From positions 224,198-288,197 of the forward strand of contig NZ_JAKFUM010000006.1 in assembly GCF_021732705.1 (NCBI RefSeq): DNA of 64,000 nt, given 5' to 3'. A model generated the notes under the pieces. That model was not told the origin of the DNA. It searched no databases and was given only the letters and a program-made list of their open reading frames with translations. Of the stretch, positions 1 to 64,000 are shown piece by piece; within the stretch, counting starts at the first letter, position 1, and every line of letters starts with the position of its first letter. The position numbers and the translations under genes are program-made. The DNA comes from Nevskia sp. (GTDB lineage: Bacteria > Pseudomonadota > Gammaproteobacteria > Nevskiales > Nevskiaceae).

Positions 1-1
1 G

Positions 2-364
2 TACAGCGCCGGTGCGCACGGCATCATGACCTTGAACGACTTCAAGTCGATCGAGGGTGACAAGTTTCACGGCATCGGCTCGCTGCCGGTGCGGCTCGGC
101 GTTCGCGGCGCCGCGTTGACTGCCTGCGCGATCATGGCGCTGCCGCAGGTCGTGGTCATCGCGCTGCTGCTGCACTGGCAGATGTCCGGGCACGCGATGG
201 CCATCGCCGCGTTGCTGGCGGTGCAGCTGATCATGATGAAGCGCTTCCTCGAAACACCGCGCGAACGTGCGCTCTGGTACAGCGGCTTCGGCATTCCGCT
301 GTACGTCGGCGGGATGATGGTCAGCGCCTTCGCCGTCCGCTTCGCGCAGGAGCTCAGCGCATGA
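2..364 (+). CDS. bchG: Bacteriochlorophyll synthase BchG, C-terminal part (5' end outside window)
   Basis: This is the last ~120 residues of an integral-membrane UbiA-family prenyltransferase that esterifies bacteriochlorophyllide a with a C20 isoprenoid alcohol. The frame is open to the window edge. It begins YSAGAHGIMTLNDFKSIEGD, which matches the second conserved polar loop of chlorophyll synthases (GAHGIMTLNDFKSxEGD); the rest is three hydrophobic helices and a short tail. An internal ATG at 26 is not the true start. The stop overlaps the ATG of the next gene by 4 bases (ATGA), so translation is probably coupled. The family call rests on the motif plus the bchG-bch2-bchP gene order, which is conserved in purple bacteria. 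Confidence 0.93.
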   Translation, partial: YSAGAHGIMTLNDFKSIEGDKFHGIGSLPVRLGVRGAALTACAIMALPQVVVIALLLHWQMSGHAMAIAALLAVQLIMMKRFLETPRERALWYSGFGIPLYVGGMMVSAFAVRFAQELSA

Positions 365-1740
365 AGCCCCTGGCGCCGCGAGCCGCGTCGCAGCCGGCCG
401 ATCTCGGCTGGTTCGGCATCGTCCGGCTTGGCTTCGTGCAGGCCGCGCTCGGTGCGATCGTGGTCATTGCCACGTCGACGATGAACCGTGTCATGGTCGT
501 CGAACTGGCATTGCCGGCGATGCTGCCGGGCGCGCTGGTTGCGCTGCATTACGCGGTTCAGATCCTGCGTCCGCGGCTTGGCTTCGGGTCCGACGTCGGC
601 GGGCGGCGCACGCCGTGGATCATCGGTGGCATGGCGGTGCTGGGGCTGGGTGGCGTGCTGGCGGCACTCGCGATCGGCCTGATGGCTTCGGCACTGACGG
701 CCGGCATCGCGCTGTCGGTGCTGGCATTCCTGCTGATCGGCGTCGGTGTCGGCTCGGCCGGCACCTCGCTGCTGGTCCTGCTGGCCAAGCGCGTCGATCC
801 GTCGCGTCGCGCGGCAGCGGCGACCATCGTCTGGCTGATGATGATCGCGGGCTTCGTGGTGACGACGGTCGTCGTCGGCAACCTGCTGGATCCTTACTCG
901 GCGCCCCGGCTGGTGCTGATCACGCTGGCAGTGGCGCTGGCCGCGCTCGCGATCACGCTGCTGGCGACGTGGGGCCTTGAAGGTCATGGCATCGGGCATC
1001 AGCAGGGCGAGGCCGACGACAAGCCGCCGTTCCTGCAGGCGCTGCGCGAAGTGTGGGCCGAATCGCGCGCGCGTCGCTTCACCATCTTCGTGTTCATCTC
1101 GATGCTGGCCTACAGCGCTCAGGATCTGATCCTGGAGCCGTTTGCCGGCTCGGTGTTCGGTTTCTCGCCCGGTGAATCGACCCGGCTCGCCGGCACCCAG
1201 CACAGCGGTGTGTTCGTCGGGATGATTCTTGTCGCGCTGGCCGGCAGCGGCTTCCGCGGGCGGCGCTTCGGCTCGCTGCAGGCCTGGACCATCGGCGGCT
1301 GCCTGGCCTCGGCACTGGCGCTGCTGGCGCTCGCGTTCGGTGGCGTCATCGGTGCCGGCTGGCCGTTGAAGGCCAATGTCTTCCTGCTGGGCGCGGCCAA
1401 CGGCGCGTTCGCGGTGTCGGCGATCGGATCGATGATGTCGTATGCCAGCGAAGGTCGCGCCTCGCGCGAAGGCGTGCGCATGGGCCTGTGGGGGGCTGCG
1501 CAGGCGATCGCCTTCGGCCTCGGTGGTTTCGCCGGCGCTGCGGCCAGCGATGTCACCCGCGGACTGGTGGGCAGCGACGGCCTGGCCTACGCGCTGGTGT
1601 TCGCTGCCGAAGGCCTGCTGTTCGTCGTCGCAGCCCAACTCGCCGCGCGACTGGCACCGGCCGCTGCCGCGACCGCAGACGCCACGGCAACTGCCGGCAG
1701 CCGCCGTGCCGACCCGAATCTGACCGCATCCCTGTCTTGA
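361..1740 (+). CDS. PucC/ORF428 (Bch2)-type MFS membrane protein
   Basis: A 459-residue protein with about twelve hydrophobic segments, typical of the PucC/LhaA/ORF428 branch of the major facilitator superfamily. Members sit in the inner membrane and are thought to deliver bacteriochlorophyll to, or assemble, light-harvesting complexes. Visible features are the N-terminal LGWFGIVRLGFVQAALGA segment, a loop RPRLGFGSDVGGRRTPWI after the second helix, and an early cytoplasmic RVDPSRRAAAATIVW stretch, all characteristic of this branch. It overlaps bchG by 4 bases and precedes bchP by 13 bases, the order in which ORF428/bch2 is found in other phototrophs. An alternative name is pucC; the exact subfamily is inferred from position. 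Confidence 0.88.
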   Translation: MKPLAPRAASQPADLGWFGIVRLGFVQAALGAIVVIATSTMNRVMVVELALPAMLPGALVALHYAVQILRPRLGFGSDVGGRRTPWIIGGMAVLGLGGVLAALAIGLMASALTAGIALSVLAFLLIGVGVGSAGTSLLVLLAKRVDPSRRAAAATIVWLMMIAGFVVTTVVVGNLLDPYSAPRLVLITLAVALAALAITLLATWGLEGHGIGHQQGEADDKPPFLQALREVWAESRARRFTIFVFISMLAYSAQDLILEPFAGSVFGFSPGESTRLAGTQHSGVFVGMILVALAGSGFRGRRFGSLQAWTIGGCLASALALLALAFGGVIGAGWPLKANVFLLGAANGAFAVSAIGSMMSYASEGRASREGVRMGLWGAAQAIAFGLGGFAGAAASDVTRGLVGSDGLAYALVFAAEGLLFVVAAQLAARLAPAAAATADATATAGSRRADPNLTASLS

Positions 1741-1753
1741 ACGAGGTAGTGCC

Positions 1754-2968
1754 ATGTCGCTGAACCCGATGCCGATTGAAACCTGGGATGTCGTCGTCGT
1801 CGGCGGCGGGCCTTCCGGCGCGACCGCGGCGAACGAACTGGCCAAGCTGGGTCACAAGGTGCTGTTGCTGGATCGCGACGGACGCACCAAGCCCTGCGGC
1901 GGCGCGATTCCGCCGCGCGCGATTCGCGACTACCAGATTCCGGACGACATGCTGGTCGCCAAGATCACGTCGGCGCGGATGGTCTCGCCGAGCGACCGCA
2001 ACGTCGACATTCCGATCGACAACGGGTATGTCGGCATGGTCGACCGCGAAGCCTTCGATGAATGGCTGCGCGTGCGTGCCGCCACCAACGGCGCGGAGCG
2101 GCGCATCGGCACGTTCGAGGAGCTGACGCGCGACGCCGACGGCACCGCGCTGATCCACTACCGGCCGGGTCACGCCGCGAAAGGCGGCGTGACCTTGAGC
2201 CTGCGCGCCCGCAGCGTCATTGGTGCCGATGGCGCGAAGTCGCTGGTGGCGCGGCAGACGGTGCGCGGCGCCGATCGCATGAAGTTCGTGTTCGCGTATC
2301 ACGAGATCGTGCGCGCGCCGAAGGCACAACCGACGCTGGATTACGACGCGCGGCGCTGCGATGTCATCTACCGCGGCGCGCTGTCACCCGATTTCTACTC
2401 GTGGATCTTCCCGCACGGCGATACCGTCAGCATCGGCACCGGCAGCGCCCACAAGGGCTTCTCGATGCGCACGTCGATCGGTGAACTGCGCGCGAAGACC
2501 GGGCTCGATGGCTGCGAAACGCTGCGGCGCGAAGGCGCGCCGATTCCGATGAAGCCGCTGAAGCGCTGGGACAACGGCCGCGACGTGGTTCTGGCTGGCG
2601 ATGCCGCCGGCGTCGTCGCGCCGGCCTCGGGCGAGGGCATCTACTACGCGATGCTCGGTGGCGAGCTGGCCGCGCAGGCCGTGCATCAGCTGCTGATCAC
2701 CGGCGATGTCCGCTCGCTGAAGCTGGCGCGCAAGCGCTTCATGCGCGATCACGGCTTCGTCTTCTTCATCCTCGGCATCATGCAGCGGTTCTGGTACTCC
2801 ACCGAAAAGCGCCGCGAAAGCTTCGTCAAGATCTGCCTCGACAAGGACGTGCAGAAGCTGACCTTCGAGTCGTACATGAACAAGAAGCTCGCGCGGAAGA
2901 AGCCGATGGCGCACGTGCGCATCTTCTTCAAGGATCTGGCTCATCTCGTCGGTTTCGCGCGGGCCTGA
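1754..2968 (+). CDS. bchP: Geranylgeranyl diphosphate/bacteriochlorophyll reductase BchP
   Basis: A 404-residue FAD-dependent reductase that converts the geranylgeranyl tail of bacteriochlorophyll to phytyl using three successive reductions. The N-terminus has the dinucleotide-binding GGGPSG at residues 17-22 followed by an acidic LLLDRDG strand end, then KPCGGAIPPRAI, a signature of the ChlP/BchP family. A second FAD motif (VVLAGDAAGVVAPASGEGIYYAM) lies near residue 280. The length matches the family (about 390-400). The start at 1754 has GAGG a few bases upstream. It is the third gene of a bchG-bch2-bchP run and probably shares its promoter. Confidence 0.95.
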   Translation: MSLNPMPIETWDVVVVGGGPSGATAANELAKLGHKVLLLDRDGRTKPCGGAIPPRAIRDYQIPDDMLVAKITSARMVSPSDRNVDIPIDNGYVGMVDREAFDEWLRVRAATNGAERRIGTFEELTRDADGTALIHYRPGHAAKGGVTLSLRARSVIGADGAKSLVARQTVRGADRMKFVFAYHEIVRAPKAQPTLDYDARRCDVIYRGALSPDFYSWIFPHGDTVSIGTGSAHKGFSMRTSIGELRAKTGLDGCETLRREGAPIPMKPLKRWDNGRDVVLAGDAAGVVAPASGEGIYYAMLGGELAAQAVHQLLITGDVRSLKLARKRFMRDHGFVFFILGIMQRFWYSTEKRRESFVKICLDKDVQKLTFESYMNKKLARKKPMAHVRIFFKDLAHLVGFARA

Positions 2969-2984
2969 GCGGATCACGACGACG

Positions 2985-3248
2985 ATGGAACACTTCTTCG
3001 CCAGCGGCCGGGTCGTCGATCTGGTGCTGTTCGTGATGCTGGCCGAAGCGGTGCTGCTGATCTCGCTGCATCAGCTCAAGGCGCGCGGACCGGCGCCGGT
3101 CGATCTGATCGTCAACCTGCTGTCCGGATTCTGTCTGCTGCTGGCCTTGCGGGCAGCCCTGTCCGGAGCGGGTTGGCACTGGATCGCGCTGGCGCTGACC
3201 GGCTCGCTGATCGGGCATCTGGCGGATCTGCGACGACGCTGGCGCTGA
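2985..3248 (+). CDS. Small membrane protein downstream of bchP
   Basis: An 87-residue protein with three predicted hydrophobic helices (about residues 10-30, 37-58 and 63-82) separated by short basic loops, ending in DLRRRWR. It starts 16 bases after bchP and is probably its last operon partner. Small membrane ORFs are found at this place in some proteobacterial photosynthesis clusters, but I know no defined function. The hydrophobic profile and coding character support a real gene; a role in pigment-complex assembly would be guesswork. Confidence 0.7.
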   Translation: MEHFFASGRVVDLVLFVMLAEAVLLISLHQLKARGPAPVDLIVNLLSGFCLLLALRAALSGAGWHWIALALTGSLIGHLADLRRRWR

Positions 3249-3506
3249 CAGGCTGCACGGTCCGTCCGCTGTCCGGGTCATCGGACGGGACGGCCTTCCA
3301 TCGGTACGGTTCACGCGGCACCGAGGTACCCATGCACGCCTGGTCGAACGGCGACAGTCGGCACATGCCAGCCGGCACGATTGCTTCCCGCACCAGTGCC
3401 CTTGGTGTACCGTACTCGCTTGTGCGTTGCCGCACTGCCCTTCGTCTGCCATCTCCGGCGCCTTTTCGCGCACGGGCTTTGGTAAACCCCGCTGTCCTGG
3501 CTAAAC

Positions 3507-3524
3507 CGTTCGAATGGTCGAACG
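3507..3524. promoter_or_regulatory. Inverted repeat upstream of the ppsR-like gene (candidate operator)
   Basis: The 334-base gap 3249-3582 holds no convincing gene. Its clearest structure is CGTTCGAATGGTCGAACG, two perfect 7-base arms around ATGG, lying 59 bases before the ppsR-like start. It does not match the PpsR consensus TGT-N12-ACA. It could be a binding site for another dimeric regulator or a chance palindrome. I saw no clear -35/-10 pair in the gap. Confidence 0.35.
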
Positions 3525-3582
3525 ATCTTGAGGCCTCCTGCTTGAGCGTCCGATCCACCTTGATGAACTGTCGGGCCTCCGC

Positions 3583-4794
3583 ATGGGGGCGCCCGTGACG
3601 ATGCGTGAACGCGATCTCGGGGCACTGTCCGGTCTGGCACCGGAAGTGGCCGAGATGCTGGTATCGGTCGGCAGCGACATCGCGCTGGTCGTCGATGGCG
3701 ATGGCGTGATCCGGCAGATTTCGATCGGCGGTACCGAGCCGGTGCGCTCGATGGCGGACGAGTGGCTGGGCCGCCCGCTGGTCGACACCGTCACCGGCGA
3801 GACCCGGCGCAAGGTCGAGCAGTTGCTGGCCGATGCGGCGTCGACCGGGCTGTCGCGCTCGCGCCAGGTCAATCATCCCTCGCGGCTCGGCATCGACATT
3901 CCGATCGCGTATTCCGCCGTGCGGCTGGGCCGCGAAGGCCCGGTGCTGGTCGTCGGCCGCGACATGAGCGTGGTCTCGGCGCTGCAGCAGCGGCTGCTGC
4001 ATGCCCAACAGGAAATGGAACGCGACTACTGGCAGCGTCGCCAGAGCGAGACGCGTTATCAGCTCTTGTTCCAGATCGCGACCGACGCCGTGATGGTGAT
4101 CGACGCGACCTCGCTGAATGTGGTCGATGCCAACCGCGCCGCGGCCCGCCTGTTCGGCCTGCCGCTCGACCAGATCATCGGCAAGCGTGCGACCTTGCCG
4201 CTGCACGAGCAATCACGCGCGGAGATCAACGAACTGTTTGCCGCCGCGCGCCTCGGCGGCCGCGCCGGCGAAGCGGAAGCGCTGCTGCCGGAGCATCGCG
4301 GCATGGTGCATGTCTCGATCACGCCGCTGCGGACCGAGGCCAATACCTCGCTGCTGATGCGCGTTCGGCCACTGGATCCGGACTGGCAGGTCCCGCAGGC
4401 TGGCGCACGATTGACCTCGTTGATGCGGATCAGCCCCGACGCGATCGTCATCACCGACGGGGCCGGTCGCATCCAGATGTCGAACCCGGCGTTCCTGCGG
4501 CTTGCGGAGATGTCGCCCGGGGTCAAGGTGCTCGGTCAATCGCTGTCGAACTGGCTCGGCGCCACGGTTCAGGATTTCGACCGCCTGCTGCAGTCGCTGC
4601 GCCGCGATTCGTCGACGCGGCAGGTGCTCAGCGCGCTGCGCCGATTCGACGGACGCCGCGTCGCGGTTGAAGTCTCGGCCGCCTGCCAGCCCGAAGGCGA
4701 CGACGAATCGTTCGGCTTCATCATCCGCCAGGCACAGGGCACCGGCCGCGTGCTGCTGACCAAGCCGGACTCGCCGGACCCATCGGTCCACTGA
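3583..4794 (+). CDS. PpsR/CrtJ-like PAS protein lacking the C-terminal HTH
   Basis: A 403-residue homologue of the photosynthesis repressor PpsR/CrtJ. The order is N-terminal PAS (about 15-130), a glutamine-rich helical linker (LLHAQQEMERDYWQRRQSET, about 140-160), PAS1 (about 160-265) and PAS2 (about 275-390). Canonical PpsR is about 440-475 residues and ends in a Fis-type helix-turn-helix after PAS2. Here the protein stops at KPDSPDPSVH and no HTH follows. The three frames up to 4987 show no HTH remnant, so a recent frameshift is unlikely. The only cysteine I see is in PAS2 (AACQPEG), so redox-active cysteines known from other PpsR proteins are missing. Adjacent bphP suggests it still partners a phytochrome. 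ATG 3583 is used; GTG 3595 and ATG 3601 are alternatives. Confidence 0.85.
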   Translation: MGAPVTMRERDLGALSGLAPEVAEMLVSVGSDIALVVDGDGVIRQISIGGTEPVRSMADEWLGRPLVDTVTGETRRKVEQLLADAASTGLSRSRQVNHPSRLGIDIPIAYSAVRLGREGPVLVVGRDMSVVSALQQRLLHAQQEMERDYWQRRQSETRYQLLFQIATDAVMVIDATSLNVVDANRAAARLFGLPLDQIIGKRATLPLHEQSRAEINELFAAARLGGRAGEAEALLPEHRGMVHVSITPLRTEANTSLLMRVRPLDPDWQVPQAGARLTSLMRISPDAIVITDGAGRIQMSNPAFLRLAEMSPGVKVLGQSLSNWLGATVQDFDRLLQSLRRDSSTRQVLSALRRFDGRRVAVEVSAACQPEGDDESFGFIIRQAQGTGRVLLTKPDSPDPSVH

Positions 4795-4987
4795 TCGTCG
4801 TCGGCAGTCCCCACTCGCGGTCGCACAGCGCGGAATCCGTCCCCTCAGCAGGGCTGCCGACGCGCCCGCCGTTTTTGCGTTGCAGCAATTCCGCGACGGA
4901 CAGTCGCGGCGGACGCTATACACTCCAGCCTCCGGCAGATCGTCTGCAGGCAGCGCGATCCGGCACCTCGAGGATGGGAGGAAGAGC

Positions 4988-7183
4988 ATGAACGAAGCGC
5001 TGGCCAGTCCCGCTTTCGGCGAAGCCACTCTCAGCAATTGCGAGCGCGAGCTGATCCACCTCGCCGGATCAATCCAGCCGCATGGCGTTCTCCTGGTGGT
5101 GGACGAAGCGACGCAGCGGATCGTGCAGGCCACGGTCAACGCCGCCGAGTTCGTCGGGCTGGCGGCCGGCGAGTTGCTCGGACAGCCGCTGTCGCGCCTC
5201 GGCGGTGACCTGCCGCGGCGGCTGGAATCGATGCGCGTCAGCGACAGCCTCGACGAGCCGACGCCGCTGCGCTGCACGGTCGACGACGGCATTCGCGGGA
5301 CTGCACTGGAAGGCACGCTGCATCGGCGTCAGGGCTGTCTGATCGTCGAACTCGAACGCCGCGACGGCGATACCGTGGTCGGCGGTCGTCGCTACGAGTC
5401 GACCCGGCCGATCGGCCACGCCGACGTGGCAGCGGCGGTCAAGAAGTTCAGCAGCGCGCTGAATCTGCCATCGCTGTCGAACGCCATCGTCAGCTGCGTG
5501 CGCGAGATGACCGGCTACGACCGGGTGATGGTCTACCAGTTCGATCCGGATGGTCACGGCGAGATCATCGCCGAGGCGCGCGAGCCGCGGCTGGAATCGC
5601 TGCTCGGCCATCACTATCCCGCCACCGACATTCCGCAGCGGGCGCGCGAGCTGTACATCCGCAATCGCGTGCGCGTGCTGGTCGATGTCCATTACGAGCC
5701 GGTGCCGCTGCTGCCGCGCACCTTGCCGTCCGGCGACGAGCTGGACATGTCGCTGTGCCACCTGCGCAGCATGTCGCCATTGCATCTGCAGTACCTGAAG
5801 AACATGGGCGTGACCGGCACGCTGGTGGTGTCGCTGGTGCGCGAGGGGCGGCTGTGGGGGTTGATCGCCTGCCACCACTATTCGCCGCGCTACGTGCCGT
5901 ACGCGGCGCGCGCCGTGCTCGAACTGCTGGCGGAAGTGATCTCGACCCGGATCGCGGCGATCGAGAACTACGTGCAGTCGCAGGTCGAGGTGCTGGTCAA
6001 GCGGCTGGAACTGCGGCTGATCGAGGCGACGTCGACCGATGGCGACTGGCGGCAGGCGCTGTTCCGCAATCCGCGCACCTTGCTGACGCCGATCGATGCG
6101 ACGGGCGCGGCGCTGTTCCACGACGGCGAGATCATGACCGCCGGCGATGTGCCATCGACGCCGGACCTGCGGGCGCTGATGCAGTGGGTCGGTTCGCAGA
6201 CCTTCGATACCGTGTTCACCTGTTCCTCGGTCGTGCGCAAGAACCCGGCATTCGCGGCGATGGCACCGACGGCCAGCGGCGTGATGGCGGTGACCCTGTC
6301 GCCGTCGCGTCCGGATTACCTGATGTGGTTCCGGCCCGAGCAGCCCTGCGAATACACCTGGGCCGGTGATCCGGCGAAGCCGCTGATCAACGATGATCCG
6401 ATGACGCTGTCGCCGCGGCGCTCGTTCGCGGCGTGGTCGGAAATCGTGCGCGGCACGGCCGCACCGTGGACGCGCGCCGAAACCGTGCTGGCTCGGGCGA
6501 TCGGCCACTCGCTGTCGGACATCATCCTGCAGATCCAGGCGGTGCGGCTGCTGATTGCCCAGCATCAGCTCGATCTGGTGCGCTCGCAGGTCGGCAACTC
6601 GAAGGATCCGGTGGTGATCGCCGATCCGGCCGGCCGCATCCTGTTCTCGAACGAAACCTTCCAGCGTCTGCCCGGCAGCCCGGCGGCGCAGCTGCAGACG
6701 CTCGACGATCTCGCCGGCCTGTTCGTCGAGCCCGAGGAAGTGCGCGCCATGCTGTGGCGGCTGCAGCGCGAGCGCCTGGGCTGGCGCGGCGAGGTGTCGC
6801 TGGTGACTGCCGGCATCGAAGCGCTGCCACTCGCGGCGCGGGCCGATGTCGTGGCCGGGCAGGGCTCGTCGATTCTCGGCTTCATCCTGATCCTGACCGA
6901 CCTCACCGCGCGCAAGCGTGTCGAGTCGGCCCGGCGGCACTTCGAAAGCGCGATCCTGCAGACCGAGCGCAGCGAATCGCTGCAGTCGCAGGGCGGCAGT
7001 CCGCTGCGCGAGCCGGACGAGGTCATGGCCGCGATTCTCGCCAATGCCAATGTCGCCGCGATGGAGATTGCCGACGCCGCCAGCGAAAGCGGCGTGGCGC
7101 CGCTGCTGGAGGAACTGGAAGTTTCGGCCCAGCGCGCGGCGGCGCTGTATCGCCAACTGCGCAGCTACGTTCGCGGCGACTAG
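4988..7183 (+). CDS. bphP: Bacteriophytochrome (PAS-GAF-PHY-PAS, no histidine kinase), BphP1 type
   Basis: A 731-residue red/far-red photoreceptor. Cys18 in LSNCERELIHLAGSIQPHG is the expected biliverdin-attachment cysteine ahead of the N-terminal PAS. The GAF domain carries PATDIP (Asp about 214) and the PHY tongue carries PRRSF (476-480). A further PAS (about 540-650) and a helical tail ending in LYRQLRSYVRGD follow, with no H-box or ATPase domain. This matches Rhodopseudomonas BphP1 and Bradyrhizobium BphP, which relieve PpsR repression by direct binding instead of phosphorylation. The start is ATG 4988, with GGGAGGAAG just upstream; the frame is open further upstream, but that part is not phytochrome-like. 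It follows the ppsR-like gene by 193 bases. Confidence 0.95.
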   Translation: MNEALASPAFGEATLSNCERELIHLAGSIQPHGVLLVVDEATQRIVQATVNAAEFVGLAAGELLGQPLSRLGGDLPRRLESMRVSDSLDEPTPLRCTVDDGIRGTALEGTLHRRQGCLIVELERRDGDTVVGGRRYESTRPIGHADVAAAVKKFSSALNLPSLSNAIVSCVREMTGYDRVMVYQFDPDGHGEIIAEAREPRLESLLGHHYPATDIPQRARELYIRNRVRVLVDVHYEPVPLLPRTLPSGDELDMSLCHLRSMSPLHLQYLKNMGVTGTLVVSLVREGRLWGLIACHHYSPRYVPYAARAVLELLAEVISTRIAAIENYVQSQVEVLVKRLELRLIEATSTDGDWRQALFRNPRTLLTPIDATGAALFHDGEIMTAGDVPSTPDLRALMQWVGSQTFDTVFTCSSVVRKNPAFAAMAPTASGVMAVTLSPSRPDYLMWFRPEQPCEYTWAGDPAKPLINDDPMTLSPRRSFAAWSEIVRGTAAPWTRAETVLARAIGHSLSDIILQIQAVRLLIAQHQLDLVRSQVGNSKDPVVIADPAGRILFSNETFQRLPGSPAAQLQTLDDLAGLFVEPEEVRAMLWRLQRERLGWRGEVSLVTAGIEALPLAARADVVAGQGSSILGFILILTDLTARKRVESARRHFESAILQTERSESLQSQGGSPLREPDEVMAAILANANVAAMEIADAASESGVAPLLEELEVSAQRAAALYRQLRSYVRGD

Positions 7184-7199
7184 CCGCCGACGCGCGCGA

Positions 7200-7919
7200 T
7201 CAGGCCGCCGCCAGCGCTTCGAACAGCTCGGCATGCAGGCGAAAGCTGCATTGCGCTTCGTGCACGATGGCGTCGAGTTCCGCTTCCGGCAGCACGATGT
7301 GATCGAGCCCGGCGCGAAACGCCGCGGCCAGCGCATCGACGCCGGGCGCGGCGAATTCGTGGAAGCGCGTGCCGTCGCCGGTTTCCGGCAGCCGCAGCGC
7401 AGCGCGCGCGATGCGCCGCAGAATCTGCCCGCCGTTGAGATCGCCGAGATAGCGCACGTAGGCGTGCGCCACGAGTTTCGACGGCGCCTCTGCCGCCAGC
7501 GCCTGCAGGTGCGCGGCGTAGCGCCGTGCCGGCGTCGTCAGCGGCAAGGCGGTCTGCCAGCCGCTGCCGTGCAGATGATCGAGATCGGCTGCAAGCGCGG
7601 CACTGCGCGCCAGCGCCGGACTGTGGATGGCCTCGATCGCCGGAGACTGCCGGTGCTCGGTCAGGGCGGCTTCAAGGCTGGAATAGATCGCGTGCAGGTT
7701 GCGCAGCAGCAGGCAGTAGCGCTCGCGGCTGATCGTGCCGCGCAGGAAGGCCGGCATCATCCCGCTGCGTTCGACCTCGCGATGCAGCGCGTGGGTGCCG
7801 AGCTTCAGGCGATCGGCCAAGCTCACTGGCGACAATCCGGCCCACGGGCCGCGCGCGCGATGCGGGTTCGCGCGCGAGTGTCCAGTTTGCAATCGTGCGG
7901 TATCAACAGAAATTGACAC
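7200..7919 (-). CDS. bphO: Heme oxygenase (biliverdin supply for the phytochrome)
   Basis: A heme oxygenase of the HO-1/HmuO fold that opens heme to biliverdin IX-alpha, the chromophore of the adjacent bacteriophytochrome. The proximal ligand motif THALHREVE places the iron-binding His at residue 46, and YLGDLNGGQILRRI is the conserved distal helix. As written, it starts at a GTG (7919) and has 239 residues. The first ~30 residues are not family-like, and a second GTG at 7826 (MSLADRLKLGTHALH) would give a more typical 208-residue protein. It converges with bphP 16 bases apart and diverges from bchI. Confidence 0.88.
   Translation of the reverse strand: MSISVDTARLQTGHSRANPHRARGPWAGLSPVSLADRLKLGTHALHREVERSGMMPAFLRGTISRERYCLLLRNLHAIYSSLEAALTEHRQSPAIEAIHSPALARSAALAADLDHLHGSGWQTALPLTTPARRYAAHLQALAAEAPSKLVAHAYVRYLGDLNGGQILRRIARAALRLPETGDGTRFHEFAAPGVDALAAAFRAGLDHIVLPEAELDAIVHEAQCSFRLHAELFEALAAA
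7901..7918 (-). promoter_or_regulatory. PpsR-like box between bphO and bchI
   Basis: On the minus strand this reads TGTCAATTTCTGTTGATA, which matches the PpsR/CrtJ palindrome TGTC-N10-GACA at all but one position (GATA for GACA). It lies about 77 bases before bchI and overlaps the first codons of bphO only if the upstream GTG start is used. If bphO starts at 7826 the box sits in the shared divergent promoter region, where a PpsR-type regulator could control both genes. One mismatched copy is weak evidence by itself. Confidence 0.45.
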
Positions 7920-7994
7920 TGGTCAGGAAACGGGTTTGCTAAGCTCGCCAACACGCTCTTTTCCTTTCAGTTTTGCGCCGAGGATAGCCTGCCC

Positions 7995-9023
7995 ATGGCT
8001 CAGCCGTTCCCGTTTTCCGCGATCGTCGGCCAGGACGAGATGAAGCTGGCGCTGCTGATCGCGGCGGTCGATCCGTCGATCGGTGGCGTCATGGTGTTCG
8101 GTGATCGCGGCACCGGCAAATCGACCGCCGTGCGTGCGCTCGCCGCGCTGCTGCCGCCGATGGAAGCGGTGATCGGCTGCCCTTATCACTGTGCGCCGGA
8201 TGACCGCAGCGAAGCCTGCGCCGAAAGCCTCGCGAAGCTCGGCAACGCCCGGAAGAAGACCCATCTCGTGCCGGTGCCGGTGGTCGACCTGCCGCTCGGC
8301 GCGACCGAAGACCGCGTGGTCGGCGCGCTCGATCTGGAGAAGGCGCTGTCGCAGGGCGTCAAGGCCTTCGAACCGGGCCTGCTGGCGCGCGCCCACCGCG
8401 GCTTCCTGTATGTCGACGAGGTCAATCTGCTCGAAGACCATCTGGTCGATCTGCTGATCGATGTCGCCGCCAGCGGCGAGAACGTGGTCGAGCGCGAAGG
8501 CCTCAGCGTGCGCCATCCCGCGCGCTTCGTGCTGGTGGGCAGCGGCAATCCGGAAGAGGGCGAACTGCGGCCGCAGTTGCTCGATCGCTTCGGCCTGTCG
8601 GTCGAGGTCGGCACGCCGAAGGATCTGGCGTCGCGCGTCGCCGTCGTCCGCCGCCGCGATGCCTTCGAGCAGGATCGCACCGCCTTCATCGAAAGCTGGA
8701 AGAAGGACGATGACAAGGTGCGGCGCCGCATCGTCAGCGCCCGCAAGCAACTGGCGAACCTCGTGGTCAGCGATGCGCTGCTCGAGAAATCGGCCGAGCT
8801 GTGCCTCGCGCTCGGCACCGACGGCCTGCGCGGCGAACTGACGCTGATGCGCGCTGCGCGGGCACTCGCCGCACTCGATGGCGCCAAGACCGTGACCGTC
8901 GAGCACCTGAAGCGCATCGCGCCGCCGGCACTGCGCCACCGCCTGCGACGCAATCCGCTCGACGATGCCGGCAGCAGCGTCCGCGTCGACCGCGCGATCC
9001 AGCACGTGTTTGCCGCGAGCTGA
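7995..9023 (+). CDS. bchI: Magnesium chelatase AAA+ subunit BchI
   Basis: A 342-residue AAA+ ATPase that, with BchD and BchH, inserts Mg2+ into protoporphyrin IX, the first committed step to bacteriochlorophyll. Walker A is GDRGTGKST at residues 36-44 and Walker B is GFLYVDEVNLL. The BchI-specific segment EAVIGCPYHCAPDD lies between them, and the sensor region VLVGSGNPEEGELRPQLLDRFGL follows. Length is normal for the family. The next gene bchD begins within about 25 bases, so the two are co-transcribed. Its promoter must lie in the 75-base gap shared with bphO. Confidence 0.97.
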   Translation: MAQPFPFSAIVGQDEMKLALLIAAVDPSIGGVMVFGDRGTGKSTAVRALAALLPPMEAVIGCPYHCAPDDRSEACAESLAKLGNARKKTHLVPVPVVDLPLGATEDRVVGALDLEKALSQGVKAFEPGLLARAHRGFLYVDEVNLLEDHLVDLLIDVAASGENVVEREGLSVRHPARFVLVGSGNPEEGELRPQLLDRFGLSVEVGTPKDLASRVAVVRRRDAFEQDRTAFIESWKKDDDKVRRRIVSARKQLANLVVSDALLEKSAELCLALGTDGLRGELTLMRAARALAALDGAKTVTVEHLKRIAPPALRHRLRRNPLDDAGSSVRVDRAIQHVFAAS

Positions 9024-9045
9024 TGCGCGCACGGACCGGCAGCCG

Positions 9046-10902
9046 GTGAAACTGACCGAGCAGGACCGCACGCGCTGGGCCGATGCCGCGACGGCGGCGA
9101 CCCTGTTCGCGGTCGATCCGGCCGGGCTCGGCGGCGTGCTGCTGCATGCCTTGCCGGGGCCGGTCCGCGAGCGCTGGCTGGGCCTGGTGCACGGCCTGCT
9201 GCCGGCGGGCACGCCGTGGCGGCGGGTGCCGCTGAACATCAACGATGGCCGCTTGCTCGGCGGGCTCGATCTGTCGGCCACCCTGTCCGCGGGCCGGCCG
9301 ATCGCCGAACGCGGCCTGCTGGCCGAAGCCGATGGCGGCGTCGTGGTGCTGGCGATGGCCGAACGCGTGTCGACCGGCATGGCCGCGCGGCTCGCCGCAG
9401 CGCTGGACGACGGCGAACTGCGCATCGAGCGCGAAGGGCTGGCGCAGGTCGTCGCTGCCCGCATCGGCGTCATCGCGCTCGATGAAGGCATCGAGCCGGA
9501 TGAAGTCGTGGCGCCGGCGCTGGTCGACCGTTTCGCGTTCCTGGTCGACCTGCACGACCTGCGCGGCATCGATGAAGGTCTGGAGCTGCCGGCGCCGGAC
9601 ACCATCGCCGCCGCCCGTGCGCGGCTGGCGCAGGTGCAATTGCCGGAAGCGCTGATCGAAGCGCTGTGCGGCACGGCACTGGCCCTCGGCATTCCGGGTC
9701 TGCGCGCGGTGCAGCAGGTGGCGCGCGCCACGCGGGTCATCGCCGCACTCGAAGGTCGCGACCTTGCGACCGAGGAAGACGCGTCGATCGCCGGGCGTCT
9801 GGTGCTGGCCCCGCGCGCCACGCAGGTGCCGCAGCGCGAAGCGCCGCCGGAACCGCCGCCGGACGCCGAAGCACCACCTGAACCGCCGCCCGAGCCTCCG
9901 CCGGAACAGCCACCCGAACCCGATGCGCCGCCCGAACCGCCGCCGGAAGGCGAGGACAGCGAGAAGGACAACGAGCCGCCGCCGTTCGACCTCGAAAAGG
10001 CGATCGAGGACATGATCCTCGAAGCGACCAAGGCCGCGATCCCGCCGAATCTGCTGGCGCAGTTGCAGGCCGGTGCCGCGAAAACCGGCAAGGCGAGGGC
10101 GTCCGGCAAGTCCGGCGCGGTGCAGAAGCTGGCGGCCCGCGGCCGACCGGCCGGCGCGCTGCGTGGCGAGCCGCGCGCCGGCTTGCGGCTCAGCGTGATC
10201 GATACCCTGCGGGCCGCGGCACCGTGGCAGCGCCTGCGCCAGCGCGAACTGGCCACGCGTCCGCCGAGTCCGTTCCCGACGCCGAAAGTGCTGGTGCGGC
10301 GCGAGGATTTCCATGTCACCCGGCTGCAGCAGAAGCGCGAGACGACGACGATTTTCGTCGTCGATGCCTCCGGCTCGTCCGCGATGAACCGGCTGGCCGA
10401 AGCGAAGGGCGCAGTCGAACTGCTACTGGCCGATTGCTACGTGCGGCGCGATCGCGTTGCCATCATCGGCTTTCGCGGCACCACGGCCGACGTGCTGCTG
10501 CCGCCGACGCGCTCGCTGTCGCGGGCCAAGCGCAGTCTCGCCGGCCTGCCGGGCGGTGGCGGCACGCCGCTGGCCACGGCACTCGATGCCGCGATCGAAC
10601 TGGCCGATGCCGTCGCCCGCCGCGGCGAAACGCCGGGCATCGTGCTGCTGACCGACGGCCGCGCCAATGTCGCGCGTGACGGCACCGGCGGTCGCGCCAA
10701 GGCCGAGGACGATGCGATGGCCGCTTCGCGCCGCCTGCGCGCGGCCGGCTTCGCGACGCTGTTCGTCGACACCTCGCCGCGGCAGCAGCCGGTGGCGCAG
10801 CGACTGGCGTCCGAAATGCGCGCAACCTATCTGCCGCTGCCGTCGGCCGATGCCCGCACCCTGTCGAGCGCCGTGCGCGCCGTCGGTCCCGGCAGTCGCT
10901 GA
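9046..10902 (+). CDS. bchD: Magnesium chelatase subunit BchD
   Basis: About 618 residues, with a degenerate N-terminal AAA+ domain (about 15-240), a proline- and acid-rich linker (about 266-305, many EPPPE units) and a C-terminal von Willebrand A domain. The VWA metal site DxSxS is at 440-444 (DASGS), followed by the GGGGTPLATAL and LLTDGRAN motifs. BchD forms the platform ring with BchI in Mg-chelatase. I chose GTG 9046 because the homologous sequence (KLTEQDRTRWADAATAATLFAVDPAGLGG) begins there and it follows the bchI stop. ATG 8965 would overlap bchI by about 60 bases. In many phototrophs bchO follows; it does not here. Confidence 0.94.
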   Translation: MKLTEQDRTRWADAATAATLFAVDPAGLGGVLLHALPGPVRERWLGLVHGLLPAGTPWRRVPLNINDGRLLGGLDLSATLSAGRPIAERGLLAEADGGVVVLAMAERVSTGMAARLAAALDDGELRIEREGLAQVVAARIGVIALDEGIEPDEVVAPALVDRFAFLVDLHDLRGIDEGLELPAPDTIAAARARLAQVQLPEALIEALCGTALALGIPGLRAVQQVARATRVIAALEGRDLATEEDASIAGRLVLAPRATQVPQREAPPEPPPDAEAPPEPPPEPPPEQPPEPDAPPEPPPEGEDSEKDNEPPPFDLEKAIEDMILEATKAAIPPNLLAQLQAGAAKTGKARASGKSGAVQKLAARGRPAGALRGEPRAGLRLSVIDTLRAAAPWQRLRQRELATRPPSPFPTPKVLVRREDFHVTRLQQKRETTTIFVVDASGSSAMNRLAEAKGAVELLLADCYVRRDRVAIIGFRGTTADVLLPPTRSLSRAKRSLAGLPGGGGTPLATALDAAIELADAVARRGETPGIVLLTDGRANVARDGTGGRAKAEDDAMAASRRLRAAGFATLFVDTSPRQQPVAQRLASEMRATYLPLPSADARTLSSAVRAVGPGSR

Positions 10903-10997
10903 ACGCTGCGCGAGCGCCGTGTCCGCCCCTGAATTCTCCGCAATCCCCTGACATCCATGCCGAATCGCGATATCGCAAACCCTGCGGGTGGTGGTCG

Positions 10998-11624
10998 ATG
11001 AGCGCTGCGTCCGAGCCGCCGATCGAACCTTCCTTCGAGCCGAGCATCGAGGACTGGGCCCGCCGTGCGCTGCAGCGCTGGCCGAATGTGCCGCATCTGT
11101 ATGGCTGGCTGCGGCTGGATCGCCGCGGTCGCTGGCTGATCCGCGGCGAGCTGATCACCCGGCCGCAGATCATCGAGACCATCGCCGCCAACTACGCCTT
11201 CGATGCCCGCGGCTGCTGGTACTTCCAGAACGGACCGCAGCGCGGCTACATGGCTCTGGATGCCGCGCCGCTGATCCTGTCCGCCCCGGCCGACGGCGAT
11301 GCGCTGGATACCCATCTGGCCAAGCCGGCCGGCAAGGTTTCGCGCGTGGCGCTCGATGAAGGCGGCGGGCTGTGGATGGTCACGCAGCGCGGTCCCGGCT
11401 GGCTGACCGACCGCGATCTCGACTGGGCACTGGCGCGGATCTCGACCACCGACGGCACGAACCTCGACGAGGCGATGGCGCAGGCGCTGGCGCAGCCCTC
11501 CGGTAGCGCCACGCGGCTGCAACTGACGCTCGACGGCGCGGCGATTCCGATCGAGCGCCTCGACGAACGCGATGTGCCGGCGCATTTCTATTTCGTCACC
11601 GAGCCGACCGCGTCGACGCCCTGA
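10998..11624 (+). CDS. Conserved hypothetical protein downstream of bchD
   Basis: A 208-residue soluble protein with no signal peptide or membrane segment. It contains VPHLYGWLRLDRRGRWLIRGE near residue 31 and NYAFDARGCWYFQNGPQRGYM near residue 62. These resemble a DUF family of short proteins common in beta- and gammaproteobacteria (I associate it with DUF2946, but that name is from memory and uncertain). It lies 95 bases after bchD and 214 bases before fliL, on the boundary between photosynthesis and flagellar genes. Nothing ties it to either pathway except position. Confidence 0.75.
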   Translation: MSAASEPPIEPSFEPSIEDWARRALQRWPNVPHLYGWLRLDRRGRWLIRGELITRPQIIETIAANYAFDARGCWYFQNGPQRGYMALDAAPLILSAPADGDALDTHLAKPAGKVSRVALDEGGGLWMVTQRGPGWLTDRDLDWALARISTTDGTNLDEAMAQALAQPSGSATRLQLTLDGAAIPIERLDERDVPAHFYFVTEPTASTP

Positions 11625-11786
11625 CGGTCGGCCGGCGCTGACCAGATCGCTGCCCGACCGCGGCGATCCGGCGCGCGCCGCATTTTTGTCGCGACCGTTT
11701 CCGGGCGGTCCGCGACAAGCCTGAGTCAATTTCTCGTCTTCGGCACAAGCTACTGATCCCGCTGCAGTTTCGGACTCCAGTGGGCG

Positions 11787-11802
11787 TGGCACATGGCTTG
11801 CT
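11787..11802 (+). promoter_or_regulatory. Sigma-54 (RpoN) promoter of the fliL operon
   Basis: TGGCAC at 11787-11792, a 5-base spacer and TTGCT at 11798-11802 match the -24/-12 sigma-54 consensus exactly in sequence and spacing. The fliL ATG is 37 bases downstream, which fits a short leader. In polar-flagellate Gammaproteobacteria the fliL operon is a RpoN/FleQ-dependent class, so the position agrees with known regulation. No enhancer-binding protein gene is in the window. Confidence 0.85.
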
Positions 11803-11838
11803 CCCTCGCCTGCGAAACCCGCAGACGAGATTGCCCGC

Positions 11839-12405
11839 ATGTCCACCGCCGAAGCCGCCGCACCGCCGAAGTCGAAGAAGACCCTGTTCATCATCATCGG
11901 TGCCGTCGTGGCGTCGGCGGCGATCTCCGGCGGCGCCGTGTTCTTCCTGACGCCGAAGCATCCGGCGCCGGCGGCGGCTGCCGAAGGCGAGGGCGAATCC
12001 GCCGAGGCGGCACCGGCCGAGCACGGCGAAGCGCCGAAGCCCGAGCACGGCGGCGGGGGCGAAAAAGCCAAGGGCGGCAAGCACGGTGGCAGCAGCTACT
12101 ACCCGCTGACGCCGGCCTTCGTCGTCAATCTGAGCGGCGACGACACCTCGCACTTCCTGCAGGTCGAAATGGAATTGCAGGTCTCCGGCGCCGCCACCGA
12201 GGACGCGCTGAAGCAGCACAACCCGCAGATCCGCAATTCGGTGCTGATGCTGCTGAGCCAGCAGTCCGCGGCCGATGTCGCATCGCGCGAAAGCAAGGAA
12301 GCGCTGCAGGCCAAGGTGCTGGCCGAGATCCAGCGGATCCTGACCAAGGAGACCGGCAAGGCCGGTGTCGACGCAGTGTTCTTCACCAGCTTCGTCATGC
12401 AGTAA
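11839..12405 (+). CDS. fliL: Flagellar basal body-associated protein FliL
   Basis: A 188-residue single-pass inner-membrane protein that surrounds the stator at the motor and raises torque. There is a short cytoplasmic tail, a TM helix at about 16-36 (TLFIIIGAVVASAAISGGAVFFL), a long Ala/Glu/Gly-rich low-complexity linker (about 40-85) and the C-terminal FliL domain (YYPLTPAFVVNLSGDDTSHFLQVEMELQ onward). The linker is longer than usual. First gene of the operon, directly behind the sigma-54 promoter and followed by fliM after 28 bases. Confidence 0.92.
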   Translation: MSTAEAAAPPKSKKTLFIIIGAVVASAAISGGAVFFLTPKHPAPAAAAEGEGESAEAAPAEHGEAPKPEHGGGGEKAKGGKHGGSSYYPLTPAFVVNLSGDDTSHFLQVEMELQVSGAATEDALKQHNPQIRNSVLMLLSQQSAADVASRESKEALQAKVLAEIQRILTKETGKAGVDAVFFTSFVMQ

Positions 12406-12433
12406 GCGCGGCCCGACCGACCGGACGACTCCC

Positions 12434-13423
12434 ATGCAAGACCTGCTTTCCCAAGACGAGATCGACGCCCTGCTGCATGGCGTCGACAGCGGCAAGGTCG
12501 AGACCGAAGCGCCGCCGCCCGCGCCGGGCGAAGCACGCAGCTTCAATTTCGCGACCCAGGACCGCATCGTCCGCGGCCGCCTGCCGACGCTGGAGATGAT
12601 CAACGAGCGCTTCGCGCGCCTGTTCCGCATCGGCCTGTTCAACATGCTGCGGCGTTCGCCGGAGCTGTCGGTCGTCGGCATCGAGATGGCGAAGTTCAGC
12701 GAATACACGCACTCGCTGCTGGTGCCGACCAGCCTGAATCTGGTCCGGGTCAAGCCGCTGCGCGGCACGGCGCTGTTCATCTTCGAGCCGCGGCTGGTGT
12801 ATTCGGTGGTCGAGAACTTCTTCGGCGGTGACGGCAAGGTTCACACCCGGATCGAAGGCCGCGAATTCACGCCGACCGAGATGCGCGTGGTCCAGCTGCT
12901 GCTGAAGCAGGCGTTCCACGATCTGCAGGAAGCCTGGTCGCCGGTGATGGACCTCGACTTCGAATACCTGAATTCCGAAGTCAATCCGCACTTCGCGAAC
13001 ATCGTCAGCCCGTCGGAAATCGTCGTCGTGTCGCGCTTCAAGATCGAACTCGAAGGCGGCGGCGGCGATCTGCACATCACTTTCCCGTACTCGATGATCG
13101 AGCCGATCCGCGATCAGCTCGATACCGGCCTGCAGTCCGATCGGGTCGAGAAGGACGAACGCTGGAGCCAGAACCTGCGCGAGCAGCTGCAGGACGCGGA
13201 AGTCGAGATCGGCAGCCAGCTGGCCAGCCTGACCGTCAGCGTCCGCGAGCTGATGCAGCTGAAGCCGGGCGACGTGCTGCCGCTGAAGCTGCCGAAGACC
13301 ATCGAGCTGTGCGTCGAGGACATGCCGGTGTTCAAGGGCACGTTCGGCACCTCGCAAGGCAAGAACGCCGTGCGCATCACCGAAGTGATCCGCCGCGGCC
13401 AGCGCAGCAACGCGCTGCACTGA
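12434..13423 (+). CDS. fliM: Flagellar motor switch protein FliM
   Basis: A 329-residue switch protein of the C-ring that binds CheY-P and reverses rotation. The start is the ATG at 12434, giving MQDLLSQDEIDALLHGV, whose EIDALL element is the CheY-P-binding N-terminal peptide; the longer in-frame ORF from 12365 would bury it. The middle CheC-like domain (about 45-230) and the C-terminal SpoA domain (about 250-320, ending IRRGQRSNALH) are complete. It sits between fliL and fliN as in other gammaproteobacterial operons. Confidence 0.96.
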   Translation: MQDLLSQDEIDALLHGVDSGKVETEAPPPAPGEARSFNFATQDRIVRGRLPTLEMINERFARLFRIGLFNMLRRSPELSVVGIEMAKFSEYTHSLLVPTSLNLVRVKPLRGTALFIFEPRLVYSVVENFFGGDGKVHTRIEGREFTPTEMRVVQLLLKQAFHDLQEAWSPVMDLDFEYLNSEVNPHFANIVSPSEIVVVSRFKIELEGGGGDLHITFPYSMIEPIRDQLDTGLQSDRVEKDERWSQNLREQLQDAEVEIGSQLASLTVSVRELMQLKPGDVLPLKLPKTIELCVEDMPVFKGTFGTSQGKNAVRITEVIRRGQRSNALH

Positions 13424-13445
13424 CGCCGCTTCGACACGCGATCCC

Positions 13446-13859
13446 ATGACCGACCACCCCATTCCGAATTCCGCACCCGAAACCGCCCGCGAGCCCGATC
13501 CCATGACCACCCCGCAGAACGGCAGCAACAAGGACTACACCCGCGCCAGCTTCCAGAATCTGGAAGGCTCCGCCGCGAACGCCGGCGGCCTCGGCAACGA
13601 GTTCAACCTCGACGTCATCCTCGATGTCGCGGTGACGCTGTCGATGGAAGTGGGCCGCGCCCGCATTCCGATCCGCAACCTGCTGCAGCTCAATCAGGGC
13701 TCGGTGGTCGAACTCGAGCGCGCCGCCGGCGAGCCGCTGGACGTCTACGCCAACGGCACCTTGATCGCGCACGGCGAAGTGGTGGTGGTCAACGAGAAGT
13801 TCGGCGTCCGGCTCACCGATGTCGTCAGCCCGGCGGAACGCATCCGCAAGCTGAAGTAG
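13446..13859 (+). CDS. fliN: Flagellar motor switch protein FliN
   Basis: A 137-residue C-ring protein whose C-terminal SpoA domain (about 55-137: LDVILDVAVTLSMEVGRARIPIRNLLQLNQGSVV in outline) forms the base of the rotor and docks FliH. The family end VSPAERIRKLK is intact. Two possible starts exist at 13446 and 13503, each preceded by GATCCC and reading ATGACC; the second gives a shorter N-terminus closer to other FliN proteins. The region between is Pro/Glu-rich. Confidence 0.95.
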   Translation: MTDHPIPNSAPETAREPDPMTTPQNGSNKDYTRASFQNLEGSAANAGGLGNEFNLDVILDVAVTLSMEVGRARIPIRNLLQLNQGSVVELERAAGEPLDVYANGTLIAHGEVVVVNEKFGVRLTDVVSPAERIRKLK

Positions 13860-13880
13860 CCCCGAGCGCCATCGCCCCCA

Positions 13881-14312
13881 ATGGCTCTCTCCATGGCTCC
13901 TTCAGTTGCCCTGTCGACCGCTGCGTCGACGTCGTCTTCATCCGCCGCTGCCGCGGCCTTGCCCGGGCTTGGCCAGACCGCGCTGTCGCTGATCGTGGTG
14001 CTCGGCCTGATCTTCGCGCTGGCCTGGGTGCTGAAGCGCCTGCAGGGCGTGCGCACCGGTGGTCCGGCCAACCTGCGCATCCACGGCGGCCTGCAGGTCG
14101 GCGCCAAGGAAAAGGTGCTGCTGATCGAAGCCGGCGGCACGCATCTGCTGATCGGCGTTTCGGCCAGCGGCGTCAGCACGCTGCATGTCTATCCGGAAGC
14201 GCCGGCGATGGCGGCTGCCGAGGTTCCGTCGGCCGGCAGCGGCCAGCCACCGATGGCGACGGCCTTTGCCGAAGCGCTGAAGCGCGCCCTCGGTCAGCAG
14301 GTGAAGTCATGA
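13881..14312 (+). CDS. fliO: Flagellar biosynthesis protein FliO
   Basis: A 143-residue protein with one transmembrane helix (about 35-55, TALSLIVVLGLIFALAWVLKRL) and a small cytoplasmic domain containing IHGGLQVGAKEKVLLIEAGGTHLLIGVS, the FliO signature. FliO helps assemble the FliP ring of the flagellar export gate. A second ATG four codons on (13893) could be used. Its stop overlaps the fliP start by 4 bases. Confidence 0.9.
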   Translation: MALSMAPSVALSTAASTSSSSAAAAALPGLGQTALSLIVVLGLIFALAWVLKRLQGVRTGGPANLRIHGGLQVGAKEKVLLIEAGGTHLLIGVSASGVSTLHVYPEAPAMAAAEVPSAGSGQPPMATAFAEALKRALGQQVKS

Positions 14313-15067
14313 GTCGCCGCCTGCTGCCGCGCGCGGCATCCGCAGCGACGCTACTGCTGGCGATGGTGGCCCCGATGGCCGAGGCCGCCGGCCTTCCGGC
14401 ACTGAATGTCAGCCCCGCTGCCGGCGGTGGCCAGAACTACAGCTTGAGTCTTCAGGTGCTGATCCTGATGACGGCGCTGACCCTGCTGCCGGCCGGCCTG
14501 CTGGCGATGACAGCGTTCACCCGCATCGTCGTCGTGCTCGGCCTGTTGCGTCAGGCCCTCGGCACCGGTGCCACGCCGTCGAACCAGATCCTGATCGGCC
14601 TGTCGCTGTTCCTGACCTTCTTCGTCATGCAGCCGGTGTTCGAGAAGGTCTACGACGATGCCGCCAAGCCCTATCTCGACGGCCAGATGGCGTTCGAGCC
14701 GGCGCTGGCGGCGGCGGCCAAGCCGATGCGCGGCTTCATGATGGCGCAGACCCGCGAGGCCGATCTGATGACCTTCGCCAAGATCGCCGGCAGCGGCCCG
14801 TACAACACGCCGGACGACGTGCCGTTCGCGGTGCTGGCCAGTGCCTTCCTGACCAGCGAGCTGACCACCGCGTTCCAGATCGGCTTCCTGCTGTTCATTC
14901 CGTTCGTGATCATCGATCTGGTGATCGCCAGCGTGCTGATGAGCCTCGGCATGATGATGCTGAGCCCGGTGATCATCTCGCTGCCGTTCAAGCTGATGCT
15001 GTTCGTGCTGGTCGATGGCTGGTCGCTGGTCATGGGTACGCTCGCGGCCAGCTTCGTCACCGGTTGA
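14309..15067 (+). CDS. fliP: Flagellar export gate protein FliP
   Basis: A 252-residue membrane protein that forms the pentameric core of the type III export gate. It has a cleavable N-terminal signal sequence (about 1-27, ending AEAAG), as in other FliP proteins, and then four hydrophobic helices. Family motifs seen are FTRIVVVLGLLRQALGTGATPSNQ and the C-terminal LMLFVLVDGWSLVMGTLAASF. It overlaps fliO by 4 bases and precedes fliQ by 7. Confidence 0.96.
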   Translation: MSRRLLPRAASAATLLLAMVAPMAEAAGLPALNVSPAAGGGQNYSLSLQVLILMTALTLLPAGLLAMTAFTRIVVVLGLLRQALGTGATPSNQILIGLSLFLTFFVMQPVFEKVYDDAAKPYLDGQMAFEPALAAAAKPMRGFMMAQTREADLMTFAKIAGSGPYNTPDDVPFAVLASAFLTSELTTAFQIGFLLFIPFVIIDLVIASVLMSLGMMMLSPVIISLPFKLMLFVLVDGWSLVMGTLAASFVTG

Positions 15068-15074
15068 ATCGGCG

Positions 15075-15344
15075 ATGACTCCCGAAACGGTATTGACCAT
15101 CGGCAGTCAGGCACTGCAGCTGGTGCTGATGCTGGCAGCGCCGCTGCTGCTGACTGCACTCGCCGTCGGCGTGCTGATCGGCGTGTTCCAGGCGGCCACG
15201 CAGATCAACGAGCAGACCCTGAGCTTCATCCCGAAGCTGCTGGCGACGGCCGCCGTGCTGGTGTTCACCGGGCCGTGGATGCTGCGGCTGCTGACCGAGT
15301 ACACCAAGCGGCTGTACGACAGCATTCCCGCGCTGATTCACTGA
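15075..15344 (+). CDS. fliQ: Flagellar export gate protein FliQ
   Basis: An 89-residue two-helix protein (MTPETVLTIGSQALQLVLML start) that surrounds the FliP-FliR gate. The central AVGVLIGVFQAATQINEQTLSFIPK loop is the conserved FliQ signature. The longer in-frame reading from 15015 would overlap fliP and lacks family resemblance, so ATG 15075 is used. Spacing to fliR is 10 bases. Confidence 0.96.
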   Translation: MTPETVLTIGSQALQLVLMLAAPLLLTALAVGVLIGVFQAATQINEQTLSFIPKLLATAAVLVFTGPWMLRLLTEYTKRLYDSIPALIH

Positions 15345-15354
15345 CGCCAGCGCC

Positions 15355-16152
15355 ATGACGTTTTCCGACGCGCAGGTGCTGGGCTGGATCGAAGCCTGGT
15401 TCTGGCCGCTGGTGCGCATCGGCGGCGTGCTGGCCACCGCTCCGGTGCTCGGCGCCCGCGTGGTGCCGGCGCGCATCCGCGTCGCGCTCGCCGTGCTGCT
15501 GACCTTGGCGCTGGCGCCGATGCTGCCGGAAGCGCCGCTGATCGAGGCTTTCACCGCCGCGTGGTGGTTCGAGACCGTCAAGCAGCTGCTGATCGGGGTC
15601 GCGATGGGCTTCGTGCTGATGCTGGTGTTCGAAGCGGTGGTGCTGGCCGGCGAACTGACCGCCTACGGCATGGGCCTGAGCTTTGCGCAGCTGGTCGACC
15701 CGCTGCGTGGCGCCGGCACGCCGGTCGTGGGCCAGCTGCTGATGATCGCCGGTACCCTGCTGTTCCTCGCGAGCGGCGGGCATCTTCGGCTGATCGAGGC
15801 GCTGGCGACGAGCTTCCAGACGATGCCGGTCGGCACGCCGGGGTTCGATCTCGACGCCTTCCACATGCTGGCACTGTGGGGCGGGCAGCTGTTCGTCGGC
15901 GGCGTGCAGATCAGCCTGCCGGTGGTGATCGCGCTGCTGCTGGTCAATCTCGCGTTCGGCGTCATGAGCCGCTCGGCGCCCGCGCTGAGCGCGATGTCGG
16001 TCGGCTTTCCGATCGCCCTCGCTGCCGGCCTGCTGCTGCTGCGCTTCAGCCTGCCGACGCTTCAGGCGGTGATGGAACAGCTGCTTGATCAGGCGTTTGC
16101 CCTGATCGGACAGTTGATCGCGCAGCCGACGGCGGGAGGCGGCGATGTCTGA
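15355..16152 (+). CDS. fliR: Flagellar export gate protein FliR
   Basis: A 265-residue protein with about six hydrophobic segments, the single-copy subunit of the FliPQR export gate. Typical features are the RIGGVLATAPVLGARVVPARIRVALA segment near the start and GLSFAQLVDPLRGAGTPVVGQLLMI in the middle. It overlaps flhB by 8 bases, suggesting coupled synthesis; FlhB wraps around this gate, and FliR-FlhB fusions exist in some bacteria. Confidence 0.96.
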   Translation: MTFSDAQVLGWIEAWFWPLVRIGGVLATAPVLGARVVPARIRVALAVLLTLALAPMLPEAPLIEAFTAAWWFETVKQLLIGVAMGFVLMLVFEAVVLAGELTAYGMGLSFAQLVDPLRGAGTPVVGQLLMIAGTLLFLASGGHLRLIEALATSFQTMPVGTPGFDLDAFHMLALWGGQLFVGGVQISLPVVIALLLVNLAFGVMSRSAPALSAMSVGFPIALAAGLLLLRFSLPTLQAVMEQLLDQAFALIGQLIAQPTAGGGDV

Positions 16153-17326
16153 TTCCGCCGAAGAGAAAACCTTACCGGCCACCGAAAAACGCAAGCGCGA
16201 AGCCCGCGAGAAAGGCCAGGTTCCGCGTTCGCGCGAACTGACCACGGCGGTGGTGATGGGCGCAGGCGCGGCCCTGATGGCAAGCCTCGGCGGCAGCATC
16301 GGCAGTCAGGCCCAGGCGCTGCTGCGCAACGGCCTGAGCTTCGATGCCGCAGCCCTCACCGATCCATCGCGGATGCCGGCCCTGCTCGGCAGCACGCTGG
16401 CGGCCGCGCTGGTGATCGTCGCCCCGATCCTGTTCGCGACGCTGCTGGCCGCGCTGCTGGCGCCGATGCTGATCGGCGGCTGGAACTTCAGCCTGCAGGC
16501 AATCCAGCCCGATCTGAACCGGCTGAACCCGATCACCGGCTTCGGCCGCATGTTCTCGTCGAACAGCTTGGTCGAACTGGCCAAGAGCCTCGCCAAGTTC
16601 TGCCTCGTCGGTCTGGTCGCCGGGCTGTCGTGGTGGGGTTCGCGCGGGGAACTGCTGGGGCTCGGTACCGAAGCCAGCCATCAGGCGATCGGCCACGGCC
16701 TGTCGATGGTCGTGCATACCTTCGTCTGGATGGTGGCCGCACTCGGCCTGATCGCGGCGATCGACGTGCCGTGGCAGCTGTGGAGCTACTACAAGCAACT
16801 GAAGATGTCGCGGCAGGAAATCCGCGAGGAATACAAGCAGAGCGAAGGGCGCCCCGAGGTCAAGGGCCGCATCCGCCGCATGCAGCAGGAGCTGAGCCAG
16901 CGCCGGATGATGGACAAGGTGCCGCAGGCCGATGTCATCGTCACCAACCCGACGCACTACGCCGTGGCGCTGCAGTACAGCGCCGGCAAGATGCGTGCGC
17001 CGAAGGTCATCGCCAAGGGCGTCGATACCGTCGCCTTCGCCATTCGCGAACTCGGCCGGCAGCATGGCATCACCACGATCGAGGCCCCGCCGCTGGCGCG
17101 TGCGCTGTACCGCGGCTGCGATCTGGAAGAAGAGATTCCCGCGCCGCTCTACGCCGCCGTGGCGCAGGTGCTGACCTATGTCTATCAGCTGAAGGCCTGG
17201 CGCGGCGGCAACCGTCCGCTGCTGCCGAAAGTCGGCGACGTGCCGGGTGGCGAACCCGATCCGGAGCCGGATGGCGGCGTTGCACCGGCAGGCGCGGCCG
17301 CGACCGACGAAGCGCCGGACCGCTGA
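16145..17326 (+). CDS. flhB: Flagellar export switch protein FlhB
   Basis: A 393-residue protein with a charged start (EEKTLPATEKRKREAREKGQ), four membrane helices (about 30-210) and a cytoplasmic domain with the autocleavage motif NPTH at 268-271. Cleavage between N and P switches export from rod/hook to filament substrates. The C-terminal tail (about 360-393) is an acidic, Pro/Ala-rich extension. It ends the fliL-flhB run; a 221-base gap without recognisable signals follows before the diguanylate cyclase. Confidence 0.96.
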   Translation: MSDSAEEKTLPATEKRKREAREKGQVPRSRELTTAVVMGAGAALMASLGGSIGSQAQALLRNGLSFDAAALTDPSRMPALLGSTLAAALVIVAPILFATLLAALLAPMLIGGWNFSLQAIQPDLNRLNPITGFGRMFSSNSLVELAKSLAKFCLVGLVAGLSWWGSRGELLGLGTEASHQAIGHGLSMVVHTFVWMVAALGLIAAIDVPWQLWSYYKQLKMSRQEIREEYKQSEGRPEVKGRIRRMQQELSQRRMMDKVPQADVIVTNPTHYAVALQYSAGKMRAPKVIAKGVDTVAFAIRELGRQHGITTIEAPPLARALYRGCDLEEEIPAPLYAAVAQVLTYVYQLKAWRGGNRPLLPKVGDVPGGEPDPEPDGGVAPAGAAATDEAPDR

Positions 17327-17547
17327 CGCCGGGCAGCGGCTGCGGGCAGCGGCTCCGGGCATCGCCTCTCGTGTCTCGCCTCCCGCACCTCGCGCGGTCG
17401 ATCGACGCTGGCGATCGGCACGACGTTCACACACGGAAACGGCACGCCGGTCGGGAACGAAACCTGCAGGCAGGGCAGAGTCCGCCAGATTCGCGTCACC
17501 TGGCGCCATCTGGGTAGTGATGGGGACTACGGAACGGAGCGCCAGGG

Positions 17548-20469
17548 ATGAAGGTTTGGGCACATAGCCGCCTGATCGATGTCGATGCCCGCGATGCCTT
17601 GGCCGACCGTCAGCGCATCGTCGTGCTCGCGTCGGCGATCGTCGGCGTGATCTGCCTGCTGACCAGCCACAGCCTCGGTCAGCATCCGGGCGTCCAGCCG
17701 TGGGAAGTCGTGCCGTTCGCACCCGCAGGCATGCTCCTGCTGCTGAACGCGCTGCTGGTTCAGCGCGGTGTCCTGAGCTATCCCGCCGCCAGTGCGATCT
17801 TGCTGGCGATCACCGCGGCGCTGCTGCTGTTTCGCATCGTCATGCTGTTCGTCGACGACACCTTCGAAGACCCCGGGCAGGGCATGTTCATGCCGGTGTT
17901 CGCGTACTACGGCGTGCTGCCGCTGCTTCTGGTGATCCTGCTGCCGTATCCGTTGTCGGCCCGCTACGGCGCCGCTGCCTGGGCGGTCTTCGCGACCGTC
18001 ACCACCGTTGGCCTGCTGCCGCACGCCGATGACCAGCCGCGTCGTAAGTTCCTGGCGGCAACCCTGATCTATGTCTGGTTCGGCCACGGCCTGCTGACCG
18101 CGCTGCTGTTCGACTGGGCCCGGCAGCAGAAGAATCTCGTCGCAGCCTATTTCCGGCTGGCGGCGATGGAACGCGAGAGCCGCACCGCGATGGCGGAAAG
18201 CGAGCAGCGCTTCCGCTCGGTCTACGAGAACGCCACCGTCGGCATCGGTCTCGTCGGCACCGACGAATGCTGGATCGAGGTCAACAGCCGGATGGCCGAG
18301 CTGACCGGCTATCCGATCGACGAACTGCAGGGGCAGCCGCTGCGGCAGCTGTTGCCGGTCGATGAGCGCGAGCTGCGCTGTGATCGCGGACGGACGCTGT
18401 TCGCCGATCAGCACAACCGCGAGGGCTACTCGGTCGAGCGGCGCTGGCGGCGCAAGGACGGCAGCGAGCGCTGGCTGCTGCATCAGGTTCGTCGGCTGTC
18501 GGTCGACGCGGCGAAGGTGCCGGCGCTGCTGGTCATGTCGATCGACATCACCGATCGCGTCGTGGCCAAGCAGGTGGCCGCCGAACATGAACGGGTACGC
18601 GAATTCCATTTCACCAACACGCCGCTGGCGGTGATCGAATGGACACCGGACATGCGCGTCAAGCGCTGGTCGGCACGGGCCGAGACGATGTTTGGCTGGC
18701 CTGCGAATGAAATCGTTGGCAAAGGCGTTGCCGACTGGCATTTCGTGCATGACGACGATATCGACTCGGTGCTCCGCGTCGTCCACCACATGACCTTTGG
18801 CCGCGAAACGCAGATCACCAGCAGCAATCGCAACTACCGGCGCGATGGCACGGTCGTCTGGTGCCAGTGGCACAACTCGATCCTGCGTGACGACAGCGGT
18901 CGCGCGACCTCGCTGATCAGCCTGGTGCAGGACGTCACCGAGCAGAAGCTGGCGATGGCGGCGCTCGACCAGTCGGAACGCAAGCTGCGCGGCTTCTTCG
19001 AGCAAGCCGCCGTCGGCATGGCGCTGCTCAATGCCGATGGCACGTGGAACACCGTCAACCAGCGGCTGTGCACGCTGACCGGCTACGCCCGCGAAGCGCT
19101 GCTGACGATGGACCACCGCGCGATCACCGTGCCGGAGGACATCGAACTCGACCGCCAGCAGGCGGCAGCACTGATCAACGGCGAGATCGATGGCTACGAG
19201 ATCGAGAAGCGCTACCTGCACAAGCGCGGCTCGATCATCTGGGTCAAGGTCACCGCGACGCGCATGGTGCTGGCGCCGGATCAGCCGGCGCTGTACGTCG
19301 CCGTGGTCGAGGACATATCCGAGCGCAAGCGCGCCGAGTCGGTGGTGCGCCAGCTGGCGACCGACCTCGAACGCAAGGTCAGCGAACGCACGGCGCAGTT
19401 GCAGCATTCGATGCGCAACTGGGCGCGGCGCAATCAGGAGCAGCGCGTGCTCGGCGACATGATGACCCGGTTGCCGGAGGCGGGGACGCTCGAGGAATCC
19501 GGCCAGATCATCGAGCGGTTCGTGCCGACGATCTTCAAGCATTACGGCGGCGCGATCTGGCTGTCGGACGGCAACGGTTCCAGCCTGTCGCTGCTCGCGC
19601 AGTGGGGTTGCATCGGCACCGCGCCCAGCACGATGCGCTGCAGCGACTGCGAGGCGATCCAGATCGGCGAAGTGCTGCGCATCGACGATCCGGAGCATCC
19701 GACGCTGTGCGCGCATCTGCAGGACTCGCACGTCGCCCAGTCGCTGCGTCCGCACACCTGCGCGCCGATCATGGCGCTTGGCCAGACCATCGGCCTGCTG
19801 CACCTGGAGTGGAGCGAGGGCTTGCAGGCGGAAATCATGCCGCCGGATCCGGTGACCGTGGCCAACTGCGTCAAGAAGATCGGCTTGGCCATCGGCAGTG
19901 TCCGGCTGCGCGAGGAATTGCGCCGGCAGGCCATCCGGGATCCGTTGACCGGTCTGTTCAACCGCCGCCACTTCGATACCGTGCTGCAGCGGCGAATCAA
20001 CGAGCATCACCGGAACGGCCGCACGTTCTCGCTGCTGATGATCGACATCGATCACTTCAAGCGCATCAACGATCAGCATGGCCATCACGTGGGCGATGAA
20101 GTGCTGTGTGCGGTGGCGGAACTGCTGCTGCGGGTCGGCCGCGTCGATGAAGGCGCGTTCCGGCTCGGGGGCGAGGAGTTCGTGCTGCTGATCGAGGATA
20201 CCGGGCCGGGGGTCGCCGCCGGCTGTGCCGAGCGGATGCGGCGCGAGGTTGAAGCGATGCCGGTTCCGGCTGGTGATCGCCGTCTGCCGCCGATCACGAT
20301 CTCGATCGGCGTGGCGAGCTATCCGCGCGATGTCACGGCCACGGCCAGCCTGCTGCAGCGCGCCGACAGCGCGCTGTACACGGCCAAGCGCACCGGCCGC
20401 AATCGTGTCTGTCATGCCAGCGCCGCGAACGGCGGCGACGTCTCGGCGGTCCAGCCACCCGAGCGCTGA
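17548..20469 (+). CDS. Membrane-bound PAS/GAF diguanylate cyclase
   Basis: A 973-residue sensor that would make cyclic di-GMP. The N-terminal ~190 residues hold five to six hydrophobic helices, followed by three PAS domains (about 220-340, 350-470 and 475-600), a helical linker, a GAF-like domain (about 645-790, with several Cys: CSDCEAIQ, CAHL, HTC) and a GGDEF domain (about 800-950). The active-site loop is RLGGEEF, a functional variant. The inhibitory I-site reads RVDE instead of RxxD, so product feedback may be weak. No EAL or HD-GYP domain is present. It sits between flhB and flhA, where c-di-GMP control of motility is plausible, but the target is not shown. Confidence 0.88.
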   Translation: MKVWAHSRLIDVDARDALADRQRIVVLASAIVGVICLLTSHSLGQHPGVQPWEVVPFAPAGMLLLLNALLVQRGVLSYPAASAILLAITAALLLFRIVMLFVDDTFEDPGQGMFMPVFAYYGVLPLLLVILLPYPLSARYGAAAWAVFATVTTVGLLPHADDQPRRKFLAATLIYVWFGHGLLTALLFDWARQQKNLVAAYFRLAAMERESRTAMAESEQRFRSVYENATVGIGLVGTDECWIEVNSRMAELTGYPIDELQGQPLRQLLPVDERELRCDRGRTLFADQHNREGYSVERRWRRKDGSERWLLHQVRRLSVDAAKVPALLVMSIDITDRVVAKQVAAEHERVREFHFTNTPLAVIEWTPDMRVKRWSARAETMFGWPANEIVGKGVADWHFVHDDDIDSVLRVVHHMTFGRETQITSSNRNYRRDGTVVWCQWHNSILRDDSGRATSLISLVQDVTEQKLAMAALDQSERKLRGFFEQAAVGMALLNADGTWNTVNQRLCTLTGYAREALLTMDHRAITVPEDIELDRQQAAALINGEIDGYEIEKRYLHKRGSIIWVKVTATRMVLAPDQPALYVAVVEDISERKRAESVVRQLATDLERKVSERTAQLQHSMRNWARRNQEQRVLGDMMTRLPEAGTLEESGQIIERFVPTIFKHYGGAIWLSDGNGSSLSLLAQWGCIGTAPSTMRCSDCEAIQIGEVLRIDDPEHPTLCAHLQDSHVAQSLRPHTCAPIMALGQTIGLLHLEWSEGLQAEIMPPDPVTVANCVKKIGLAIGSVRLREELRRQAIRDPLTGLFNRRHFDTVLQRRINEHHRNGRTFSLLMIDIDHFKRINDQHGHHVGDEVLCAVAELLLRVGRVDEGAFRLGGEEFVLLIEDTGPGVAAGCAERMRREVEAMPVPAGDRRLPPITISIGVASYPRDVTATASLLQRADSALYTAKRTGRNRVCHASAANGGDVSAVQPPER

Positions 20470-20531
20470 GCGGACAGGCACTCGGCCCATGCAACCCGCG
20501 TCAGCCGGCGAGGGCCGACTGACGCTGGACA

Positions 20532-20553
20532 GGGCCGTCGGCAGCGACGGCCC
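20532..20553. terminator. Stem-loop between convergent genes
   Basis: GGGCCGTCG and CGACGGCCC form a perfect 9-base stem with a GCAG loop between the 3' ends of the cyclase (plus strand) and the DUF4394-type gene (minus strand). The position suits a bidirectional terminator, but there is no T-run on either side. Confidence 0.45.
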
Positions 20554-20570
20554 GGAATTCCGCCGATGCC

Positions 20571-21452
20571 TTACTGGTTCAGCGGCAGCGCCAGATCAAC
20601 CAGCGTGATGCCGGAGGCCAGCGTGCCGATGCTGGACGCCACACCGCTCGAAAGGTCGACCGAGTACACCGCGGTACCGGTGGCCGTGGTCAGCGCCGCG
20701 AAGCCGGCATTGCCGACCGTCACGCCGGCGCGGTTCGAACGGGTGTAGATGTCGAAGCCGACGCGGCCGACGAGCGGGGTGGCCGCGCCGGTGGCATCGA
20801 CCAGCAGCGCGCCGATGTTGGCCAGCACGCCCGCGTTCGGCGGCGCCTGCAGCGCGACGAAGCCGGTGGCGGCGTTGATGTCGAACAGCACGGTGCCGGT
20901 GGTGGTGGCCAGATCGTTGTTGGTGTACGCGGCACTGGCCACGCCCAGCGTCGTCACCGGCGGCACGGCGCCGTTGTTCAGCAGGCCGTCGGTCAGCGTG
21001 ACGCCGCCGGCGTTGACGTTGTGACGCAGGTTCTGGCCGCTGTCGCTGACGATGCGCAGACGATCGGCGGCCGGGTTGAAGTCGACGCCGAAGCGGCTGC
21101 CCGCCAGCGGCGTCGACAGCGAGTTGACCCGCGTCGCGGTCGCGTTGCCGAGGTCGATCGTATAGACGCCGCCGCCGTTGCCGACGCCGTACAGCAGGCC
21201 GTCCTGAATGCGGAAGTCGATGCCGACGATCTGCGTGTCGGCCGCAGCGAGTCCGGCGATGACGCCGATTTCGCGGGTGGTCAGGCGCGGCGCGGCCGTG
21301 TTGAACGAGATCAGCCGCTGGTCGTCGGTCAGACCGATGACGCGCAGCGCGGCCGTGGTGGTCTGGGCATGGGCAATGGAAAGCAGGGAACCGGCCGCAG
21401 CAAGCGCGGCGGCAAACAGGGACTTCTTGAGCACGTGGAAACCTCGGGTCAT
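20571..21452 (-). CDS. Secreted DUF4394-type repeat protein
   Basis: About 293 residues with an N-terminal signal peptide (VLKKSLFAAALAAAGSLLSIAHA, cleavage before QTTT). The mature part has repeated blocks such as IGLTDDQRLISFNT, VGIDFRIQDGLLYGVGNGGGVYTIDL, GVDFNPAADRLRIVSDSGQNLRHN and SVDLSSGVASSIGTL. These fit the DUF4394 family, predicted beta-propeller-like extracytoplasmic proteins of unknown function. ATG 21452 gives the neatest signal peptide; an in-frame start at 21494 is possible. The gene points against its flagellar neighbours and looks like an insertion. Confidence 0.82.
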   Translation of the reverse strand: MTRGFHVLKKSLFAAALAAAGSLLSIAHAQTTTAALRVIGLTDDQRLISFNTAAPRLTTREIGVIAGLAAADTQIVGIDFRIQDGLLYGVGNGGGVYTIDLGNATATRVNSLSTPLAGSRFGVDFNPAADRLRIVSDSGQNLRHNVNAGGVTLTDGLLNNGAVPPVTTLGVASAAYTNNDLATTTGTVLFDINAATGFVALQAPPNAGVLANIGALLVDATGAATPLVGRVGFDIYTRSNRAGVTVGNAGFAALTTATGTAVYSVDLSSGVASSIGTLASGITLVDLALPLNQ

Positions 21453-21820
21453 GAATGAATGAAGCAGCGGGTCCGGGAACATTCGCGTTCCCATCCCGCA
21501 CTGGCGTCTACGCGCCGCAGGTGACGGTAGGTGCAGATGAATCGAGATTTAATCTGTTGCCGCCGGCTCAGGAAAAAATTCGGAAAATCATCAATTTGCG
21601 AAAACCCCGAACCCGGCGGCCGATGCCGGGGTCAGCAGCGTCAGCGATGCCGGCAGCGAGCGCCGATGGCCGCCACGCGGCGGTCGATCGTCAGCACGCC
21701 CGGTTGATCGGCTCGACGCAGATTTGACGCGCCGCAAGACCGATTCGCCGTAGAACGGAACTTGCAGCCCGGCCTTCCGAGGATGTGCACCGGCATGTCC
21801 TGACCTTTCCGGAAGGACCG
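21453..21820. promoter_or_regulatory. Divergent intergenic region with an AT-rich island
   Basis: This 368-base gap separates the minus-strand DUF4394-type gene from flhA. Bases about 21540-21605 are AT-rich against a strongly GC-rich background and include AGATTTAATCT (21545-21555), with perfect 5-base arms around one central base. It most likely holds promoters for both genes. I found no convincing sigma-54 or sigma-28 motif ahead of flhA. The flhA ribosome-binding site GGAAGG is at 21811. Confidence 0.45.
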
Positions 21821-23896
21821 ATGCCGAACGCGATCACCAGTCTGCTCCAGAACCTGCGCGGCCCCGACAGCGTCGCCCGCGGGCTGGGCGCGCCGCTGAT
21901 GCTGATGGTCATCCTCGCGATGATCGTGGTGCCGCTCGCGCCGTTCGTGCTGGATCTGCTGTTCACCTTCAACATCGCGCTGGCGATCGTGATCCTGCTG
22001 GCCGTCGTCTACGTGATGCGGCCGCTGGAATTCAGCGCGTTCCCGACCGTGCTGCTGCTGGTCACCCTGCTGCGGCTGGCGCTGAACGTGGCGTCGACCC
22101 GCGTCGTGCTGCTGCATGGCCACGAGGGTGCCGCCGCGGCCGGCCACGTCATCGAGGCCTTCGGGCATTTCGTCGTGGGCGGCAACTACGCGATCGGCTT
22201 CATCGTGTTCGTGATCCTGACCCTGATCAACTTCATGGTCGTGACCAAAGGGGCGGAGCGCGTGTCCGAGGTCAGTGCGCGCTTCGTGCTCGATGCCTTG
22301 CCCGGCAAGCAGATGGCGATCGACGCGGATTTGAACGCCGGTTTGTTGACACGCGAGGAAGCCAAGGCGCGGCGCGAGGAAGTGCGCGAGGAAGCGGACT
22401 TCTACGGCTCGATGGATGGTGCCTCGAAGTTCATTCGCGGCGATGCCATCGCCGGCATCCTGATCCTGTTCATCAACATAGTCGGTGGCCTGTTCATCGG
22501 CACGATCAGCCACGGCCTCGGTTTCAGCGAAGCGCTGAAGAACTACACGCTGCTGACCATCGGCGATGGTCTGGTGGCCCAGATTCCGAGCCTGCTGATG
22601 TCGACCTCGGTGGCGATCCTCGTCACCCGCATGTCGAAGTCCGGGCGCATGGGCCAGCAGGTGATGACGCAGGTGTTTGCCGAGCCGAAGGTGCTCGGCG
22701 TCACCGCCGGTGTGCTCGGCCTGATCGGGATCATCCCGGGCATGCCGAACCTCGTGTTCCTGTCGCTGGCCGCGATCTGCGGCGGCATCGCCTACCTGGC
22801 CGCCCAGCGTGCCAAGCAGCGCGCCGCCACCGCGAAGAACCCGCCGGCGCCGGTTGTGGCACCCCCGCAGGAGCTGGGCTGGGACGACGTTACCCAGGAA
22901 GATCCGCTCGGGCTCGAAGTCGGCTACCGGCTGGTGCCGCTGGTCGATGCCAAGCAGGGCGGCGAGCTGATGGCGCGGATCAAGGGCGTGCGCAAGAAGC
23001 TGACGCAGGAGATCGGCTTCCTGATCCAGCCGGTGCACATCCGCGACAACCTCGAACTGAGCCCCAGCGCCTATCGCATCACGCTGCACGGCGTGCCGAT
23101 CGCCAGCGGTCAGGTCTATCCCGACCGCGACATGGCGCTGAACCCGGGCCGCGTGTTCGGCACCGTCGAAGGCATCGCGACCAAGGACCCGACCTTCGGG
23201 CTGGATGCCGTGTGGATCGAACGCGGCGCCCGCGATCACGCCCAGACGCTGGGCTACACGGTGGTCGATCCGGCGACGGTGGTGGCCACGCACCTGTCGC
23301 AGATCATCAAGGACCACGCGCACGAGCTGCTCGGCTTCGATGAAGCCCAGGCGCTGCTCAACGCGCTGCAGAAATCGGCGCCGAAACTGGTCGAGGACCT
23401 GGTGCCGAAAGCGCTGCCGCTGGCCGTGTTCGTGCGCGTGCTGCAAAGCCTGCTGGCCGAGCGCGTGCCGATCAAGAACCTCCGCGGCATTGCCGAGGCA
23501 CTGGCGGAGGCCGCGCCGCGCAGTCAGGAACCCGTCGTCCTCGCGAGCGCGGTGCGTGTCGCGTTGTCGCGCCAGATCGTTCAGGAAATCAATGGCTTGG
23601 AACCTGAGCTTCCGGTCCTGACCCTGGCTCCGCAACTGGAACGCGTCCTGCAAGACAGCCTGCAAGGAAGTGGCGCGGTGCTGGAACCGGGACTTGCCGA
23701 ACGCATGCACCAGTCGCTGTCGGACCAGGTGCGGCGCCAGGCGCAGGCCGGACAACCCGCGGTGCTGCTGGTGCCGGCAGGACTCCGGCCGCTGCTGGCG
23801 AAGTTCACCCGCCAGTCGCTGCCCGACCTGCACGTGCTCGCCTACAACGAAGTTCCGGATTCAAAGCAGATCCGCCTGATCGGCGCCGTCTCCTGA
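21821..23896 (+). CDS. flhA: Flagellar export gate protein FlhA
   Basis: A 691-residue export-gate protein. The first ~330 residues carry about eight membrane helices with the conserved cytoplasmic FHIPEP-family loop (MVVTKGAERVSEVSARFVLDALPGKQMAIDADLNAGL in outline). The remainder is the nonameric cytoplasmic ring that receives chaperone-substrate complexes. ATG 21821, preceded by GGAAGG, gives MPNAITSLL; an upstream in-frame GTG (21785) is less likely. It starts the second flagellar operon flhA-flhF-fleN-fliA-cheYZA. Confidence 0.96.
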   Translation: MPNAITSLLQNLRGPDSVARGLGAPLMLMVILAMIVVPLAPFVLDLLFTFNIALAIVILLAVVYVMRPLEFSAFPTVLLLVTLLRLALNVASTRVVLLHGHEGAAAAGHVIEAFGHFVVGGNYAIGFIVFVILTLINFMVVTKGAERVSEVSARFVLDALPGKQMAIDADLNAGLLTREEAKARREEVREEADFYGSMDGASKFIRGDAIAGILILFINIVGGLFIGTISHGLGFSEALKNYTLLTIGDGLVAQIPSLLMSTSVAILVTRMSKSGRMGQQVMTQVFAEPKVLGVTAGVLGLIGIIPGMPNLVFLSLAAICGGIAYLAAQRAKQRAATAKNPPAPVVAPPQELGWDDVTQEDPLGLEVGYRLVPLVDAKQGGELMARIKGVRKKLTQEIGFLIQPVHIRDNLELSPSAYRITLHGVPIASGQVYPDRDMALNPGRVFGTVEGIATKDPTFGLDAVWIERGARDHAQTLGYTVVDPATVVATHLSQIIKDHAHELLGFDEAQALLNALQKSAPKLVEDLVPKALPLAVFVRVLQSLLAERVPIKNLRGIAEALAEAAPRSQEPVVLASAVRVALSRQIVQEINGLEPELPVLTLAPQLERVLQDSLQGSGAVLEPGLAERMHQSLSDQVRRQAQAGQPAVLLVPAGLRPLLAKFTRQSLPDLHVLAYNEVPDSKQIRLIGAVS

Positions 23897-23936
23897 GCCT
23901 CCGGTCGCGATGGAATCAAGAAGGAGTGGATGGCCG

Positions 23937-25454
23937 ATGAAGATCAAGCGGTTCATTGCGAAGAACATGCGGGAAGCGATCCGCATGGTGCGCGACGAAC
24001 AGGGCCCGGATTCGGTGATCCTGTCGAACCGGCGGGTCCAGGGCGGGATCGAAGTCGTCGCGGCGGTCGACTATGACGAAGCGCTGATGCAGCAGTCGCT
24101 GCGTCGCGCCGCCCAGCCGGCGGTTGCCGCACCGCCGCCGCCGCCGCCACCGCCGCCGCCGAAGCCGGAGCCGGTGGCCGCGTCGATGCCGTCGATCCGT
24201 TCGCCGCTGGAACTGCTGCTGGCCGAATTCGGCGAGCCGGACGCGATCGCGCCGGCAGTGGCCGCGCCGCCGGCACCGACGATGCAGATCGCCGCCACGC
24301 CGCCGATGACCGCCGCCATGGCCCAGCCGACGCAGATGGCCGGCAGCGTGCGGCCGGTGATGAGCAGCACGCAGGCCGCGTCGCTGATGCACGCGGTGTC
24401 CGGCAGCAATGCCGTGGCTGCGACGATGGCCTTGCCCAACGAATACCTCGAAATGCAGCGCGGCATGACCCGCGAACTGAGCGACATGCGCCGCATGATC
24501 GAGCAGCAGCTCGCCGGCCTCGCCTGGAACGATCTGCGCGCCAACCGCCCGCAGCGCTACGCCGTGCTGAAGACGCTGACCGATCTCGGTCTGGACACCG
24601 CACTCGCCCGCGAGATCGCCGACCAGTTGCCGGATGCGACCACCGAAGAACGGGCGCGCTTCCTGCCGCTGGGCCTGCTGGCTCGCCGCATTCCGGTGGC
24701 CAAGCACGATGTCGTGCTCGATGGCGGCATTCTCGCGCTGGTCGGCCCGACCGGCGTCGGCAAGACCACCACCATCGCCAAGCTTGCCGCGCGCTACGCC
24801 GAGCGCCACGGCCTGCGCGACATCGCGCTGGTGGCGATGGACCACTACCGGATCGGCGCGCAGGAACAGCTCTACACCTACGGCCGCCTGCTCGGCGTGC
24901 CGGTCTACACCGTGACGCCGCAGCAGAGCCTGCGCGACACGCTGGCCAAGCTCGCCGATCGCAAGCTGGTGCTGATCGACACCGTCGGCATGAGCCCGCG
25001 CGACGGCGCGCTGGTGCAGCAGATCGAGATGCTGGCCGACGCCAGCCCGCGCCTGAAGGCCTACCTGACCATCTCCGCGACCAGCCAGTCCGGTGATCAG
25101 GACGAAGTCGTGCGCCGCTTCGGCGGCGTGCAGTCGCCGGCCAATCCGGGCGGCCGTCTGGCCGGCTGCATCCTGTCGAAGCTCGACGAAACCTCGCGGA
25201 TCGGCGGCGCGCTCAGCGTGGCCATCCGTCACCAATTGCCGCTGGCCTATGTCACCGACGGCCAGCGGGTTCCCGAAGACCTCCAGGTCGCTCGCGCCGA
25301 TCAGCTCGTGATCCGCGCGCAGCAGCTGGCCCGCGCCACCCCGATGGAACTGGACGACGACATGATGGCCCTCAAGTTCGCATCGATGTTCGACGGCTCG
25401 ACCGTCGGTTCCGCCCATGGCATCGCACCGACCGGAGCGAAGGCTCATGTCTAA
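23937..25454 (+). CDS. flhF: SRP-family GTPase FlhF
   Basis: A 505-residue GTPase that places the flagellum at the cell pole. It begins MKIKRFIAKNMREAIRMVRDEQGPD, the family signature, after a strong AAGGAGTGG. A polyproline run (about 63-76) and an Ala/Met-rich linker precede the NG domain, whose P-loop is GPTGVGKTTT. DHYRIGAQEQL, DTVGMSPRD and LSKLDETSRIG follow. The protein is long for the family because of the linker. It overlaps fleN by 8 bases. Confidence 0.95.
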   Translation: MKIKRFIAKNMREAIRMVRDEQGPDSVILSNRRVQGGIEVVAAVDYDEALMQQSLRRAAQPAVAAPPPPPPPPPPKPEPVAASMPSIRSPLELLLAEFGEPDAIAPAVAAPPAPTMQIAATPPMTAAMAQPTQMAGSVRPVMSSTQAASLMHAVSGSNAVAATMALPNEYLEMQRGMTRELSDMRRMIEQQLAGLAWNDLRANRPQRYAVLKTLTDLGLDTALAREIADQLPDATTEERARFLPLGLLARRIPVAKHDVVLDGGILALVGPTGVGKTTTIAKLAARYAERHGLRDIALVAMDHYRIGAQEQLYTYGRLLGVPVYTVTPQQSLRDTLAKLADRKLVLIDTVGMSPRDGALVQQIEMLADASPRLKAYLTISATSQSGDQDEVVRRFGGVQSPANPGGRLAGCILSKLDETSRIGGALSVAIRHQLPLAYVTDGQRVPEDLQVARADQLVIRAQQLARATPMELDDDMMALKFASMFDGSTVGSAHGIAPTGAKAHV

Positions 25455-26379
25455 GCCCCAGATGGCGGCGCTGCCGATCCTCGATCAGGCTGCCGGCCTG
25501 CGCAGCCTGAAGGCCGCGCAACCGGTCCGCGTGATTGCCGTGACCAGCGGCAAGGGCGGCGTCGGCAAGACCAATGTCTCGGTCAATCTGGCCGTCGCGC
25601 TGGCCCAGACCGGCAAGCAGGTGATGCTGCTCGACGGCGACCTCGGCCTGGCCAACATCGACGTCATGCTCGGCCTGCAGCCGAGCTACAACCTCGCGCA
25701 CGTGCTGGACGGCAAGTGCACGCTCGAAGACACGATCATGACCGGCCCGGCCGGCGTGATGATCGTGCCGGCGTCCAGCGGCAAGCGCCATATGGCCGAG
25801 CTGAACTCGCTGCAGCACGCCGGGCTGGTGCAGGCGTTCTCCGAGCTGAACCGGCCGATCGACGTGCTGATCGTCGACACCGCCGCCGGCATCGCCGATT
25901 CGGTGATCACGTTCAGCCAGGCCTCGCAGGAAGTGATCGTCGTCGTCACCGGCGATCCGACCTCGCTGACCGATGCGTATGCGCTGATCAAGGTGCTGAA
26001 CCGCGATCACGGCGTGGAGCGCGTGCAGGTGCTGGCCAACATGGTTCGCGATGCCAGCGAAGCGCAGAGCGTCTACGACAGCCTGCGCCGCGTTGCCGAG
26101 CGCTTCCTCGATGTCACGCTGAGCTTCATCGGCGGCATTCCGAGCGATGACTGGCTGAAGCGCGCCGTGCGCCGACAGCGCGCGGTGGTCGAGGCCTATC
26201 CGAACTGCCCGGCGTCGGAAGCGTTCCGCCAGCTGGCACGGCGCGCGGACAGCTGGGGCATGCCGAACGGCGCACGCGGCAATCTCGAATTCTTCGTCGA
26301 GCGGCTGGTGCAGCAACCGGCCGCCAACAGTCCGACCGGTGCCAGCGCACCGCGTCTCGCCGGCGTGGCCGTGCCATGA
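25447..26379 (+). CDS. fleN: MinD-like ATPase FleN/FlhG (flagellar number control)
   Basis: A 310-residue P-loop ATPase that limits flagellar number by acting on FlhF and on the master regulator. The deviant Walker A SGKGGVGKT is at 34-42. The N-terminal LDQAAGLRSL (12-21) is the DQAxxLR element known to stimulate FlhF GTPase. LLDGDLGLANIDVMLGL and LIVDTAAGIADSVI are further MinD-type motifs. The ATG at 25447 overlaps the end of flhF. It overlaps fliA by 4 bases. Confidence 0.95.
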   Translation: MSKPQMAALPILDQAAGLRSLKAAQPVRVIAVTSGKGGVGKTNVSVNLAVALAQTGKQVMLLDGDLGLANIDVMLGLQPSYNLAHVLDGKCTLEDTIMTGPAGVMIVPASSGKRHMAELNSLQHAGLVQAFSELNRPIDVLIVDTAAGIADSVITFSQASQEVIVVVTGDPTSLTDAYALIKVLNRDHGVERVQVLANMVRDASEAQSVYDSLRRVAERFLDVTLSFIGGIPSDDWLKRAVRRQRAVVEAYPNCPASEAFRQLARRADSWGMPNGARGNLEFFVERLVQQPAANSPTGASAPRLAGVAVP

Positions 26380-27239
26380 GCGCGCAACCGGCCTTGCTTG
26401 CCTACAGCGGCAGCGGCGCTGCCCGCACCAGCGTCAATGCCGAATCGGCGCTGGTGACGCAGCATCTGGAACTGGTCAAGCGCATTGCCTGGCATCTGGC
26501 GGCGCGGCTGCCGGCCAGCGTCGACATCGACGACCTGATCCAGGCCGGCGTCATCGGTCTGATCGAGGCCGCCCGTCACTACAGCGGCGATCGCGGCGCC
26601 AGCTTCGAAACCTACGCCGGCATCCGCATTCGCGGCGCGATGGTCGACGAGTTGCGTCGCGGCGACTGGGCGCCGCGCTCGGTGCATCGCCGCATGCGCG
26701 ACGTCTCGGCCGCGATCCGCGCGATCGAGCAGGAAACCGGCCACGAGGCGCGCGATGCCCAGATCGCCGAAAAGCTCGGCGCGTCGTTGAGCGAGTACCA
26801 TGAGATCGTCCGCGATGCCGTGCAGTGCCAGGTGCTGTCGATGCATGGCGCCAGCCACGACGACGAGGACGATCGCGACTACGAGGCGGTCGATCCGGCC
26901 GCCACGCCGGCCGATGTCGTCGAGCACGCCGATTTCATGCGCGCGCTGACGCAGGCGATCAGCGAACTGCCGGAGCGCGAAAAGCTGCTGATGGCGATGT
27001 ACTACGACGAAGAGCTGAACCTGCGCGAGATCGGGCAGGTGCTCGACGTCACCGAATCCCGCGTCTGCCAGCTGCACGGGCAGGCGCTGCTGCGGCTGCG
27101 GGCGCGACTGAACGACTGGCGCGACGGCAAGACCGGCAGCGCCACCCCGCGCGCGCGCAAGTCCGCCACCGAATCCCGCTCGGCCCGCCGCACGCGGCTG
27201 ACCACTCCCGAATCCCCGACCACCGCCAGCCTGGGCTGA
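26376..27239 (+). CDS. fliA: Flagellar sigma factor FliA (sigma-28)
   Basis: A 287-residue sigma-70-family factor for late flagellar and chemotaxis genes. Region 2 shows [36 protein letters not shown] in outline and [29 protein letters not shown]. Region 4 is [42 protein letters not shown] in outline. A basic, Ser/Thr-rich C-terminal tail of about 40 residues is extra compared with typical FliA. It overlaps fleN by 4 bases and precedes cheY by 4. Confidence 0.95.
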
Positions 27240-27243
27240 ACAC

Positions 27244-27636
27244 ATGGACAAGAACCTCCGCATCCTGATCGTCGACGACTTCTCGACGATGCGCCGCATC
27301 GTCAAGAACCTGCTCGGCGATCTCGGCTACACCAACACCGCCGAGGCCGATGACGGCAAGACCGCGTGGCCGATGCTGCAGGCCGGTGGCTTCGATTTCG
27401 TGGTCACCGACTGGAACATGCCGGGCATGACCGGCATCGACCTGCTGAAGGCGATCCGCGGCGACGACAAGCTGAAGGCGATTCCGGTGCTGATGGTCAC
27501 CGCCGAAGCGCAGCGCGACCAGATCATCGAGGCGGCTAAGGCCGGCGTGAACGGCTACATCATCAAGCCGTTCACCGCGATCACGCTGAAGGAAAAGCTC
27601 GACAAGATCTTCCAGCGCTTCGAGCAGGCTGCCTGA
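27244..27636 (+). CDS. cheY: Chemotaxis response regulator CheY
   Basis: A single-domain 130-residue receiver that binds the FliM N-terminus when phosphorylated. The acidic pocket is D11-D12, the phospho-acceptor D56 ([12 protein letters not shown]), followed by Thr (MVTAEA) and Lys (YIIKPF). The sequence is of the close E. coli/Pseudomonas CheY type. It lies between fliA and cheZ, so it is the likely output of the flagellar pathway. Confidence 0.96.
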
Positions 27637-27671
27637 GCCCTCGCCATGACCTTCAATCACGGAGTCATCGC

Positions 27672-28448
27672 ATGAGCGCCGTCGTCGTCAGCCTGCCGAT
27701 GCGTGCCGCCGAACGCGACAGCACGATCCCGGATCGCAGCGAATACGTCTCGCGCCTGCGCGAGATCCTGTCGGCGCTTGAAGCCGACGACCAGCCGCTG
27801 TTCGAAGCGCGGCTGAACCAGCTGATGCGAATCCGCGAGGAAGGCCTGTTCGTCAACCTGGCCAAGCTGACGCGCGAACTGCATCAGGCGGTGAAGGAAA
27901 TGAACTTCGACGAGCGCCTGCAGCAGCTCGCCGGCAGCGAGATTCCCGACGCCTGCGTGCGCCTCGACTACGTCGTGAAGATGGGCGAGGACGCCGCGCA
28001 CAACACGCTCGATCTCTGCGATGCCAGCCGCGGCCTGCTGGAACGCCTGAACGGCTGCGTGACGCAACTCGATGTCGTGCGCGAGCGGCTGCCGCGCGAA
28101 GCCAGCCAGCCGATCAAGGGCCTGACGCTGGCCAACGAGATCGAGCGGATCGAGGGCGAGATCAAGGACATCGGTCAGAGCCTGCGCGGCAACGTCACGG
28201 CGATTGCCCAGGCCCAGGAATACCAGGACCTCAGCGGTCAGGTGATCCGCCGCGTGATCGCGCTGGTCCACAACATCGAAGGCGCGCTGATCAAGCTGCT
28301 GCGCGCCACCAATGAAGGCGTGCGGCCGAGCGGTGCCACCGCGCCGATCGCGAGCGGCGAACTGCAAGGGCCGGTGGTGCCGGGCCTTGCCGGCGGCGGT
28401 GCCAGCCAGGAAGACGCCGATGCCCTGCTGGCCGAACTCGGCTTCTGA
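27672..28448 (+). CDS. cheZ: CheY-P phosphatase CheZ
   Basis: A 258-residue helical protein that dephosphorylates CheY-P. The catalytic glutamine lies in AQEYQDLSGQVIRRVIALV. The extreme C-terminus EDADALLAELGF is the CheY-P-binding peptide, joined by a flexible Pro/Gly/Ala linker. The order cheY-cheZ-cheA is the usual one for the gammaproteobacterial flagellar chemotaxis cluster. Confidence 0.95.
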   Translation: MSAVVVSLPMRAAERDSTIPDRSEYVSRLREILSALEADDQPLFEARLNQLMRIREEGLFVNLAKLTRELHQAVKEMNFDERLQQLAGSEIPDACVRLDYVVKMGEDAAHNTLDLCDASRGLLERLNGCVTQLDVVRERLPREASQPIKGLTLANEIERIEGEIKDIGQSLRGNVTAIAQAQEYQDLSGQVIRRVIALVHNIEGALIKLLRATNEGVRPSGATAPIASGELQGPVVPGLAGGGASQEDADALLAELGF

Positions 28449-28517
28449 TCGGACACGCATCGACGCACAGGCAGCAGGCGGGTTTCCGCGCCCCCACGGA
28501 ACCACCAGGACAACACG

Positions 28518-30572
28518 ATGAACGGTGTAGATGACGATATCCGGGCCGACTTTCTGACCGAGGCGGGCGAGCTGGTCGAACGACTCGGCGAGCAGCTGGT
28601 CGATCTGGAGCGCAGCCCGGATGATCGCGAGCTGCTGAATGCCGTGTTCCGCGCCTTTCACACCGTGAAGGGTGGCGCCGGCTTTCTCGGCCTGAAGGCG
28701 ATGGTCGACCTGTGCCACGTCGCCGAAGAAGTGTTCGGCGTGGTGCGCGCCGGCACCCGCAAGCTCGACGCGAACCTGATGGACGCGACGATGCAGTCGG
28801 TCGACCAGATCCAGTCGATGCTGGCCGACGTCGCCGCCGGTGGCGATCCGTCGCCGGCACCGGCGAGTCTGCTCGATGCCCTGCGCGCCAGTGCCGCAGC
28901 GCCGCCCGCCCAGCCGGCAGCGGTGTCGGTGGTGCCGGCGCCGGTGGCGGAATCGCCGACGCCGACGCGCAAGGCGGCGCCGAAGAAGAAGGCGCGCGGG
29001 AAGTCGAAGACCGCGACGGCCCCGACGGCCCCGGCTGCCGATTCAGGCTCGATTTCCGAGGACGAGTTCGAAGCGCTGCTCGACGCCCTGCACGGCGGTG
29101 CTGCCCCGGGCACGGTGGCCAAGCCCGCGGAGGCTGCCCCGCCGGCCGCACCGGACACCAACACGATCACCGAAGACGAATTCGAAAAGTTGCTGGACCT
29201 GTATCACGGTGGTGCGGCGCCGGGGGCGGCGTCTCCTGCCGTGATGCAGGGTTTTGATTCCGCGATACCGGCTGCATCGCCCGGCGAAGCCGTGCCCGCG
29301 CCGCCGGCCGCTGCCTCGACGGCTGCGCCGAAGCCGATGCCGCCGGCGCACCCGGTGTCGCCGCCGGCGGCGGCATCGGCCGCCACGGCCGAAACGACGG
29401 TGCGCGTCGATACCGTGCGCCTCGATCAGATGATGAATCTGGTCGGCGAGCTGGTGCTCGTGCGCAATCGCCTGAAGACCCTGCGCGCGCGCAATGCGAC
29501 GCCGGAGGCGTACGGCAAGGTCGTCGGCGAGCTGGACCACATCACCCGCAGCCTGCAGTCGGCGGTGATGAAGATCCGCATGCAGCCGATCAAGAAGGTG
29601 TTCTCGAAGTTTCCGAAGCTGGCACGGGACGTTGCGCGCGGACTTGGCAAGCAGGTCGATGTCGAGCTGATCGGCGAAGACACCGATCTCGACAAGAACC
29701 TGGTCGAGGCGCTGGCCGATCCGCTGGTGCACATGGTCCGCAACAGCGTCGATCACGGCATCGAGCTGCCGCAGCAGCGCGCGGCCAGCGGCAAGCCGGC
29801 CGTCGGCAAGCTGGTGCTGTCGGCCGAGCAGCAGGGCGATCACATCCTGATCTCGGTGCGCGATGACGGTGCCGGCATCGATCCGGAAAAGCTGCGCCGC
29901 AAGGTGGTCGAGAAAGGTCTGATGGACCCAGCGCAGGCGGCCAAGCTGACCAGCGACGAATGCCTGCAGCTGGTGTTCATGGCCGGCTTCTCGACCAAGG
30001 ATCAGGTGTCCGACCTGTCCGGCCGCGGCGTCGGCATGGACGTGGTCAAGTCGAAGATCACGGCACTCAACGGCAGCGTCGTCATCGAGTCGAAGGTCGG
30101 GCAGGGCAGTTGCGTGAAGCTGCGCGTGCCGCTGACCCTGGCGATCCTGCCGGCCTTGATGGTCGCCGTCGGCAATCGCCTGCTGGCGCTGCCGCTGGCC
30201 GATGTCTTCGATGTCTTCGCGCTCGATGAAACCCGGGTCCGACACCTCGATCACTGGCAGGCTCTGCTCTATCGCAACAGCACGCTGCGCCTGATCGACC
30301 TGCAGCAGTGGACCAGCGCCGACGGCCCGGCCACCGATGCGCCGCGCCATGTCGTCGTGGCGCAGGCCGATGGCGAGCGCTTCGGCTTCATCGTGCATTC
30401 GGTGAAGGCGCGCGAGGAAGTGGTGATCAAGCCGCTCGGCCTGGGCCTGCGCGGTCTGGCCGGTCTGGCCGGCGCCACGGTGACCGGCGAAGGCCGTGTC
30501 GCGCTGATCGTCGATTTCCCGGGCCTGGTCCGGGCCTGGACGACGTCGCTGCACGGCCTCTCGATGTTCTGA
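28518..30572 (+). CDS. cheA: Chemotaxis histidine kinase CheA (flagellar cluster)
   Basis: A 684-residue kinase. The HPt domain (1-105) has the phospho-acceptor H48 in FRAFHTVKGGAGFLGL. A long Ala/Pro linker holds two copies of a peptide, SEDEFEALLDALHGG (from 180) and TEDEFEKLLDLYHGG (from 218), resembling CheY-binding sequences, in place of a folded P2. The dimerisation helices (about 295-360), ATPase domain (HMVRNSVDHGIE, DDGAGID, GRGVGMDVV) and CheW-like domain (about 545-680) follow. In Pseudomonas cheB comes next; here motC follows directly. Confidence 0.96.
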   Translation: MNGVDDDIRADFLTEAGELVERLGEQLVDLERSPDDRELLNAVFRAFHTVKGGAGFLGLKAMVDLCHVAEEVFGVVRAGTRKLDANLMDATMQSVDQIQSMLADVAAGGDPSPAPASLLDALRASAAAPPAQPAAVSVVPAPVAESPTPTRKAAPKKKARGKSKTATAPTAPAADSGSISEDEFEALLDALHGGAAPGTVAKPAEAAPPAAPDTNTITEDEFEKLLDLYHGGAAPGAASPAVMQGFDSAIPAASPGEAVPAPPAAASTAAPKPMPPAHPVSPPAAASAATAETTVRVDTVRLDQMMNLVGELVLVRNRLKTLRARNATPEAYGKVVGELDHITRSLQSAVMKIRMQPIKKVFSKFPKLARDVARGLGKQVDVELIGEDTDLDKNLVEALADPLVHMVRNSVDHGIELPQQRAASGKPAVGKLVLSAEQQGDHILISVRDDGAGIDPEKLRRKVVEKGLMDPAQAAKLTSDECLQLVFMAGFSTKDQVSDLSGRGVGMDVVKSKITALNGSVVIESKVGQGSCVKLRVPLTLAILPALMVAVGNRLLALPLADVFDVFALDETRVRHLDHWQALLYRNSTLRLIDLQQWTSADGPATDAPRHVVVAQADGERFGFIVHSVKAREEVVIKPLGLGLRGLAGLAGATVTGEGRVALIVDFPGLVRAWTTSLHGLSMF

Positions 30573-30591
30573 ACGGAGGCTTCGGAACGCC

Positions 30592-31332
30592 ATGGATTTC
30601 CTCAGCATCATCGGCTTCGTGCTGGCGATGGTTGCCTTGATCGGCGGCTCGATCCTCAAGGGCAGCGGCATTGCCGCGCTGTGGGGACCGGCGGCGTTCG
30701 TCATCGTCATTCTCGGCACGCTGGCCGCGATCACGATGCATACGCCGATGGCCACGTTCAAGCGCGGCATGGCGATGGCGAAGTGGGTGTTCTTCCCGCC
30801 GCATGTCGACGGCCGGGCGCTGATCGCGCGCATCGTCGAGTGGAGCAACAGCGCCCGCAAGCAGGGCCTGCTGGCGCTCGAAGGCGCGGTCGGTACCGAG
30901 ACCGATCCGTTCATCCGCAAGGGCCTGCAGATGCTGGTCGACGGTGCCGAGCCCGACGTCATCCGCAGCACGATGGAAGTGTCGATCAGCACCAAGGAAC
31001 ACTTCGACCTGGCCGGTGCCAAGGTCTGGGAAGGCATGGGCATCTATGCGCCGACCCTCGGCATCATCGGTGCGGTGATGGGCCTGATGGCGGTGATGCA
31101 GAACCTCGCCGATCCGTCGAAGCTCGGTCACGGCATCTCGGCCGCGTTCGTCGCCACGATCTACGGCATTGCCAGCGCCAACCTGTTCTTCCTGCCGATG
31201 GCGTCGAAGCTCAAGGCCGCCGTGGCCGAACAGACGCGCACGCAGGAAATGATCATCGAAGGGCTGATCTCGATCTCGCAGGGCGAGAACCCACGGAACA
31301 TCGAGGCCAAGCTGCTGGGGTTCTTGTCGTGA
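30592..31332 (+). CDS. motC: Flagellar stator protein MotC (MotA/PomA family)
   Basis: A 246-residue proton/sodium channel subunit with four membrane helices (two near the N-terminus, two at about 150-205) and a cytoplasmic loop that contacts FliG. MGIYAPTLGIIGAVMGLMAVMQNL and GISAAFVATIYGIASANLFFLPMASKLK are family signatures. Similarity is to MotC, the second stator of Pseudomonas, which is also encoded between the chemotaxis genes and motD. No motAB pair is in the window. Confidence 0.93.
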   Translation: MDFLSIIGFVLAMVALIGGSILKGSGIAALWGPAAFVIVILGTLAAITMHTPMATFKRGMAMAKWVFFPPHVDGRALIARIVEWSNSARKQGLLALEGAVGTETDPFIRKGLQMLVDGAEPDVIRSTMEVSISTKEHFDLAGAKVWEGMGIYAPTLGIIGAVMGLMAVMQNLADPSKLGHGISAAFVATIYGIASANLFFLPMASKLKAAVAEQTRTQEMIIEGLISISQGENPRNIEAKLLGFLS

Positions 31333-31373
31333 GCGGGTCCACGTCACTTCGCGCGCACCCGCGGTAGTCGGCC

Positions 31374-32369
31374 ATGCGCAAGCGCAGCCACGAAGACCAC
31401 ACCAATCACGAGGCCTGGGCCATTCCCTACGGCGATCTCGTGACGCTGCTGCTGGCGCTGTTCGTCGTGCTGTACTCGATGTCCTCGGTCAACGAGGGCA
31501 AGTACCGCGTGCTGTCGGATTCGCTGAACGAAGCATTCGGCGGGCGTCCGCGCAGCATGAAGCCGATCCAGATCGGCGATCACCCCGATCGCGGCGCGAA
31601 CCCGGCGCTGATCAACATCGTGCCGAAGCAGGCCGGCACCACGCAGAAGCGGGTCGATGGCAATTCGCTGGTCAAGGCACCGTTGCCGACATCCAGCCCG
31701 AGCCCGGAACAGGCGCGCACCGCCGGCGCGGGGCAGGGCCGCGGCGATCTCAGGCGCATGGCCGACCAGATCCAGGCGGCGATGGGCGATCTCATCGACA
31801 AGAAGCTGGTCACCGTGCGCCGCACCGAGCAGTGGCTGGAGATCGAGATCCGGACCGATCTGCTGTTCCCGAGCGGCGTGGCCGATGTCTCGGCCGCGGC
31901 CAAGCCGGTGCTGGCGCGAGTTTCGGCGATCCTGAAGCCGTTTCCGAACGCGATCCGCATCGAAGGCCACACCGACAACGTGCCGATCGCCACTGCGGCA
32001 TTCCCGTCGAACTGGCAGCTGTCGTCGGCCCGCGCGGCCAGTGTCGTCTCGCTGTTCATGGCGCAGGGCGTGGCACCCACGCGGATGAGCGTCGCCGGTT
32101 TCGGCGAGTTCTATCCCGCGGCTTCGAACGATTCGGCGGAGGGTCGCAACCGCAATCGCCGCGTGCTGGTCGTGGTGCTGGCGGGCTCGGCGACGCCGCT
32201 GACCGTGGCCGATGCCGAAGCGATGGCCGGCGCCAGCGAAGACGCGGCCGGCAGCGACACCGCCGCAAGCGCGCCTGCCGCCTTTCCGCCGCTCACGGCG
32301 GCACCCGAACCCACTCACACGCTGGCCATCGCGCCGGCAGCCGCACCGCCCCCGGAGCACACACCATGA
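31374..32369 (+). CDS. motD: Flagellar stator protein MotD (MotB family)
   Basis: A 331-residue stator partner with one N-terminal TM helix containing the ion-binding Asp21 (WAIPYGDLVTLLLALFVVLYSM). A periplasmic plug/linker and an OmpA-like peptidoglycan-binding domain (about 160-270: IEGHTDNVPI, NWQLSSARAASVVSLF, NRRVLVVVL) follow. An Ala/Pro-rich tail of about 55 residues is unusual. The stop overlaps the next start by 4 bases. Confidence 0.93.
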   Translation: MRKRSHEDHTNHEAWAIPYGDLVTLLLALFVVLYSMSSVNEGKYRVLSDSLNEAFGGRPRSMKPIQIGDHPDRGANPALINIVPKQAGTTQKRVDGNSLVKAPLPTSSPSPEQARTAGAGQGRGDLRRMADQIQAAMGDLIDKKLVTVRRTEQWLEIEIRTDLLFPSGVADVSAAAKPVLARVSAILKPFPNAIRIEGHTDNVPIATAAFPSNWQLSSARAASVVSLFMAQGVAPTRMSVAGFGEFYPAASNDSAEGRNRNRRVLVVVLAGSATPLTVADAEAMAGASEDAAGSDTAASAPAAFPPLTAAPEPTHTLAIAPAAAPPPEHTP

Positions 32370-32833
32370 ACCTGCGACGCGCCCAGGATGACTCCAGCCG
32401 CTGGGTCACCTTCGAACTGGCTGGCCAGCTGTACGGCCTCGAAATCCTCAAGGTCCAGGAAGTGCTGGCCGACACCGAGATCGAATCGGTGCCCGGCGCG
32501 CCGCGCCAGATTCTCGGTGTCGCCAACCTGCGCGGCAGCATCGTCACCATTCTCGATCTGCGCCTGCGGCTGGGTCTGTCGCCGCGGCCGCTGGAAACGC
32601 CGGTCTGCTGCGTCGTCGTCGACGGCCATGGCGAATCGGTCGGCCTGCGCGTGGATCGCGTGGTCGACGTGCGCCGGATTGCCGACTCCGCGATCAAGCG
32701 CGCGCCCGCCACCGGCGGCAACACGCAGTCCGGCGTGCTTGGCGTCGTCACCCGGCCCGGCGAAATGCTGACGCTGCTCAATGCCGACGACATGGTCGCG
32801 ACACTCGTCGGTCCGTCGGCGCTCGCAGCCTGA
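32366..32833 (+). CDS. cheW: CheW-like coupling protein (flagellar cluster)
   Basis: A 155-residue single CheW domain that would link receptors to CheA. It shows VTFELAGQLYGLEILKVQEVL, GVANLRGSIVTILDLRLRLGL and VDRVVDVRRI. The true start is the ATG at 32366 within the motD stop; the open frame extends far upstream as a shadow. It is more divergent than the two CheW proteins at 47-50 kb, and lies where Pseudomonas has its motD-adjacent cheW. Confidence 0.9.
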   Translation: MNLRRAQDDSSRWVTFELAGQLYGLEILKVQEVLADTEIESVPGAPRQILGVANLRGSIVTILDLRLRLGLSPRPLETPVCCVVVDGHGESVGLRVDRVVDVRRIADSAIKRAPATGGNTQSGVLGVVTRPGEMLTLLNADDMVATLVGPSALAA

Positions 32834-32982
32834 CCGTTCGTCGCGGCGCGCCGCCCTTCGACGGCGGCCCGCGGACGGCAGCCCTGTCAGCAATCCGCCG
32901 ATGGCCACAGGAACAGGACTTGCCTTGACCGTGTCATCGCGATGTCAACGATCGTTGCCGGCGTCGTCCCCTTTGTCTCTGG

Positions 32983-33444
32983 ATGGAAACCATGCCCGAT
33001 ACCGTGCTTCAAAACCCCGTCAGCCACGATGAGGGCAGTGCGCCGGCGGAACTCCCGCCGCTGGCAAAGCGCCCGCGTCGCGGCAGCCGCAAGGCCGCAG
33101 CCGCCACCACGGCTGCGGCTGCCGTTGCCGCATCGATGCCGGAAGCCCCGTCGGCTGCGTCCGATGACCTCGTGGTGCTGCCGTCCGATCTCGGCATCGA
33201 GCAGACGCAGGACCTGCGCGCCCAGCTCGCCGCGTGCTTCGAGCGCGCCGGGACCGTCGTCTTCGAAGCCTCGGCCGTGCAGCGCGTGCACACGGCCGCG
33301 ATGCAGTTGTTCGTCATGTTCTGCCGCGACCGTCGCGCCGCCGGTTTCGACACCGAGTGGCGTCAGCCCTCCACCACCTTGCAAACAGCCGCCGCCGTCA
33401 TGGGCGTAGCCAACCACCTGCAGATCTCCAGGAACCCGTCATGA
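32983..33444 (+). CDS. STAS-domain protein
   Basis: A 153-residue protein with a basic Ala-rich N-terminus (about 1-55) and a STAS domain (about 60-150; VLPSDLGIEQTQDLRAQLAACFERAGTVVFE in outline, then VQRVHTAAMQLFVMFCRD). The Thr of HTAAMQL is at the position phosphorylated in anti-sigma antagonists. STAS proteins occur in some chemosensory clusters, where the role is poorly defined. A start at 32992 is also possible. Its stop overlaps the following cheY-like gene. Confidence 0.8.
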   Translation: METMPDTVLQNPVSHDEGSAPAELPPLAKRPRRGSRKAAAATTAAAAVAASMPEAPSAASDDLVVLPSDLGIEQTQDLRAQLAACFERAGTVVFEASAVQRVHTAAMQLFVMFCRDRRAAGFDTEWRQPSTTLQTAAAVMGVANHLQISRNPS

Positions 33445-33806
33445 GCCAGCGCGTACTCGCCGTCGATGATTCAGCCTCCATGCGCCAGATGGTGGCGTTC
33501 ACTCTCAAGTCCGCCGGCTACGACGTGGCCGAAGCCGAAGATGGTGCCGTGGCACTGAAGCTGGCGCAGACCGAGAAATTCCGGCTGGTGCTGGCCGACG
33601 TCAACATGCCGAACATGGACGGCCTGACCCTGGTCAAGAACCTGCGCACGCTGAACGACTACAAGTTCACGCCGCTGCTGATGCTGACCACCGAGTCAAC
33701 GCCGGAAAAGAAGGCGGAAGGCAAGGCGGCCGGCGCGACCGGCTGGCTGGTCAAACCGTTCAATCCGGAGCAGCTGGTCGCCACCGTGCAGCGAGTGCTG
33801 GCCTGA
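33441..33806 (+). CDS. CheY-like single-domain response regulator
   Basis: A 121-residue receiver with acidic pair D9-D10, phospho-acceptor D53 (VLADVNMPNMDG), MLTTES and WLVKPF. It is of the chemosensory CheY type most often linked to CheA systems with several receivers (AVDDSASMRQMVAFTLKSAGYDV start). The ATG lies in the STAS stop (ATGA), and its own stop overlaps the histidine kinase start (TGATG). It probably competes for, or relays, phosphate from one of the two CheA proteins or from the next-door kinase. Confidence 0.9.
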   Translation: MSQRVLAVDDSASMRQMVAFTLKSAGYDVAEAEDGAVALKLAQTEKFRLVLADVNMPNMDGLTLVKNLRTLNDYKFTPLLMLTTESTPEKKAEGKAAGATGWLVKPFNPEQLVATVQRVLA

Positions 33807-35176
33807 TGATCGAGGCGTCGGCCCTGGCGGATCCGGCGGCGGGCCCGACGCGTGATGCGTCGGGCGACGCGGCACGGGGTGCAGCGGCCGATGACGCCAT
33901 CGAGGTGCCGGACACGCTGTTGCAGCGCCAGCGCCGGCGCATCGCCGAACTCGAGCGGCTGCTCGCCGAACGCGATGGCGAAGCGCGCCTGAACCAGCAG
34001 CAGATGAGCGCCGTCTACGGCTACCTGCTCGGCCTGTACGAGGTGGTGCCGGGTGCCTTGCTGACGATCACGCCGAAAGGCGAGATCACCCGCACCAACC
34101 AGACGCTGCACACGCTGCTCGGCACGCCGCCGGGCACCTTGATCACGCATTCGCTGGCCCGCTACTGGCCGGATTCCGACGCCTTCATCGCCCGCTGCCT
34201 CGGCGACCCGACGCAGTTGCTGCGCGAGGAAGTGGAATGGGTGGCGCGCGATGGCAGCCATCTGCCGCTGCTGCTGTCCGCCGCGTGCCAGCGCGACAGC
34301 GAGGGCGACGTGCTGGCGATCCTGTGCGTGGCGCTCGACCTGCGCGAGCAGCGCAAGCTGGAACTCGACCTGCGTCACGCGCAGAAGCTGGAATCGCTGG
34401 GTCAGCTGGCAGCCGGCATCGCGCACGAGATCAACACGCCGATGCAGTTCGTCGGCGACAACCTGCATTTCATCCGCGAGGCGTTCGAAACGCTGGGCGG
34501 CATCATCGACCGCGTGATCGAGGTCCGAGCGGGCCGCCTGCCGTTCGACGAACTGACCCAGGCGATCGATTCCTCGGACTTCGATTTCCTGCGCCAGCGC
34601 GTGCCGCGCGCGGTGCTGCGTTCGATCGATGGCGTGAGCCGCGTCGCCGGCATCGTCGAAGCGATGAAGCGGTTCTCGCATCAGCGCGCCGACCTCGGTC
34701 CGGTCGACATCAACGCCAGCCTCGCCGATGCCCTGGTCGTGGCGCACAACGAATACAAGTACGCGGCCGACGTGCAGACTGCGTTCGGCGACATCCCGCG
34801 CGTGATCGGGCATGGCGGCGATCTGAACCAGGTGTTCCTGAACCTGCTGATCAACGCGGCCCACGCGATCCAGGCGCGTCCGGATGGCGCGCGCGGCACG
34901 ATCACGATCAGCACCGAACGGGTCGACGACTGCGTCGTGATCCACATCGGCGATACCGGCACCGGCATTCCGGAGGGCATCCGCCAGCGCGTGTTCGAGC
35001 CGTTCTTCACCACCAAGCCGGTCGGCAAGGGCACCGGGCAGGGGCTCGCGATCTCGCGGCACATCGTCGTCGACCGCCATCACGGCACGCTGGACTTCGT
35101 GTCCAGCGCCGAGGTCGGCACCACGTTCAACATCGCGCTGCCGATTGCCGGGCCGCCGGTCGAGGTCGCGCCGTGA
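33806..35176 (+). CDS. Soluble PAS histidine kinase
   Basis: A 456-residue kinase with no membrane helix: a helical region (about 40-75), one PAS domain (about 78-185), an H-box LAAGIAHEINTPMQFVGDN with H207, and an HATPase domain (NLLINAAHAIQ, DTGTGIP, GTGQGLAIS). The NTPMQFV form is typical of kinases paired with atypical receiver proteins. A 60-residue insert after the H-box (LGGIIDRVIEVRAGRLPFDELTQ region) separates the dimerisation helices. Overlaps with genes on both sides suggest it phosphorylates the neighbouring receivers. Confidence 0.9.
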   Translation: MIEASALADPAAGPTRDASGDAARGAAADDAIEVPDTLLQRQRRRIAELERLLAERDGEARLNQQQMSAVYGYLLGLYEVVPGALLTITPKGEITRTNQTLHTLLGTPPGTLITHSLARYWPDSDAFIARCLGDPTQLLREEVEWVARDGSHLPLLLSAACQRDSEGDVLAILCVALDLREQRKLELDLRHAQKLESLGQLAAGIAHEINTPMQFVGDNLHFIREAFETLGGIIDRVIEVRAGRLPFDELTQAIDSSDFDFLRQRVPRAVLRSIDGVSRVAGIVEAMKRFSHQRADLGPVDINASLADALVVAHNEYKYAADVQTAFGDIPRVIGHGGDLNQVFLNLLINAAHAIQARPDGARGTITISTERVDDCVVIHIGDTGTGIPEGIRQRVFEPFFTTKPVGKGTGQGLAISRHIVVDRHHGTLDFVSSAEVGTTFNIALPIAGPPVEVAP

Positions 35177-36378
35177 TCCGCGTGCTGTTCGTCGACGACG
35201 AACCCGACGTCCTCGAAGGGCTGGAGAATCGTCTGCGGGCGCTGAGGAATCGCTGGCAACTGTCGTTTGCCCGCAGCGGCGACGATGCCCTGGCGCAGAT
35301 GCAGCAGGCGCCGGTCGATGTCGTGATCAGCGACATGAGGATGCCGGGGATGGACGGCGCCAGCCTGCTGCGTGCCGTGCGCGAGCGCCATCCGCAGACC
35401 GTGCGTTTCATCCTGTCCGGCGAATCCGGCCGGGACGACGTCCTGCGCGCGCTGCCGGTGGCGCATCAGTTCCTGACCAAGCCCTGCGATGCCCGCCGGC
35501 TGCAGGCTGCGGTGCACAGTGCCATCGGGCCCAATGGCGGGATTGCGAGCGGACCTGACGGCGGCGCGGACGATGACGTCGTCCGGCGTGTCGTCGCCAG
35601 CATCGCCGTGCTGCCGGCACTGCCGCGGCTGTACTGGGATCTTGCCGCCGAGATCGATCGTCGCGAGCCATCGCTTCGCCGCGTGTCCGAGATCATCGAG
35701 CAGGACGTGGCAATGACCGCACGCGTGCTGCAGGTGGTGAACTCGGCCTTCTTCGGGCTCGCGCGTCCGGTCAGCAGTACCCGTGAAGCGGTCAATCTGC
35801 TCGGGCTGGAACCGGTCCGGGCACTGGTGCTGACCAGCGAGCTGTTTCGCGGCATGTCGCAGCTGGCCGAGCCGCAGGGCCTCGATCTGGACGTGCTGCA
35901 GGCGCATGCGATGCGCGTCGCGACGCTGGCCGGCGATCTCGTCGATGACCGCACCGACCGCGCCACGGCGATGGCGGCCGGCCTGCTGCACGACATCGGC
36001 CACATGGTGCTGGCGTTGTCGGCGGCGCTGCCCAACGGCCTGCGTAGCGGCACCTGGGCCCGCACGCTGGGCTGCGCGGCCGAACGGCTGATCTACGGCT
36101 GCACCCATGCCGAGGTCGGCGGTCACGTGCTGGCCCTGTGGGGCCTGCCGCCGCAGCTGGTCGATGCCGTCAGCCATCACCACGAACCGTCGCGGCTCGG
36201 CGCTGCGAGCTTCTCGATCGTCGGCGCGGTCCATGTCGCGGACTGGCTGACGCATCGCGCCGGCTCCATCGAGGACAGTGCTCCCGAGCCACTGGATCTC
36301 GAATTCCTTCGCTCGGTCAATCGCATCCAGGATCTCGGCGAGTGGCAGAGCCGATTCCTGTCCGGGGTATCGGCATGA
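35173..36378 (+). CDS. Response regulator with HDOD domain (1)
   Basis: A 401-residue protein with a receiver (1-120; D8, D9, phospho-acceptor D54 in VVISDMRMPGMDG, FLTKPCD) and an HDOD domain (about 140-345: LPALPRLYWDLAAEID, IIEQDVAMTARVLQVVNSAFFGL, GLLHDIGHMVLAL, HHHEPS). HDOD domains are HD-like signalling folds without proven catalysis. It starts at a GTG (35173) inside the stop of the kinase gene (GTGA). Paralogous to the protein at 37617. Confidence 0.88.
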   Translation: MIRVLFVDDEPDVLEGLENRLRALRNRWQLSFARSGDDALAQMQQAPVDVVISDMRMPGMDGASLLRAVRERHPQTVRFILSGESGRDDVLRALPVAHQFLTKPCDARRLQAAVHSAIGPNGGIASGPDGGADDDVVRRVVASIAVLPALPRLYWDLAAEIDRREPSLRRVSEIIEQDVAMTARVLQVVNSAFFGLARPVSSTREAVNLLGLEPVRALVLTSELFRGMSQLAEPQGLDLDVLQAHAMRVATLAGDLVDDRTDRATAMAAGLLHDIGHMVLALSAALPNGLRSGTWARTLGCAAERLIYGCTHAEVGGHVLALWGLPPQLVDAVSHHHEPSRLGAASFSIVGAVHVADWLTHRAGSIEDSAPEPLDLEFLRSVNRIQDLGEWQSRFLSGVSA

Positions 36379-37562
36379 TCGTCACGGAACCCGTTCGCTT
36401 GCGCGTGCTGCTCGTCGACGACGAGCCGGCCGTGCTCGAAGGTCTGGAACTGCAGTTGGGTCGGCGCTACGAGGTGCATGTCGCAACCTCCGGGCAGGCG
36501 GCGCTGAACACGATGGCGACGATGGCGCCGTTCGCGATCGTGATGTCCGACATGCGCATGCCCGGCATGGACGGCGCGCAGTTCCTGAAGGAGGCGCGGG
36601 CCCGGCAGCCGGACAGCGTCCGCCTGCTGCTGACCGGCTATGCAGACGTGCCGTCGGCCATCGCCGCGGTCAACGATGGCGCGCTGTTCCGCTTCCTGAC
36701 CAAGCCCTGCCCGCCGACCGAGCTGCTGGCCTCGTTCGAAGCCGCCGCCACGCAGTACCGGCTGCAGCAGGTCGAGCACGAACTGCTGGAAAGCACCTTG
36801 CGCGGCGCGATCAAGGCGCTGGCCGAAATTCTCGGCGTGGTCGATCCGGCCGGGCACGGCGAAGCGCTGCGCGTGCAGCGTCTCGTGCACGAGCTGTCGC
36901 GCGAGCTGCAGATCGATGGCGGCTGGCCGCTGGAAGTGGCGGCGCTGCTGTCGTCGATCGGCGCGGTCAGCCTGCCGGCTGGCCTGCTGCAGCGATTCCA
37001 TGCCGGCGAGCCGCTGGCGGATGACGAAGCCGTGATGATCGACGGCCTGCCGGCGCTGACCGACCGGCTGCTGTCGACCATTCCGCGGCTGGAGCCGGCG
37101 CGCGCGATCCTGCTGCTGCGTCACGGCAAGCTGCTGCCGGATGACTGGAACGCGCTGTTCGATGCGGCCGCGATCGAACGCCTGACGCACAGCGCGCGCA
37201 TCCTCGAACTGACCTCGTCATACGACAGCCTGCAGGTGCGCGGCTACGGCGAGGCCGAAGCGATCGGCATGCTGCGCGACGATGACCGGCATTTCGCCGA
37301 ACCGATGGTGGCCGCGCTCGAACGGCTGGTCGTGCACGACAGCGGTCGCATCGCGATCCGGCAGTTGCCGGTGCTGCTGCTGAGGCCGGGCATGATCATC
37401 GCCGGCGAACTGCGCAGCAGTGCCGGTCAGTTGCTGGTGGGCAAGGGCTTCGTGGTCACCGAAAGCTTTCTGGCCAAGCTCTGGAACATTCCGCGCGGCC
37501 GTGTGCGCGAGCCGGTGCCGGTGCTGGTCCCGACGCGTCAGGACGACCACAAGGCGGCCTGA
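36375..37562 (+). CDS. Response regulator with degenerate HD-GYP domain
   Basis: A 395-residue protein with an intact receiver (D15, D16, phospho-acceptor D59, RFLTKPC) and a C-terminal half that aligns with HD-GYP c-di-GMP phosphodiesterases. The metal residues are gone: the HD pair is replaced in AALLSSIGAVSLP, and the later HHE/GYP region reads LLLRHGKLLPDDW. The trailing beta domain (VLLLRPGMIIAGELRSSAGQLLVGKGFVVT in outline) is still present. It may bind without cleaving, or have another role. ATG 36375 overlaps the previous stop. Confidence 0.82.
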   Translation: MIVTEPVRLRVLLVDDEPAVLEGLELQLGRRYEVHVATSGQAALNTMATMAPFAIVMSDMRMPGMDGAQFLKEARARQPDSVRLLLTGYADVPSAIAAVNDGALFRFLTKPCPPTELLASFEAAATQYRLQQVEHELLESTLRGAIKALAEILGVVDPAGHGEALRVQRLVHELSRELQIDGGWPLEVAALLSSIGAVSLPAGLLQRFHAGEPLADDEAVMIDGLPALTDRLLSTIPRLEPARAILLLRHGKLLPDDWNALFDAAAIERLTHSARILELTSSYDSLQVRGYGEAEAIGMLRDDDRHFAEPMVAALERLVVHDSGRIAIRQLPVLLLRPGMIIAGELRSSAGQLLVGKGFVVTESFLAKLWNIPRGRVREPVPVLVPTRQDDHKAA

Positions 37563-37616
37563 TCGGCAGCGCGATCACCCCGTTCCCGCCCGAATTCCAT
37601 CTGCTCCGCCATCGCC

Positions 37617-38831
37617 ATGATCGACGTCCTGATTGCCGAATCCTCGTCTTCCGCGCAGGAAGCGCTGCTGTCTCGCCTGAAGCCGCTGCGCGACGCTTGG
37701 AACATGCAGTACGTGATCGGCACGGCCGCCGCCCAGTCGGCGCTCGAAGCGCAGCGTTTCGATGTTGTCATCAGCGACATCGGCAGCGCCGCCGGCGGCG
37801 CCACGCTCGATGGCATCGCCTTGCTGCGCGATGTGCGCGACCGCTGGCCGGCCACGGTGCGGCTGATCCTCAGCGCCCAGACCAGTCAGGACAGCGTGAT
37901 GAAGGCGCTGCCGGTGGCGCACCAGATTCTGGCCAAGCCGTTCGACCTGACGCATCTCAGCCGTGTCGTCGCGCGTGCCTGCACGCTGCAGGCCAAGCTC
38001 TATTCCAACGGTGTTATGGCCTCGCTCGGCTCGCTGAAGAGCCTGCCGGCGGTGCCGCGCCTGTATCAGCAGCTGACGCAGGATCTCGACAGCGGCCGGG
38101 CCACGCCGAAGTCGGTCGCGTCGATCATCGAGCAGGACATGTCGATGACGCTGCGCCTGCTGCAGCTGGTGAACTCGGCGTTCTTCGGCCTCGCGCGGCG
38201 CATCACCAACATCCGCGAGGCGGTGACCTATCTCGGCTTCGAGCCGATCCGCCATCTGGTGGCGTCGGCCGAGCTGTTCCGGGCGATGTCGAAGATCTGC
38301 GCGCCGGCCGGCTTCTCGCTGGAGGAAGTCCAGCGCCATTCGCAGCGTGTTGGCATGACCGCCGCAACCTTGCTGACCGATCGCGAACTGAGCCGCACCG
38401 CGTACTGCGCGGGCATGCTGCACGACATCGGCCAGGTGATCCTCGCCGTGTCGATGCCGGAGGCCTATGCCCGCGCCATCGATCTGTCGAAGCGCATGGG
38501 CATCCGGCAGCACATCGCCGAGCAGCAGATCTTCGCCTGCACGCATGCCGAAATCGGCGCCCACGTGCTGGCCTTGTGGGGCCTGCCGCCGTCGCTGGTC
38601 GAAGCGGTGGCCTTCCACCACCAACCGGCGGCCCTCGGCGAAGCCCAGCTCGGGCTTGCCGGTGCCATCCATGTGGCGGATGCGATGGAGCACGCGCGGC
38701 TTGATGGCATGTCCCCGAGCAATCCGACGCCGGTGCTCAAGCGCATCGATCAGGACTGGATCGAGGCCATCGGCCAGCGCCAGGCACTCGACGGCTGGAT
38801 CGCCGGCTACGAGTCCGCGGCCGCGGCCTGA
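37617..38831 (+). CDS. Response regulator with HDOD domain (2)
   Basis: A 404-residue paralogue of the first receiver-HDOD protein. The receiver keeps phospho-acceptor D54 (VVISDIGSAAGG), but the usual Asp pair at 8-9 is Glu-Ser (LIAESSSS) and a short insert follows D54, so metal binding and phosphorylation may be altered. The HDOD domain (about 145-350) has LPAVPRLYQQL, IIEQDMSMTLRLLQLVNSAFFGLA, GMLHDIGQVILAV and FHHQPAAL. It starts 54 bases after the HD-GYP-like gene. Probable last gene of this signalling run. Confidence 0.87.
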   Translation: MIDVLIAESSSSAQEALLSRLKPLRDAWNMQYVIGTAAAQSALEAQRFDVVISDIGSAAGGATLDGIALLRDVRDRWPATVRLILSAQTSQDSVMKALPVAHQILAKPFDLTHLSRVVARACTLQAKLYSNGVMASLGSLKSLPAVPRLYQQLTQDLDSGRATPKSVASIIEQDMSMTLRLLQLVNSAFFGLARRITNIREAVTYLGFEPIRHLVASAELFRAMSKICAPAGFSLEEVQRHSQRVGMTAATLLTDRELSRTAYCAGMLHDIGQVILAVSMPEAYARAIDLSKRMGIRQHIAEQQIFACTHAEIGAHVLALWGLPPSLVEAVAFHHQPAALGEAQLGLAGAIHVADAMEHARLDGMSPSNPTPVLKRIDQDWIEAIGQRQALDGWIAGYESAAAA

Positions 38832-39212
38832 GCCGACGGCCGCGTCCGATTGCTGGCGCGGCGCGGCGGCGGCCCGTCGCGCCTGACGACCCCGAGGCGC
38901 CGCCTCGCATCGACCCGGGCGCCCGTCGAACGCCATCGAGGACCGACGGACCACTGCCGGCCAGCCGCCGATGACCGCGTGCGCGGTCCGACGCGGCAAT
39001 GGCGCCAGCGCCACCGCGAAACTTGAGCGACTTCCAACCAGCGCCGGACGCTGACCGATCGCCGGTTGCAAGCGCTTGTCTGCACGCGCTTTTCCGGCCT
39101 GCGCAAGGGATGGAAGTTGTCAAGGTTACGTCGTCGACGTCTGGAACACGCCTTGCCTGCGTGGGGTAACGCCGCACACCCGCAGCGCCCGATCTCCAGT
39201 CCGAGGCATGGC
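38832..39212. other. Intergenic region, no gene recognised
   Basis: A 381-base gap between the HDOD gene and the second cheA. The open frames on both strands here look like shadows, with no recognisable motif. A TTGTCA at about 39117 is not followed by a clear -10. The promoter of the downstream chemosensory operon is expected here but I could not place it. Confidence 0.4.
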
Positions 39213-41270
39213 ATGACGCTCGATCTCACCCGGTTTCACCAGAGCTTCTTCGAGGAAAGCTTCGAAGGGCTCGACACCATGGAACAGGCGCTGCTGCGCC
39301 TTGATCTGCAGACGGTGGACAGCGAGACGATCAACCTGATCTTCCGCGCGGCCCATTCGATCAAGGGCGGTGCGGCCACTTTCGGCTTTGCCGGCGTTGC
39401 CGAATACACGCATGGCGTCGAGACCCTGCTCGACGAGATGCGCGCCGGCAAGCGCCGGATCACGCAAGGCGATGTCGATCTGCTACTGCGCGTGGTCGAT
39501 GTGCTGCGCGGGCTGCTCGGTGCGGCGCGCGACGGGTCGGCGCTCGATGTCGAGGCCGTGGCCAGCACCCAGGCCGAGATCAAGCGGGCGCTGGCCGGCG
39601 AATCGGCCGGACCCGTCGCGGCAGTCACCACCGCCGCGGCATCGGCGCCATCGGTGCCAGCGAGCACGGTGTGGAACATCGGCTTCATGCCGAACGCCGA
39701 CATCTTCCGCAGCGGCAACGACCCGTGGCGCATCCTGCGCGGCCTCGAAAACCTCGGCACGATGACGGTCGAAACCGACCTGTCGCGTCTGCCGGCGTTC
39801 GATGCGGCCGACGCCGAGACCTGCTACCTGTCGTGGCAGATCGCGCTCGAAACCACTGCGCCTCGCAGTGAAATCGTTGAACAATTCGCCTGGGTCGAAG
39901 ACGAGTGCACGCTGAGCATCGAGGCGGCTCCCGCGGCGACCTGCGCCGCTGACCCTGCAGCTGACAAGCCGGCCGCGGCAAAGCCGGTGCTGACGCTGGT
40001 GGGCGGTGCCGATGCCGCCGTGACCGCGTCGGCCGCCGTGCCCACGGCGACCGTGCCGGCGGCGGCGGCGAGCGGCAGCCATGGCGGCGAAAGCTCGATC
40101 CGCGTCGGCACCGAGAAGATCGATGCGCTGATCAATCTCGTCGGCGAACTGGTGATCACGCAGGCGATGCTGACGCAGCTCGCCAGCGTGCTCGATCCGG
40201 TGCTGCACGAGAAGCTGTTCGCCGGCCTGAGCCAGCTCGACCGCAACACGCGGCAGCTGCAGGAAGCGGTGATGTCGACCCGCATGCTGCCGATCGAAAG
40301 CGTGTTCAGTCGCTTCCCGCGCGTGGTGCGCGATCTCGCCGGCCGCCTGAACAAGCAGGTCCGGCTGACCACGTTCGGCGAAGCCACCGAGCTGGACAAG
40401 AGCGTGATCGAGAAGATCACCGATCCGCTCAATCACCTCGTTCGCAACAGCCTCGATCACGGTCTCGAACTGCCGGCCGCGCGCACCGCTGCGGGCAAGG
40501 ACGCCACCGGCACCATTCGCCTGTCGGCCGCGCATCAGGGCGGCCACATCGTCATCGAAGTCATGGACGATGGTCGCGGGCTCGATCGTTCCCGCATCGT
40601 CGCCAAGGCCCAGGCCAATGGCCTGATCACCGCCGCGCAGGCCGAATCGATGCCCGACGGCGAGGTCTGGCAGCTGATCTTCTCGCCGGGCTTCTCGACC
40701 GCGGAGAAGGTGACCGACGTCTCCGGCCGCGGCGTCGGCATGGACGTGGTCAAGAAGAACATCCAGGCGCTCGGCGGACAGGTCGAACTGTTCTCCGAGG
40801 CCGGTCGCGGCTCGCGCACCGTGATCCGCCTGCCGCTGACCCTGGCGATCCTCGACGGCATGACCGTCGCCGTCGGTGGCGAAACCTTCGTGCTTCCGCT
40901 GAACAGCGTCGTCGAGTCGATGCAGCCGGTGCCCGAGCAGGTGAAGACCGTGGCCGGCTTCGGTCAGGTGGTGCGCGTGCGCAACGAATACGTGCCGGTG
41001 GTCGCGCTGTGGCAACTGTTCCGGCTCGATTCGCAGGTCCACGATCCGTGCCTCGGCATTCTGGTGCTGCTCGAATCCGATGGCCGCAAGGTCGCGTTGC
41101 TGGTCGATGAACTGGTCGGTCAGCAGCAGGTGGTGATCAAGAACCTCGAAGCGAACTATCGCCGGGTTCCGTGCATCTCCGGCGCCACGATCATGGGCGA
41201 TGGCCACGTCGCGCTGATTCTCGATGTCGGCGAACTCGTCCGCAGCACCAGCCAGGCCGCGGCTGCATGA
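39213..41270 (+). CDS. cheA: Chemotaxis histidine kinase CheA (second system)
   Basis: A 685-residue kinase that differs in make-up from the one at 28.5 kb. HPt with H48 (FRAAHSIKGGAATFGFAG), then a folded P2-like domain (about 150-245: WNIGFMPNADIFRSGNDPWRILRGLENLG in outline, CYLSWQIALET), Ala-rich linker, dimerisation helices, ATPase (HLVRNSLDHGLE, DDGRGLD, GRGVGMDVV) and CheW-like domain. ATG 39213 with an upstream GAGG gives MTLDLTRFHQSFF. It heads the gene run carrying receptors, cheW, cheR, cheD and cheB and is presumably their kinase. Confidence 0.95.
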   Translation: MTLDLTRFHQSFFEESFEGLDTMEQALLRLDLQTVDSETINLIFRAAHSIKGGAATFGFAGVAEYTHGVETLLDEMRAGKRRITQGDVDLLLRVVDVLRGLLGAARDGSALDVEAVASTQAEIKRALAGESAGPVAAVTTAAASAPSVPASTVWNIGFMPNADIFRSGNDPWRILRGLENLGTMTVETDLSRLPAFDAADAETCYLSWQIALETTAPRSEIVEQFAWVEDECTLSIEAAPAATCAADPAADKPAAAKPVLTLVGGADAAVTASAAVPTATVPAAAASGSHGGESSIRVGTEKIDALINLVGELVITQAMLTQLASVLDPVLHEKLFAGLSQLDRNTRQLQEAVMSTRMLPIESVFSRFPRVVRDLAGRLNKQVRLTTFGEATELDKSVIEKITDPLNHLVRNSLDHGLELPAARTAAGKDATGTIRLSAAHQGGHIVIEVMDDGRGLDRSRIVAKAQANGLITAAQAESMPDGEVWQLIFSPGFSTAEKVTDVSGRGVGMDVVKKNIQALGGQVELFSEAGRGSRTVIRLPLTLAILDGMTVAVGGETFVLPLNSVVESMQPVPEQVKTVAGFGQVVRVRNEYVPVVALWQLFRLDSQVHDPCLGILVLLESDGRKVALLVDELVGQQQVVIKNLEANYRRVPCISGATIMGDGHVALILDVGELVRSTSQAAAA

Positions 41271-41453
41271 CCGCGCGCAGGCCGATCTCGCATGGGCCTG
41301 CGCCGCCGCACCGAATCACCTGACTGCCGGACACGGTCTCGTACCGGGTCCGCAGCCCGTTGCATGCCGACGTCATCGCCGTGACGTCGGCCGCTCAGAC
41401 AGCCGCATGCGCGGCGCGTCGGTATTGACCACACGTTCCCCGAGGTGCCGAAG

Positions 41454-43853
41454 ATGCCTGTCTTCCTGAAATCCCTGCGCCTGACCAGCAAGCTGGTCCT
41501 GATGATCGCAGTCGCCACCGGCCTCGTCGGGCTGGGCACCTGGCTGTATGTCGCGCAGGTCAATGTCGCGCTGTCGGCCGTCGATGCAGAACAGGGCGGA
41601 ATCGCACCCGCACTGGCGGCCTTCGACGCCCGTGGCGACGCCGCCAGCAGCGAGGCTCGCGCCACCTGGCGCAACAGCCTCACCACCATTGCCGATGCCT
41701 CGACGCTGTCGCTGGACCCCGAGGCCAATACCTATCACCTGATGTCGGCCACGATGTTCTCGACGCCGGCGCTGCTGGCGGCGCTGGGCGATGCCGCGGC
41801 CATGCCCGCCAATGCCGGCGTCGCCGACATCGCGATGCTGCGCGAGCGGATCGCCGAGGCTCGTCACGCGCTCGCCGAGTCGCTGCGCAAGTCGTTTGCT
41901 GCCGATCCGTCGTTCGAGGCGGTGATCGGCGCCGCATTCGCCAATCTCGATCAGTCGACCGCGACCTTCGAGGCGGCGCTGGCGGCAGGGCCGACCGCCG
42001 CGCAGTCCGCCGCTGCCGCGACCGCGCTGGAGCACGGCACGGCGTTCGGCAAGGCGGCGCTCGGCCTGATCGGCGACACGCTCGCCACGCGCCGCACGGC
42101 GTTGACCGGCACGCGCATGAAGATGGTCGGCCTGGTCTGCTTCGGGCTGCTGGCGTTTGCCGGGCTCGCGGTCTGGATCGTTCGCGGCGTCAACGCCGAA
42201 CAGGCGCTGGAACGCGAGCGCGGCAACCGCGAGACCGAACGCGCGGAAACGATCAAGCGCGAGGCCGACGTCAACCGTCGCATCCTCAACGCGCTCGACA
42301 ACGTCACCACCAACGTGATGATCGCCGACGCCGATCGCACCATCGTCTACGTCAACCGGTCGGTGCAGGAGATGCTGATCGGTGCCGAGTCCGACATCCG
42401 TCGCGACCTGCCGGGCTTCGATGCCCGCAAGCTGATCGGCACCTCGATCGATTCGCTGCACAAGAATCCGGCGCACCAGACGCAGATGCTGGATCGGATG
42501 AACGCGACGATGCGCGCCAGCATCAAGGTCGGCGGCCGCAGCTTCGCGCTGACCGTCAACCCCATCGTCGGCGAGAACGGCACGCGGCTCGGTGCGGTCG
42601 TCGAATGGCTCGATCGCACGATCGAAGTGGCCACCGAACAGGAGGTGTCGCGCATCGTCGAGGCCGCCGGCCGTGGCGACTTCACGCAGCGCATCTCGCT
42701 GGAAGGCAAGTCCGGCTATTTCGGCACGCTGGCCGCCAGCATCAACCAGTTGCTCGAAACCAGTTCGGTCGGTCTCGGCGAAGTGGTGCGCGTGCTCGGC
42801 GCGCTGGCCAAGGGCGATCTGACCGAAACCATCAGCAACGAGTATCACGGCACCTTCGGTCAGTTGAAGGCCGATTCCAACAGCACGGTGCAGCAGCTGG
42901 CCTCGATCGTCTCGACGATCAAGAACGCGACCGACACGATCAATGTCGCCGCCAGCGAGATCGCGGCCGGCAATCAGGATCTGTCGTCGCGCACCGAAGA
43001 GCAGGCGGCCTCGCTCGAGGAAACCGCCAGCTCGATGGAGCAGCTGACCTCGACCGTGAAGCAGAACGCCGAGAGCGCCCGTCAGGCCAACCTGCTGGCG
43101 ATCGGCGCTTCGGAAGTCGCAGTCAAGGGCGGCTCGGTCGTGTCACACGTGGTCAGCACGATGGATGCCATCAACGATTCGTCGAAGAAGATCGTCGAGA
43201 TCATCAGCGTCATCGATGGCATTGCCTTCCAGACCAACATTCTGGCGCTAAACGCCGCGGTGGAAGCCGCCCGCGCCGGCGAGCAGGGCCGGGGCTTCGC
43301 GGTCGTCGCGGCGGAAGTGCGCAGCCTGGCCCAGCGCAGCGCCGCGGCCGCCAAGGAGATCAAGACGCTGATCGGCGATTCGGTCGAGAAGGTTGGCGCC
43401 GGCACGCGACTGGTCGAACAGGCCGGCAAGACCATGAACGAGATCGTGACCTCGGTGAAGCGGGTCACCGACATCATGGCCGAGATCACCGCGGCGTCCG
43501 AGGAGCAGAGCTCGGGCATCGAGCAGGTCAATCAGGCGATCACCCAGATGGACGAGGTGACGCAGCAGAACGCGGCCCTCGTCGAGCAGGCCTCGGCCGC
43601 CGCGCGGTCGATGGAGCAGCAGGCCACCGATCTTGCCAGCACCGTGGCGGTGTTCGTGCTGTCGCACGACGCTCGCGGCACCGGCGCAGGCGATGCGTCG
43701 GGCGGCTCGTCGCGCGTGCTGCCGCTGCCGGTGCGCCCCGGCGGCAAGACCGTCGGCACCAGCCGACGAGGCGGCCGCGCCGCGGCAGCCGGCCGTCGCG
43801 CCGCGCTCGAACCGGCACTGGCCCAGTCGGGCGATCAATGGACGGAATTCTGA
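41454..43853 (+). CDS. Chemoreceptor 1: transmembrane, one Aer2-like heme-PAS, WTEF tail
   Basis: A 799-residue receptor with TM helices at about 13-34 and 223-243, a periplasmic helical domain of about 185 residues, a cytoplasmic PAS (about 280-395), HAMP-like helices and the methyl-accepting domain (hairpin tip [23 protein letters not shown]). The PAS starts [15 protein letters not shown] and has H336 in LHKNPAHQ and W385 in VVEWLDRT, 49 residues apart, the same spacing as Aer2 His234/Trp283, so heme and O2 binding are likely. The Arg/Gly-rich tail ends DQWTEF, an xWxxF-type tether. ATG 41454 follows GAGG. Confidence 0.9.
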
Positions 43854-44647
43854 TGAACATCCAGCTCCCGGCAATTGCCCGCAACACGATCCTGTGCAGC
43901 GTCTTCGCGGCGTGCCTCCCGACACCGGCGTCGGCCGATCCGATCAGCACCGACCGGCCGGATTTCGTCGAGTCCAGCCTGACCGTCGGCACCGGCACTT
44001 TCCAGATCGAGACCAGTGTCGCGATGGAACGCCGCGATGGGGTCGATGATCGTCCGCAGACGCTGGCGACACCAACGCTCCTGCGCCTCGGCTTCAGCGA
44101 GAACTGGGAAGCCCGGCTGGAGACCGATGGCCTGTTGCTGCAACGTTCCGACGCGTCGACGCCACAGGCTGATGGCATCGGCGACATCGCGCTCGGCGTG
44201 AAGTACCACGTGCCGTCCCCGGGGCCGGCCGATGCCTCGCTGGCCGTGCTGTTCCACGTCGACCTGCCGAGCGGCAGCCGCGCCTTTCGCGCCAGCGGCG
44301 TCGGCACGTCGCTGCGCGGCGTCGCCGAATGGGAGCTGCCCCACGACTGCTCGCTCGGCCTGATGCCGGGCCTCGCGCTCAATGAGGACGACGCGGGCAA
44401 CCGCTACGTCAGCGGCATCTTCGGCATCACCGTCGCCCATGCCTGGACACCGCAGTTCAGAAGCTTCGTCGAACTGGCGAGCGAGGAACTCGGCTCCGCC
44501 GGTCATGGCGATACCCAGTTCAGCTTCGACACCGGCCTGGTCTGGCTGATCAACGACAACCTGCAGCTCGACACCGCCGCCTACGCCGGCCTGAACCGCA
44601 GCACTCCCGACATCACCCTTGCCATCGGCCTGTCGGCCCGCTGGTAG
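43853..44647 (+). CDS. Outer-membrane transporter-like protein between two receptors
   Basis: A 264-residue exported protein: signal peptide about 1-33 (ending PTPASA), then a beta-rich mature chain starting [25 protein letters not shown]. This start and [29 protein letters not shown] resemble the family annotated as MetA-pathway phenol-degradation-like transporters (PF13557), outer-membrane beta-barrels of uncertain role. The chain ends with an aromatic ARW, usual for barrels. Its ATG overlaps the receptor stop (TGATG), so it is translated with it. Confidence 0.82.
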
Positions 44648-44676
44648 CGCGTCCGTTTTCCCGAGGACCTTTGCCC

Positions 44677-47052
44677 ATGAATCTCAAGAAACGCCTGTTG
44701 CTGCTCGGGGCCGCCGGTCTGGTGGCTGCGTGCACCCTCGGTCTCGTTGGCTGGTTCGGCCAGAAGCTGCTGCTGGAAAGTGCTGCCCGGCAATCGGCAG
44801 CGGCGCAGGCCGTTCGCGCCCAGATGCAGGTCGACATGATGCACGACGCCCTGAACTCGGACGTGCTCGCCGCCATGCTCGCGGCCGACACCCGGGCCGA
44901 TGCGGCGCGCTTCGCCGAGATCCGCAGCGGGCTCGACGGCCATATCCAGAACATTCGCGAATCGCTGGCCTCGCTGAACGCCACCACGCTGGATCACGAC
45001 ATCCGCCAGCAGCTCGACGCGGTCGGCCCGCAGATCGACAGCTATGCCGCCGAAGCCACCGCCATCGTCGATCTCGCGTCGCGCAACGCCACGGCAGCGA
45101 CCGCGCGCCTGCCGAAGTTTCGCGCGGCCTTCACGGCGCTGGAAGGCTCGCTGGCGGCCGTCGGCGACAGCATCGAGGCGCTGATCGCGCAGCAGACCGC
45201 GGCTGGCGAGACCGTCGGCCGTGAAGTCACCTGGGCGCAGTTCGGCAGTCTCGCGGTGCTGGCGGCGCTGCTGGCCTGGCTGAGCCTTGCGGTGACCCGC
45301 AAGATCATGGCGCAACTCGGAGCCGATCCGAGCGATGCCGGCCTGGTCGCCGACCGCATCGCCGGCGGCACGCTGGACCGCGAGGTCGAGGGCGCTGCGG
45401 CGCATCCGGGCAGCGTCATGGCCTCGCTCGCCCGCATGCAGGATGAGCTGCGTCGCCGCGCTGCAGTGGCGGCCGAGAACAGTGGCCAGCTGGCGGCGAT
45501 CAACCGCTCGCAGGCGGTGATCGAGTTCGGCCTCGACGGCAGCATCCAGCATGCCAACGACATCTTCCTGAAGACATTCGGCTATCCGCTGGCCGAGATC
45601 ATCGGCAAGCCGCACAGCATGCTGTGCGATCCGACCGAGGTCGCGCATCCGGACTACGCCACGCACTGGAACCGCCTGCGTCGCGGCGAGTTCATCGGCG
45701 GGCGCTTCCGCCGCATCGCGGCCGATGGTCACGTTATCTGGCTTGAAGCCTCGTACAACGCGCTGTTCGATGCCGCCGGCAAGCCGGTCAGGGTGATCAA
45801 GTACGCCCGCGACATCAGCAACGAAGTGGCGACCGAAGCCGAAGTGGCGCGCATCGTCCAGGCTGCCGCCCGAGGCGACTTCACGCAGCGCATCGCGCTC
45901 GACGGCAAGACCGGCTTCTTCCTGGCGCTGGCGCGCGGCATCAACGAGCTGATGGACACCAGTTCGGTCGGCCTCGGCGAAGTGGTGCGGGTGCTCGGCG
46001 CGCTGGCCAAGGGCGACCTGACCGAGACCATCGCCGCCGAGTATCACGGCACCTTCGGCCAGCTGAAGCTCGATTCCAACCAGACGGTGGAACAGCTGTC
46101 GCGCATCGTCGCCACGATCAAGCAGGCGACCGAAACCATCCATACCGCATCGCGTGAAATCGCGGCCGGCAATCAGGACCTGTCGTCGCGCACCGAGCAG
46201 CAGGCGGCCTCGCTCGAGGAAACCGCCAGCTCGATGGAACAGCTGACGTCGACCGTCCGGCAGAACGCCGAAAGCGCGCGCCAGGCCAACCAGTTGGCGC
46301 ACGGCGCATCGCAGATCGCGCTGCGCGGCGGCCAGGTGGTGTCCGACGTGGTCACGACCATGGGCGAGATCCACGACTCGTCGCGCAAGATCGTCGACAT
46401 CATCAGCGTCATCGACGGCATCGCCTTCCAGACCAACATACTGGCGCTGAACGCGGCGGTGGAAGCGGCGCGCGCCGGCGAGCAGGGCCGCGGCTTCGCC
46501 GTGGTGGCTTCGGAAGTGCGCAGCCTTGCGCAACGCTCGGCCACGGCCGCGAAGGAGATCAAGACCCTGATCGGCGATTCGGTCGAGAAGGTCGACAACG
46601 GCACCAAGCTGGTCGAACAGGCCGGCCGCACGATGGACGAGGTGGTCGGCAGCGTGAAGCAGGTGACCGAGATCATCTCGGCAATTTCGGCGGCGTCGGA
46701 GGAGCAGAGTTCCGGCATCGAGCAGGTCAATCAGGCGATCACCCAGATGGACGAGGTGACGCAGCAGAACGCGGCGCTGGTCGAGCAGGCGTCGGCCTCG
46801 GCCCACGCGCTGGAGCAGCAGGCCGAGCAGCTGGCGCAGACGGTATCGGTGTTCGTGCTCGATCAGGCGCGTGCCCATCCGGTGGTCGAGACCCCGGCCC
46901 CGGCCGCCCGGCCGGCGCCGATACGGAAAGCCGGCACGCCGCGGATCAAGCCTGCGCCACGGCGCGCCAGCGCTGCCAGCGGTGCCGCGGTCGCCCCGCC
47001 GGTCGCAGCGCGCCGCGTCAACGGCGGCGGCGACGTCTGGACCGAATTCTGA
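44677..47052 (+). CDS. Chemoreceptor 2: transmembrane, one BdlA-type PAS, WTEF tail
   Basis: A 791-residue receptor with TM helices at about 7-26 and 189-207, a periplasmic four-helix-type sensor between them, a cytoplasmic PAS (about 279-395) and a methyl-accepting domain. The PAS is of the type in BdlA and related receptors ([33 protein letters not shown] in outline, [28 protein letters not shown]); it lacks the heme-PAS His/Trp pair. The protein ends DVWTEF. ATG 44677 is preceded by GAGGACC; a TTG six bases upstream is unlikely. Confidence 0.9.
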
Positions 47053-47094
47053 TCCGCCCCCGCATCCGTCCCTGCCATCGAATCGAGCACTCCC

Positions 47095-47616
47095 ATGACC
47101 CCTGAATTGCTGACCCTGTCCGGCGGCTCCCGCGCGCAGGCGGCGGTTGCCGCCAGCGAACTGCTGACCTTCTCGCTTGGTGCCGAGTACTACGGCGTCG
47201 ACATCCTGAAAGTGCAGGAAATCCGCGGCTACGACACCGTGACCCGGATTCCCGATGCGCCGAACTGGCTGAAAGGCGTGATCAACCTGCGCGGCACCAT
47301 CGTTCCGGTGATCGACCTGCGCATCAAGTTCCGGCTGAGCAAGGTCGAGTACAACGAGTTCACGGTGATGATCATCCTGAGCCTGTCGAACCGGACCGTC
47401 GGCATCGTCGTCGACGCGGTGTCCGACGTGACGCAACTCAGCGTCGACCAGATCAAGCCCGCTCCAGAATTCGGGGCCGGGGTCGATACCCAGTACATCT
47501 CCGGCCTCGGTGCGCTGGACGACCGCATGCTGATCCTCGTCGACATCGAACGCCTGCTTCAGGCCGACGATCTGGCCGTGCTCGCAGCCGGCGGCGGCCT
47601 CGCAGCGCACCACTGA
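47095..47616 (+). CDS. cheW: CheW coupling protein (second system, copy 1)
   Basis: A 173-residue CheW with the canonical [49 protein letters not shown] and [10 protein letters not shown] strands. It is closely related to the copy at 49728 (most of the domain identical), which suggests duplication together with the neighbouring receptors. It follows receptor 2 by 42 bases and precedes receptor 3 by 35. Confidence 0.95.
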
Positions 47617-47651
47617 CGGTCACATCGCTTTCCATCACGCAGGTGTCCGAC

Positions 47652-49502
47652 ATGAAAGCATCAATCGCGTTTCCGATCCCGTGGCTGGTGACGACGGCCT
47701 TGTCGTTCGCCGTGCCGTTCGCTGCGTTGCTGGTGCTGTTGTCGACATCGCTCACCGATGCCGCCGGTGTCGCGCTGGCGGCTGCCGTCGTCGTGGGACT
47801 GGCGCTGCAGGTGCTCGTGTTCCAGCCGCTGGCAGCGAGCGCCCAAGCGCTGGACGACATCGCAGCCGGGCGCACCGGCCGTGTGCCCGACGGGCTGCTG
47901 CGCGACGCCGTGCTGCGCGTGCAGCAGCATTGCAGGCAGATGGCGGACGCCCGCACGCAGGCCAGTGCCGAGCATCGGCGCATTCGCGACGCGCTCGACG
48001 CCACGGTGATGCCGGTCCGCATCGCCGACGAGAACGGCACCATCGTCTACCTGAACGATGCGCTGCAGTCGGTGCTGAAGCGCGACGAAGCCGCGTTCAA
48101 GCGCGAACTGCCGGGCTTCGATGCCTCGAAGCTGCTCGGCGGCTCGGTTGGCGTGTTCTATGCCAAGCCGGACGAAGCGCTGGCGCGGCTGAAGGCGTTG
48201 GAGCGCACCACGTCCTCGCTGCTGCGCCTTGGCGGCCGCACCTACGAAGTCACGACCACGCCGATCCGCGGCCCGAACGGCGAGCGCATGGGCTCGGTCG
48301 GCCAGTGGCTGGATCGCACCGATCAGCTGGCGGCGGAGGGCGAGATCGCGGCACTGGTCGAAGCCGCCGTTGCCGGCGACTTCACGCGACGCATCGAGCT
48401 GAGCGGCAAGGAAGGCTTCTTCAAGCAGCTGGGCGAGGGCATGAACCGCCTGATGACGGTCAGCCAGACTGGACTCGATGAAGTGGTGCGGATGCTGGAG
48501 GCACTGGCGCGCGGCGATCTGACCGAACGGATCAGCAACGACTACAGCGGTACCTTCGGCCGGCTCAAGGACGATTCCAACACCACGGCAACCCAGCTCA
48601 CCGCGATGCTCGGCGAGGTCAAGCAGGCCGTCGCGCAGATCAACCAGGGCGTCAGCGAGATCGCCACCGGCAATGCCGATCTCTCTGCGCGCACGGAACA
48701 GCAGGCGGCTTCGCTGGAGGAAACCGCCAGTTCGATGGAACAGCTGACCGCCACGGTGCGGCAGAACGCGGAAAGCGCGCGCGCGGCCAATCAGCTGGCG
48801 ATCAGCGCGTCCGATGTCGCGCTGCGCGGCGGGCAGGTTGTCGGCGAGGTGGTGACGACGATGGGTTCGATCACCGCCAGCTCGAAGAAGATCGTCGACA
48901 TCATCAGCGTCATCGACGGCATCGCGTTCCAGACCAACATCCTGGCACTTAACGCGGCGGTGGAGGCGGCGCGCGCCGGTGAGCAGGGCCGCGGCTTCGC
49001 GGTGGTGGCGGCGGAAGTGCGCAACCTCGCGCAGATGAGTGCCTCGGCGGCGAAGGACATCAAGACCCTGATCCACGATTCGGTCGAGAAGGTCGGCAAC
49101 GGCACGCAACTGGTCGAGGAAGCCGGCCGCACGATGGCCGACATCGTCAGCAGCGTGCGCAAGGTCACCGACATCATGGCCGAGATTTCAGCGGCCTCGC
49201 AGGAGCAGACGCAGGGCATCGAGCAGGTCAACCAGACCATCACCCAGATGGATCAGATGACCCAGCAGAACGCGGCACTGGTCGAGGAAGCCTCGGCTGC
49301 GGCGCACTCGCTCGAGGATCAGGCCGAGGCCCTGGTGGCGGCCGTGGCTCGCTTCGTGATCGACGAGATGGCGCAAGACGCCAGTCCGCACGCCGCGGAC
49401 AGAGCGATGACCGCCGCGCGCCCCGCTCCCGCGCGCAAGCCGGCGGCGGCGTCGAAGCCGCGGCTGCCGTCGCATGCGCCGCCGCAGGCGCTGGCTTCCT
49501 GA
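47652..49502 (+). CDS. Chemoreceptor 3: membrane hairpin, altered heme-type PAS, no WTEF tail
   Basis: A 616-residue receptor. Two hydrophobic helices at about 8-30 and 34-56 are separated by a very short loop, so there is no periplasmic sensor. The cytoplasmic PAS (about 115-230) is of the Aer2 type and keeps the Trp (W219), but the heme His position is Tyr170 (VFYAKPDEA), and the second His is lost. The methyl-accepting domain is complete. The tail ends QALAS, without the xWxxF motif seen in five other receptors here. ATG 47652 chosen; an in-frame GTG lies at 47643. Confidence 0.9.
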
Positions 49503-49530
49503 CCATCGCGCACGTCGCGCACGCCGTCCC

Positions 49531-49558
49531 CGACAAGGCCCCGCAAGGGGCCTTGTCG
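49531..49558. terminator. Strong stem-loop after receptor 3
   Basis: CGACAAGGCCCC and GGGGCCTTGTCG form a perfect 12-base stem with a GCAA tetraloop, starting 28 bases after the receptor 3 stop. There is no immediate T-run, so it may be a weak terminator or an mRNA-stabilising or processing element. Confidence 0.6.
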
Positions 49559-49632
49559 TGTCCGCGATCGTCATCATCGATCACGACGATGACCGGGCCG
49601 GCGCGCTGTTCCGGGCAGCGAACACACCGGGC

Positions 49633-49688
49633 CGTGCAAGTTTTTTGACACCAGGGACGGCGTGGCGCGCGGGTCTTGAACTTGCACG
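49633..49688. repeat. Inverted repeat upstream of cheW copy 2
   Basis: CGTGCAAGTT (49633-49642) and AACTTGCACG (49679-49688) are perfect 10-base arms 36 bases apart. The left arm runs into a T-tract and a TTGACA-like hexamer (49645-49650), though no matching -10 is visible. The leader could fold in the mRNA or be a regulator site for the cheW-receptor 4 unit. Confidence 0.45.
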
Positions 49689-49727
49689 CGGAGCAGGAGA
49701 GTCCCACCCGACAGGTCGTCACCCGCC

Positions 49728-50243
49728 ATGAACCCGACAGCCGCATCCCCGTTACCCGGCGCTGCCAGCGCCCACTCCGCCGTCGGCAGTGAACTGCTGA
49801 CGTTCACGCTCGGCAACGAGTACTACGGCGTCGACATCCTCAAGGTCCAGGAGATTCGCGGCTACGACACCGTGACCCGGATTCCGGGTTCGCCGGAATT
49901 CATCAAGGGCGTGATCAACCTGCGCGGCGCCATCGTTCCGGTGATCGACCTGCGCATCAAGTTCAACCTGTCGAGCGTCGCCTACAACGAGTTCACCGTG
50001 ATGATCATCCTGAACATCGCCCGGCGCATCGTCGGCATCGTCGTCGACAGCGTGTCCGACGTCACCCAGCTGGGCCCCGAGCAGATCAAGCCGACGCCGG
50101 AATTCGGCAGCGCGCTCGATACCTCCTACATCACCGGATTGGGTGCGCTCGACGAGCGGATGCTGATCCTGATCGACATCGAGAAGCTGATGTCGTCGAC
50201 CGACATGGCGCTGGTCGATCTGCCGTCGCAGTCGCTGCAGTAG
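49728..50243 (+). CDS. cheW: CheW coupling protein (second system, copy 2)
   Basis: A 171-residue Che[50 protein letters not shown], and [25 protein letters not shown]. It is near-identical in the core to the copy at 47095, with differences mainly in the N-terminus and the last helix. The 225-base gap before it carries the two inverted repeats listed separately, so it may start its own transcript with receptor 4. Confidence 0.95.
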
Positions 50244-50363
50244 GCCTGTCGCCATCCATCCACGACGCCACCTCGCATCCCGCGCAGCGCCCGTCGATCG
50301 TCACCCGCTGATCCACCCCGCGTGCGCCCGTCGCGCCCGCCGCACGAACCCGGCAGAACCCTC

Positions 50364-53147
50364 ATGAAAGCCCAAGTGAAGTCCACTCCGAAATCCGTCC
50401 GCCCGTCCGCCTCGTCCGCCGCCAAGCCTGCGGCGCGCCCGGTGGCCAAGCCGGCTGCCCGCGCCGCCTCGGCGTCTTCTTCCCGCCCGGCGGCGCCGTC
50501 GAAGCCGCAGCGTGCGCCGGCCAAGGCCGCGCGCAAGCCGCTGAAGACGGCGGCACTGGTTCATCGCGGCAAGGTCTCCACCGCGAGCGTCGCACCGAAG
50601 GCGGTCAAGGGGCTGACCGTTGCCGAACTGAGCCGCGAACTGGCCGCCACGCGCGCGCACATCGCCGCAATCGGCCGGCTGCGCGCGTATCTCGAACTGA
50701 CGACCGATGGCACCATCGTCTCGGCCAACGACAACTTCCTGCGCGTCATCGGTCGTTCGATGAACGATCTGCGCGGCCAGAAGCACAGCGTCATCGAATC
50801 CGACGACGCCGGCAGCCGCAACGAGATGCGTACCGCGTGGGACCGTCTGGCGCGCGGCGAGGCCGTGGCCGGGCAGTTCCGCTATCGCTCCGGCGAAGGC
50901 CGCGACCTGTGGCTGCAGGCCAACTACAACCCGGTGGTGCTCGAGGACGGCACGGTGACCAAGGTCGCCGTCTATGCCACGGACATCACCGAGCAGCGCC
51001 AGAAGGCGTCCGATGCCGACGGTCAGCTGGCGGCGATCTCGAAGGCGCAGGCGGTGATCGAGTTCACCCTCGACGGCCGCATCCTGACCGCCAACGCCAA
51101 CTTCCTGAACACCGTCGGCTACACGCTCGATGAGGTGCGCGGTCAGCACCACAGCCTGTTCGTCGATGCCGCCTATCGCAGCACGCCGGAGTACCGCGCG
51201 TTCTGGGACAAGCTCGGCCGCGGCGAATTCGATGCCGGCCGCTACCTGCGGCATGGCAAGGGCGGCCGGCCGATCTGGCTGGAAGCGACCTACAACCCGA
51301 TCCTCGATGCCGACGGCAAGGCCTTCAAGGTCGTCAAGTACGCGACCGACATCACGGCTCGCGTGCATGCCGAGGAATCGATGTCGCATGCCGTGGCCGA
51401 AACCGAGGCAGTGGTGACGGCAGCCAAGCGCGGCGATCTGAGCCAGCGTATCCCGCTCGAAGGCAAGCAGGGACCGATCGCCGAAATGGCCGGCGGCATC
51501 AACGCGATGCTCGACGGCATCTTTGCCGCGCAGGTGATCGAGCGGAAAGTGGCGGACGAGAACCTGCGCATCAAGATGGCGCTGGACTCGGTGACCACCA
51601 ACGTGATGATCGCCGACAACGATCGCAACATCGTCTACATGAACGGCTCGGTGAAGGAGATGCTGACCGTCGCCGAGTCGGACATTCGCAAGAGCCTGCC
51701 GAACTTCGATGTGCGCAAGCTCGATGGCGCCAAGATCGACGTCTTCCACAAGCATCCGGAACATCAGGCCCGGATGCTGTCGACCTTCCGCGATACCCAT
51801 CGCACTCAGATCGTGGTCGGCGGCCGCACGTTCTCGTTGATCGCCGCACCGATCATCAACGCCGCCGGCGAGCGCCTCGGCGCGGTCGTCGAGTGGAAGG
51901 ACCGGACGGCGGAAGTGGCGGTCGAGAATGAAGTGGGCAGCATCGTCGCGGCGGCCGCCAACGGCGATTTCACGCAGCGCATCGACATGAAGGGCAAGGA
52001 GGGCTTCTTCAAGATGCTCGGCGAAAGCCTGAACCAGCTGCTGGAAACCTCCAGCGTCGGCCTGAACGAAGTGGTCCGCGTGCTCAGCGCGCTGGCCCGT
52101 GGCGATCTGACCGAAACCATCACCAACGAGTACCACGGCACCTTCGGCCAGCTGAAGGACGACTCCAATGCCACCGTTGCCCAGTTGACCGAGATCATCA
52201 CCCAGATCAAGCAGGCCACCGACACCATCAACGTCGCCGCCGGCGAGATCGCGGCCGGCAACCTCGACCTGTCGCAGCGCACCGAGGAACAGGCGGCGTC
52301 GCTGGAAGAAACCGCCAGTTCGATGGAAGAGCTGACCTCCACGGTCAAGCAGAACGCCGAGAACGCGCGTCAGGCCAACCAGCTGGCACTCGGCGCATCC
52401 GATGTCGCGATCAAGGGTGGTCAGGTCGTCGGCCAGGTCGTGACGACGATGACGGCGATCAACGATTCGTCGAAGAAGATCGTCGACATCATCAGCGTCA
52501 TCGACGGCATCGCGTTCCAGACCAACATCCTGGCGCTGAACGCCGCGGTCGAAGCAGCCCGCGCCGGTGAACAGGGCAGGGGCTTCGCGGTGGTGGCGGC
52601 GGAAGTCCGCAGCCTGGCGCAGCGCAGCGCCTCGGCCGCGAAGGAGATCAAGACCCTGATCGGCGATTCGGTCGAGAAGGTCGGCAACGGCACCAAGCTG
52701 GTCGAGCAGGCCGGCAAGACGATGGACGAGATCGTGACCAGCGTGAAGCGGGTCACCGACATCATGGCCGAGATCTCGGCGGCGTCGCAGGAGCAGTCCA
52801 GCGGTATCGACCAGATCAACAAGGCGATCACGCAGATGGATCAGGTCACCCAGCAGAACGCGGCACTCGTCGAAGAGGCTTCGGCGGCGGCACGTTCGAT
52901 GGAAGATCAGGCCGGCAACCTGTCGACGGCTGTCGCGCAGTTCACGCTCGAAGGCAGCCATGCGGCTCCGGTGCAGCGGAGGCAGCAGGGCGTACCGCAG
53001 CATCCGGCTGCCGGCCAGCCGCAGCGCGGCGGTCGCCCGACCCCGGCCCCGACTGCCGGCACGCTGCGCCGTCCGGCATCGGGCGGCGGGAGCAGCGCGC
53101 CGAAGTCGTCACGTGCGGCAGCCAGCGACACCTGGACCGAGTTCTGA
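50364..53147 (+). CDS. Chemoreceptor 4: soluble, basic tail, two BdlA-type PAS plus one heme-PAS, WTEF tail
   Basis: A 927-residue receptor without membrane helices. The first ~70 residues are a Lys/Ala/Pro/Arg-rich, histone H1-like segment. Two BdlA-type PAS domains (about 105-225 and 229-350) are followed by an Aer2-type PAS (about 405-525) with H462 (FHKHPEHQ) and W511 (VVEWKDRT), again 49 apart. The methyl-accepting domain and DTWTEF tail are complete. ATG 50364 is the first after a suitable leader; an upstream in-frame ATG at 50322 is less likely. It would sense O2 or redox state in the cytoplasm. Confidence 0.9.
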
Positions 53148-53162
53148 CCCAGACGCAGCGCC

Positions 53163-53240
53163 CACCCTTCCCGGTCGCCGGGAGGGTGCGGACCCGGCAG
53201 CACGAACCCCGCAGGGCCTGAACGGCGCTGCGGGGTTTTT
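53163..53240 (+). terminator. Rho-independent terminator after receptor 4, with a second hairpin
   Basis: AACCCCGCAG (53205-53214) pairs with CTGCGGGGTT (53228-53237) and runs into TTTTT, a typical intrinsic terminator. A second GC-rich hairpin, ACCCTTCCCGG against CCGGGAGGGT with one bulged base, lies just upstream (53164-53187). Together they mark the end of the cheW-receptor 4 transcript, so receptor 5 should have its own promoter in 53241-53403. Confidence 0.85.
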
Positions 53241-53403
53241 CGCGTCTGCGGCCGCCGCACGCGTTGCCGGAAATCCGGCGTCAGCCACCGGGAACTGGAC
53301 TTGCAAAGGCTGCCTACCAGGCGCGGCGTCCTTGCGGGTTCCGGGCGGACGGCACGCCTTCCTGCTCGATCCCTGATCTCCACCCTTTCCGAAGGCTGCC
53401 GAC

Positions 53404-56013
53404 ATGACGTTTCTTGCCTCGCTGTTCCCGCGCCGCGCCGCGCGCCAGCAGATCATCGAATTCGCCGCCCGCAATGCCGCCATCGACAAGGTACAGGCGG
53501 TCGCCGAGTTCTCGCTCGACGGGCGCGTGCTGGCGGCCAACGCGAACTTCCTCGCCATGACCGGCTACCGGCTCGAGGACATCGTCGGCCAGCATCACGC
53601 GATGTTCGTGGTGCCGGAAGAGCGCGACACGCCGGCTTACCGCGAGTTCTGGTCGAAGCTCGCGCTCGGCCAGCATGATTCCGGCCAATACCGCCGCCTG
53701 AGCCGGGATGGCCGCGAAATCTGGATTCACGCCTCGCACCACCCGATGCTCGACATCGAGGGACGGCCGTACAAGGTCGTCAAGTACGCCACCGACATCA
53801 CCGAATCCAAGCTGCGCTCGGCCGACTACGAGGGCCAGCTGGCTGCCATCTCCAAGGCCCAGGCGGTCATCGAGTTTTCGCTCGACGGGCACATCCTCAG
53901 CGTCAACGACAACTTCCTCAATGTGCTCGGCTATACGCGCGACGAGATCGTCGGCCGGCATCACTCGATGTTCGTCGACGGCGCCACCCGCGACTCGCCG
54001 GCCTATACGGCGTTCTGGGCCAAGCTCGGACGCGGCGAGTACGACAGCGGCCAGTATCGGCGCATCGGCAAGGGCGGTCGCGAAGTCTGGATCCACGGCA
54101 CCTACAACCCGATCTACGACCCGGCCGGGAAGCCGTTCAAGGTGGTCAAGTACGCCACCGACATCACCGACTCGCGGCTGCGCTCGGCGGCCTACGAAAG
54201 CCAGCTCGACGCGATCTCCAAGACCCAGGCGGTCATCAAGTTCACGCTCGACGGCAAGATCATCGATGCCAACGCCAACTTCCTCGATGCCACCGGTTAC
54301 CGGCTGGACGAGATCGTCGGCCGACATCACGCGATGTTCGTCGATCCGACCGAGAGCGCGTCCGCCGAGTACCGGCAGTTCTGGGAGAAGCTCGGGCGCG
54401 GCGAAGCCGATACCGGCCAGTTCCGCCGCTTCGGCAAGGGTGGGCGCGAGATCTGGCTGAACGCCTCGTACAACCCGATCCTCGATGCTGCGGGCCGGCC
54501 GCAGCAGGTCATCAAGTACGCGACCGACATCACCGAACAGAAAATCAAGGACAACGACGCCGCCGGCCAGATCGCGGCGGTCTACCGTGCCCGCTGCGCG
54601 CTGCAGCTGTCACTGGACGGCACCATTCTGCTGGCCAACGAGAACTTCTGCCGCGCCACCGGCTACAGCCCGGAGGAACTGGTCGGCCGCCATCACGACA
54701 TGCTGGTCGAGGCAACACCCGCGGCACTGGCCGAGGCGCGCGAACTGATCGCCCGCATCGGCCGCGGCGAAAGCCCGTCGGGCCAGTTCAAGCGGATCGG
54801 CAAGGACGGCAAGGTGGTCTGGTTCCAGGCCAACTACAACTCGATCCTCGATCTCGCCGGCAAGCCCTGCAAGGCGGCGATCTTCGCCACCGACATCACC
54901 GACCAGATCAATGCCCAGGCCGCGCTGAACCGGGCCGTCGAGCAGACGCAGGCAGTCGCCACGGCGGCGCGCGAAGGCGACCTGACCCAGCGGGTGCCGC
55001 TGGACGACAAGGCCGGCCAGGTCCGTGACCTCTGCAGCGGCGTCAATGCGCTGGTCGAGAACATGGCCTCGGTGGTCACCCGGATCAAGGAATCGACCGA
55101 GGCGATCAACGTGGCGGCGCGCGAGATCGCGGCCGGCAACCAGGACCTGTCGGCGCGCACCGAGCAGCAGGCGGCGTCGCTCGAGGAGACCGCCAGCTCG
55201 ATGGAGGAGCTGACCGGCACCGTCAAGCAGAACGCCGAGAACGCCCGTCAGGCCAACCAGCTGGCGCTCGGGGCTTCCGATGTGGCGCTGAAGGGCGGCC
55301 AGGTGGTCGGCGACGTGGTCGGCACGATGAGCGCGATCCAGGCGTCGTCGAAGAAGATCGTCGACATCATCAGTGTCATCGACGGCATCGCCTTCCAGAC
55401 CAACATTCTGGCGCTGAACGCGGCGGTTGAAGCGGCGCGCGCCGGCGAGCAGGGCCGGGGCTTCGCGGTGGTCGCCTCGGAGGTCCGCAGCCTGGCCCAG
55501 CGCAGTGCGTCGGCGGCCAAGGAGATCAAGGCCCTGATCGGCGATTCGGTCGAAAAGGTCGGCGACGGCACGCGGCTGGTCGAGCAGGCCGGCAAGACCA
55601 TGGACGAGATCGTGACCAGCGTGAAGCGGGTCACCGACATCATGGCCGAGATCTCGGCGGCCTCGCAGGAACAGAGCAAGGGCATCGAGCAGGTCAACCA
55701 GACGATCACCCAGATGGACGAGGTCACCCAGCAGAACGCCGCGCTGGTCGAGGAAGCCTCGGCGGCCGCGCGCTCGCTGGAAGCGCAGGCCAATGGCCTT
55801 TCGACCGCCGTCGCCGGCTTCCGGGTCGACAGCGGGCAGGTCGCCGTCCACGCGGCCGAGCGCGCCGCCGCGCCGATCGCGCCGGTCGCCCCGCCGCCGG
55901 TCGCCCCGCTGCGCGGCCCTGCGCGGCCCAAGCCGTCGGCGCGTCGCGCCACGCCCGCCGCCACGCCCGCCAAGGTCATCAACGGCAGTGGCGAGGCCTG
56001 GACCGAATTCTGA
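53404..56013 (+). CDS. Chemoreceptor 5: soluble, four tandem BdlA-type PAS domains, WTEF tail
   Basis: An 869-residue receptor without membrane helices. PAS units start at residues 31, 153, 275 and 397, each 122 residues, with the repeated pattern QAVxEFxLDGxIxxANxNFL, GxHHxMFV, GRGExDSGQxRR, [22 protein letters not shown]. The fourth unit has diverged most. The methyl-accepting domain (about 540-810) and the EAWTEF tail follow. Similar PAS types in BdlA and other soluble receptors are linked to redox or heme/FAD signals, but no ligand residue is certain here. It starts 163 bases after a terminator. Confidence 0.9.
53494..54957 (+). repeat. Four in-frame 366-base PAS repeats
   Basis: Equivalent codons (CAGGCGGT for units 1-3, CGCTGCGC for unit 4) fall at 53494, 53860, 54226 and 54592, an exact 366-base period. 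Units 1-3 are strongly alike at DNA level; unit 4 has diverged. Confidence 0.9.
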
Positions 56014-56092
56014 ACGACGGCAACCGCGCGTTACCGGCGTGCGCCCGGCTGTGCTCACCCGATTTCCCATCCCCGTTTCAGGAGTGCCGTCC

Positions 56093-58570
56093 ATGTCGAA
56101 GTCGAACCCGATGTCCGCCGTTGCCCCGCCGTGGCGTGACCGCGGTGTGCTGATCGCCGCTGCGGCCGTGATGGCCGCGGCCGCGGCGTCCCGCCTGCCC
56201 GCTGTCTGGGTGCAACTGCTGTTGCTGGCGACCACGGCGCTGTGGCTGGGCCGTGCCTGGCAGCAGGCGCGTGCCCGTCCCGTCCAGCGGGCCGGTCTCG
56301 TCCAGCAGCAGCGCATCCAGCGCGGGCTCGACGTGGTGGTGACCAACGTGATGATCGCCGATGCCGAGCTGAACATCGTCTACGTCAACCAGTCGATCCA
56401 GGACATGCTCCGCGCGGCCGAGGCCGACATCCGCCGCGACGTGCCGAACTTCGATGCCGGGCGCATCGTCGGCACCAACATCGACCGCTTCCACAAGAAG
56501 CCGGAGCACCAGCGCGGCATGCTGGCGCGGATGTCGGCGACCCATCAGACCACGCTGCACCTCGGTGGCCGGCATTTCTCGCTGATCCTCAACCCGATCA
56601 ACGACGAATCCGGCGCGCGTCTCGGCTATGTCGTGGAGTGGAAGGACCTGACCGACGAGCTGGCCGCCGCCGAGCGCGAGCGGCGCATGGCCGCCGAGGT
56701 CACCCGCGTGCGGCGCGGCCTCGACGTGGTGGTCACCAACGTGATGATCGCCGACGCCGACCTGAACATCGTCTACGTCAACCAGTCGATCCAGGAAATG
56801 CTGGCCGTCGTCGAGCCCGACATCCGCCGCGACCTGCCGAGCTTCGACGCCCGGCGCATCGTCGGCACCAACATCGACCGCTTCCACAAGAAGCCGGAGC
56901 ACCAGCGCGGCATGCTGGCGAGGATGTCGGCGACCCACAAAACCACGCTCCATCTCGGTGGCCGGCACTTCTCGCTGATCCTCAACCCGATCAACGACGA
57001 GGCCAATGCGCGGCTCGGCTATGTCGTGGAATGGAAGGACCTGACCGACGAACTGGCCGCCACCGAGCGCGAGCAGCGCATGGCTGCGGAAATGGCGCGC
57101 GTGCAGCGCGGTCTCGACGTGGTGGTCACCAACGTGATGATCGCCGACGCCGATCTGAACATCGTCTACGTCAACCAGTCGATTCAGACGATGTTGAACA
57201 CCGCCGAGTCGGACATCCGCCGCGACGTGCCGAACTTCGACGCGCGCCGCATCGTCGGCACCAACATCGACCGCTTCCACAAGAAGCCGTCGCACCAGCG
57301 GACGATGCTGGCGGCGATGGCCCAGACCCACGTCACCCGGCTGCATCTCGGTGGCCGTCACTTCTCGCTGATCCTGAACCCGATCAACGACGCCGCCGGG
57401 CTTCGCGTCGGTTACGTCGTGGAGTGGCGTGACCTCACCGAGGAACTGGCGATCAAGGATCGCGAGCAGCGCGCCAATGAACTGCTCGAGCTGGCCGTGC
57501 GCCAGGCGCAGGACGCGATCGCTGCCGCCAACGATGGCGACCTCACCGTCCGGGTGCCGATGGAGGGCAAGGAAGGCCGCATCGGCGATCTCTGCAGCGG
57601 CGTCAACACCGTGCTCGACGGCATGACCCGCCTGGTCAGCCAGATCCAAGGTGTGACGGACGAGATCCGGCTGGCGGCGGAGGAGATCGCCACCGGCAAT
57701 GCCGACCTGTCGCAGCGCACGCAGGAGCAGGCGGCGTCGCTGGAGGAAACCGCGAGCTCGATCGAGGAGCTGACCAGCACCGTCAAACAGAACGCCGAGA
57801 ACGCCCGTCAGGCCAACCAACTGGCGCTCGGCGCTTCGGACGTCGCGCTGAAGGGCGGCCGGGTGGTCGGCGACGTGGTCGGCACGATGAGCGCGATCCA
57901 GGCGTCGTCGAAGAAAATAGTTGACATCATCAGCGTCATCGACGGCATCGCGTTCCAGACCAACATCCTGGCGCTGAACGCGGCGGTGGAAGCGGCCCGC
58001 GCCGGCGAGCAGGGCCGGGGCTTCGCGGTGGTGGCGGCGGAAGTCCGCAGCCTGGCGCAGCGTTCCGCCGGGGCCGCCAAGGAGATCAAGAGCCTGATCG
58101 GCGACTCGGTCGAAAAGGTCGGCAATGGCACGCGTCTGGTCGAGCACGCCGGCAAGACCATGGACGAGATCGTGACGTCGGTGAAGCGCGTCACCGACAT
58201 CATGGCCGAGATTTCGGCGGCCTCGCAGGAGCAGAGCCAGGGCATCGAGCAGGTCAACCAGACCATCACCCAGATGGACGAGGTGACGCAGCAGAACGCG
58301 GCACTGGTCGAGGAAGCGTCGGCCGCGGCCCGTTCGCTGGAATCGCAGGCCGAGGGGCTCAGCGCCTCGGTTGCCGGCTTCCGGGTCAGCGCCAGCGAGC
58401 AGGGCCCGATGGCCAGCGCCAGAACCCCGGCGCTGCCGCCGGCCGCCGCCGCCAGTGTCCGTTCGCTGACGCGCAGCAAGCCGGTGACCCGCCGTCCATC
58501 GTCGACTTCGCCGGTTCCGGCGCCGGCCAAGGCGCTCAACGGCGGTGGCGAGCAGTGGACCGAATTTTGA
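56093..58570 (+). CDS. Chemoreceptor 6: membrane hairpin, three tandem Aer2-like heme-PAS, WTEF tail
   Basis: An 825-residue receptor. Two hydrophobic stretches at about 17-55 form a membrane hairpin with no periplasmic domain. Three PAS units of 131 residues follow, each beginning [14 protein letters not shown]. Each keeps the Aer2 heme His in FHKKPxHQ (H134, H265, H396) and a Trp in VEW(K/R)DLT (W183, W314, W445), all 49 residues apart. A methyl-accepting domain and EQWTEF tail complete it. ATG 56093 follows AGGAG. It should bind up to three hemes, and O2 or another gas is the likely signal. Confidence 0.92.
56327..57505 (+). repeat. Three in-frame 393-base heme-PAS repeats
   Basis: The CTCGACGTGGTGGT element recurs at 56327, 56720 and 57113, an exact 393-base period. 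The first two units are very alike throughout and the third fades after about 57470. The pattern indicates recent tandem duplication, with His and Trp codons conserved in all three. Confidence 0.9.
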
Positions 58571-58655
58571 ACCGTTGCCAGCGATGACCGGAGCGCGCGT
58601 GCCGTCATGACGGTTTGACGGCAGCCGCAACCCCGGCACGAACCGGAGCAGCACG

Positions 58656-58853
58656 ATGATCGCAGTCTCGTGGCAGCGGCACTTGATGGCACTGGTCGCC
58701 ACGCTCGGCGACATGGTGGGCGATGCGCTCATCGTCGCCGGACTGCGCACCGCGTCCGGCGTCGTCCCCGATCGCGGGCGACCACCGCGCGACGCGGCCG
58801 TCCGCTCCGGGCTGGCTGAATTCCTCGATACCGTCGTACCGCCAAGAGCCTGA
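58656..58853 (+). CDS. Small hypothetical ORF before cheR
   Basis: A possible 65-residue protein in the 289-base gap between receptor 6 and cheR. It is preceded by GGAGCAGCACG at good spacing and ends 6 bases before the cheR ATG, so translational coupling could be its role. No family is recognised; the first half is mildly hydrophobic and the second is Arg/Pro-rich. It could equally be chance. Confidence 0.35.
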   Translation: MIAVSWQRHLMALVATLGDMVGDALIVAGLRTASGVVPDRGRPPRDAAVRSGLAEFLDTVVPPRA

Positions 58854-58859
58854 CTTCCG

Positions 58860-59726
58860 ATGAGCCACGCCGCAGCCGCCGAAGCCTCGATCGTCGCCGA
58901 CGACCGCGACTTCACCTTCACCGCCCGCGACTTCGATCGCGTGCGCCAGATGATCCACGCCAAGGCCGGCATTGCGCTGTCCGAATCCAAGCGCGACATG
59001 GTCTACAGCCGCTTGGGCCGTCGGCTGCGGGCGTTGAATCTGGAGTCGTTCAAGGACTATCTGGACCAGCTCGAAGCGCATGGCAGTGCCGATGAATGGC
59101 AGGCGTTCACCAATGCGCTGACCACCAACCTGACCTCGTTCTTTCGCGAGGCCCATCACTTCGAGATTCTTCGCGAGTTCCTGGTCAAGAAAGGCCGGCA
59201 CACGCCGGTCAAGATCTGGTGCTCGGCCGCCTCGACCGGGGAGGAGCCGTACTCGCTCGCGATCACCGCCTGCGAGGCCTACGACACGCTGACGCCGCCG
59301 GTGAAGATCCTCGCGACCGACATCGACACCAACGTGCTCGATACGGCCGCCGCCGGCGTCTATCCGGAAGAGCGCATCGAGAAGCTCAGCGAGGCGCAGA
59401 AGCGCCGTTTCTTCCGGCGCGGCAGCGGTGCCAACGCCGGCCGTGTCCGGGTGATCGACGAACTGCGTGAGCTGATCACCTACAAGCCGCTGAACCTGCT
59501 CGATCCGCGCTACCCGATGAAGGGGCCGTTCGACGCGCTGTTCTGCCGCAACGTGATGATCTACTTCGACAAGCCGACCCAGCGCGACATCCTGATGAAG
59601 ATGGCGCCGCTGCTGAGCCCCGATGGCCTGTTCTTCGCCGGCCACTCGGAAAGCTTCTTCCACGCCACCGACATCGTCACTTCGATCGGTCGCACGGTCT
59701 ATCGCCGCGCGGCGGCCAAGGGCTGA
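58860..59726 (+). CDS. cheR: Chemotaxis methyltransferase CheR
   Basis: A 288-residue S-adenosylmethionine-dependent enzyme that methylates receptor glutamates. The N-terminal helical domain (about 15-90) contains [32 protein letters not shown] in outline. The catalytic domain has [25 protein letters not shown] (SAM loop), [11 protein letters not shown] and FCRNVMIYF. It is followed directly by cheD and cheB, the adaptation enzymes of the second system. The xWxxF tails of the receptors would recruit it. Confidence 0.97.
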
Positions 59727-59731
59727 TCGCC

Positions 59732-60352
59732 GTGTATTCGATCCGCAAGGTTCGCGAGAAGGTGCAGCAGATCGCCGCACCGACGACCTACTTCGACCCG
59801 AAGTTCAACGCCCACGCGATGAAGGTGCTGCCGGGCGAGTACATCGTCACCGATCGCGACGTGATGCTGGTGACCGTGCTCGGCTCCTGCGTGTCGGCCT
59901 GCATCCGTGACCCGCTGGCCGGCGTCGGCGGCATGAACCATTTCATGCTGCCGGACCTTGAGAACGGCGGCGTGGCCAACGAGAGCGCGCGCTACGGCTC
60001 GTACGCGATGGAAGTGCTGATCAACGAGCTGCTGAAGCGCGGCGCGGCGCGCAACCGGCTCGAATGCAAGGTCTTCGGCGGCGGCGCGGTGCTGGCCGGC
60101 TTTACCGTGTCCAACGTCGGCAAGCGCAACGGCCAATTCGTGCTGCGCTACCTGCAGACCGAGGGACTGGGCGTGGCGGCACAGGACTTGTACGACACCT
60201 GCCCGAGACGCGTGCATTACTTCCCGCTGACCGGCCGCGTGCTGGTCAAGCGCCTGGCTTCGGCCAACGACACCGAGGTTTTGGCCAGCGAAAGCCTGTA
60301 CCGGCACAAGCTCGCCGAATCCCCCACCGCAGGCTCCGTGGAGCTTTTCTGA
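59732..60352 (+). CDS. cheD: Chemoreceptor glutamine deamidase CheD
   Basis: A 206-residue enzyme that deamidates receptor glutamines. The catalytic Cys is in [14 protein letters not shown] and the partner His in [22 protein letters not shown] and [15 protein letters not shown] are further family motifs. Translation starts at a GTG (59732), giving [10 protein letters not shown], 5 bases after cheR. The protein ends GSVELF, a tail shared with receptor 7. Its stop overlaps the cheB start (TGATG). Confidence 0.95.
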
Positions 60353-61416
60353 TGCCCAGCAAGATCATCAAGGTCCTGATCGTCGACGACTCCGCGCTGA
60401 TGCGGCAGCTGCTGACCGAGATCATGTCCGGCGACCGCGAACTCGAAGTCGTCGGTGCCGCACCCGATCCATTCGTCGCGCGCGACCTGATCAAGGCCCT
60501 GAACCCCGACGTGCTGACGCTCGATGTCGAGATGCCGAAGATGGATGGCCTGACCTTCCTCGAGAACCTGATGCGGCTGCGGCCGATGCCGGTGGTGATG
60601 GTGTCGTCGCTGACTGAAAAGGGCGCGGAAGTCACCTTGCAGGCGATGGAGCTGGGCGCCGTCGACTTCGTCACCAAGCCGAAGATCGATCTCGCCGCCG
60701 GCATGCGCAGCTACACCGCGGACCTGATCGCCAAGGTGAAATCCGCGGCGCGCAGCCATGTCCGCGCACCCGCATTTCCGCGCCAGCCGTCGAAGGGACC
60801 GCTGGCCAGCGTCGGCAATCGCTATCGCACGACCGAGCGCCTGATCGCGATCGGCGCCTCCACCGGCGGCACCGAGGCGATCAAGGAAGTGCTGGAGCGG
60901 ATGCCGGCCGATGCCCCGGCCATCGTCATCACCCAGCACATTCCGGCGATGTTCTCGGGGCCGTTCGCGGCCCGCATGGATCGCTCGTCGGCGATGTCGG
61001 TGTGCGAGGCGCGTGACGGCCAGCAGATCGTGCCGGGGCACGTCTACATCGCGCCGGGCGACCGGCATCTGGAAGTCACCCGCAGCGGCGCACGCTACGT
61101 CACCAAGCTGACCGATGCGCCGCCGGAAAACCGCCACCGGCCGAGCGTCGACGTGCTGTTCAAGTCGGTGGCGCGCTTCGCCGGCGCCAACGCCGTCGGC
61201 TGCATCCTGACCGGCATGGGCGACGACGGTGCCCGCGGCCTGCTCGAAATGCTCAAGAGCGGCGCGCACACCATCGTGCAGGACGAGGCCTCGAGCGTGG
61301 TCTGGGGCATGCCGGGCGCCGCCTACAAGATGGGCGCGGCCGATCGCGCCATCAAGCTGGACAACATCGCCGCCGAATTGCTGAACCTCTGCGCCGCCGA
61401 CAAGCGGGCGGCCTGA
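60352..61416 (+). CDS. cheB: Chemotaxis methylesterase/response regulator CheB
   Basis: A 354-residue enzyme with an N-terminal receiver (D12, D13, phospho-acceptor D58 in [18 protein letters not shown]) and a C-terminal methylesterase. The catalytic Ser is in [11 protein letters not shown], His in VITQHIP and Asp in [11 protein letters not shown]. Phosphorylation by CheA activates removal of receptor methyl groups. The ATG at 60352 lies in the cheD stop. It is the only cheB in the window, so it may serve both CheA systems. Confidence 0.97.
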
Positions 61417-61530
61417 GCCCGTCAATGCCCTTCATCAGCATCGCCCGCTGCCGATAGCCCGACGAGACACCGACCCGACCCCCGCTGCACCGATTCACTC
61501 CCCGATCTTCTTCGCGAACTGGACAACAAC

Positions 61531-62781
61531 ATGAACACGATCAATCAGAAACCCTGGGTCCTGCCGCTGGCGGGAACGGTGGTCTTGCTGGCGGTGCAAC
61601 TGGCCGGCGCCTCGGGTGCGCTGGCCTGGATCGGCATCGCCGCGGCGCTGGCCGGCTGGGGTACGTTCGGCTGGATGACGCGGCGCACGAGCGACGCCGG
61701 GCGCCATCTGGCCGAGCGCCACGACACGCAGCTGCAGCACCATCGCCGCCTGCTCGAGGAACTGCGCGGCGGGTTGGTCAATGAATCGGTCGGCGTGCAG
61801 AACGAGGTCGAACGCGTCCGCACGCTGATCTCCGAAGCCGTGCGCACGCTGGGGCAGGCGTTCGAGCAGATGAACAAGCAGTCCCGCGCGCAGGAAGCGG
61901 CGGTCGGCCGCATCCTGAGCCGGGCCGAAGGCGGTGCCGGTGGCGGCGGGGTGGACGTGCAGTACTTCGCCCGCACCGCGAGCCAGCTGATGGAAGGCCT
62001 CGTCGACATCCTCGCCGGCGTGTCGCGGCAGAGCGCGAACTCGGTCCAGCACATCGACGCCATGGTCAAGCATCTGGACGCGATCTTCGAGCTGCTCGGC
62101 GACGTCAAGACCATCGCCGATCAGACCAACCTGCTGGCGCTGAACGCGGCGATCGAAGCGGCCCGCGCCGGTGAAGCCGGCCGCGGCTTCGCGGTGGTGG
62201 CCGAGGAAGTGCGCAACCTGTCGGAACGGTCCACCAGCTTCAACGAGCAGATTCGCAAGCTCGTGTTCAGTTCGAAGGACGCCATCGCCAAGGTCCGCGA
62301 AGCGGTTGGCGAGATGGCCACGCGCGACATGGGCGCCAGCGTCCATGCCAAGAACGAGGTCGGCCGGCTGATGTCGCAGGTCGAGGAGATCAACGCCGCG
62401 GTCGCCACCAGCGCCCGCGAAGCCTCGCTGGCCGGCGAGCAGATCAACATCGCGGTCGGTCAGGCCGTTCGCTGCCTGCAGTTCGAGGACATCGCGACCC
62501 AGGCGCTCGGTTCGGCGCTGGTTCATGTCGGCCATCTGCGCCAGATCGGCGACGAGACCGAAAGCCTGCAGGCGGTGCTGGTCAACGAAGCACTGCCGTC
62601 GCCGACCTATCACGTGCCGACGCCGCCGCCTGCGGCCTACAGCGCGCCGCGCGTTGCTCCGGCTGCCGTGCCGCCGCCACCGCCGGCCGCGGTGCCGCCC
62701 GCGGCGAACGACTGGCGCATCCCGGCACACAAGCCGGTGGCCCAGCTGTCGATGCAGGCCGGCGCGGTCGAACTGTTCTGA
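61531..62781 (+). CDS. Chemoreceptor-like protein 7: membrane hairpin, short signalling domain, VELF tail
   Basis: A 416-residue protein with two N-terminal helices (about 8-27 and 31-49), coiled-coil helices and a shortened methyl-accepting domain ([41 protein letters not shown] in outline at about 190-232). Its hairpin belongs to a different receptor class from receptors 1-6. There is no PAS or periplasmic domain. A Pro/Ala-rich tail of about 65 residues ends AGAVELF, matching the CheD terminus. It may act as an accessory signalling protein. Confidence 0.88.
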
Positions 62782-62870
62782 ATCATTGGCCGCCACCGCT
62801 CTGGCGGTGATGGCCAAGGCTGTCACGAGCCCTGCGTCCCGTCGTCCTCGAACGTCACCGGAAACCGATC

Positions 62871-63362
62871 ATGCTGACCACCCATGTGTACATGAGCCGC
62901 TTCTCGCGCTCGTTCGATGTCGCCGAGCTGGACGTGATGTGCCGCCACTTCGCCCGGCGCAACAGCGAGACCGGTATCACCGGCGTGCTGATGGTCATCG
63001 GCGACCACTTCGTGCAGGTGCTGGAAGGCGCGCGCGATCCGGTGCTGGACCTGGTCGAGCGGATCCTCGTCGACGATCGGCATGGCGAGTTCCGCACGCT
63101 GTATCGCGGCCTCGTGCATGAACGCCGGTTCCCGAACTGGTCGATGCGGATGATGAATCTCGACCAGCACTACACCGTCAACGACCTCGCGATGACCGAG
63201 CTGCGTCGACTGGTCAAGACCGTGATCATCAGCCCGGTTCCGTCGCGGACCGCGATGGTCCAGCTGATGATGGCGATTCCGCGCGTGATCGCGCTGGATG
63301 GCAATGCCGAAGCCGTCGTGCGCAGCGCCGCCGTGATCGATGCGGTGCCTACCGCGCCGTGA
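62871..63362 (+). CDS. BLUF-domain blue-light sensor
   Basis: A 163-residue protein whose first ~100 residues form a BLUF domain, which binds FAD and senses blue light. Key residues are in place: Tyr7 (VYMSR), Asn31 (RRNSETGITGVLM), Gln49 in HFVQVLEG and the RRFPNWSM segment with its Trp and Met. About 60 C-terminal residues form a short helical extension without an enzymatic domain, so output is probably protein-protein contact. It lies 89 bases after receptor 7. In Rhodobacter, the BLUF protein AppA antagonises PpsR; whether this one acts on the PpsR-like protein or on motility is unknown. Confidence 0.9.
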   Translation: MLTTHVYMSRFSRSFDVAELDVMCRHFARRNSETGITGVLMVIGDHFVQVLEGARDPVLDLVERILVDDRHGEFRTLYRGLVHERRFPNWSMRMMNLDQHYTVNDLAMTELRRLVKTVIISPVPSRTAMVQLMMAIPRVIALDGNAEAVVRSAAVIDAVPTAP

Positions 63363-63520
63363 GCGGCCGGGTGGATTCGATGCGCTGAGACGGTCAGCGT
63401 CGCGCCGGCGCGAGGCCAGCCGGGGTCTGCCCGCGCGAGTCGGCGCTGGCGGGGCTTGAACCGCGTCGCTGGCCCGGACGACGAGCGGTCGTGCCAGGCC
63501 AGCGACGGGGACACCGTGTG

Positions 63521-64000
63521 CTACTTCGGCGTGGCGACGCCGGCGGCGAGAATCTTCTTGAAGAAGTCCTCGAAACTGAATGCCGCGAGCACCGACAGTC
63601 GCACTTCCGACGGGCCCTTGCCATCGAGCGGCGTGTCGAGCGTCAGACGGGCCGACGTGGCGACACCGCTGCTGCCGGCATTCGGCAGCAGGACCAGCGC
63701 CTCGATCACGCCACGCTCATACGCGTTGACGATGTTCGTGGCGTTCGCACCCTGCGGCTGCCGCCAGTATTCGTCATGCGCCACGCTGAGGGACAGGCGC
63801 GAGTAGGCCCCGTCGGACAGAAACGTCTGACCGCGAATGCCGAGGCCGTAGCGCGGCCGCAGTGCCTGCGGGAAATCGCCGCCGACACCGGGAATGGTGC
63901 TGACGCCGGCGACGGTGAACAGCGCATAGCGGTCATCGGAGCTGATCTTGGTCGAGGCGCCGACATTGAAGCGCAGGTAGCCCTTGTCCGAGCGGAACAG
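63521..64000 (-). CDS. Unknown protein, C-terminal fragment (start outside window)
   Basis: The frame is open from the window edge, giving the last ~159 residues of a larger protein on the minus strand. Visible parts include FRSDKGYLRFNVGASTKISS, RYGLGIRGQTFLSDGAYSRL, HDEYWRQPQGANATNIVNAY and VRLSVLAAFSFEDFFKKIL. The alternating polar/hydrophobic pattern suggests beta structure, perhaps an exported protein. I do not recognise a family. It is convergent with the BLUF gene; the 158 bases between contain a short GC palindrome only. Confidence 0.65.
   Translation of the reverse strand: MFRSDKGYLRFNVGASTKISSDDRYALFTVAGVSTIPGVGGDFPQALRPRYGLGIRGQTFLSDGAYSRLSLSVAHDEYWRQPQGANATNIVNAYERGVIEALVLLPNAGSSGVATSARLTLDTPLDGKGPSEVRLSVLAAFSFEDFFKKILAAGVATPK

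Follow-up and report, generated by a model that had tools for sequence, protein, structure and literature searches.

The Nevskia genome analysed here encodes, within its photosynthesis cluster, a PpsR that consists of an N-terminal PAS domain (N-PAS), a Q-linker, PAS1 and PAS2, and that has no Fis-type helix-turn-helix (HTH). The protein, hereafter short PpsR, lies at positions 3583-4794 of the window, the whole stretch of 64,000 nucleotides of Nevskia sp. DNA that was analysed. As judged from sequence comparisons, the finding is larger than first noted, since this natural HTH-less PpsR is conserved and stands within a lineage that has lost residues fixed in the canonical HTH. The initial annotation contained neither the conservation of the truncation, nor the membership of short PpsR in a larger group of second copies (PpsR2), nor the existence of a species in which the short protein persists in a genome that gave no phytochrome match.

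A PpsR without an HTH beside a bacteriophytochrome

The gene and its domains are as follows.

3583..4794, + strand: short PpsR (HTH-less PpsR2), from the ORF, the match to TIGR02040 positions 2-361/442 and the alignment of seven genus copies
3670..3963, + strand: N-terminal PAS, limits approximate, from the AlphaFold secondary structure and the match to 4hh2
3967..4083, + strand: Q-linker helix, from the model helix at residues 118-156 of the shared part and from conservation
4084..4371, + strand: PAS1, limits approximate, from Pfam PAS and the AlphaFold model
4393..4734, + strand: PAS2, limits approximate, from Pfam PAS and the AlphaFold model
4735..4791, + strand: C-terminal tail replacing the HTH, predicted disordered, ending in DPSVH

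Counted from the ATG at 3583, the ORF encodes 403 amino acids; relatives share the protein from 3616 onwards, and translation may in fact begin with the GTG at 3595 or the ATG at 3601. The NCBIfam PpsR profile (TIGR02040) matched short PpsR with 281.2 bits, above its cut-off of 275.4, and the match, which starts at profile position 2, stops at position 361 of 442, indicating that the HTH part is missing. Four of the seven copies found in the genus (see below) exceed this cut-off and three fall just below it (269.6-274.1 bits). Pfam detected PAS domains and no HTH in short PpsR, none of the seven copies matched HTH_8 at E 0.01, and reading the three forward frames past the stop in all seven revealed no HTH-like stretch. 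The HTH cysteine is absent, and the sole cysteine left sits in PAS2. AlphaFold predicted N-PAS, a long Q-linker helix, PAS1, PAS2 and a disordered end (pLDDT <50 at model residues 375-392), with good domains and poor packing between them (pTM 0.37). The solved fold closest to this model is 4hh2, deposited as 'PpsR without the HTH motif', which also ranked first with the sequence profile of short PpsR (aligned over 10-382 of 384 residues). The domain content, the lack of an HTH in the downstream frames and the loss of the redox cysteine, all proposed in the initial annotation, were thereby confirmed. No PpsR site of the form TGTN12ACA was found upstream of the gene, and the four occurrences in the window (5.44 expected) represent no enrichment. 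Likewise, neither a sigma-70-like promoter nor a terminator was detected within 3200-5100, where shuffled sequences give 0.2 and 0.8.

The neighbouring genes place short ppsR between bacteriochlorophyll genes and a phytochrome.

361..1740, + strand: pucC-like transporter (PF03209, 322 bits)
1754..2968, + strand: bchP (TIGR02023, 514 bits)
2985..3248, + strand: 87-aa ORF with no Pfam family, between bchP and short ppsR (tblastn)
4988..7183, + strand: bphP, an RpBphP1-type bacteriophytochrome, from Pfam PAS-GAF-PHY-PAS, C-terminal helices, the 4gw9 match (611 bits) and the model
7200..7919, - strand: heme oxygenase (biliverdin supply), facing bphP (PF01126, E 4.3e-54)
7995..9023, + strand: bchI (TIGR02030, 535 bits)
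8965..10902, + strand: bchD (NF009943, 771 bits), with the ORF start as listed, overlapping bchI

The 87-aa ORF downstream of bchP recurs in the loci fetched from the seven relatives (tblastn), with weaker matches in L074 and L075. Beyond the bchI-bchD block are a DUF2944 gene (10998-11624) and a FliL flagellar gene (11839-12405), so that flagellar genes seem to adjoin the photosynthesis cluster.

The window bphP is the sole PHY match in its genome. Its Cys 18 is invariant across 11 aligned sequences and presumably has the role of the biliverdin cysteine. Pfam detected no kinase domain in the product, whose model closes with a PAS domain plus helices, and its best PDB match was 4gw9 (611 bits); beyond 4gw9 and 5oy5, a chain named BphP1, the top PDB match reached 340 bits. 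The structure 4GW9 is described as RpBphP1 without its HOS domain (PMC6899989), and the BphP1-type neighbour named in the initial annotation is thus recovered. The window displays the trait of BphP-linked PpsR2 systems: the BphP next to the gene has an additional PAS domain and ends in helices with no kinase, and a heme oxygenase is nearby.

The genome holding the window (4.53 Mb, 28 contigs) was also searched for a second, full-length ppsR. Just before the window edge, or reaching into the window, are bchG, a full-length PpsR and a gene with a B12-binding domain. The last may be AerR-like; the domain comes from the family search and the name AerR is our own label. The full-length copy (PpsR1, L003:7919-9340) ends 858 bases before the window, matches TIGR02040 over positions 1-442 with 534.6 bits and carries HTH_8, which rules out a genome devoid of full-length PpsR. 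With such a protein in the same genome, the suggestion that the truncated product is an adaptor, a decoy or a poisoning subunit belongs to the right class of idea.

Conservation of short PpsR in the genus

Among 18 genomes of the genus (Nevskia-like Gammaproteobacteria), seven encode an HTH-less PpsR, and the same seven encode a full-length PpsR with both the HTH and its cysteine. A further genome of the genus, G012, has the full-length protein only. In 146 genomes searched, including that of the window, the short form occurred as a close copy in these seven, the other six matching at 61-68% identity in that search (59-68% identical to the window's over all comparisons). An order-wide search of 85 genomes, 18 of them from this genus, revealed PpsR in eight, all of this genus, and the short form in seven of the eight. 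The initial annotation had pointed out that a full HTH in close relatives, together with a recent stop in this strain, would speak against its reading; all six of the other copies lack the HTH instead. The loss of the HTH in the genus is therefore, on this comparative evidence, old and maintained.

After PAS2, the seven short proteins have a variable stretch followed by a constant end, with D, S and H at positions -5, -3 and -1 in 7/7 (pattern D-x-S-[IV]-H), and the codons of this end vary in part synonymously. The reading frame is intact in all seven species. Some residues of the Q-linker are invariant, and this segment is the best conserved of the protein, with a mean top-residue frequency of 0.958 (seven copies, measured over a shorter stretch). 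Over the 21 species pairs, pairwise NG86 dN/dS ranged from 0.09 to 0.45 for short PpsR and from 0.03 to 0.19 for PpsR1. These values indicate that the short protein is under purifying selection, yet less constrained than PpsR1. Purifying selection and the conserved C-terminal end argue against decay, while the faster evolution leaves room for a relaxed function.

The gene bphP adjoins short ppsR in six of the seven genus genomes, and a heme oxygenase is also present at six of the seven loci. In G014 (95% complete), neither bphP nor heme oxygenase was matched in the fetched locus and no PHY match was found genome-wide. Its short ppsR is intact and in the usual place, with dN/dS of 0.25 and 0.30 in the pairs formed with its two closest relatives. 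BphP cannot therefore be the sole reason for short PpsR in that species.

A wider PpsR2 lineage and its HTH

A scan of GTDB contigs identified seven further relatives, recorded as Rhizobacter sp. (two), Burkholderiaceae, Aquincola tertiaricarbonis, beta proteobacterium, Betaproteobacteria and Gammaproteobacteria. Six of these scan matches have a phytochrome match as a neighbour. At L057, the remaining relative, what the scan matched is a canonical PpsR, and a separate, shorter PpsR-like protein adjoins a phytochrome. A canonical PpsR is present in each of the seven genomes. Among 399 genomes of the family of the Rhizobacter record, PpsR was found in 65 and a divergent copy (PpsR2) in 31 of these, a count that may miss second copies since four candidates were scored per genome. 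Altogether 35 PpsR2 were fetched, and a bphP match is adjacent in 30/35 on the fetched DNA, where contig ends may hide some. A PHY match occurs in 30 of the 31 genomes with PpsR2 and in 7 of the 34 without, within the 65 PpsR genomes (Fisher p 1.3e-10, kinship ignored). Two genomes, G193 and G259, have PpsR2 and no phytochrome match, and in two others, G589 and G185, the search found PpsR2 and no canonical PpsR. Outside Gammaproteobacteria, none of the 27 PpsR-bearing genomes of a phylum sample (four candidates scored each) had two PpsR matches, and none did among 12 genomes of the family of G628. Nine PpsR-bearing records were plasmids.

In a tree of PAS columns, 41 PpsR2 and short rows were separated from 36 canonical rows by one branch (bootstrap 97, SH-aLRT 90). 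This careful tree was built without four long-branch rows (the short protein of L057, L105, L106 and L082). A quick tree of 81 rows gave SH-aLRT 97 for a PpsR2 plus short group of 42 rows, which included L082 and left L057, L105 and L106 outside. Based on these trees, the short proteins of the genus group with PpsR2 copies that are mostly phytochrome-linked and largely betaproteobacterial. They may be sister to the remaining PpsR2 or may have arisen among them, the PpsR2 minus the short forms falling on one side of a branch with a weak support of 63 in the quick tree. The counts omit L046-L049 and L054, which are on the same contigs as L040-L044; the incomplete canonical PpsR of L062 was left out of A3 and kept in the tree, which in turn omits L085. 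Only some of the PpsR2 genomes contributed a canonical copy; of the 23 beta/gamma canonical rows, 15 are from genomes beyond the genus.

The HTH region of this lineage departs from that of canonical PpsR. The comparison centred on six positions (N R R Q Y K) that we take to be DNA-facing by analogy with Fis. The full set is found in 22 of the 23 beta/gamma canonical proteins, the remaining one keeping five, and in all 15 canonical proteins of other classes. Whereas 38/38 canonical proteins thus retain five or six, the 34 PpsR2 counted, a set that omits L082 and the short protein of L057, keep none (15 proteins), one (16) or two (3). Similarly, the HTH cysteine is present in 38/38 canonical proteins and 0/35 PpsR2. 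Where canonical PpsR is at least 95% constant, PpsR2 showed a mean retention of 0.78 over 24 PAS sites and of 0.46 over 22 HTH sites. With nearly all six positions changed, it appears that canonical DNA recognition was abandoned in a PpsR2 lineage and that the whole domain was discarded in this genus. HTH_8 at E 0.01 was nonetheless detected in 26/36 PpsR2 (the protein of L057 included), against 22/22 canonical proteins scanned and none of the short forms, so that a Fis-like fold often remains, which argues against describing the wider lineage as having simply lost the domain. A434, A446, L449 and L456, probably HTH core positions, have frequencies of 0.91-0.97 in PpsR2, and the HTH of the wider lineage may have another use, even altered DNA binding.

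Several loci of this survey have features of their own. The phytochromes beside PpsR2 at L079 5186-7426 (G411) and L081 5147-7489 (G605) look degenerate on reading. The N-terminal Cys motif and the DIP motif are absent from both, PHY is matched only over the first 116-118 of 183 positions, and the C-terminal helices resemble, on reading, those of the window BphP; G411 and G605 each have a second PHY match elsewhere in the genome. These two phytochromes may no longer hold a chromophore while keeping their output end. At L085 (G150), on the minus strand, a PpsR-like frame of 303 aa with PAS domains and no HTH match is near a phytochrome with, by reading, a kinase-like end and near a weak AerR-like match. 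The PpsR-like protein of L057 (9444-10586, G152) is a 380-aa frame with no HTH match, outside the PpsR2 lineage, and the phytochrome beside it is 43% identical to the window's. At L082 (3900-5141, G434), a 413-aa PpsR2 frame has no HTH match and no bphP match on the fetched DNA; in the tree its branch is long and adjoins that of L072, where PpsR2 extends into the HTH, and it may represent either an independent HTH loss or a decaying copy.

Known systems and possible modes of action

With its N-PAS, Q-linker, PAS1 and PAS2, short PpsR resembles PpsR/CrtJ proteins (TIGR02040) such as Rhodobacter sphaeroides PpsR in both profile and fold; unlike them it is missing the HTH and the HTH cysteine, and for want of an HTH it does not belong with the DNA-binding PpsR. 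The closest arrangement is that of Rhodopseudomonas palustris and photosynthetic Bradyrhizobium, where a second PpsR also stands beside a BphP in the photosynthesis cluster. The Bradyrhizobium order, as given in PMC10569730, is ppsR1, bchG, an MFS gene, bchP, cycA, ppsR2 and BrBphP, which is the order seen here except that the 87-aa ORF takes the place of cycA. Short ppsR is thus probably the syntenic ppsR2, and orthologous to alphaproteobacterial PpsR2, on the strength of gene order and of these papers. PpsR2 of both genera is described as a repressor (PMC6899989, PMC10569730). According to PMC6899989, the HTH cysteine is absent from wild-type R. palustris PpsR2 as well, and this protein, in contrast to short PpsR, has a C-terminal HTH. 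Two laboratory constructs are also comparable, 4hh2, which has the same domain content, and the Q-PAS1 optogenetic fragment, whose region is included in short PpsR. Short PpsR, however, is natural, conserved over species and equipped with its own conserved C-terminal end. The PpsR anti-repressors named in PMC10037100 and PMC11406998 are AppA, AerR/PpaA and LdaP; they are likened to short PpsR by proposed role only (light-controlled lowering of PpsR repression), whereas short PpsR derives from PpsR itself. In the portions of the open-licence PMC literature available, no report of a natural HTH-less PpsR was found.

PpsR works as an oligomer, and its DNA binding needs the HTH. With N-PAS, Q-linker and PAS1 kept and the HTH gone, short PpsR can affect genes only through partners, of which PpsR1 would be the obvious one and BphP the second. 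By eye, short PpsR agrees with PpsR1 at 21/34 positions of the Q-linker consensus. We give about even credence to a model in which short PpsR is a co-regulator that does not bind DNA, enters mixed oligomers together with the full-length protein and is under BphP control. Short PpsR would act via protein contacts rather than on DNA, assembling with the PpsR1 of the same cluster through N-PAS, Q-linker and PAS1. Mixed oligomers would leave fewer DNA-competent PpsR1 complexes, which would make the short protein an anti-repressor or a dominant-negative co-subunit, and BphP, in one of its two light states, would bind short PpsR and so set its free amount. If far-red light makes BphP bind, as in Rhodopseudomonas, light would remove the anti-repressor and repression would rise, the opposite of the light response in Rhodopseudomonas. 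The mixed oligomers, the binding of BphP and the direction of the effect are inferred. Two observations bear on the BphP half of this model. Since G014 has no PHY match, it cannot be general; G193 and G259 also have PpsR2 with none. Furthermore, a review identifies Q-PAS1 as the minimal BphP1-binding part of PpsR2 (PMC7555876), and a SAXS model of the RpBphP1-RpPpsR2 complex places the contacts at the HTH and PAS2 of PpsR2 (PMC6899989); if the SAXS contacts apply here, a PpsR2 without HTH would lose one of them. For the model as a whole, the PpsR2 of G589 and G185, where the search showed no canonical PpsR, and the lack of TGTN12ACA enrichment in the window are further counterpoints.

Other roles were weighed against this co-regulator model. 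Short PpsR might deal with BphP alone, as an adaptor or decoy that buffers the phytochrome or relays its signal to another protein without ever meeting PpsR1. The adjacency of bphP in six of the seven genus genomes and at 30 of 35 PpsR2 in the wider lineage, together with the co-occurrence of PpsR2 and phytochromes, fits such a role, which we nevertheless regard as unlikely given that G014 holds its short PpsR under constraint with no phytochrome match and that G193 and G259 likewise have PpsR2 with none. These G014 data, and the occurrence of PpsR1 in all seven genomes, would rather suit a protein that modulates PpsR1 only, as a dominant-negative subunit independent of BphP whose linkage to bphP is historical. 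The side-by-side position of the two genes in six of seven species, and the same linkage across the wider lineage, make this unlikely too.

That short PpsR is a decaying relic heading for loss appears improbable. It evolves faster than PpsR1, G012 has no short copy, and in the wider lineage some copies (L076, L082) are cut short or stand apart from bphP; against decay, the frames are intact in 7/7 with the other six copies still 59-68% identical to the window's, and the invariant Q-linker residues, the conserved last residues and dN/dS well below 1 point to maintenance. That a normal ppsR was cut short at its 3' end by a recent frameshift or stop, or by a sequencing or assembly error, has next to no probability, and is ruled out for practical purposes by the same end in seven species and by the lack of any HTH remnant in the three forward frames.

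More tentatively, and with more doubt than belief, the co-regulator model can be extended to a stepwise scenario for beta/gamma phototrophs, in which the phytochrome-linked PpsR2 would have turned into a dedicated subunit that does not bind DNA. The recognition helix would have been eroded before the HTH was lost in this genus, where a short C-terminal signature was retained, with BphP acting on photosynthesis genes only via mixed PpsR2-PpsR1 complexes and with a light sign reversed from that of Rhodopseudomonas. If a lineage of transcription factors gave up DNA binding and still stayed next to its light sensor, it would amount to a natural dominant-negative or adaptor switch. The arrangement is also relevant to a question of BphP1-PpsR2 near-infrared optogenetics, namely whether the grip is at Q-PAS1 or at the PAS2-HTH end, for which an HTH-less partner beside an RpBphP1-type phytochrome in six species offers a natural test of the grip site. 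Short PpsR might in addition be a source of DNA-inert, light-controlled binders.

Similar cases may exist elsewhere. Roseateles depolymerans is described as having ppaA, ppsR and a 'crtJ homologue (ORF350)' (PMC10037100), and ORF350 is perhaps of the same kind as short PpsR; for Rubrivivax gelatinosus, PMC4452267 gives a single ppsR homologue. Finally, ten PpsR2 end in [LI]N (L050, L051, L061, L063, L065, L067, L070, L071, L072 and L073), which resembles the [IV]H (SIH) end of the genus and could possibly reflect a shared C-terminal signature.
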